32,204 nt of DNA from the NCBI GenBank assembly GCA_030668485.1, contig DAOUTW010000054.1, positions 1 through 32,204 on the forward strand. The letters run 5' to 3'. The first letter of the stretch is position 1. Each line of letters opens with the position of its first letter. Position numbers and translations under genes: made by a program. Under the pieces are notes generated by a model. The model ran no database searches, was not told the origin of the DNA, and saw only the letters and a program-made list of their open reading frames with translations. Shown in pieces: positions 1-32,204 of this stretch. This stretch comes from Candidatus Zixiibacteriota bacterium (GTDB lineage: Bacteria; Zixibacteria; MSB-5A5; GN15; JAAZOE01).

Positions 1-25
1 CGTCTCAACTCCCTCATACTCATCC

Positions 26-124
26 TGATAATGTCCTCTCCGACCATAATCCTCCCCAATTCTTTGAGGATTATTATAGCCTCTCAACAGGACATTTCTA
101 CTTTGCTCTTTTAGGACATTATCA
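26..124. repeat. Nested inverted repeats at left edge
   Basis: A perfect 12-bp inverted repeat pairs TGATAATGTCCT (26-37) with AGGACATTATCA (113-124). Inside it, ATAATCCTC (46-54) pairs with GAGGATTAT (66-74). The motif AGGACAT also occurs at 89-95. Such AGGACAT-containing ends resemble insertion-sequence termini, so this may be the end of an element lying mostly to the left of the window. That identity is a guess; the inverted repeats themselves are seen directly. Confidence 0.4.
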
Positions 125-183
125 CTTTGCGGGAACAGTAATAAAACAAATACAGAACTATTAATGTCTTATATGTGCCCGGT

Positions 184-223
184 GGTGCCCCACCTGAAAC
201 GCTTCTTAGTGTTTCGGGTGGGA
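184..223. repeat. 40-bp hairpin repeat, family 1, copy A
   Basis: This begins GGTGCCCCACCTGAAAC, has a short TTCTTAGT loop, and ends GTTTCGGGTGGGA. The arms CCCACCTGAAAC and GTTTCGGGTGGG pair along 12 bp with one G-T pair. It matches the copy at 911-950 at 38 of 40 positions in the same orientation. It is a REP- or MITE-like unit of unknown function. Confidence 0.7.
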
Positions 224-319
224 ATATCCTGAGGAAGGAAATCTAATTATCGGCAGTGTGATATATGATTGGACTGGAGGACAACCGTGATCTGTAATTG
301 CGGCCTACAAACTCAATTT

Positions 320-368
320 CAGGTCATCTACGCGACAGCCAGAAAGTGGCTCTGCCACCGCGACAGCT
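320..368. repeat. Hairpin repeat, family 2, copy A
   Basis: The unit reads CAGGTCATCTACGCGACAGCC, then an A-rich spacer, then a small hairpin GTGGC-TCT-GCCAC, then CGCGACAGC. It is nearly identical to 840-888 and related to 745-791. In 745-791 the hairpin is ACAGGC-TCT-GCCTGT, so both arms changed together while the TCT loop stayed. Confidence 0.65.
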
Positions 369-744
369 TAAAACCGCCTTCTGGCGGCAAAATCAACGTA
401 ACATCGCTGTTGATCCCGTCCCTGTCCCAATAAGTGAACCTGATGATTCAAGGAGATATTCCAATGCGCGTAGCCAATATGAAGTTCCCATCCAAAGCCA
501 AAGTAAGGAAAACCTTAAATATGAAAAACGAACCCTAAACCATTGTCATACATGCATGACAACCGGGTACGAGGCATAAAATGACGCCCAAAAGAAAATT
601 TCTTTAAAAATGAGCAAACAAAGCCAAATCTCCTGCAATCCCAAGCGCAACATACTATTATGGAGCATGAAATAATGTCGGGTGTATGTTAAAATATCAT
701 GCGTTGACGGGTGGCCGAGATCTATGATCCCGGTTTAACATCCC

Positions 745-791
745 GGCCATCTGCGCGACAGCCAAATACAGGCTCTGCCTGTTTCGCAGGG
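745..791. repeat. Hairpin repeat, family 2, divergent copy
   Basis: This copy contains CCATCTGCGCGACAGCCAAA followed by the hairpin ACAGGC-TCT-GCCTGT. It is followed by a larger hairpin with arms CGCAGGGT (785-792) and ACCCTGCG (824-831) that encloses TCCGCC-ATC-GGCGGA (807-821). It is more diverged than the other two copies but keeps the same layout. Confidence 0.55.
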
Positions 792-839
792 TCCTTCCCG
801 TCTGGGTCCGCCATCGGCGGATGACCCTGCGACTGAGCC

Positions 840-888
840 CAGGTCATCTACGCGACAGCCAAAAAGTGGCTCTGCCACTGCGGCAGCC
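840..888. repeat. Hairpin repeat, family 2, copy B
   Basis: This is nearly identical to 320-368 in sequence and orientation, including the GTGGC-TCT-GCCAC hairpin. It directly follows the larger hairpin of 785-831 and precedes the family 1 copy at 911-950, so both repeat families occur together at both ends of the non-coding region. Confidence 0.65.
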
Positions 889-910
889 AATAACCGGCCC
901 CTGCCGTCTT

Positions 911-950
911 GGTGCCCCACCTGAAATACTTCTTAGTGTTTCGGGTGGGA
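911..950. repeat. 40-bp hairpin repeat, family 1, copy B
   Basis: This is the second copy of the repeat at 184-223, with two substitutions (CG to TA) at the arm/loop border. It begins 24 bases past the stop codon of the minus-strand flavodiiron gene, so its hairpin could end or stabilise that transcript. No U-tract follows it on that strand, so I do not call it an intrinsic terminator. Confidence 0.65.
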
Positions 951-973
951 TAATCCGGCCCATGCTTGGGATT

Positions 974-2158
974 TTATGTATCAGCCAAAATTTTGTCGGC
1001 CAGAACCGCCGCCGCTTCGCGAAGATTCTGATTATCTTCTTCACCCGGCGCAGCATTGACCTCGATGATACCAACATTCTCGATTTTGGCGCTATCGAAA
1101 AATTCAGCCCCATGAGCCGAGGCAGACTTGCCCCAGCCGTAGCTGTTGATGAACATACCGTATTTCAAAGGCGGCTTAAAAGTTTTGATCATAATCCCGG
1201 CATACTGGATCAGGGGATGCATGGCGCCCAGAACCGTGGGGGAGGCCAAAACCAGAGCGCGGGTATCGACCAGGTGTTCCGCCAGTTCACCCGGCTCAGT
1301 ACCGACCATATCAAAGACTCTGATTTCGATACCCTTGTTCCGAAGGATTTCGACGAAAACTTCCACCATCCGCTCGGTATGCTTATACATGCTGACATAG
1401 ACGATCAAAGCCTTCGGTTTGGTCATCTGATTGGTCCAGCGCGTATATTCGGCCAGGATCGTTTCCGGATGACGGTAAACCGGCCCATGACTGGGAGCGA
1501 TCATTTCGACATCGAGCTTCCTGATCTTGTCCATTGCCATGCGACCCATCTTGGCCAGCGGCATCATTATCTCGCCATAATACTTTTTGGCCCAGAGGAT
1601 GACATCATCGGCCTCATCATCGAACAGCCCGCTGGTATTATGAGCAGCAAAGAAGTCGCAGGAAAACAGCAGTTTGTTTTCAGGAAGATAAGTCAGCATC
1701 GTTTCGGGCCAGTGAATGAAAGGGGAGGGGTGGAAAGTCAGAGTTTTTCCGCCGAGATCGACGGAGTCGCCCTCTTTGACGATCCGGATGCGATCTTGGG
1801 GAACATTGTAATACAGCCCGGCCAGTTCGGCGCCCTTCTTGGTAGTGATCAAAGTGGCGGCGAATTTATCGAGAACATCCGGAATCGCTCCGGCATGATC
1901 CGGTTCGGCATGATTCATGATAACATAATCAACCGGGGTCGAGCCAAGAAGTTGCTCGATTTTGCCAAAGTATTCGTCGCGAAAATCGGGATGGATAGTG
2001 TCGATCAGGGCGGTTTTATTGTCGCCCTTGACGAGGTATCCATTATAGGTAGTGCCTATCGGAGTTGGGGCGAGGGCGTCGAAGACGCGACGTTTCCAAT
2101 CGGTGGCACCGAGAGCATAAACACGGTCTGAGATTTGGGGTGTGGCATATTTATCCAT
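974..2158 (-). CDS. FprA-type flavodiiron protein (A-type flavoprotein)
   Basis: This is a soluble flavodiiron protein. The family reduces O2 to water or NO to N2O at a diiron site fed by FMN, usually with rubredoxin as electron donor; the substrate cannot be told from sequence. The N-terminal metallo-beta-lactamase domain (about residues 1-240 from the chosen start) has the diiron ligands H83, E85, D87, H88 (NHAEPDHAG), H149 (FIHWPETM), D168 (FSCDFFAAH) and H224 (APSHGPVYR). The C-terminal flavodoxin domain (about 245-394) begins ALIVYVSMYKHTERM. The length of 394 residues is normal for a class without extra domains. I chose the ATG at 2158 because GGAG lies 8 bases upstream; the in-frame ATG at 2179 has no such site and lies in the loop of a hairpin. 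The gene follows the kinase gene by 61 bases and is probably co-transcribed. A role in oxidative or nitrosative stress is inferred. Confidence 0.93.
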   Translation of the reverse strand: MDKYATPQISDRVYALGATDWKRRVFDALAPTPIGTTYNGYLVKGDNKTALIDTIHPDFRDEYFGKIEQLLGSTPVDYVIMNHAEPDHAGAIPDVLDKFAATLITTKKGAELAGLYYNVPQDRIRIVKEGDSVDLGGKTLTFHPSPFIHWPETMLTYLPENKLLFSCDFFAAHNTSGLFDDEADDVILWAKKYYGEIMMPLAKMGRMAMDKIRKLDVEMIAPSHGPVYRHPETILAEYTRWTNQMTKPKALIVYVSMYKHTERMVEVFVEILRNKGIEIRVFDMVGTEPGELAEHLVDTRALVLASPTVLGAMHPLIQYAGIMIKTFKPPLKYGMFINSYGWGKSASAHGAEFFDSAKIENVGIIEVNAAPGEEDNQNLREAAAVLADKILADT

Positions 2159-2163
2159 CAATA

Positions 2164-2198
2164 ATTCTCCGTCTGTCATTTGTGTACAGATGGAGAAT
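2164..2198 (-). promoter_or_regulatory. Hairpin enclosing the flavodiiron ribosome-binding site
   Basis: On the transcript strand, ATTCTCCATCTGT pairs with ACAGACGGAGAAT, with one G-U pair in 13 and a 9-base loop. The downstream arm carries the GGAG site that serves the ATG at 2158. The hairpin lies between the kinase stop and this start, and no U-tract follows it. That favours translational control, RNA processing or a dyad operator over a terminator. Function is inferred. Confidence 0.6.
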
Positions 2199-2219
2199 AT
2201 ATGATAAATGAGAATAAAA

Positions 2220-5213
2220 TCAACTGGTTAAGCGGGCCAGACGCTGGCGAGCATCTTTTATCTCATACAGCTCTAAATCAGGCTTGCCCCAGTACTTGAG
2301 CATCTCCTGAAAATGCTTTTTGGCCTGATCGAGGTTACCGAGACCTTCCTCCGCCAAACCGAGGTGGTAATGGGTGAAGAGGAAATCAAAACCGGACGAT
2401 GTCATCTTTTCACCCGCTATGTATTGTGAAAGCAATTCTTTGGCCTGCTGATAGCGGCCAGATAGCGCTGCCAGAAATCCTGCCTGCCGCCTGATGGTTT
2501 CTCCGGACCCGGTACCGCTATCGTATGTCGTCAAGTATCCTTCTATCAACGCGGCGGTATCGGCCTCAACAAGACCATTGAATATCGTCTCGAGGGCGTC
2601 AGCCAGGTGCCATAAATCCGAAGGCAGCCGTGATTTGAGACTTTCCAGAAGTTCATCGAAAAGGGCCCGGTCATCAGCATCAATCTCTCTAGAATTAGTG
2701 GCGAGGGTTAAGGGATAATCAAGTTTCTGGAAGACGGTACCCCAGTCATATGAAAGTTTGGAATAATAAATGGCGCTATCCGGCATCCTGTATTTTGAGT
2801 AAATGTTGCCTATCAGCGCATAAGTTCCGGCAATAAGAGCGCTGTCACCGGTAGCCATAACGGATTCAAGTATTTTGAAGTGATAGTCCATGGATTTTCG
2901 GAATTGGCCATTCCAATTGGCCAGATTGGCCAAGAGGCTATAATAATCCGTCATCTGGTAATTGTCGTCTCCATGATACTCCTTGATTTGGTCGGCAACA
3001 GATCGAGCCTTTTCAAATTCGCGCTGATGAATATAGACAATCCCCAGCCGCGTCAACCCGGTAATATGCCCTGGGAATTTCTGGAGCATGTCAGTGTATT
3101 CCGATGCGGCCCGATCAAATTTATTCTGCCTGGTGTAGATTCGGGCCAGGAGAATATAGGACTCCGGGGAATCCGGATGGTACTGCCGGGCCTGGGCGGC
3201 ATATTCCAGCGCTTTAGCATAATCGCCCCCTTTGACATAAAAGTTCCCATACCACATCAGTGCCGAAATATAATGATTGTCCAGTTGCAGGGCAGTATCC
3301 ATTTGAGCCGTTGCCCCAATCGTATCGGCCGAAAAAACCTGTAGCAAAAGACCATATATATGGCGGCTCTCTTTATCATGGGGATGATTCCGAACCAAAA
3401 GCTCCATTTTGACAAAGGCATCGTCGTATTTCTGATCGAGCCAGAGATTGGCATAAATATCCAGCATGGTGGCTTCCCGATTGGGCAGCCGATCCTGGTA
3501 CTGGCGGGCTTTTTGGAACCAGTGCGCGCCTTCCTGAGGACGACCGCTGAAGACATGAGCCATACCGATACGCATATAGGGCAGGGCAAAGGTCGAATCG
3601 AAGGTTATTGCCTTTTCGAATTCCACAATAGCATCGTCATGCAGGTCTTTCTCGAAATACTGCATACCGTTGAGATATATCCTATATGCCTCTGGAGAGG
3701 ACGAAGTGTAGGTCTTGACGCTGGTTTTGGTGGCCATTTTGTCATCAAGGTTCAATGACCGGGCAATTTTCTCTGTGAGGCTGTCGACCAGGATGAACGG
3801 ATCGGGACCGATTACTTTTTCGGTCAGAATAATGCGGCCGGTGGCGATCTCCTCGATGCGGGCGTCAATTCTGATATTGGGGCCAAGACGATAGTATGAT
3901 CCCGACAAGGCATGTTTGGCTCCTAAAGATCCTGCCGCCTTTAGGCAATCGGGATGAGAGAAAGGGCTACCCGGTTTGTTCAAATCACCACCCAGGCAAT
4001 CGAGAACGCGATCCCGACTGACAATATTCAAAGATTGACTTTGGGCGAGATCAGTCAGAAGAATTTCAGGCAGACCGGTTTGCAGCCATGACAGGGAGTC
4101 TTCTCCCGTTTTATTTTCAAAACCGAGAATCGCCAATGCGTTTTCACCCGCCTGGAGAGTCGGAACGCCGTCGGAACCGGAACCGCCCATTATCTGCCAG
4201 AAAACGACAGCAAGAAAAGCAACGGCGACAAAGGCCGGAATAACCGATTTCAAGATACTTTTTGATTTTGAACGACGGTCCAAAACCCCGGCGGCGTCCG
4301 TAATTCCGGTGGTTACGCCGGAGATATTGCTGTCGTATTGCCTTCTCAGATTGCGAAGATCAACGACCAGATCACGGGTATCCTGGAAGCGGTCATTGGC
4401 GTCTTTTTTCAAGCATTTATCTATTATCCGTTCCAATTCGGGCGGAATATGATCATTAATCAGGCGAGGTGGTTCCTGCTGGACTTCCAGTATCTTGGCC
4501 AGCGTAGAGACCTGGGTATCGCTTTCGAATGGTAGTTTTCCGGTGACCATGCGATAAAGGAGAATACCGAAAGAAAAGATATCGGAACGGGTATCGATTG
4601 TTTCGCCGCGGACCTGTTCTGGCGACATATAAGATACGGTGCCTATAATTTTTCCCGCACGGGTTAATTCCTGCGAGATGGTATCGGCTTCCACATTCTT
4701 CTTATCGGGTTGAAATACCACTACCGGCTTAGCAAGTCCGAAATCAAGGATTTTGGACTTGCCGTCTTTGTCGATGATTATGTTATCGGCTTTGATATCG
4801 CGATGAACGACATTGACCTTGTGCGCTGCATTGAGTCCTGCGGCAATATGTTCGGCTAGGCGGATTATGTTTCTAATATCGGGTTTGTTGTTTCGGACAT
4901 AATCCGTCAACGATTTTCCCTCAATATATTCCATGACAATGTAATCGAGATCCTGACCCGATTTAGGATCGCCGGCGCGACCGATATCATGAATTCCCAT
5001 TACATTGGGATGGGATATGCCGGCGGCGGTTTTGGCTTCGCGATAAAATCGTTCTTTTCGCTCGTCGTCTTCGAAAAAATCGGCCAGCAATATTTTAAGA
5101 GCTATTTTCCGACCCAGCTTTAAATCCTCGGCCAGGTAAACTTCGCCCATACCTCCGGCGCCGAGCCGTTTTATGATTTTAAAATGCGCAAGGGTTTGAC
5201 CGGCTTCCAACAT
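2220..5213 (-). CDS. Membrane Ser/Thr protein kinase with FlgO/TolB-like and TPR region
   Basis: This is a Hanks-type (PknB-like) kinase anchored in the membrane, predicted to phosphorylate Ser/Thr on partner proteins. The kinase domain (about residues 11-285) has the glycine loop GAGGMGEVYLAE, K40 in ALK, HRDIKADN (D139), DFG (157-159) and SPEQ, so it should be active. One membrane segment lies at about 321-342. It is followed by a region (about 355-500) beginning ALAILGFENKTGEDS, which resembles the FlgO/TolB-like domains found in such kinases. From about 510 to the end there are tetratricopeptide repeats, a likely protein-binding or sensing region outside the cytoplasm. The ATG overlaps the stop of the upstream phosphatase gene by one base (TAATG), with AAGGG 7 bases upstream, so translation is probably coupled. 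A kinase next to an FHA-PP2C phosphatase suggests a reversible phosphorylation pair. Confidence 0.93.
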   Translation of the reverse strand: MLEAGQTLAHFKIIKRLGAGGMGEVYLAEDLKLGRKIALKILLADFFEDDERKERFYREAKTAAGISHPNVMGIHDIGRAGDPKSGQDLDYIVMEYIEGKSLTDYVRNNKPDIRNIIRLAEHIAAGLNAAHKVNVVHRDIKADNIIIDKDGKSKILDFGLAKPVVVFQPDKKNVEADTISQELTRAGKIIGTVSYMSPEQVRGETIDTRSDIFSFGILLYRMVTGKLPFESDTQVSTLAKILEVQQEPPRLINDHIPPELERIIDKCLKKDANDRFQDTRDLVVDLRNLRRQYDSNISGVTTGITDAAGVLDRRSKSKSILKSVIPAFVAVAFLAVVFWQIMGGSGSDGVPTLQAGENALAILGFENKTGEDSLSWLQTGLPEILLTDLAQSQSLNIVSRDRVLDCLGGDLNKPGSPFSHPDCLKAAGSLGAKHALSGSYYRLGPNIRIDARIEEIATGRIILTEKVIGPDPFILVDSLTEKIARSLNLDDKMATKTSVKTYTSSSPEAYRIYLNGMQYFEKDLHDDAIVEFEKAITFDSTFALPYMRIGMAHVFSGRPQEGAHWFQKARQYQDRLPNREATMLDIYANLWLDQKYDDAFVKMELLVRNHPHDKESRHIYGLLLQVFSADTIGATAQMDTALQLDNHYISALMWYGNFYVKGGDYAKALEYAAQARQYHPDSPESYILLARIYTRQNKFDRAASEYTDMLQKFPGHITGLTRLGIVYIHQREFEKARSVADQIKEYHGDDNYQMTDYYSLLANLANWNGQFRKSMDYHFKILESVMATGDSALIAGTYALIGNIYSKYRMPDSAIYYSKLSYDWGTVFQKLDYPLTLATNSREIDADDRALFDELLESLKSRLPSDLWHLADALETIFNGLVEADTAALIEGYLTTYDSGTGSGETIRRQAGFLAALSGRYQQAKELLSQYIAGEKMTSSGFDFLFTHYHLGLAEEGLGNLDQAKKHFQEMLKYWGKPDLELYEIKDARQRLARLTS

Positions 5214-6874
5214 TATATATCCCTTTTAATAACTAACATGGTAATGTCATCGGAACGAGGAGTACCCTCGACGAACTTTTCTATATCTTTCATTATAATC
5301 CCTGCCATCTCGTCAGGTTTCTTCTCCCGGCACTCGACAACCAGTTTTTCCAGCCTTTCATCGCCATAATCTTCATCATCGTTCTTTTCCGCCTCAGTGA
5401 TGCCGTCCGTGAAGATTAGCAAAATATCCCCTGGATTCATAACGACGGTATCCTCGCTCCAGGTGATGAAGTCAAAAGCGCCGATCATGGTCCCGGAGGC
5501 CTCCAAAAATTCCAGCGTGCCGTCCCGCCTGACAATATGTGGTGGATTGTGACCGGCATTGATAAAACTGACTTTGTTCTCCTTCGGATCGAGCAAACCG
5601 ATAAAGAGAGTGGCGAAATTTTCCGGGGCGCTGTGTTTGTAAAGCTCCAGCGATACCTGATTCACTGCGCGCGTCAGGTTGAAGTTCTCATCCAGGTACA
5701 AAATCCGGAATGAGGCCAGAATGTTCGACATCAGCAGGGCCGCTCCCATCCCTTTGCCGCTGACATCGGCGACCATAAACAGCAGTCGCCCGTCGGGGAG
5801 TTTTTCCAGGTCATAAAGATCGCCGCCCACGGAACGGCATTGCTCCTGGAAGGCGTGAACGAAGTATCCGGGAGGTTCCGGAATCGCACGGGGCAGAAGC
5901 TTTTTCTGGATCGAGGATGCTTTTTGCAGTTCCGCCTCATACACTTCTTTCAACTGTCGTTCTTTCAGCAGGGTATAGTTGGCGAGGCGGGAGGCGAGGA
6001 TATTTCCGATCATTGCGAACAGATGCAGATAGTCGTCATTGTAACGGTGCAGCGGATTGGTTGTATCGGCATAGAGAATTCCGAGGACGCGGTCGTCATC
6101 AAGCAGTGGCACCGCCATAGCAGATTTCAATTGTGAGGCTATTATCGATTGTTGCTCGGAGAAGCGGGAGTCAACCTTTGCATCGCCGATTAGAATGGCG
6201 TTTTTGTCGGCCAGAATATTCTTAACGATGGTATGCGACAGGGTGAAAGTCCCGGGGTCCTTGCCATCGGGAAGATGTACCGCACCCGTGTAAATCTCGC
6301 TTTGATCTTCGGAGGTGAACAGTACCGCCAGACGGTCGGCGGGAATGATTTTGGTTGCCAGTTGTAGCGAGCGTTCAAGCATCATTTCCTTAGGTTCCGG
6401 CAGGACCAGCATATTGGCTATATCGAACAAAGTCGGCAATAGTTCCGGAAGTTCGTTAACTTTTGAGGGCAGCGGCTTGAGTGCCTCATTCATAGGCATC
6501 AACACCGATTGCTCAGGGTCATAATCAGATAATTGGGTCTGAGTCGGTTTGACTGATGAAGGGGATGTCGCATTTTCATCCACCAGCTTGAATTCGACAC
6601 TGCCGAACTGAATATTGTCACCCGATTTAACTTTTACTCGATCTGATATTCTTTTACCATTATGGTAGGTACCGTTATGGCTACCAAGATCGGTAAGCGT
6701 ACACTCGCTCCCATCTGCCGAGATTTCAAGGATAGCATGGCGCCTCGATACCGCCATATCGGAGACCATGAAATCGCAACTGGAGGTACCCGATTTTCGG
6801 CCGATAACATTTTTCCCGGAATTGAGATCCCAGGTATTGTAGCGACCGCCGTCTATTCCAATTAATCGATACAT
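5213..6874 (-). CDS. FHA-GAF-PP2C (SpoIIE-type) Ser/Thr phosphatase
   Basis: This is a cytoplasmic phosphatase of the RsbU/SpoIIE group with two sensory domains and no membrane segment. The FHA domain (about residues 20-98) has GRKSG (R26), SRRHA (S43, H46) and SHNGTY (N67), the residues that bind phosphothreonine. A GAF domain covers about 150-300. A short helical linker leads into the PP2C domain (about 330-553), with metal-binding acidic motifs GGDLYDL (D352), VADVSGKG (D370), FTDG (D490) and SDDIT (D542, D543), so catalysis looks intact. AAGG lies 5 bases before the ATG. Its stop overlaps the kinase start. The FHA domain could recognise the autophosphorylated kinase, tying phosphatase activity to its neighbour; this is inference. 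It could instead act on an anti-sigma-factor antagonist, but no STAS or RsbW-like gene is in the window. Confidence 0.93.
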   Translation of the reverse strand: MYRLIGIDGGRYNTWDLNSGKNVIGRKSGTSSCDFMVSDMAVSRRHAILEISADGSECTLTDLGSHNGTYHNGKRISDRVKVKSGDNIQFGSVEFKLVDENATSPSSVKPTQTQLSDYDPEQSVLMPMNEALKPLPSKVNELPELLPTLFDIANMLVLPEPKEMMLERSLQLATKIIPADRLAVLFTSEDQSEIYTGAVHLPDGKDPGTFTLSHTIVKNILADKNAILIGDAKVDSRFSEQQSIIASQLKSAMAVPLLDDDRVLGILYADTTNPLHRYNDDYLHLFAMIGNILASRLANYTLLKERQLKEVYEAELQKASSIQKKLLPRAIPEPPGYFVHAFQEQCRSVGGDLYDLEKLPDGRLLFMVADVSGKGMGAALLMSNILASFRILYLDENFNLTRAVNQVSLELYKHSAPENFATLFIGLLDPKENKVSFINAGHNPPHIVRRDGTLEFLEASGTMIGAFDFITWSEDTVVMNPGDILLIFTDGITEAEKNDDEDYGDERLEKLVVECREKKPDEMAGIIMKDIEKFVEGTPRSDDITMLVIKRDI

Positions 6875-7015
6875 TTCTGCCTTATACGATATCTCTGATT
6901 ACTATATGGCTGACAATTTCCTCACCCGGTGAAAACTCCCTAGATATACGCAGACAGGGTAATCATTGCAACTAAATAATGAATTTCCGGGTGATATTAT
7001 CCATTTGAATGACTT

Positions 7016-7780
7016 TTAAGAGCGGGGTTTTTTGTATAAGACAATTTTTAGAAGCTCGTCGATCTGTTGAACTTTGAACGGCTTCATCAAAAAACCGTCC
7101 GGCTGATTATCTACCGCGCCCGATTGTTCACTAGTGGAATAATAACCGGTTATCAAGATTACAGGTATTCCAGGCCACTGTTGCCTGATCTTTTTCATCA
7201 GGGTTATACCATCCATAAATGGCATATTAATATCGGCGATAACTGTCCCAATTCCCCCACTTTCAAGCATTTCGAAAGCCATCTTGCCGTCAGTGGCGCC
7301 TGCCGCTTTGTATCCTGACAGTTGCAAGGAACGAATCAACATGGTTCGGAAGGCTTCATCATCATCGACGACCAGAACAATACCACCCGATAGTTCGCTG
7401 TCGATAAGGGGTTTCTCTTTCAGTATGGTGCCGATCAGTTTTTCGATTTGACTGATGCGGAATGGCTTCGAGATAAGACCATTTTTCTCCATAACCTGAA
7501 CCGTGGTTGGCTCCGAAGGTCCGGTTATCATTATAATCGGTAAATCGGGATGGCATTCTTTCACGGTCTGATAAAAATCGCTGCGATCGAGATCGGTCAG
7601 ACTGATATCGGCGATCACGATATTGATTGCCTGCTGGTCCAGGATAGACAGAGCCTGGGCGCTGGATTCAGCCACAACTACATAATGGCCACTGGAGGTC
7701 AGGGCGTCGGTAAGCAAACCGGATTGCTCATTACGTTCGGCTACCAGCAGTATATTGGCTAAACTGTATTTCATATCCAC
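7016..7780 (-). CDS. Double receiver-domain protein (CheY-like x2)
   Basis: This has two response-regulator receiver domains and no output domain. Receiver 2 (about residues 133-250) is canonical: LVVDDDEAF, phosphoacceptor Asp in VIADINMPFMDG, Thr in LITG and Lys in LMKPF. Receiver 1 (about 7-122) keeps the acceptor Asp (VIADISL), the Thr (MITG) and the Lys (ISKPF). The usual acidic pair near the N-terminus is reduced to a single Glu (LVAERNEQ), so Mg2+ binding and phosphorylation may be impaired. The annotated first codon is GTG; an in-frame ATG two codons later (7774) is an equally good start, and neither has a strong ribosome-binding site. It lies 141 bases upstream of the phosphatase gene in the same direction, so it may relay a two-component signal into the kinase/phosphatase block. 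No histidine kinase is present in the window. Confidence 0.9.
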   Translation of the reverse strand: MDMKYSLANILLVAERNEQSGLLTDALTSSGHYVVVAESSAQALSILDQQAINIVIADISLTDLDRSDFYQTVKECHPDLPIIMITGPSEPTTVQVMEKNGLISKPFRISQIEKLIGTILKEKPLIDSELSGGIVLVVDDDEAFRTMLIRSLQLSGYKAAGATDGKMAFEMLESGGIGTVIADINMPFMDGITLMKKIRQQWPGIPVILITGYYSTSEQSGAVDNQPDGFLMKPFKVQQIDELLKIVLYKKPRS

Positions 7781-7908
7781 AAACTCTTAGGTATTAAGAT
7801 CTCTATATAACTGTAGATACGTCGAAGCCGAGCCAAAGTTGACTGAAAATTCGATCAGCCAATAATCGATTATCGAGCGCATCTTGTCCTGTCATCCATT
7901 GCAATCGG

Positions 7909-10900
7909 TTATTTTTCGAAGCATCCCGGCGGCGGACCACTCCGGAAAATGTAATTAACCAGGTAAACGGCGTCGCCGACATTGACCGTGGCATCACAAT
8001 TGGCGTCGCCGTTTTCATACGGATCGGGCGCCGGTCCGCCCTTAAATACGTAGCTAATCAAGAAGACAGCGTCGCCGACATTGACAAGACCGTCAGAGTT
8101 GGCATCTCCCATCGCGCCGATGGAGAAAGAAAAGTCCGAAACACAAGTGGTTTCGCCGTCGAAAAGATCATTGGCGATGATTCTCCAATAATATTTTCCG
8201 CCAGCAAGGGAATCAGTGGCGGTGTATGAGGTTGCTTCCAGTCCTGAAACTATGATGGGGTCAATCATCGACGGATTGGTGGCATATAACAATAAATAAT
8301 ATACGCTGTCACAGGGATCGGGGTCAATAGAGCCTTCCCATCCAAAAGTCGGCAGAGGGTCTGCCAGAAAAGCGCCGCTATCCGGTAAGAGTAAAGCAAA
8401 TGGCCCGGGCGACTGATTAATATTGTTGATCTGGAAAGATGCCGATTCGCTCCAGGGATTGTCTTCGAAACCATCGGCGGCCCTGACCACCCAATAATAA
8501 GTAGTGTTGTCCGCCAATGACACATCTATTTGCCATGAGGTTATGGTTCCGATTTGCTCTGGATGGCCGTCAGCCAAAGCCACCAGATTGGTCATACCGG
8601 GATCATCGTACACCCGGTAAGCATAAGTCAAATTGTCGTTTTCAGGATCTTCAGCGTTGAGATGTGTAAGTTCCGGATTCGTCTCACCGAGACATGCCAT
8701 ATTATCGGGCGTCAGTCCAATGACAACATCCGGTAATGAATTCATTCGGAAGCCGTTCTGGTACCATTCCGACCAAAGTGATCCATCGAAGACGCGGATC
8801 CTGAAATTGTATGGCTGTCCGTCGAGCAATTCAAGCCCGTCATAGGTTATCGTTGTCTCGGAGCCTGAAATCGGGCCATAATCCCACATTTCGGCGTAGT
8901 CCCAATTAGCGTCACTACCAACCTGAATATGATACATTAGCTGTGGTGATGATTCCGGGTTGTAATAATTCCATGAGAAATCAGGAGTATGGTCGGTTAA
9001 ATGAAAGGGATCGCCGGGGGAGACTGCCGCGCTGGCAACCTCGGGATATCCGCCCGGTTTTTGGAAATCGAAAAAATTGATAATGTCGGCGAAAATACTA
9101 TCACGGTCCCGCCAGCGGCTGTCGCCGGAACCGAGAGCCTCGATTCCGAATGAGAAAAATAAAGATTTATAATCACCAGTATATGAGACGGCGCCATAAT
9201 CGGTTTGCGATAAATATATCAGTTCGGCAACCCCGCCGTTGACCGGCTGGATGAGATCAGGAAGAGTCTGGTTACCCGCACTTCCAAATCCGGTTAGAGC
9301 TATTCGAATACCTGAATCTACCACATAGGCGCCCGCAACACCCTCCAGGACGGGCAGTAACGACGAAGATTGATAGCTTGACTTTATATAGTTGTTGAGA
9401 AAATCGACATCCTCAAAATCAAGTTGATCGGCGATAGCCTGACCGGTCAGAAAAAGGCTGCCGCCCCCATCCAGATAGCTCTTCAGGAAGGTCGCAGCAC
9501 TGCCACTTAGCGGGGAGGTTCGATAATCGCCGGTATACCAGATTACCAGTTCGTACTCACTTAGTGTGACAGCATCGGGAACACCGGATGTGAAAATATC
9601 CCAGTGATCGACCGGGATACGAAAATTGGCCATGGCGCCGATATATATTGTCTCCAGATCGTCATTATTGTCATCGTCAACGAGGAGAAGAGCCGGTTTC
9701 CCGATTGCCTTTTCGATGGCGAACGTATCTATTTCCGTGCCGCTGTCCCAGATGACCTCGATGAAAAAGGAATCTATACGGGAGATATAGTCAGCCGGAA
9801 TATCAAACTCGAAAGGATCGGAATTGTTGGAAACGGTAGTAAAGGGAGCGATGTCGCCGATGTATGAGGACCCATCGGTAACAGTCAGGGACGCATCTTC
9901 GATGATGAGATTGAGGCTGACATCATGATCGGCTTCACCTCCTGAATTAATCAGAGAAACGGTCATTTGAATTGTTTCTCCGGCTTCTAATATGCCGTCA
10001 TCATCTCCGAGAATATCGGAAAAATCGGAGGCGGTCATTGTCAGAGCTACCGATATATACCCGTAGACCATATTGTAGGTATCCCAATTAGCCACGGCCA
10101 AATCGTTTTCGGTCGAATATTTATATCTTATGATGAGGCTGTCGGAAGGTATCTGCCCCAGCGCGACCCAGCCCGAAACAAGGTCGTAACAGTAATCGGC
10201 ATGGCCAAGCCAGATACCGTCGGCCATCACCGAATCGATTGCATAAAGCGGCATTTTTGCGGTATAGAAAGCTTTTTTTCCTGCAATGTCATAAATTGTG
10301 TCTGCCAGGTCCGTTAAACCGCTGCCATCGACATCGACCCAGGCCAGCTCTTCCACTACAGTTGAAACATCCGATTGCCAGACCGGCGAAGTTGAGAGGG
10401 TGGAACCGGAATTTCTGTAGACACGCGGCTCATCCCACCAGCGCCCGGCGGCCAGGTCAAGATCGCCGTCCTGATCGTAATCATTGAGCGCCAGGGCCGA
10501 ACCATAGCCTCCGCTGGCCGATTGCCAGCCGTATGCATTACTCAGAGTTCCGGAACCGTCATTGAAATAAACACGAAATCGACCACTCCCACCGAGTTGA
10601 TAATTAAAGGCAACTATCAGATCTTGCCAGCCGTCGCCATCGACATCGCCGAAAATCAAAGTATTGCCCGATTCGTTATCAAGAGCTTCCCAGGACGGCG
10701 TGGTCTCGATGTCCCCGGCATCGTTGTAATGTATTGCCGGGGGACGATCATCATAACAGAAAGCCAGATCGAGATACCCGTCATTGTTGACATCACCCCA
10801 GGTAACATCCATCGCCTCGGTTGCGGCATCCGATTCCCATGCGGGTAGCGACTCCAAAGTACCATCGATGTTATAGTAGATACGATCGGTATATTTCCTG

Positions 10901-11433
10901 TCGCCGTATGACTCCCCGGTGGAAAAAGCCAGATCAAGGTCGCCATCGCCATCGGCATCGCCGAAAGCGCAGGAAAAAGTGTAGATACTGTCGCCGGTAT
11001 ACCAGTCGGGCGAAGCATTGATGATACCCTCTGAATTGAGATAGAGGTTGGAATGATTGGCGCTCGAAAAACCATTTTCACCAAGGAAGTTGGATACGGC
11101 AAAATCGGGCCAGCCATCGTCATTGATATCACCTACGGCACAATGTCCCGAATATTCGTTGTTGGCTGAGAACCAGTCCGCGGAAGCGGGGAGAATACCG
11201 TTATTGGATAGATAAATGGTATTGGGCGAAAGAGTAATGTCATTGCCGTTGGAAAAGAAAACATCGATATGACCATCTTTATTACAGTCGCGCCAAATCA
11301 TGCCGGTCGTGGTCATATTGATTTCTGAGGACTGCCAGAATGGTGTTTTCTGAAGTGATATCTGGCTCCATCCGGAGGCAAAGAGGATTACTATCAGAAT
11401 GAAAATCAGGCAGGCAGCCGATCGTGCCGACAT
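7909..11433 (-). CDS. Secreted FG-GAP/VCBS protein with C-terminal dockerin
   Basis: This is an exported protein of 1174 residues from the ATG at 11433, chosen because AAGGATGG lies just upstream and a clean signal peptide follows (SAACLIFILIVILFASG). The frame is open upstream to 11484 but has no ribosome site there. About residues 45-385 form an FG-GAP/VCBS beta-propeller with seven Asp-rich loops such as GDINDDGWPDF and GDADGDGDLDL, probably binding calcium. A CARDB-like beta-domain follows (about 470-580). Next comes an alpha/beta module beginning ALLLVDDDNNDD (about 580-800), then fibronectin-like repeats with FRIR and YYWVVRAAD motifs. A dockerin type I with two F-hands closes the protein (about 1108-1170). 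From about residue 470 onward it is collinear with the C10 protease at 20662-24036. I see no enzymatic active site, and a binding or adhesion role is inferred. Confidence 0.88.
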   Translation of the reverse strand: MSARSAACLIFILIVILFASGWSQISLQKTPFWQSSEINMTTTGMIWRDCNKDGHIDVFFSNGNDITLSPNTIYLSNNGILPASADWFSANNEYSGHCAVGDINDDGWPDFAVSNFLGENGFSSANHSNLYLNSEGIINASPDWYTGDSIYTFSCAFGDADGDGDLDLAFSTGESYGDRKYTDRIYYNIDGTLESLPAWESDAATEAMDVTWGDVNNDGYLDLAFCYDDRPPAIHYNDAGDIETTPSWEALDNESGNTLIFGDVDGDGWQDLIVAFNYQLGGSGRFRVYFNDGSGTLSNAYGWQSASGGYGSALALNDYDQDGDLDLAAGRWWDEPRVYRNSGSTLSTSPVWQSDVSTVVEELAWVDVDGSGLTDLADTIYDIAGKKAFYTAKMPLYAIDSVMADGIWLGHADYCYDLVSGWVALGQIPSDSLIIRYKYSTENDLAVANWDTYNMVYGYISVALTMTASDFSDILGDDDGILEAGETIQMTVSLINSGGEADHDVSLNLIIEDASLTVTDGSSYIGDIAPFTTVSNNSDPFEFDIPADYISRIDSFFIEVIWDSGTEIDTFAIEKAIGKPALLLVDDDNNDDLETIYIGAMANFRIPVDHWDIFTSGVPDAVTLSEYELVIWYTGDYRTSPLSGSAATFLKSYLDGGGSLFLTGQAIADQLDFEDVDFLNNYIKSSYQSSSLLPVLEGVAGAYVVDSGIRIALTGFGSAGNQTLPDLIQPVNGGVAELIYLSQTDYGAVSYTGDYKSLFFSFGIEALGSGDSRWRDRDSIFADIINFFDFQKPGGYPEVASAAVSPGDPFHLTDHTPDFSWNYYNPESSPQLMYHIQVGSDANWDYAEMWDYGPISGSETTITYDGLELLDGQPYNFRIRVFDGSLWSEWYQNGFRMNSLPDVVIGLTPDNMACLGETNPELTHLNAEDPENDNLTYAYRVYDDPGMTNLVALADGHPEQIGTITSWQIDVSLADNTTYYWVVRAADGFEDNPWSESASFQINNINQSPGPFALLLPDSGAFLADPLPTFGWEGSIDPDPCDSVYYLLLYATNPSMIDPIIVSGLEATSYTATDSLAGGKYYWRIIANDLFDGETTCVSDFSFSIGAMGDANSDGLVNVGDAVFLISYVFKGGPAPDPYENGDANCDATVNVGDAVYLVNYIFRSGPPPGCFEK

Positions 11434-11593
11434 AGGTCCATCCTTTCGTTCTCGACCGTTTTCAACTATGCTACACGGCGGCATAAGGTGGGACCGAATA
11501 TTTACTTGTCTTATTCAATATACCGGATAAGACCAGGATCGCAAGTCTATTATCGGCCTATCAATTTAACGGACAATTACCGCGATTTATCGA

Positions 11594-11622
11594 TAAAAAA
11601 AAGGCCGGGAAAAATCCCGGCC
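11594..11622 (-). terminator. Intrinsic terminator after the 522-residue TSP3 gene
   Basis: A perfect 8-bp stem GGCCGGGA/TCCCGGCC (11603-11622) with a 4-base loop is followed on the minus strand by eight U residues (11595-11602). It lies 15 bases past the stop of the upstream gene and is a textbook factor-independent terminator. Confidence 0.9.
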
Positions 11623-11637
11623 CTTATTCGAAGCCGT

Positions 11638-13206
11638 CTACATTCCCGATGGACAGTCCAGTTCCGCGCTGGGGTATATGAAAATCCTTGATATCATAAT
11701 GACAATATCAGAAAGATTGATTTTACCGTCAGCATTGACATCGGCCGAATCGGGATATTCAGGCGCCGGCCCGCCCTTGAAATAATAAGCTATAAAAAAT
11801 ATCACATCTCCGACATTGAAGCTACCATCATTATTGGCGTCGCCGCAGACATATTCGCAAACATCGCCGATTCCATTTTCATTGCCATCTTCCTGGCCAG
11901 GATTGTAAACTTCCGGGCAGTTGTCGATATCGCCGCAAATGCCATCGGCATCGATGTCGTTATCGGGATCGTTAGGACAGAAATCGCAGATGTCGCCGAT
12001 CCCGTCTTCATCGGCATCGGCCTGATCGATATTGTCGTCATTGGGGCAATTGTCGCAGGCGTCACCCCAGGGATCTCCGTCGGAGTTGACCTGATTATTG
12101 TTGTCAACGGTGGGACAATTATCGCAGGCATCGCCGTAGTAGTCGCCATCCGAATTAAGCTGATCGGGGTTTTGTACCCCATCGCAATTGTCACAGTCAT
12201 CTCCGGCGCCGTCTTCATCGGTATCAGTCTGATTCGGATTATAGCTGTAGGGACAATTGTCTACGGTGCAAGACGGATTGGGGTAACCGGGATTGCCGAA
12301 ACCATCACTATCCGTGTCAGTGCACGGGTCGCAGGGATCTCCCATGCCGTCATTGTCAGCATCCGTTTGGCTTGGATTGTCGACATCGGGACAGTTATCA
12401 CAGTAATCACCGATGCCGTCTCCATCGCCATCAGCCTGATCGGGATTGAAAACAGTAGGGCAATTATCTTCCGGACAATCATTCTGCGGATGGCCGGGAT
12501 CGCCATAGCCGTCTCCGTCGCTGTCAAAAGGACAGTTGTAGGTAACCGGCCAGCAATAGGGGCCTTCGATATCGATCGGAAAGGTCTTTCCACCTGCGTC
12601 CGAAAATAGAAACGCTCCCGAAGGCGGTACAAAAGAAGAGTCGATGCAAATAGTCCCAACCGCTCCGGATGAAGCAGCAGAGGTGGGAGTGAAGTAGAGC
12701 GACATCATATGTTCCAGAGGTCCCGGTTGCAAACCGTTGTTCATCGCGAGGCCGCCGGGGAAGATAGTATCGGGCGAGATACCGTCCATATCGGTTTCCG
12801 GAACAAGTAGATCTGTCATATCCCAGACGACATTGGTCGGATCCATGCGACTGCCGGCCACAACTGTGAGATACTGCCCGCCGGTCCCGGGACCGAGAGG
12901 ACCGTAGCCATCCGGCTGCGAATACCAGTTCCAGCTCGCGCCTTCAGGGGAATATATCTGCATACCATGCTGCATCGCCATCCATATGATATCATTTTCG
13001 ATAGAAATTAGAAATTCGTAATCATTGCCCACAATTAGAGAATCGACCCGGATTGAACTGCCGGCCTCAGTAACATCTATCTGAGTGCGGTTGGCAGCCA
13101 ATGATGGTATTTGCCATATGATTATGAGGAAAATGACAACTAAGGCGGTTGAAATATACTTAAAAGTCTTTGGTGATTCGAATGGCATCAGACAATGGTT
13201 CAACAT
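11638..13206 (-). CDS. Secreted thrombospondin type 3 repeat protein with dockerin
   Basis: This is an exported, strongly acidic protein of 522 residues. The ATG at 13206 has GGAGG 6 bases upstream. A signal anchor or peptide (about residues 15-37, ending SLAA) is followed by a ~185-residue beta-rich module (about 40-224). The module is also found once in the 1416-residue neighbour and twice in the 786-residue neighbour; its marks are QIYSPEGASW, WDMTDL, DGISPDTIFPGG and FVPPSGAFLFSD. About 225-450 hold roughly nine cysteine-delimited TSP3 units of the form DNCPxxxNPxQxDxDxDGIGDxCD, which bind calcium in characterised proteins. The C-terminal dockerin (about 455-517) has a canonical first half (GDANNDGSFNVGD) and a less typical second half. 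It probably serves as a rigid calcium-stabilised extracellular spacer or adhesin; this is inference. Confidence 0.9.
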   Translation of the reverse strand: MLNHCLMPFESPKTFKYISTALVVIFLIIIWQIPSLAANRTQIDVTEAGSSIRVDSLIVGNDYEFLISIENDIIWMAMQHGMQIYSPEGASWNWYSQPDGYGPLGPGTGGQYLTVVAGSRMDPTNVVWDMTDLLVPETDMDGISPDTIFPGGLAMNNGLQPGPLEHMMSLYFTPTSAASSGAVGTICIDSSFVPPSGAFLFSDAGGKTFPIDIEGPYCWPVTYNCPFDSDGDGYGDPGHPQNDCPEDNCPTVFNPDQADGDGDGIGDYCDNCPDVDNPSQTDADNDGMGDPCDPCTDTDSDGFGNPGYPNPSCTVDNCPYSYNPNQTDTDEDGAGDDCDNCDGVQNPDQLNSDGDYYGDACDNCPTVDNNNQVNSDGDPWGDACDNCPNDDNIDQADADEDGIGDICDFCPNDPDNDIDADGICGDIDNCPEVYNPGQEDGNENGIGDVCEYVCGDANNDGSFNVGDVIFFIAYYFKGGPAPEYPDSADVNADGKINLSDIVIMISRIFIYPSAELDCPSGM

Positions 13207-13365
13207 TGAACACCTCCCAGGGTATTGTATAAAGCTATGAAGAACACCTAATTATAATTGATTAAGAGGAGAGGTCAACTATTATTTTGTGCACCTATGT
13301 TTTGTAAATTGCATGATTTCCTTCTCGCATGGATGTTTTCTAAGTCTGAGATGCTTCTGAAAAGA

Positions 13366-13390
13366 AATGGGCCGGGAATAATCCCGGCCC
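13366..13390 (-). terminator. Terminator after the 1416-residue TSP3 gene
   Basis: A perfect 9-bp stem GGGCCGGGA/TCCCGGCCC (13369-13377 and 13382-13390) with loop ATAA is followed on the minus strand by ATTTCTTTTC. It sits 33 bases past the stop. The stem core is the same as in the terminators at 11594-11622 and 25483-25511. Confidence 0.8.
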
Positions 13391-13423
13391 ATTGAGGTCA
13401 ATTTCGATCAAGAAATCTGATCG

Positions 13424-16400
13424 TCAACAGACCGGTTCGGGTCCGAACTTGAAGATGTAATTGATCATATAAACCGGATCAGCTACATTGTTAGTTCCAT
13501 CACCGTTAACATCGAAGGCTTCCTCATGCTCAGGAGCGGGACCGCCGAGGAAGACGAAGTTGATCATAAAGACAGCGTCGGCCACATTGACGTCGCCGTC
13601 GCTGTTAACATCTCCGCAGATGTATTCACAAACATCTCCGATACCGTCGTCATCCTCATCGGCCTGATCCGGATTCGATATTTCGGGGCAGTTATCGCAG
13701 TCGTCGCCGACTCCGTCCTCGTCCACATCATCCTGACCCGGGTTATAAATGTCGGGACAATTATCCTCAGTACAGGTGTTGGCTGCATATCCGGGATCGC
13801 CGAAACCGTCACCGTCAGTGTCGGTGCAGGGATCGCAAGCGTCACCGATACCGTCAAAGTCGACATCCTCCTGACCAGGATTATGGGCGGTCACGCAATT
13901 GTCGACATCGCCGCAAACACCGTCGTCGTCAATGTCGTTATCGGGATCATTGGGACAGGCGTCGCAGGCATCTCCGATACCATCCTCGTCGGTGTCTTCC
14001 TGGAGATGGTTGAAGTCCTCGGGACAGTTATCGCAAGCATCGCCATAGGTGTCGCCGTCCTGATCCTCCTGACCCGGATTGTGAGTCGCCGGGCAGTTAT
14101 CGACATCGCCGCAAACACCGTCGGCATCGGCGTCGTTGTCGGCATCGTTGGGACAGGGATCGCAAACATCACCCATGGTGTCGTTGTCAACGTCGGATTG
14201 ATCGGAGTTGTCGTCGTAATTGCAGTTATCACACACATCACCCCATTCATCCGTATCCGAATTTAACTGGTTCTCATTGGTGACAGCGGGACAGTTATCG
14301 CAGGCATCGCCCCAACTATCGCCATCGGAGTTGGTCTGAGCGGGGTTGTTGGCATCAGGACAGTTGTCGCAGACATCGCCGAGGCCATCGCTGTCGAGAT
14401 CGCTCTGGTCCGGGTTAGATGTTGCCGGGCAATTATCCTCGGCGCAGGTATTGGCCATATATCCGGGATCGCCAAATCCGTCGTCGTCGAGGTCGGTACA
14501 ATCGTCGCAAACATCACCGATATTGTCACCGTCGGCATCGTCCTGAGCTGGATTATTGGTCGCCGGACAGTTGTCAACATCTCCGCAGACGCCGTCGCCA
14601 TCAATATCGTTGTCGGGATCGTTGGGACAAACATCGCAAACGTCCCCGATACCATCGGCATCGATATCGGCCTGATCTTCATTGGTGTCATCAGGACAGT
14701 TGTCACAGACATCACCATAGCTGTCACCGTCGGAGTTGGTTTGATCGTTGTTTGAAGCATTGGGACAATTATCGCAGACATCACCGATATTGTCGCTGTC
14801 GGCATCGGCCTGATCGGGGTTGAAAGTCGCCGGACAGTTATCCAAGGCGCAGGTATTGGCCATGTATCCGGGATCGCCGAAACCATCATCGTCGAGGTCG
14901 GTGCAATCGTCGCAAACATCACCGATGCCGTCGCCATCAGCGTCGGCCTGCATCGGATTGTTAGTCGTCGGGCAATTATCAACATCGCCACAGATGCCGT
15001 CGCCGTCGATGTCATTGTCGGGATCATTGGGGCAGGCATCGCACACGTCTCCGATACCATCGCTATCGGCATCAGCCTGATCCGGATTGAAGTCGTTAGG
15101 GCAGTTGTCACAAGCGTCGCCGTAGTCGTCCATATCAGAGTTCTGTTGATTGGGATTGGAAACGGTTGGGCAATTATCACAGATATCGCCCTCCAGATCG
15201 CCGTCCTCGTCCTCCTGTCCCGGATTATAATCGGCCGGGCAGTTGTCTCGCGGACAGGTGTTAGCCATATAACCGGGATCACCGAAGCCGTCATCGTCGA
15301 GGTCGGTACACTCGTCGCACACGTCCCCGATACCGTCGCCATCGGCGTCCTCCTGGCCGGGATTATAATTGTTCGGGCAGTTATCGACGTCGGCGCAAAG
15401 GCCGTCGCCATCTATATCGTTGTCAGGGTCGTTGGGACAGGCATCGCACTCGTCACCAATACCATCGCTATCGGCGTCTTCCTGACCGGGGTTGAAGTCG
15501 TTGGGGCAATTATCGCAGGCGTCGCCGAATTCATCCATGTCGGAATTTTGCTGAGTGGTGTTGGGATCATTAGGACAGTTATCACAGATATCGCCTACGT
15601 TGTCGACATCCTGATCCTCCTGACCCGGATTGGGATCGGTCGGACAGTTATCGGTTGCACAGGTATTGGCCATATAGCCGGGATTACCGAATCCATCGGT
15701 ATCGGTGTCGGTACATTCATCGCATATATCGCCTATACCGTCGTTGTCGGCATCCTCCTGGCCGGGGTTATAATTGGCCGGGCAATTGTCGACATCGCCG
15801 CAGATACCGTCGCCATCGATATCGTTATCAGGATCATTGGGGCAGGCATCGCAGGGATCGCCGATACCGTCGCTGTCGCCGTCCTCCTGATTGGGATTGA
15901 AGTCATTGGGGCAGTTATCACAGGCATCACCCAACGCATCCATATCGGAATTCTGCTGATTGGGGTTGGGCGTGGTGGGGCAATTATCGCAAACATCGCC
16001 GTCGCCATCGCTGTCGCCGTCTTCCTGACCTGGATTGTAAGTCGTAGGACAGTTATCGATCGCACAGGTATTAGCCGCGTATCCCGGATTTCCGAAACCG
16101 TCATTGTCGGTATCGGTACACGGATCGCAGGCGTCACCTAAGCCATCCCCATCGGCGTCGGATTGAGTCGGATTATTGTCGTCGGGGCAATTGTCGAGGG
16201 CGCAGGTATTGTTCGGGAAGCCGGGATTGCCGAAACCGTCATTGTCGGTATCGGTGCAGTTATCACAGGCATCCCCGATACCGTCTCCGTCTGCATCTTC
16301 TTGTAATGGATTGGCTGTCGTTGGGCAGTTATCGACATCGCCGCAGATGTTATCGCCGTCGATATCGTTGTCCGGGTCGTTAGGACAGGGATCGCAAAGA

Positions 16401-17674
16401 TCGCCCATGCCATCGCTGTCGGCATCATTCTGATCCGGGTTGCTGACCGTCGGACAATTATCGCAAGCATGGCCGACGTCATCATTGTCCGGGTCAAGCT
16501 GATTGGGATTGTCTACATCGGGACAATTATCGCAGGCATCGCCATAGACGTAGGTATCAGAGTTGGTCTGACTGGGATTCGAAGCGTCGACACAGTTGTC
16601 GCAGACATTGCCTATACCGTCGCTGTCATTGTCTTCCTGTCCCGGGTTATAATTGTCCCGGCAGTTATCGACGTCACCGCAGACGCCGTCGCCGTCGATA
16701 TCATTGTCGAAATCGTTGGGGCAGACGTCGCAAACATCACCTATTCCATCGCTATCGGAGTCATTCTGGTTGGGATTATAATCATCGGGACAGTTATCGG
16801 TGGCGCATGTATTCGATGGGAAACCGGGGTCGCCAAAGCCGTCGCCATCGGAGTCGGTACAATTGTCACAGGCGTCGCCGATTCCGTCTCCGTCGCTATC
16901 AAGCTGATCCGAGTTGGAAATGGAGGGGCAATTATCATCGGGACATTCGTTCTCCGGATGCCCGGGGTCGCCGTAACCATCGCCATCGCTGTCATAAGGG
17001 CAGCTATATGTGACCGGCCAGCAAAAGGGGCCGCTGATACTCGGGGACATTGTGGAGCCGTTGATGTCAGAGAAAAGGAAGGCTCCTGACGGCGGAACAA
17101 ATGATGAATCGATGCATATCATCCCGACGCCGGCTGATGTCGCCGGACTGGTGGGCGTAAAGTGTAATGACATCGAATGTTCCATGGGACCCGCCGGCAT
17201 GCCATTCATAAATGCCATCGCACCGGGAAAGATGGTATCGGGCGAGATGCCATCCATATCAATCTCATTTATCATAAGGTCTGTCATGTCCCAGACTACA
17301 GTGTCGGGATCCATGCGGCAGCCCTGAACTACTGTCATATACTGTCCGCCTGTAAGATACCCGGTCGGACCGTAACCATTGGGTTGTGTGTCCCACGTCC
17401 ATGTGGCGCCTTCGGGGGAATATATCTGAAGGCCGAGCTGGATTGCTCCGAGCAACACGTCATTTTCAAGTGAAATCTGAAATTCGTAGGCGCTGCCAAC
17501 GATCATGGTGTCGACAAGCGTTGTTGTTCCTGAATTTGCAAGGTCAAGGTTTACCTGATTTGTAGCCTCGGCCGGGGTGGCAGCTAACGACAGCACCCCA
17601 AATGAAACAATGGTGCAGAATAGTATAAAGGCCTTCACGCGGCTCCCCTTGGAATGAAATGATAAAGCGGACAT
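13424..17674 (-). CDS. Giant thrombospondin type 3 repeat protein with dockerin
   Basis: This is an exported protein of 1416 residues with extreme Asp and Cys content. The ATG at 17674 has GGGAGGTG just upstream, and a signal peptide covers about residues 13-36. The shared N-terminal module (about 38-228; LGLQIYSPEGATW, WDMTDL, DGISPDTIFPG, FVPPSGAFLFSD) is followed by about 1100 residues of more than forty TSP3-type units. These are organised into a 135-residue superunit containing DDDGFGDPGYMANTC, NSDMDxxGDACDNC, ACPNDPDNDIDGDG and CGDVDNCP. Several superunits follow each other with an exact 405-bp period. A dockerin type I (about 1349-1416) ends the protein, with its second half slightly degenerate (NVADPVYM). 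TSP3 repeats wrap around many calcium ions, so an extended calcium-dependent stalk is likely. The partner is unknown. Confidence 0.9.
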   Translation of the reverse strand: MSALSFHSKGSRVKAFILFCTIVSFGVLSLAATPAEATNQVNLDLANSGTTTLVDTMIVGSAYEFQISLENDVLLGAIQLGLQIYSPEGATWTWDTQPNGYGPTGYLTGGQYMTVVQGCRMDPDTVVWDMTDLMINEIDMDGISPDTIFPGAMAFMNGMPAGPMEHSMSLHFTPTSPATSAGVGMICIDSSFVPPSGAFLFSDINGSTMSPSISGPFCWPVTYSCPYDSDGDGYGDPGHPENECPDDNCPSISNSDQLDSDGDGIGDACDNCTDSDGDGFGDPGFPSNTCATDNCPDDYNPNQNDSDSDGIGDVCDVCPNDFDNDIDGDGVCGDVDNCRDNYNPGQEDNDSDGIGNVCDNCVDASNPSQTNSDTYVYGDACDNCPDVDNPNQLDPDNDDVGHACDNCPTVSNPDQNDADSDGMGDLCDPCPNDPDNDIDGDNICGDVDNCPTTANPLQEDADGDGIGDACDNCTDTDNDGFGNPGFPNNTCALDNCPDDNNPTQSDADGDGLGDACDPCTDTDNDGFGNPGYAANTCAIDNCPTTYNPGQEDGDSDGDGDVCDNCPTTPNPNQQNSDMDALGDACDNCPNDFNPNQEDGDSDGIGDPCDACPNDPDNDIDGDGICGDVDNCPANYNPGQEDADNDGIGDICDECTDTDTDGFGNPGYMANTCATDNCPTDPNPGQEDQDVDNVGDICDNCPNDPNTTQQNSDMDEFGDACDNCPNDFNPGQEDADSDGIGDECDACPNDPDNDIDGDGLCADVDNCPNNYNPGQEDADGDGIGDVCDECTDLDDDGFGDPGYMANTCPRDNCPADYNPGQEDEDGDLEGDICDNCPTVSNPNQQNSDMDDYGDACDNCPNDFNPDQADADSDGIGDVCDACPNDPDNDIDGDGICGDVDNCPTTNNPMQADADGDGIGDVCDDCTDLDDDGFGDPGYMANTCALDNCPATFNPDQADADSDNIGDVCDNCPNASNNDQTNSDGDSYGDVCDNCPDDTNEDQADIDADGIGDVCDVCPNDPDNDIDGDGVCGDVDNCPATNNPAQDDADGDNIGDVCDDCTDLDDDGFGDPGYMANTCAEDNCPATSNPDQSDLDSDGLGDVCDNCPDANNPAQTNSDGDSWGDACDNCPAVTNENQLNSDTDEWGDVCDNCNYDDNSDQSDVDNDTMGDVCDPCPNDADNDADADGVCGDVDNCPATHNPGQEDQDGDTYGDACDNCPEDFNHLQEDTDEDGIGDACDACPNDPDNDIDDDGVCGDVDNCVTAHNPGQEDVDFDGIGDACDPCTDTDGDGFGDPGYAANTCTEDNCPDIYNPGQDDVDEDGVGDDCDNCPEISNPDQADEDDDGIGDVCEYICGDVNSDGDVNVADAVFMINFVFLGGPAPEHEEAFDVNGDGTNNVADPVYMINYIFKFGPEPVC
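14453..16080 (-). repeat. 405-bp tandem superrepeat inside the TSP3 gene
   Basis: The codons for the GYMANTC or GYAANTC motif recur at anchor positions 14457, 14862, 15267, 15672 and 16077, giving four successive intervals of exactly 405 bases (135 residues). Flanking units keep the same order of subrepeats. Outside this block the order is less regular; the next related motif, at 13781, is 672 bases away. The regular period points to amplification of a 135-residue block. Confidence 0.85.
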
Positions 17675-18021
17675 AGGTACACCTCCCAGATTTGGTGAGC
17701 ATCATAGTTGATGTGGTATCACATTTGCCAAGCAATGCAGATATCTAGTTCCACAAATAAGATAATGGGGAAAACCAAATCATACAACGATTATTTTAGG
17801 ATTATAATTCAGAATAAATATATGAATGGGGCTGACTGCCGGTATTGTGATGCCGCACAACAGGATGCGGGGATTATATAAAGAATGTCCAATATGCTAT
17901 ATACTATGTACGACTTAGTAAATTCTGTTGAATGGCGGATCAAACATTGTGGATCGCTTTTTTAAGGGATCAGAGGGCCGCCGTTACCGACCCCCGATTC
18001 CAGCAATAATAGGCCTTTTTA
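17675..18021. other. Intergenic region, 347 bases
   Basis: I see no gene here. The right part holds an imperfect 8-bp hairpin, GATCGCTT/AAGGGATC (17952-17971), past the stop of the 786-residue gene. It lacks a clear U-tract, so a terminator cannot be called. The left part is the leader of the 1416-residue gene and includes the sequence ACACCTCCCAG (17679-17689, plus strand), which is also found upstream of the 522-residue gene. Confidence 0.5.
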
Positions 18022-20382
18022 TTAATGAGTCGGAGGTGGCCCTCCTTTAAAAACATAGTTTACCAGGTAAACAATATCTCCGACGTTAAGCGTGCCGTCG
18101 CCCGTGGCATCGCCAGTAGTGATCGGGCAGGGGCAAATCCCGCCCAGGAAAACATGACCGATGAGGAACACGATATCGCCGACATCAACGGTCTTGTCCC
18201 CATTGGCATCACCTGATATCAATCCGATGCAGGTAAAGTCACCCTCAATATAAAAATCCTCGCCGGAATAATATTGACCGGCGACGGTATAATGATTGAT
18301 TACCGTGTCATCCCATGGGGGATAGGTGGCAATAAAACTGTCTATTGCCACAAGCACTTTCAGAACCGTACCGTCAAAATCACCATAGGTTTCATAGTAA
18401 CTCCAGGATTTCGGAGAGAGACTGGAATTGATTATCAGCGTGGATGGATCTAGATCCTCGGAGGCATATCCGGCGGTAAATTCGCCGAAAGCCAGAAGGG
18501 CTGCAGTTATACCGACCCGGGCGGAATCACAGGTATAGAGGTCGACGGAATACATCGGGTCAGGCCAGATTGTGGCCCGGCAGGGAGGATTGTTATCGCA
18601 GGCGTCGCCGATACCGTCATCATCCATATCGGCCTGATCGGGATTATAAACTTCAGGACAATTGTCGTCGGGGCAGGTGTTGGCGACAAAGCCGGGATTA
18701 CCGAAACCGTCACCGTCAGTATCGGTGCAATCGTCGCACACATCGCCGATGCCGTCGCCGTCGGCATCACCCTGATCGGGATTGAATACCGTCGGACAGT
18801 TATCAACCGGGCATTCGTTCTCAGGATGACCGGGATCGCCATATCCGTCGTTATCGGAGTCAAAAGGACAGGACCATGCCACCGGCCAGCAGAAGGGGCC
18901 GGCGATGCCGGGACTGAACGGACTTCCGGTGGCATCGACAAAGAGAAAATCTCCGACCGGTGGGATAAATACCGAATCGACGCAAATGGTGCCGACCGCC
19001 GAGGCTGTTCCGGTCGAGGTCACAGTCAGGTGCATTGAAAGCATATGCTCCAGGAAACCGGCTGGCAAACCATTCCACAAGGCGGCTCCTCCCAGGAAAT
19101 AAGCATCCGGGGAAACTCCGTCAAGTTCGGTCTCGGACGCAATGATATCTGTCATATCCCAGATATCGGAGCTGGGATACATCCGGCAGCCGGGAACGAC
19201 CGTCACTGCTTGCTGTCCGGTGCCGGGACCGAGCGGACCGTAACCATCAAGTTGCGAATTCCAGATCCATGTGGCGTCATCGGGAGAATAAATTTGAAAA
19301 CCGAGTTGAAAAGCGCTGAGCATGACGGCATTCTCGAGCCAAACTCGGATCAGGTAATCATGACCGGCCATAATCGTATCCGACGTTTTGCCGCCGTCCT
19401 GCGGCCACGAGTCAATAAAGACAATATTACCTTTTTGATCACAGGCATCGCCGATACCGTCGTCATCGGTATCGGCCTGATCGGGATTATAAATTTCAGG
19501 ACAATTGTCGTCGGGGCAGGTATTGGCGGCAAAGCCGGGATTACCGAAACCGTCGGCATCGGTATCGGTGCAATCGTCGCAAACATCACCAAGGCCGTCC
19601 TGGTCATAATCAGCCTGGTCGGGATTATAAATCTCAGGGCAATTGTCATCAGGACATTCATTCTCCGGATGTCCCGGATCACCGTAACCGTCGGCATCAC
19701 TGTCATAGGGGCATGGAATCGATACTGCCCAGCAGAATGGGCCGTCGATAAGAGGCACGAAAACGTAGGCCGAGGCGTCGACAAAAATAAATTGACCCGC
19801 CGGAGGCACAAAACAAGAATCAAGACAAACCGTACCTACCGTACCTTCGGTTCCTGCCGACAAGAATTCGACATGAAGTGAGAGCATGTGCTCGAGGGGA
19901 CCGGAAGGCAGACCGTTCCAAAACGCCAGACCTCCGGGAAACACGGTATCAGGCGAGATACCGTCCATATTTGTCTCCGACATCAGCAGGTCGGTCATAT
20001 CCCATATCTCGGCAGTGGGGTCCATTCGGCAGCCCGGTACCACGGTAAGATAATGACCGCCGGTTTGAGAACCGTCGGGGCCATAGCCGTTCGGTTGATA
20101 AAGCCACGTCCATGAAGCGCCGCTGGCTGAGTATATTCTGAAACCGAGTTGGATTGCATCCAGATGGACATCATTCTCCAGTGATATTTGAAATTCGTAA
20201 TCGGTTCCGAGGACGGCGGTGTCAATCGCATTCGAACTTCCATACTCGGCCAGACTGACCGCAACCCTGTTCTCGGCAGCAAGCGGACAGGCGCAAAAAA
20301 CGGCCAGCAGAATCGATATTCCCAAAACAGCGATTGGAGATTTGTTTCCCAATATCGGTTTTATAAACGAATTCATGGCCAT
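18022..20382 (-). CDS. Secreted protein with two shared modules, TSP3 blocks and dockerin
   Basis: This is an exported protein of 786 residues. The ATG at 20382 has GGAGG 6 bases upstream, and a signal peptide ends near CPLAAEN. It holds two copies of the module found in the neighbouring TSP3 proteins, at about residues 38-228 and 317-504. Each is followed by a short TSP3 block containing [18 protein letters not shown] and [14 protein letters not shown]. A different beta-rich domain of about 115 residues follows (about 600-715, beginning [21 protein letters not shown]), which I do not recognise. A dockerin type I with two good F-hands ends the protein ([13 protein letters not shown] and [13 protein letters not shown]). 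The second module copy has lost the N-terminal signal-proximal part and begins [10 protein letters not shown]. Its make-up suggests duplication of a module-plus-TSP3 cassette. It probably has the same kind of structural role as its neighbours. Confidence 0.88.
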
Positions 20383-20604
20383 TAACTCCCTCCGGCGTTA
20401 AGAGAAGACCATCGACAAGTCTTGATGCAGTTAATAACGGTTGGTGTAATCTTAACAGTATTATATTACAAAATCCTAAATTTGCAACAGATTACCTTTA
20501 AAAGATTCGGCGTACTTCACCATTGCGGGTTTGCATTTAACTAATTCTTATACGGCATAATAAGGAATCGTGGGGTGAATGATGATTGGTGTCACTGTTA
20601 TACC

Positions 20605-20638
20605 AAAAACAAGAAGGGCCGGCATTTTATCCGACCCT
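20605..20638 (-). terminator. Terminator after the C10 protease gene
   Basis: An 8-bp stem with one mismatch, AGGGCCGG/CCGACCCT (20615-20638), is followed on the minus strand by TCTTGTTTTTGG. It begins 24 bases past the stop codon at 20662. The GGGCCGG core matches the other terminators in this cluster. Confidence 0.7.
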
Positions 20639-20661
20639 CCCAATAACAGGATGGAACTTAT

Positions 20662-23600
20662 TTATTTGCAACCCGGTTCTGGTCCGCCTTTGAAAATGTA
20701 GCTGATCAGGAAAACAGCATCGCCGACATTACAATCGGAATCGCAATTGGCATCGCCGGCCTCGATGGGATCCGGAGGGGGACCGCCCCGGAACACGTAG
20801 GTGATTAGGTATACCGCATCGCCGACATCGATATTTCCGTCGCTGTTGGCGTCGCCCATCAACAAAGTTGAACAGGTGAATACCTGATTGCTGGTTGTCT
20901 CACCGCCAAAGCCGTCTATCGCTTTTACTTTCCAGAAATAAATATTGCCGTTTGAAAGAGGTTCGGTAAGGGTATAGGAGGTTGTATCCAGATCGCCGAT
21001 TGAGATTGTGGTGGAAAAAGTGGAGTCGGGCGAATAGAACAGGGTATAACTGATCACGTCATGTAAATCGCTATCGGTGGATGCTGACCAGGTAAAAGTC
21101 GGCAACAGATCGGGGAGTAATATACTATCCTCTGGCGCCAGCAGGTCGAAAGGATCCGGTATCTGATTGGTGGAGTTGACCCAGAAGGAAGCTGTCTCCG
21201 ACCATTCGCCGTCTTCATAAGGATCGCTCCCGCGAACACGCCAGTAATAATCTTCATCGTCGGATAAGGGAACATCGACGGTCCATGAACTGGCGACGTA
21301 GGTAGCAGGCTGATCATCGGCATCCGCCACTAAGATGGTTAATTCCGGATCGTCATAAACCTCATAGCGGTGGGTCATGTTGTCATATTGGGCATCAACA
21401 CCATTAGTGTGCGATAATTCAGGCAAAGCACCTGCCAGACCAATCATATTATTCGGTGATAAATCGGTACATACTGATGGAACCGAGTTCATGCGGCATT
21501 CGATATCGTCCCAGTTGGACCATAGTCCGCCGTCATAGGCGCGGGCCCGGACATAATATGCTTCTCCATCATGAAGTTCAAGCCCGGCGTAGGTGATCTG
21601 ATTATCGGTCCCGGATACGGGACCATCGTCCCACATCTCGGCAATGTCCCAATCGGCATCGCTGCCGACCTGAAATTGATACATTGCTTGCGGTGACGAT
21701 TCTCCGTCGATATAGGTCCATGTGAAATCAGGTGTATGGTCGATCAGGTTCATTGTCTCTCCCGAAACGACACCCAGGTCTAAAACTTGTGGGCAGCCGT
21801 CCGGCTTCTGATACCCGAAGAAGTTAATGATGTCCGAAAAAACGCTGTCACGGTCGCGCCATCGGCCGTCATCAGAAACTATCGCTTCAAATCCGAAGGA
21901 GAAAAAGACCAGTTTATAATCTCCGGAATAAGAAACAGCTCCATAATCAACCTGACCGAGATACAGCAATTCAGCCATGCCGGAATTAATTGGTACAATG
22001 AAATCGGGATCGGTTTGATTCGAGGCGCTGTTGCCGCCATGAATCGCCACCATGTAGCCGGAATCGAATACCTGGCCTCCCGGTACGGTCGCCAGCGCGG
22101 GAATAATCATGGTTGACTGATAGTCCGATCTGAGATAACTATTCAGAAAAGTTGGATCATAACTATCCAATTGAGCAGCGATCCCCTGTCCGGTCAGGAA
22201 AAGGTTCCCTGCTCTGTTCATAAAGCCCCGCATTGCATTTATTTCGATTCCACTCAATGGAGTGGTCTGATAATCGCCTGAAAACCAGATAACGAAATCA
22301 TAATCTGCGAGGAAGGCCGAATCGGGACTACCCAGATCGGAAACATCCCGGATATTCGAAGGAATTCGGAAACTGGCCAGTGCTTCCTGATAGTAGGTCT
22401 CGACGCCTCCGCCGTTGTCATCATCAACGAGCAGAACGGTTGCGCGACCGATCGATTTCTCAATAACCAGAGTATCGCTTTCGGTACCGTTCCAGTTGAT
22501 TTCGAGCATAAAAGAATCGATGCGGGGGATGTAGTCGATAGGAATATCGAATACCAGAGGATCACCGGTGTTTTCCACCGAATCGCGCTCCGGTATCGTC
22601 CCAAGATAAACGTATCCATCGGTTATCGGGACCGAGGCATCATCGATCGACAGGTTTATTTCCACGTCGGTTATTTCGGCGCCGCCGTAATTGGCGATGG
22701 TAAATGTTAATTCAATCGTTTCACCGGCCTCGGGGATACCGTCGCCATCGCCGAAAGCATCATCGGAGAGAGTATTGGCCCCCAGCCAGGGATTGCCGTT
22801 TTTCGGAATAATATTGCGGATCATCGACTCCTGATTCAATCCACAGCCATCCCAGGGGCAGTGTAAATGGTCGACAACATACCAGAGAGTCTGGTCGCCG
22901 CCCCAGCCGTAATTCATATGATACTGGTTAAGGTCATCCTGTATTCGCCAACCGTCGCAGACGATGGCATGGCTGAATATCCCATAAAGAATCGGATGTC
23001 CCTGGTTGATCTGCTCCACGACCAGGTCAAACCATGACTGGGAATTATAATAGGGGCGGGCGCTGGAGGTGATAGATTCATCATACATGAAATTATTCAC
23101 CATGGCCGCAAACACCGGAGTGAAATACGCGCCCGATCCGCAATAGCCATAATCCATGTCTATAACTACTCCGACTTCGTAGTTTATCTCAGCCAGGTTC
23201 TCCAGGGTACTCTCATAAATATAGGGATCGGAAAAGTCGGCCGATAATGTCTGACTGGGAGTACTTCCGCCACAGGAATTATCACCGTCCCATGTATAAG
23301 AATAGGAACCGTTGCCGAATGGAGGCCATTGATGATACCACATTATTTGGGCTATCGCTGTGGCAAGACATCCGACTACGCAACGTCCGCCGTCACCCAT
23401 TGGGCAATAAGCGTTATAAGGGTAGCTCTGGTGCCAGGACGAAGTCAAAAGCGGCCCGATACCCTCGGTCGGCTGTTGCAGGCTTTTGTTGGCCGAAGCA
23501 GCGAATTCATTGGGGGAGATGGCAAAATCATCCCATCTATCCCGGTTTATGATCCCGAATAAAGGTTCTTCCTCGGATGGAGGAATTGCTTCGAGGCTGC

Positions 23601-24036
23601 CGTAAACTTCGACGTATAAGCGTATACGATGCTGTAACACCTCCCGGATCATCAGAGCCATTCCATCCTGTTCATCGATATCAAGATCGGATTCATCGGA
23701 ATAGAATCGGACCGGAGGCATGTTCTTCAGCGCCGGAACGATTACAAAGCCGCCTGAGGAAACGGAGTAATATCGTCCCAGGAGAGTGTCATTTTCGATT
23801 ATATCCTGGATATCGGTTATCTCAGGATAAATATCTCCGGCCCAACCTCCGGTTTTGGATACCGTATATGTCAGCCAGTTGCGGCATACCAGTTCCATCT
23901 CATCGGGCGAGGCTGTTTCGGCAACTGCCACCACGGAACAAATCGAATCTATAAAAATAATGAGGAAGGCTAAGGTTATAGCCCATTTGGCGGTATTATT
24001 CCTACAAGAGAGGGGCAGAATTCTGTTTTGTCTCAT
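20662..24036 (-). CDS. C10 family (streptopain-like) cysteine protease with dockerin
   Basis: This is an exported endopeptidase precursor of 1124 residues. A signal peptide (about 15-40, ending VAVAET) precedes a Spi/propeptide-like region (about 42-180; GGFVIVPALKNMPPV). The catalytic domain runs to about 415. It has C223 in VGCLATAIAQIMWYHQWP, H356 in FSHAIVCDGW, and the downstream HMNYGWGG with N375 and W378, matching the streptopain/interpain layout, so it is likely active. About 422-1124 is collinear with the C-terminal part of the FG-GAP protein at 7909-11433: a CARDB-like domain, the LLVDDDN alpha/beta module, fibronectin-like repeats and a dockerin type I. The ATG at 24036 is preceded by GGAAGGGAG. 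Proteolysis at the cell surface or in the medium is the likely job. The substrate is unknown and could be environmental protein or the neighbouring exported proteins. Confidence 0.92.
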   Translation of the reverse strand: MRQNRILPLSCRNNTAKWAITLAFLIIFIDSICSVVAVAETASPDEMELVCRNWLTYTVSKTGGWAGDIYPEITDIQDIIENDTLLGRYYSVSSGGFVIVPALKNMPPVRFYSDESDLDIDEQDGMALMIREVLQHRIRLYVEVYGSLEAIPPSEEEPLFGIINRDRWDDFAISPNEFAASANKSLQQPTEGIGPLLTSSWHQSYPYNAYCPMGDGGRCVVGCLATAIAQIMWYHQWPPFGNGSYSYTWDGDNSCGGSTPSQTLSADFSDPYIYESTLENLAEINYEVGVVIDMDYGYCGSGAYFTPVFAAMVNNFMYDESITSSARPYYNSQSWFDLVVEQINQGHPILYGIFSHAIVCDGWRIQDDLNQYHMNYGWGGDQTLWYVVDHLHCPWDGCGLNQESMIRNIIPKNGNPWLGANTLSDDAFGDGDGIPEAGETIELTFTIANYGGAEITDVEINLSIDDASVPITDGYVYLGTIPERDSVENTGDPLVFDIPIDYIPRIDSFMLEINWNGTESDTLVIEKSIGRATVLLVDDDNGGGVETYYQEALASFRIPSNIRDVSDLGSPDSAFLADYDFVIWFSGDYQTTPLSGIEINAMRGFMNRAGNLFLTGQGIAAQLDSYDPTFLNSYLRSDYQSTMIIPALATVPGGQVFDSGYMVAIHGGNSASNQTDPDFIVPINSGMAELLYLGQVDYGAVSYSGDYKLVFFSFGFEAIVSDDGRWRDRDSVFSDIINFFGYQKPDGCPQVLDLGVVSGETMNLIDHTPDFTWTYIDGESSPQAMYQFQVGSDADWDIAEMWDDGPVSGTDNQITYAGLELHDGEAYYVRARAYDGGLWSNWDDIECRMNSVPSVCTDLSPNNMIGLAGALPELSHTNGVDAQYDNMTHRYEVYDDPELTILVADADDQPATYVASSWTVDVPLSDDEDYYWRVRGSDPYEDGEWSETASFWVNSTNQIPDPFDLLAPEDSILLPDLLPTFTWSASTDSDLHDVISYTLFYSPDSTFSTTISIGDLDTTSYTLTEPLSNGNIYFWKVKAIDGFGGETTSNQVFTCSTLLMGDANSDGNIDVGDAVYLITYVFRGGPPPDPIEAGDANCDSDCNVGDAVFLISYIFKGGPEPGCK

Positions 24037-24490
24037 ATCTCCCTTCCTGCCTGTTTTGATCTGTTTTTCGTGTGGTTCTCGCTGATATACCGTTCGATAT
24101 GCAGATCATTCCACAGACTTGGCGACTCAATCTTCCGAAAACATTTTGAAAGAACGATGACTTTTACCATGGCGGTAATGAGGACAATCAAAATGTGGAG
24201 GCAATCAAGTAGAAAACTCCTCCAGCATAGCCAATATACCATAATCAAATGATTAAGCAATCCCTTTCTCGTTTTGTAAACTGTTGTACAAGAAGCCGTT
24301 GATGCACGCGCGAGATGGTTTTGATATAATTGATCGATTATCTTTTCGGAAACCGGGATATATAAGCCCTCGTAGTATAAAATATGCCAATATTGAATGA
24401 GATAATTAAATATTGAATAAACCGGTAGCGATAAAAATGCATCTAATAGATGAAGAACAAATTGAAAGTCAGCCCGATAAAGGAGGAAAA
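24037..24490. other. Divergent intergenic region, 454 bases
   Basis: This separates two divergent genes (the C10 protease leftward, the DUF4097 protein rightward), so both promoters should lie here. I cannot place them with confidence. A minus-strand open frame covers most of it but resembles no family and lacks a ribosome site. The last bases hold AAAGGAGG directly before the ATG at 24491. Confidence 0.55.
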
Positions 24491-25450
24491 ATGAAATTGT
24501 CTTACAATTGGAACCGGTGTTTGTGCTTGCTGACAATCATGGCAGCGATGATTTTTGCTACCGACGCCGGAGCATGGATCAAAAAGGAAATGACGAAGTC
24601 ATTCTCGGTCTCGCCGGGAGGGTTGCTCAGTCTGGATACCGACCTCGGTTCTGTAGAAGTTCAAACCGGCGATAACAATGCCATTGAGGTTGAAATACTG
24701 CTGAAGGCCGATACCCGTGATGATGACAAGGCAGAAGAGATATTTGAAAAGTTCGAGGTTGATTACGAGCAGGATGGCGATGAAGTTTTTATAATAGGCG
24801 ATCTTGAAAAGAAGGAAAATAACTGGCGTTTCTGGGAAAAGAACCGCAATAAACTCCGTATTAAATTCGTAATCACCATTCCCGAAGAATTTGATATCGC
24901 CCTCGAAACCAGTGGGGGCTCTATTTCCGTGGCCGACCTTAACGGGAAAGTAAATGCCCGAACCTCAGGCGGAAGCCTTGAATTCGATAATATCAAAGGA
25001 TCGGTTCATGGGAAAACTTCGGGCGGCAGCATCTCGCTGAGTAGCTGTACCGGTTTTGCCGATGTCCGCACGTCCGGCGGCAGTATCAGTATCGGACGGG
25101 TGGGTGGTGAAGTCGTGGCTCATACCTCCGGCGGCAGTATCAATATCGATGAGGTAATGGGAACAATCGACGCCTCAACTTCCGGTGGCAGCGTCAATGC
25201 CCGCATCGCTCGGCAGCCGAAGGATGATTGTCGACTGACTACTTCCGGCGGAAGCGTGACCGTATATCTTGACCCCGATTTGAATTTCGATGTTGATGCC
25301 AAGACCAGCGCGGGACACGTCGAAACTGATTTCCCTGTCACTGTACGCGGCAAAATCTCCAAATCATCACTACGAGCCCAGATCAACGACGGCGGTCCGG
25401 AGCTTTACCTGAGAACATCGGGCGGCAATATTAAACTGTACGAGCTTTAA
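24491..25450 (+). CDS. Exported DUF4097-type beta-repeat protein
   Basis: This is an exported protein of 319 residues and the only plus-strand gene I accept in the window. I chose the ATG at 24491 because AAAGGAGG lies just upstream; the frame opens further upstream at 24413 without such a site. A signal peptide (about residues 8-28, ending DAGA) is followed by a head domain of about 100 residues. The rest is a repeat region built on the motif TSGGS: five consecutive 18-residue periods, then two 21-residue ones, and a last TSGGNIKLYEL at the C-terminus. This is the DUF4097 (putative adhesin) pattern, expected to form a beta-solenoid. No catalytic motif is seen. It has no dockerin, unlike its neighbours. 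It faces the 1680-residue gene and shares a terminator with it. Related proteins sit in the envelope, and their function is not established. Confidence 0.85.
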   Translation: MKLSYNWNRCLCLLTIMAAMIFATDAGAWIKKEMTKSFSVSPGGLLSLDTDLGSVEVQTGDNNAIEVEILLKADTRDDDKAEEIFEKFEVDYEQDGDEVFIIGDLEKKENNWRFWEKNRNKLRIKFVITIPEEFDIALETSGGSISVADLNGKVNARTSGGSLEFDNIKGSVHGKTSGGSISLSSCTGFADVRTSGGSISIGRVGGEVVAHTSGGSINIDEVMGTIDASTSGGSVNARIARQPKDDCRLTTSGGSVTVYLDPDLNFDVDAKTSAGHVETDFPVTVRGKISKSSLRAQINDGGPELYLRTSGGNIKLYEL

Positions 25451-25482
25451 TCCACTTCCGCGCATCTGCTTGCGCTCAATCA

Positions 25483-25511
25483 AAAAGGGCCGGTCAAAAA
25501 CCGGCCCTTTT
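25483..25511. terminator. Bidirectional terminator between convergent genes
   Basis: A 7-bp stem GGGCCGG/CCGGCCC (25487-25493 and 25501-25507) is flanked by AAAA on the left and TTTT on the right, which extend the stem and give a U-tract on both strands. It lies 32 bases after the plus-strand stop and 38 bases after the minus-strand stop, so it can serve both genes. Confidence 0.88.
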
Positions 25512-25549
25512 GTATATCTATCAATGCAATAGAGTCCTAATCTAAACCA

Positions 25550-28500
25550 CTACTTTATCAGTGCCATTTTGCGTGAATGGGTGTATTCGTCGGTCTTGAG
25601 GCGGTAGAAGTAAATGCCCGTGGCGACCTGGTCGCCTTTGTCATCGGTCCCATCCCAGATCACTGAATACTGTCCTGCGTTCTGGTTGCCGTTCACCAGT
25701 TCCTTCACCGTCTGGCCGAGAACATTGAATACAGTCAGTTCGACAGCGCCGGGATTGACAATCGAGTATTTGATAGTCGTGGCCGGATTGAACGGATTAG
25801 GGTAATTCTGGGCCAAATCATAGTACTGAGGCAGAACTTCGACCTTTTGTCTGATACCGTATTTGACCGCCATCTCATTCCCATATTCGTCAAAAACCTG
25901 GAGGTCTTGCAGTTCGACCACATTGAATCCATCGCAATTGACACGGAAAATATCCCCCTGTCCGGCTTCGATAAGGCCGGCGCCATCCATGTCGAAAATT
26001 CCGAAACGGTGTGCTCTGCCGGTATTTCCATAATGAATGTCCATGCCGGAAACCAACCGGCCCGTTTCCGGAGAAGACAGGCTGATAAACCCGGCCGGGT
26101 CCGGAATTTCAAACTGGACACCGCCCAATGGAATATCACTATCGATCAGCAATTGCAATTGTCGCCCTCGTTCGGTGGCCACTTCTTCCACGGTATAATA
26201 GACCGGTTCTCTGATGGCGGCAGCTTTAGAATAGTCCGGAGGAGGCCCGCTGTGGAAGACATAATTGATGATATAAACGATGTCGCCGACATTGACCGTG
26301 GCATCGGTATTGGCATCACCCGCTTCGACAGGAATTGGCGGCCGCTGGCCTTTGAATACATAGGCCACCAGATATACGCCATCGCCAATATTCACCATGC
26401 CATCGCCGGTGGCATCGCCGAACATGTTCAGAGCAATAAAGATATTACCCTGTACAAATTCGGGTATGATCGTATTCGAGGCCGGATCTATGAGTAGGAA
26501 TTCGCCGGCGGGCGGGTAGAAGGCTGAATCAATCACTGCTACCTGCTCCTCAACATCAGGTTTCACCTTCATATGTATTTTGCCTATGACGCCGTCTCCC
26601 GGTCCCAAGTTTTCCTCGAAGAAAACGACCATGCCGAAGAGAACTTTGCCCTGGGCGGTGTCGATTGAATACTGAAGGAGATTGATATACTCGATCCGGG
26701 TTTCGGTAAATGAAATCGAATCGCAGATGAATACGTCAGGGTCAAAAGTCAATGGGATTGAAATGGCAGCCAGTTCTGTAACGTTGTGCAGGTATACCGG
26801 AACGACTACTTCCTGACCTGGTTGAGCGGCAATTGAGGCGACGCGAACGGTATCGCGTTCGGGGACATCACTCGGGATGACCTCCAAATCGACGACCAAT
26901 TCCTTCGGACTGTTCAACGCTCCGGGAGAGGTTACCGTGATGGTGGCGGAATACAAGCCCGGATCAAGGCCGACGATGGAACAATAAACGGTGACGTTAG
27001 CTGGTGCCGTGCCTGACGAAGGATGAACGGTCAGCCATTCGGCGCCGGAGGTTTGCAGCGTCCAGTCAAGTGTTCCCTGACCGACATTCAATACGGAAAA
27101 TTCCTGTGCCCAGGGTTCGAAACCGTTATGCTCGGCGACGAAAAAGAGGCTATCCGCGGAAAGCGAGAGAATCGGTTGATTTGAATTTATGACCATTCTG
27201 ACCATGGCGGTTCGCGGCGAATTGATGGCATCTTCCGCTGTAACGGTAATAGTTGCTTCATAAGTACCGGGTGCGACACCGGTGGGATCAACCGTCACCA
27301 TAATCGCTTCGTCGGTAATGCCGGAATAGCTCGACAGTTGACACCATGCCGCATCGACTTCGGCCGACCATGCGATCGGATTGCCGTTGGAATTTTTGAT
27401 CATGATTTCCGCCTGATCACCCGGATCGCCATCGAGAAATTCGAACGACAACCCGCTGGGGATTAAAACGAGGTAATCAGGGACTTCACCCGATTCGATT
27501 ATGGTCAGGCGGGACCCAGGAGAAACGTCTGATTGATCGACAACAACTCCTGAGGGAAAGATCACCCGGAGATCGAAAAGGTCGCCGGAACCGGTCCCGA
27601 AATGAACATAATTTGGACCGGAACCGCTGAAACCGTTGGAAATATTGTATTCACGGAAGGCAACCTGACCTTCGGGATTTCCGACCTGGCCCGACTGGTA
27701 CAGATAACATTTGGCTCCGACACCGGCGCGGTTCGAGACCACTCCAACCGGTTTGACCGTTATAAACCGGCCATTATCAAGTTTGTTCTTAAAGAATGAA
27801 TTGCGAATGTCATCGGTGCGGGTAATGTAAATTTCAAGGTCGCCGTCGGCATCATAATCGCCGTAGACTGCCGCTCCCGCTTTCGCCAATCCGTCATTGA
27901 TCCCGCATTCGTCGGTGACTTCGGCAAAATGCCCGGTACCGTCGTTAATAAATAACTGCGCCGAACGATTTTCATTGGCCACAATCAAATCGAGGTCGCC
28001 ATCATTGTCGACATCGAAGAAATCTGTGCCGCGAGTGTAATTGGTGCAATTGGCGCCGGATTCGGAAGTGGCATCGACAAAATAACCGCTGCCGTCATTT
28101 AAATAGAGGTAGTTCGGATCGGAATAACCGGCTCCGGTATACATATCAAGATCGCCGTCGTTATCGACATCACCAAGAGATGCGCCCAAGCCGGTAGGGA
28201 AATACCCGAGGCTGGAATTATCAGAAATATCTTCAAAATGCCCCGTGCCGTCGTTACGGAAAAGCAGAATCGGCGCCAGGTTCTGGCGATTGACAACCAG
28301 GTCCATATCGCCGTCGCTGTCGATATCGCCAAAACAGACTCGGCAGACAAACGGAGTTTGAGACAAACCGGCCTCATCGGTAATGTCGGTGAATGTCATC
28401 TCGCCATCATTGCGGAAAAGGCGGGCTCCGTAAAAGACGTCAAGGTCGCCGTCATTGTCGACATCGGCGGCATTGGCGGCATAACCCTCATAGCCGAGAG

Positions 28501-30592
28501 TGTTCGAGAAATTGTCGATGGCGGCGTCGATGAAGGTACCGTAACCGGTGTTGAGATAAGTGTAACCGACTTCTTTGTTCTCGGTAAAGCTCAAGATGTC
28601 AGGGAAGTCGTCGGCATTGAGGTCCCCGCCGAAAACGCCAAGGTTATGAAAAGCAGGTTCGACACCGGCCGCCGCTGCCTCATCGGTGAACCCCATACCG
28701 TTTGAATGATATAGACGGCATTGGCCGTTTATGTTATTCAGGAATATATCGTCGTAGCCGTCCAGGTCATAATCAAAGAAAGCGGCGCCGAGGCTGAAAT
28801 CGTAATCATCCATACCAACGTCGGAAGCGACGTTTTCCAAAAAGTAATTGGTCAGAGTAAGGCAGAGACTGATTGTCAACGGCGTATTGAAAGCATCCGG
28901 GGCATTGACAGTAATGGTGCCGCGATGTAGCCCGATTCCCAGTCCTGCCGGATCGACGGTTACCGAAAGGGTCGCCGGAGTGATACCGGAGGCGGTATGA
29001 ATTGTTATCCAGTCGTCTTCCGTCGAGGCGGTCCATTCCAGACCTGTTTCCTTGGAATCGATGACCTCGAATTCGATCTCCTGAGGTCCGTCGTTTATGT
29101 CATAGGTTAATGAAGCGCTGCCGGGGGTGACATAGAGATAATCGGGAATTTCGCCCGACTCGTAGACGTGCAGTCGCGATCCGGAGGCAACTCCGGCGGT
29201 ATCGATCTGTATGCCGCTGGGAAAGGTTACCCGCACGTCGAACAGACCAGACTCGCCGGTGCCCAGATGGACACGGCCGGTGGTGCCGGCATCAAAACCG
29301 GTGGTTGAGGTCAACTCCGCCATACCTACCAGGTAATCGAGGTCGCCCAGATGCCCGTTTTGATACAGAGATACTCTGGAACCGATAGCGGAGAAGTTTG
29401 AAACGGTCCCTCGCGGGGTTATCACAATGGAATTATTGTTGTTCAGGTTATTGTTGAAACAGGGGTTGATAAGATAATCCGACTTGGCAATATATAAATC
29501 AAGATCGCCGTCATTATCGAAATCACCGACCGCTACGCCGCCGGCCTTTTCCTGCTGATTGTCCATCCCCACTTCGGAGGTCAGATCGACAAAAGTACCA
29601 TTACCCTGATTCTCATGATAAGTTGAGGAACCGTCTTCATTAGCCAGAATTAAATCAGGGTCGCCATCATTATCGAAATCGGCGAATACCGATCCCCGGG
29701 TATAACGGTGGTAAGTACCGGCATTATTATTAATAGTGAAATTGCCGGAACCGTCGTTGAAATACATAACATTGCTGTAAGATATAAAAAGGTCGAGATC
29801 ACCGTCGGTATCGATATCTCCGAATGAACCGCATAACCCGTAAGGGCTACCTTCAATATTCGAGGTAGCGTTGGAGAAAACCCCCATGCCGTTGTTTATA
29901 TACAGGCTTGCCGGACCACCCTGGCGGGAAATAAACAGGTCGGCATCATTATCGCTATCGATGTCGCCGAAGGCGGCATGGCATACAAATCCGATGCTGC
30001 CCAGACCACTTTCATCGTTTATCTCCTCAAAATTGAGACCGCCCAGGTTTTTGTATAAGCGGCCGCCATAAAAAACGTCGAGCTGGCCATCCCGGTCGAC
30101 ATCAGCGAAGGCGGCGCTATAACCCTCATATCCATACGATGAGGCAAAAAGCGGTACTCCGGCGTCGCTGAAGGTTTGATCGCCGTTGTTGAGATAGAGC
30201 AGTCCCGGACCATCGCTGCCACCGGAGTAAGAATACTCCGTGAAAAGCAGAAAATCCATAAAGCCGCTGCCATCGATATCGGCCGTGGCAATGCCGAGGG
30301 TTTTAGTTTCAGTGGCCACACCGGCCGCATCGCCTATCTCAGTAAAAGTGCCGTCACCGTTCGACATATAAAGGCGATCAGGATTAGACATATAGTTAGT
30401 GACGATGATATCGTCAAAGCCGTCATTGTTGAAATCGAAAACGGCTGTCCCCGCTGAAAAATCAGACAAGTAAAGACCTGATGCCGGGTTCTGGGCCAGA
30501 TCGGTAAAGGTCGTCCCGGCCGCTCCGGCTACCGACGACAGCATAACGAGCAATGCCAGAATGATCGAATAAAAGAAAAACCCCTGTTTCAT
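25550..30592 (-). CDS. T9SS-sorted multidomain protein: propellers, UnbV, BACON-like, cohesin-like, dockerin
   Basis: This is an exported protein of 1680 residues; GGAGG lies 7 bases before the ATG. After a signal peptide (about 1-24) there is a tandem duplication. A VCBS/FG-GAP propeller (27-378), an ASPIC/UnbV domain (about 388-480) and a BACON-like Ig domain (about 485-580) are repeated at about 582-1128. A third BACON-like domain follows (about 1140-1240). Residues about 1246-1385 look cohesin-like: PGQEVVVPVYLHNVTELAA, then ISIPLTFDPDVFICDSISF, ending DSAFYPPAGEFLLID. A dockerin type I lies at about 1391-1453, and a further beta domain at about 1465-1586. The C-terminal 94 residues form a type IX secretion sorting domain (NYPNPFNPATTIKYSI, FNVLGQTVKELV, GIYFYRLKT). 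It is the only protein here with that signal, so it may be the surface-fixed member of the set. The cohesin assignment is inference. Confidence 0.9.
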   Translation of the reverse strand: MKQGFFFYSIILALLVMLSSVAGAAGTTFTDLAQNPASGLYLSDFSAGTAVFDFNNDGFDDIIVTNYMSNPDRLYMSNGDGTFTEIGDAAGVATETKTLGIATADIDGSGFMDFLLFTEYSYSGGSDGPGLLYLNNGDQTFSDAGVPLFASSYGYEGYSAAFADVDRDGQLDVFYGGRLYKNLGGLNFEEINDESGLGSIGFVCHAAFGDIDSDNDADLFISRQGGPASLYINNGMGVFSNATSNIEGSPYGLCGSFGDIDTDGDLDLFISYSNVMYFNDGSGNFTINNNAGTYHRYTRGSVFADFDNDGDPDLILANEDGSSTYHENQGNGTFVDLTSEVGMDNQQEKAGGVAVGDFDNDGDLDLYIAKSDYLINPCFNNNLNNNNSIVITPRGTVSNFSAIGSRVSLYQNGHLGDLDYLVGMAELTSTTGFDAGTTGRVHLGTGESGLFDVRVTFPSGIQIDTAGVASGSRLHVYESGEIPDYLYVTPGSASLTYDINDGPQEIEFEVIDSKETGLEWTASTEDDWITIHTASGITPATLSVTVDPAGLGIGLHRGTITVNAPDAFNTPLTISLCLTLTNYFLENVASDVGMDDYDFSLGAAFFDYDLDGYDDIFLNNINGQCRLYHSNGMGFTDEAAAAGVEPAFHNLGVFGGDLNADDFPDILSFTENKEVGYTYLNTGYGTFIDAAIDNFSNTLGYEGYAANAADVDNDGDLDVFYGARLFRNDGEMTFTDITDEAGLSQTPFVCRVCFGDIDSDGDMDLVVNRQNLAPILLFRNDGTGHFEDISDNSSLGYFPTGLGASLGDVDNDGDLDMYTGAGYSDPNYLYLNDGSGYFVDATSESGANCTNYTRGTDFFDVDNDGDLDLIVANENRSAQLFINDGTGHFAEVTDECGINDGLAKAGAAVYGDYDADGDLEIYITRTDDIRNSFFKNKLDNGRFITVKPVGVVSNRAGVGAKCYLYQSGQVGNPEGQVAFREYNISNGFSGSGPNYVHFGTGSGDLFDLRVIFPSGVVVDQSDVSPGSRLTIIESGEVPDYLVLIPSGLSFEFLDGDPGDQAEIMIKNSNGNPIAWSAEVDAAWCQLSSYSGITDEAIMVTVDPTGVAPGTYEATITVTAEDAINSPRTAMVRMVINSNQPILSLSADSLFFVAEHNGFEPWAQEFSVLNVGQGTLDWTLQTSGAEWLTVHPSSGTAPANVTVYCSIVGLDPGLYSATITVTSPGALNSPKELVVDLEVIPSDVPERDTVRVASIAAQPGQEVVVPVYLHNVTELAAISIPLTFDPDVFICDSISFTETRIEYINLLQYSIDTAQGKVLFGMVVFFEENLGPGDGVIGKIHMKVKPDVEEQVAVIDSAFYPPAGEFLLIDPASNTIIPEFVQGNIFIALNMFGDATGDGMVNIGDGVYLVAYVFKGQRPPIPVEAGDANTDATVNVGDIVYIINYVFHSGPPPDYSKAAAIREPVYYTVEEVATERGRQLQLLIDSDIPLGGVQFEIPDPAGFISLSSPETGRLVSGMDIHYGNTGRAHRFGIFDMDGAGLIEAGQGDIFRVNCDGFNVVELQDLQVFDEYGNEMAVKYGIRQKVEVLPQYYDLAQNYPNPFNPATTIKYSIVNPGAVELTVFNVLGQTVKELVNGNQNAGQYSVIWDGTDDKGDQVATGIYFYRLKTDEYTHSRKMALIK
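25553..25834 (-). other. T9SS type A sorting domain
   Basis: This is the C-terminal 94 residues of the 1680-residue protein. The order NYPNPFNP, then ELTVFNVLGQ, then GIYFYRL is the hallmark of Por/type IX C-terminal sorting domains, which direct proteins across the outer membrane and onto the surface. None of the other exported proteins in the window ends this way. Confidence 0.9.
26426..26872 (-). other. Cohesin-like module
   Basis: This covers about residues 1241-1389 of the 1680-residue protein. A strand pattern of V-x-V after PGQ, a following aliphatic strand with FDP, and a closing strand pair fit the layout of cohesin domains, which bind dockerins in cellulosomes. Its end, DSAFYPPAGEFLLID, matches the end of the shared module in the TSP3 proteins (DSSFVPPSGAFLFSD). 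Assignment is by eye only. Confidence 0.5.
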
Positions 30593-30877
30593 GATATGCC
30601 CTCCCGCATCCCGCTAATTAGAGGGATGGACGTACGTAACGGTTAATAAGAATGTTAGCATAGCTCCTAACAGCAATGAGGAACAGGCTAAAGTAAAAAT
30701 ACAAAAAAATTAAAATAAAGACAGATATATTTTCATTTTTTACTGTTAAATATTGGCCGGTCATTATCATGAACTGACTCGGTTCCGTGCCCGGCATATA
30801 TCCAGAGGTGTCCCAAGAGTGGCTAATTTCAAGCAATCAAGTCAGGGTGCCCCACCCGTGCTCTTGCAATTGCGGAC
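30593..30877. other. AT-rich leader region
   Basis: No gene is seen between the 1680-residue gene and the insertion sequence. The stretch at about 30690-30750 is very AT-rich and probably holds the promoter of the minus-strand gene, but I cannot fix its elements. GGTGCCCCACCC at 30846-30857 matches the start of the family 1 hairpin repeat seen at 184-223 and 911-950; the rest of that repeat is missing. Confidence 0.5.
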
Positions 30878-30894
30878 TGTACGTACCGAGACCT

Positions 30895-30928
30895 GGGTAA
30901 CAGAATAGACCCAGCACCTAGGTAACAC
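30895..30928. repeat. Left terminal inverted repeat of the IS
   Basis: GGGTAACAG (30895-30903) and GGTAACAC (30921-30928) are separated by 25 bp start to start and flank AATAGACCC. The right end at 32153-32185 has the same spacing in inverted orientation. The paired motifs are probably transposase binding sites. Confidence 0.7.
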
Positions 30929-30943
30929 TTTTTTTTATTAAGA

Positions 30944-32119
30944 TCAACAACGTTTCCTTTTTTTCTGTTTTGGTTTGATGATTTTCTTTTTGGCGTCATC
31001 GTAGACGGCAATCTTTATCGGCCCGTAATATAGCTCGAAATAACGATCATCAATTTGTTCAAAAGCTACTGGTTCACCGATAATAGTCTCACTGATATAG
31101 TATTCCTGACCACGCCACCAAAGAGCTCCATTGGGGCGGACTTTGCGAATCATCATATGATCAGGATAAACCATCTCAGGCAACCGCGAGGGATAGGGCC
31201 GCAATGACAATTCATAGACATTATCAGGCGTTTTATTGGCCAGAGCCTCGTGGGGACGGTCATAGTTGTATTCCTGGCAGAAGCGATCAAAAGCCTGTTG
31301 TTGTTCGAATAGCGAGCCCTTTGGAGGTGAGATAACCTCCTCCTTTAGTGTTCGGTGAAATCGTTCATGGCGTCCGTTTTGTTCCGGGTGTCCAGGGTCA
31401 ATTCTCTCGGGAAGAATACCTAGCTTTATCCACCAGACAGCCAGACGGGACAGGCCGCCCAAGGCAGTCGTAGCGAAGGGGGTTCCATTATCGGTGCGAA
31501 TCACCCCGGGAAGACCGTATTCACGGAATACCGCCTCAAAGACAGGCCAGACAGAGGCGTAAGTAGTCTGAGCCAGGCCACGGCATACCAGTGCAAAACG
31601 GCTATGGGCATCGGTCACGGTCAGGGGATCACACCGTTTCCCATCACCGGTCCGGAACCAACCCTTAAAATCAGCACACCAGACAGCATTGGGTGCATAG
31701 CAGTCTTGGAACGGCTGAGTATATGGAGGTGTCCGCCGAGATCGACGAGGCGATCGGGTCTTGCCATGACGAACCAAAATGCGCCCAATCGTGCTCGCTG
31801 CCGGCCATTGTGTACGAGGACGGTTGTCAACTAACCACGCCCGAAGTTTACGGGGCCCCCAACGCGGATGTACCTCGCGCAGCCTCAATATCTCCAATTT
31901 GATATCGTCGCTGACCTCATTGGGGTGATGATGCGGCGTGCTGGTTCGATCTAACAACCCCATAATCCCCTCCAAATCATAACGACGAATCAGTCGGTAG
32001 CCTGTCTTACGACTAATTCCAAACTCCCGGCATAAGGCTGACATGGACCGTTCCTGCCTTAAATACTCGCCTAAAAACTTCAATCGCTCATCCATAACAC
32101 GGGTCTCTTTCCACGGCAT
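30944..32119 (-). CDS. IS481-family transposase
   Basis: This is a DDE transposase of 391 residues. The N-terminal helix-turn-helix (about residues 10-60) contains MSALCREFGISRKTGYRLIR. The integrase core has the first Asp in VWCADFKGWF, the second in VIRTDNGTPFA, and the catalytic Glu in PEQNGRHERFHRTLKEE, so all three acidic residues are present. The C-terminus is basic (KPKQKKRKRC). The ATG at 32119 is preceded by AGGAGG. The gene lies inside paired inverted repeats, and its length is typical for the family. It shows no frameshift or stop, so the element may still be mobile. Confidence 0.93.
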   Translation of the reverse strand: MPWKETRVMDERLKFLGEYLRQERSMSALCREFGISRKTGYRLIRRYDLEGIMGLLDRTSTPHHHPNEVSDDIKLEILRLREVHPRWGPRKLRAWLVDNRPRTQWPAASTIGRILVRHGKTRSPRRSRRTPPYTQPFQDCYAPNAVWCADFKGWFRTGDGKRCDPLTVTDAHSRFALVCRGLAQTTYASVWPVFEAVFREYGLPGVIRTDNGTPFATTALGGLSRLAVWWIKLGILPERIDPGHPEQNGRHERFHRTLKEEVISPPKGSLFEQQQAFDRFCQEYNYDRPHEALANKTPDNVYELSLRPYPSRLPEMVYPDHMMIRKVRPNGALWWRGQEYYISETIIGEPVAFEQIDDRYFELYYGPIKIAVYDDAKKKIIKPKQKKRKRC

Positions 32120-32152
32120 AGCAATACCTCCTGGCCTATGCCGTTATACGAA

Positions 32153-32204
32153 CTGTTACCCATGTCTTGAGTCTAAACTGTTACCAAGGTAGTGAGTCTG
32201 TACC
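32153..32204. repeat. Right terminal inverted repeat of the IS
   Basis: CTGTTACC occurs at 32153-32160 and again at 32178-32185, a 25-bp spacing, followed by an outer segment that ends TCTGTACC at the window edge. It is the inverted counterpart of 30895-30928. The true end of the element may lie at or just past 32204. Confidence 0.65.

Follow-up and report, generated by a model that had tools for sequence, protein, structure and literature searches.

A stem-loop over the start site may insulate translation of a flavodiiron gene from an upstream signalling operon in a Candidatus Zixiibacteriota genome

Results

Gene content of the locus

The window analysed here, a stretch of 32,204 nucleotides from a Candidatus Zixiibacteriota bacterium, corresponds to the complete contig C111 of a 4.5-Mb genome that is assembled into 139 contigs. 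On its minus strand, a gene for a phosphatase of FHA-GAF-SpoIIE architecture (5213-6874) is followed by a gene for a Ser/Thr kinase with TPR repeats (2220-5213; stop codon 2222-2220) and then by a gene whose product is 394 amino acids in length (974-2158). The translation of this last gene was matched by the Pfam families ODP and Lactamase_B, and from the length and layout of the protein we take it to have a flavodoxin part as well and to be a flavodiiron protein (FDP) of class A. The FDP start codon, ATG, lies at 2158-2156 and is preceded at a spacing of 8 nt by the Shine-Dalgarno (SD) sequence GGAG (2170-2167). As homologs align from residue 1 at this position, 2158 is the conserved FDP start. 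The kinase stop codon is separated from this ATG by 61 nt, the distance given in the original prediction, and the gap contains the entire inner dyad described below.

The phosphatase and kinase genes are adjacent in three other genomes of the family (L148-L150) and possibly constitute a signalling module. Downstream of the FDP gene, positions 180-960 of the window contain degenerate interspersed repeats with units like GTGCCCCACCTGAAA...TTTCGGGTGGGA and CATCTACGCGACAGCCA...GTGGCTCTGCC, and a similar CATCCACGCGACAGCCAGA unit is found 3' of the kinase gene in L148. Close to the contig end, an IS481-like integrase/transposase gene (rve, LZ_Tnp_IS481) occupies 30944-32119.

Structure of the hairpin

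A dyad search together with folding calculations identified an inverted repeat in the kinase-FDP gap whose arms, 2164-2176 and 2186-2198, are Watson-Crick complementary at 12 of 13 positions and enclose a 9-nt spacer. Read along the minus strand, the upstream (5') arm of this inner hairpin is 2186-2198, the loop (2177-2185) carries an alternative in-frame ATG (2179-2177), and the downstream (3') arm (2164-2176) contains the GGAG of the FDP gene. In the mRNA strand, A2191 is opposed to C2171, so that the stem consists of 7 bp, a 1x1 loop and 5 bp, with G-C pairs at five of the 13 positions. The symmetry continues outwards as a looser, extended dyad with 20-nt arms that are 80% complementary around the 9-nt spacer.

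The minimum-energy fold calculated for the minus strand has an energy of -22.6 kcal/mol (z = -3.25), with 1 of 200 shuffles folding as well, and is laid out as an outer 8-bp helix, a 3x3 internal loop, 7 bp, the 1x1 mismatch and 5 bp. The outer helix, which was absent from the original prediction, joins 2202-2209 (5' strand) to 2153-2160 (3' strand) and pairs the true start codon. When the sequence context was lengthened the z-score fell to -3.85 and none of 200 shuffles did as well. A good fold was obtained for the plus strand too (-25.5, z = -2.59), as expected of a dyad.

Most of what had been predicted from the letters alone was recovered in this analysis. The flavodiiron GGAG does lie within the downstream arm, the alternative upstream ATG does lie within the loop, and no U-tract follows the stem, with 0 terminator-like sites between 1900 and 2600. 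The proposed 13-bp hairpin is real as a dyad and as a fold, but in the mRNA its stem is interrupted by the A x C mismatch. The calculations support the proposal that the hairpin hides the ribosome-binding site, and they predict that the start codon is hidden too; because the inner stem takes up GGAG and the outer helix takes up ATG, the modelled block of the start site is fuller than had been proposed.

Dyads of equal quality were found at 5 places in the window (8 raw hits), versus 0 in 6 dinucleotide shuffles. The hairpin exceeds chance expectation, yet it is one of several such dyads in the window. That it is a functionless, lineage-specific product of chance, as its presence in a single genome might suggest, is very improbable given the z-score of the fold and the lack of comparable dyads in the shuffled windows. 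The start block would also be costly, at the 17.5 kcal/mol reported below, if the RNA that carries it were the main FDP message.

Accessibility of the start site within the host genome

The FDP leader was ranked against a 318-kb sample of its own genome, made up of 286 kb of other contigs and the window. Genes in this sample were called with our own ORF heuristic, by which some starts will be wrong; 254 genes were scored first, and 207 were left after filters for length (300 bases) and for an SD sequence. The FDP gene was entered in the set by hand in place of a spurious antisense ORF (821-2131, plus strand). The calculated energy needed to open the SD sequence and AUG of the FDP gene, 17.5 kcal/mol, is the highest among these 207 genes, for which the median is 5.55; the runner-up (C34:69997-70527, 16.3) looks like a terminator ahead of a mis-called start. 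FDP is also alone among the 207 in having an SD-covering stem that scores above 6, its own score being 10. Plain folding energy is less striking, as 8 of the 207 leaders reach -22.5 kcal/mol or lower, and in three genes, FDP counted, the SD sequence is paired at least as much as that of FDP. Elsewhere in the genome, at C54:79718-80741 (L140-L141), a perfect 12-bp dyad (GGAGACTACCCG/CGGGTAGTCTCC) without a clear T-tract follows the stops of two convergent ORF calls, and a minus-strand ORF call there has a very closed start.

Viewed from the kinase gene, the same stem is less exceptional. Stems scoring at least 9 within 80 nt after the stop codon were found for 34 of 245 stops, that of the kinase among them and some of them shared by convergent genes, versus 0 of 245 when each region was subjected to one mononucleotide shuffle. 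The FDP stem is thus unremarkable among post-stop hairpins but stands out among start-site hairpins, and because strong post-stop stems are common in this genome it may have an origin other than control of FDP translation. The main rival to a translational role is that the phosphatase-kinase operon ends in this stem, which would protect the 3' end of its RNA or act as a weak terminator that has no U-tract; that the stem overlaps the SD sequence would then be a side effect of the short gap. A hairpin also follows the kinase stop in L148 and L149, the two kinase relatives whose sequence extends that far, and by the T count of our script 14 of the 34 post-stop stems, the kinase-FDP stem included, have fewer than 6 T. 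The other 20, however, have at least 6, against 4 for the stem studied here, which does not qualify as an intrinsic terminator and has only the five G-C pairs noted above. Like the operon-end hairpins of the same genome, it is a strong stem, placed 21 nt after the kinase stop; unlike them, it has no U-tract and one of its arms is the SD sequence of the next gene, with the start codon of that gene in the outer helix. If 3' protection were its sole role, moreover, FDP would remain blocked on read-through RNA. The overlap with SD and ATG, like the missing U-tract, speaks against an operon-end hairpin as a complete account, and we consider this explanation unlikely, though it is the strongest competitor.

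The distances within the gap also bear on the suggestion that ribosomes from the kinase gene open the hairpin. The kinase stop codon lies 10 nt from the outer helix and 21 nt from the inner stem; the latter distance is more than a ribosome usually spans when it terminates. Coupling to the ribosome that terminates on the kinase gene is therefore doubtful.

Candidate promoter and transcript 5' end

The best promoter-like site in the FDP leader is TTGATT-16-TATATT (2196-2223, minus strand), which matches the consensus at 9 of 12 positions; its score with the matrix used here was reached by 7.8% of shuffles of the same leader. Sigma70-like promoters are enriched upstream of the sampled genes (p = 1.5e-5; 125 regions, each compared with 5 shuffles), and among these 125 regions the FDP site stands at the 84th percentile. 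Counting against the site, its TTGA overlaps the kinase stop codon, and CCAGTTGAT likewise ends the kinase gene in L148, from a genome that gave no match to FDP. Transcription usually begins 6-8 nt from such a site, which places the predicted start at about 2190-2188, within the upstream arm of the hairpin.

The energy calculated for opening the SD sequence and AUG depends steeply on where the RNA begins. For the tested 5' ends from 2260 to 2209 it is 17.1-17.5 kcal/mol, and in the model the SD sequence of these long RNAs is unpaired with a probability of 0.001 and the AUG with a probability of 0.008-0.011. The cost falls to 10.8 at 2196, to 6.4 at 2194 and, once the RNA begins at 2192-2186, to 4.2-4.8, close to the median of 5.55 for the sample, although in the model the SD sequence of the short RNA is still mostly paired (unpaired 0.14-0.20). 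The fold of an RNA that begins at 2189 is unremarkable (-5.1, z = 0.58). In our view the likeliest place for the FDP transcript to start is the upstream arm, from the predicted promoter, for which the evidence is weak. Such a start comes close to one downstream of the hairpin, which the original prediction had named as evidence against itself, yet the hairpin would gain a function from it.

The extended dyad also overlaps the predicted -10 element and transcript start, as would a DNA operator on which a repressor dimer or tetramer covers both. Several observations make this reading distinctly improbable. A single place in the 4.5-Mb genome carries the dyad core, TCTGT-N9-ACAGA, and a search for the full dyad with up to 3 mismatches allowed also gave one place, and hence no regulon is seen. 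Among seven window proteins scanned, helix-turn-helix hits were confined to the integrase, 29 kb away, and an operator would give no reason to expect an RNA helix that covers the ATG. The earlier proposal that the dyad serves as an operator thus finds no support in its regulon form; a private operator is the improbable form that would be left. The single occurrence in the genome likewise led us to reject a repeated or mobile dyad.

Comparison with related genomes

We assembled 88 leaders of FDP homologs, comprising 11 orthologs from the phylum and 77 of 80 loci from a homolog search, with L040, L097 and L105 omitted as apparent duplicates of L002, L120 and L121, whose contigs they equal in length. 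None of the 88, whose start codons were chosen by rule, has an SD-covering stem scoring 7 or more, and none reaches an opening energy of 12, the maximum being 11.4; the count leaves out 28 loci of 32-40% identity (L003-L030), and many of the 77 are archaeal, which makes them a weak comparison for a bacterial leader. The dyad pattern is present in 1 of 132 genomes of the phylum, namely that of the window, and the other 131 gave no match. The closest FDP ortholog (L002, 60%), from a genome of the same family, has no comparable stem and follows a different gene, nitroreductase-like as read from its ORF.

Kinase orthologs (50-55%, E 1e-150 or better) were found in three of the six other genomes of the family (G002, G003 and G004), each behind the same phosphatase, and none of these three genomes contains an FDP match at E 0.001. 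In the host, FDP thus follows an operon that has no such companion in these other genomes. The kinase-FDP gene order is kept by none of the relatives found, and among the genomes searched the position of FDP behind the kinase is peculiar to the host lineage. Beyond the end of the kinase gene, a terminator-like stem with a T-run was seen in L149, and in L148 a stem that has no T-run and starts 17 nt after the stop; the sequence of L150 ends at the kinase gene.

A regulated translational switch, in which a protein, a small RNA, a metal or a redox cue opens the hairpin on the kinase-operon mRNA, would suit a very closed start on a gene for O2/NO reduction, an activity that is often made on demand. 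Against such a switch, no homolog leader among the 88 carries a comparable stem and the other 131 genomes of the phylum lack the dyad pattern. We judge 17.5 kcal/mol to be a great deal for a single ligand to overcome, and a known riboswitch or leader family was rejected, as no Rfam 15 family matched the window at its gathering score. A simple RNA thermometer was rejected as well, since in the model the SD sequence stays closed to 70 C, where each base of GGAG is unpaired at 0.03 or less (AUG, 0.24-0.35). A regulated switch is on this evidence quite improbable.

Discussion

The explanation that best fits these observations, to which we nonetheless give somewhat less than an even chance, is that the stem-loop acts as a fold-back insulator of FDP translation. 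Read-through RNA from the phosphatase-kinase operon, the occurrence of which we infer, would carry both arms and fold shut over GGAG and AUG, and because both would be paired, FDP would hardly be made from it. RNA from the predicted promoter of FDP itself would start within the upstream arm, so that the stem could not form and access to the start would be much like that of an ordinary gene in this genome. If this promoter is used, as we also infer, the level of FDP would then track its own promoter, independently of the signalling operon.

We counted in favour of fold-back that there is no U-tract to end kinase transcription ahead of FDP. Against it we counted that loss of the 5' arm would open any hairpin and that the mRNA-strand stem contains the A x C mismatch. 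That the arrangement was selected for is a presumption, as none of the 88 homolog leaders carries the stem. Fold-back and an operon-end origin could both hold, with an operon-end stem later also serving as an insulator.

Fold-back inhibition on read-through RNA is known for the transposase genes of IS10, IS50 and IS200. As in those elements, transcription from outside would yield an mRNA whose start site is sequestered; unlike them, FDP is not a mobile element. The nearest parallel is with phage T4, where PMC3014915 describes gene e (lysozyme), and also soc, 49 and I-TevI, as closed at the start on long early RNA and open on RNA from a late promoter. For gene e, the same paper describes late-promoter RNA that is without the 5' strand of the helix, with mapped 5' ends and a reported effect of about 100-fold. 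As in gene e so described, the FDP SD sequence and AUG lie in a helix whose 5' strand would be missing from RNA of the predicted nearby promoter, that promoter would lie in the region encoding this strand, and transcripts from upstream would contain the whole helix. The case differs from that description in being a chromosomal redox enzyme gene of a bacterium, known from sequence alone, with a predicted promoter and a stem that was found in no relative.

We put forward more tentatively a fuller version, in which one dyad would serve as 5' arm, as transcript start region and as SD lock, so that the same coding sequence would be shut off on one mRNA and expressed from the other. This would be the logic of T4 gene e in a cellular setting, applied to an O2/NO defence enzyme at a junction that related genomes lack. 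A limited literature search returned no report of hairpin or SD control of flavodiiron translation, and one may already be in print; what we describe is most likely a known style of control, specific to a lineage, at a new place.

If the fold-back reading is correct, no terminator is needed to insulate a gene from transcription of an unrelated operon ahead of it; a stem is enough, together with a promoter that starts inside that stem. Operon predictions, which from the 61-nt gap and the shared strand would join the kinase and FDP genes, could then mislead at the level of translation.
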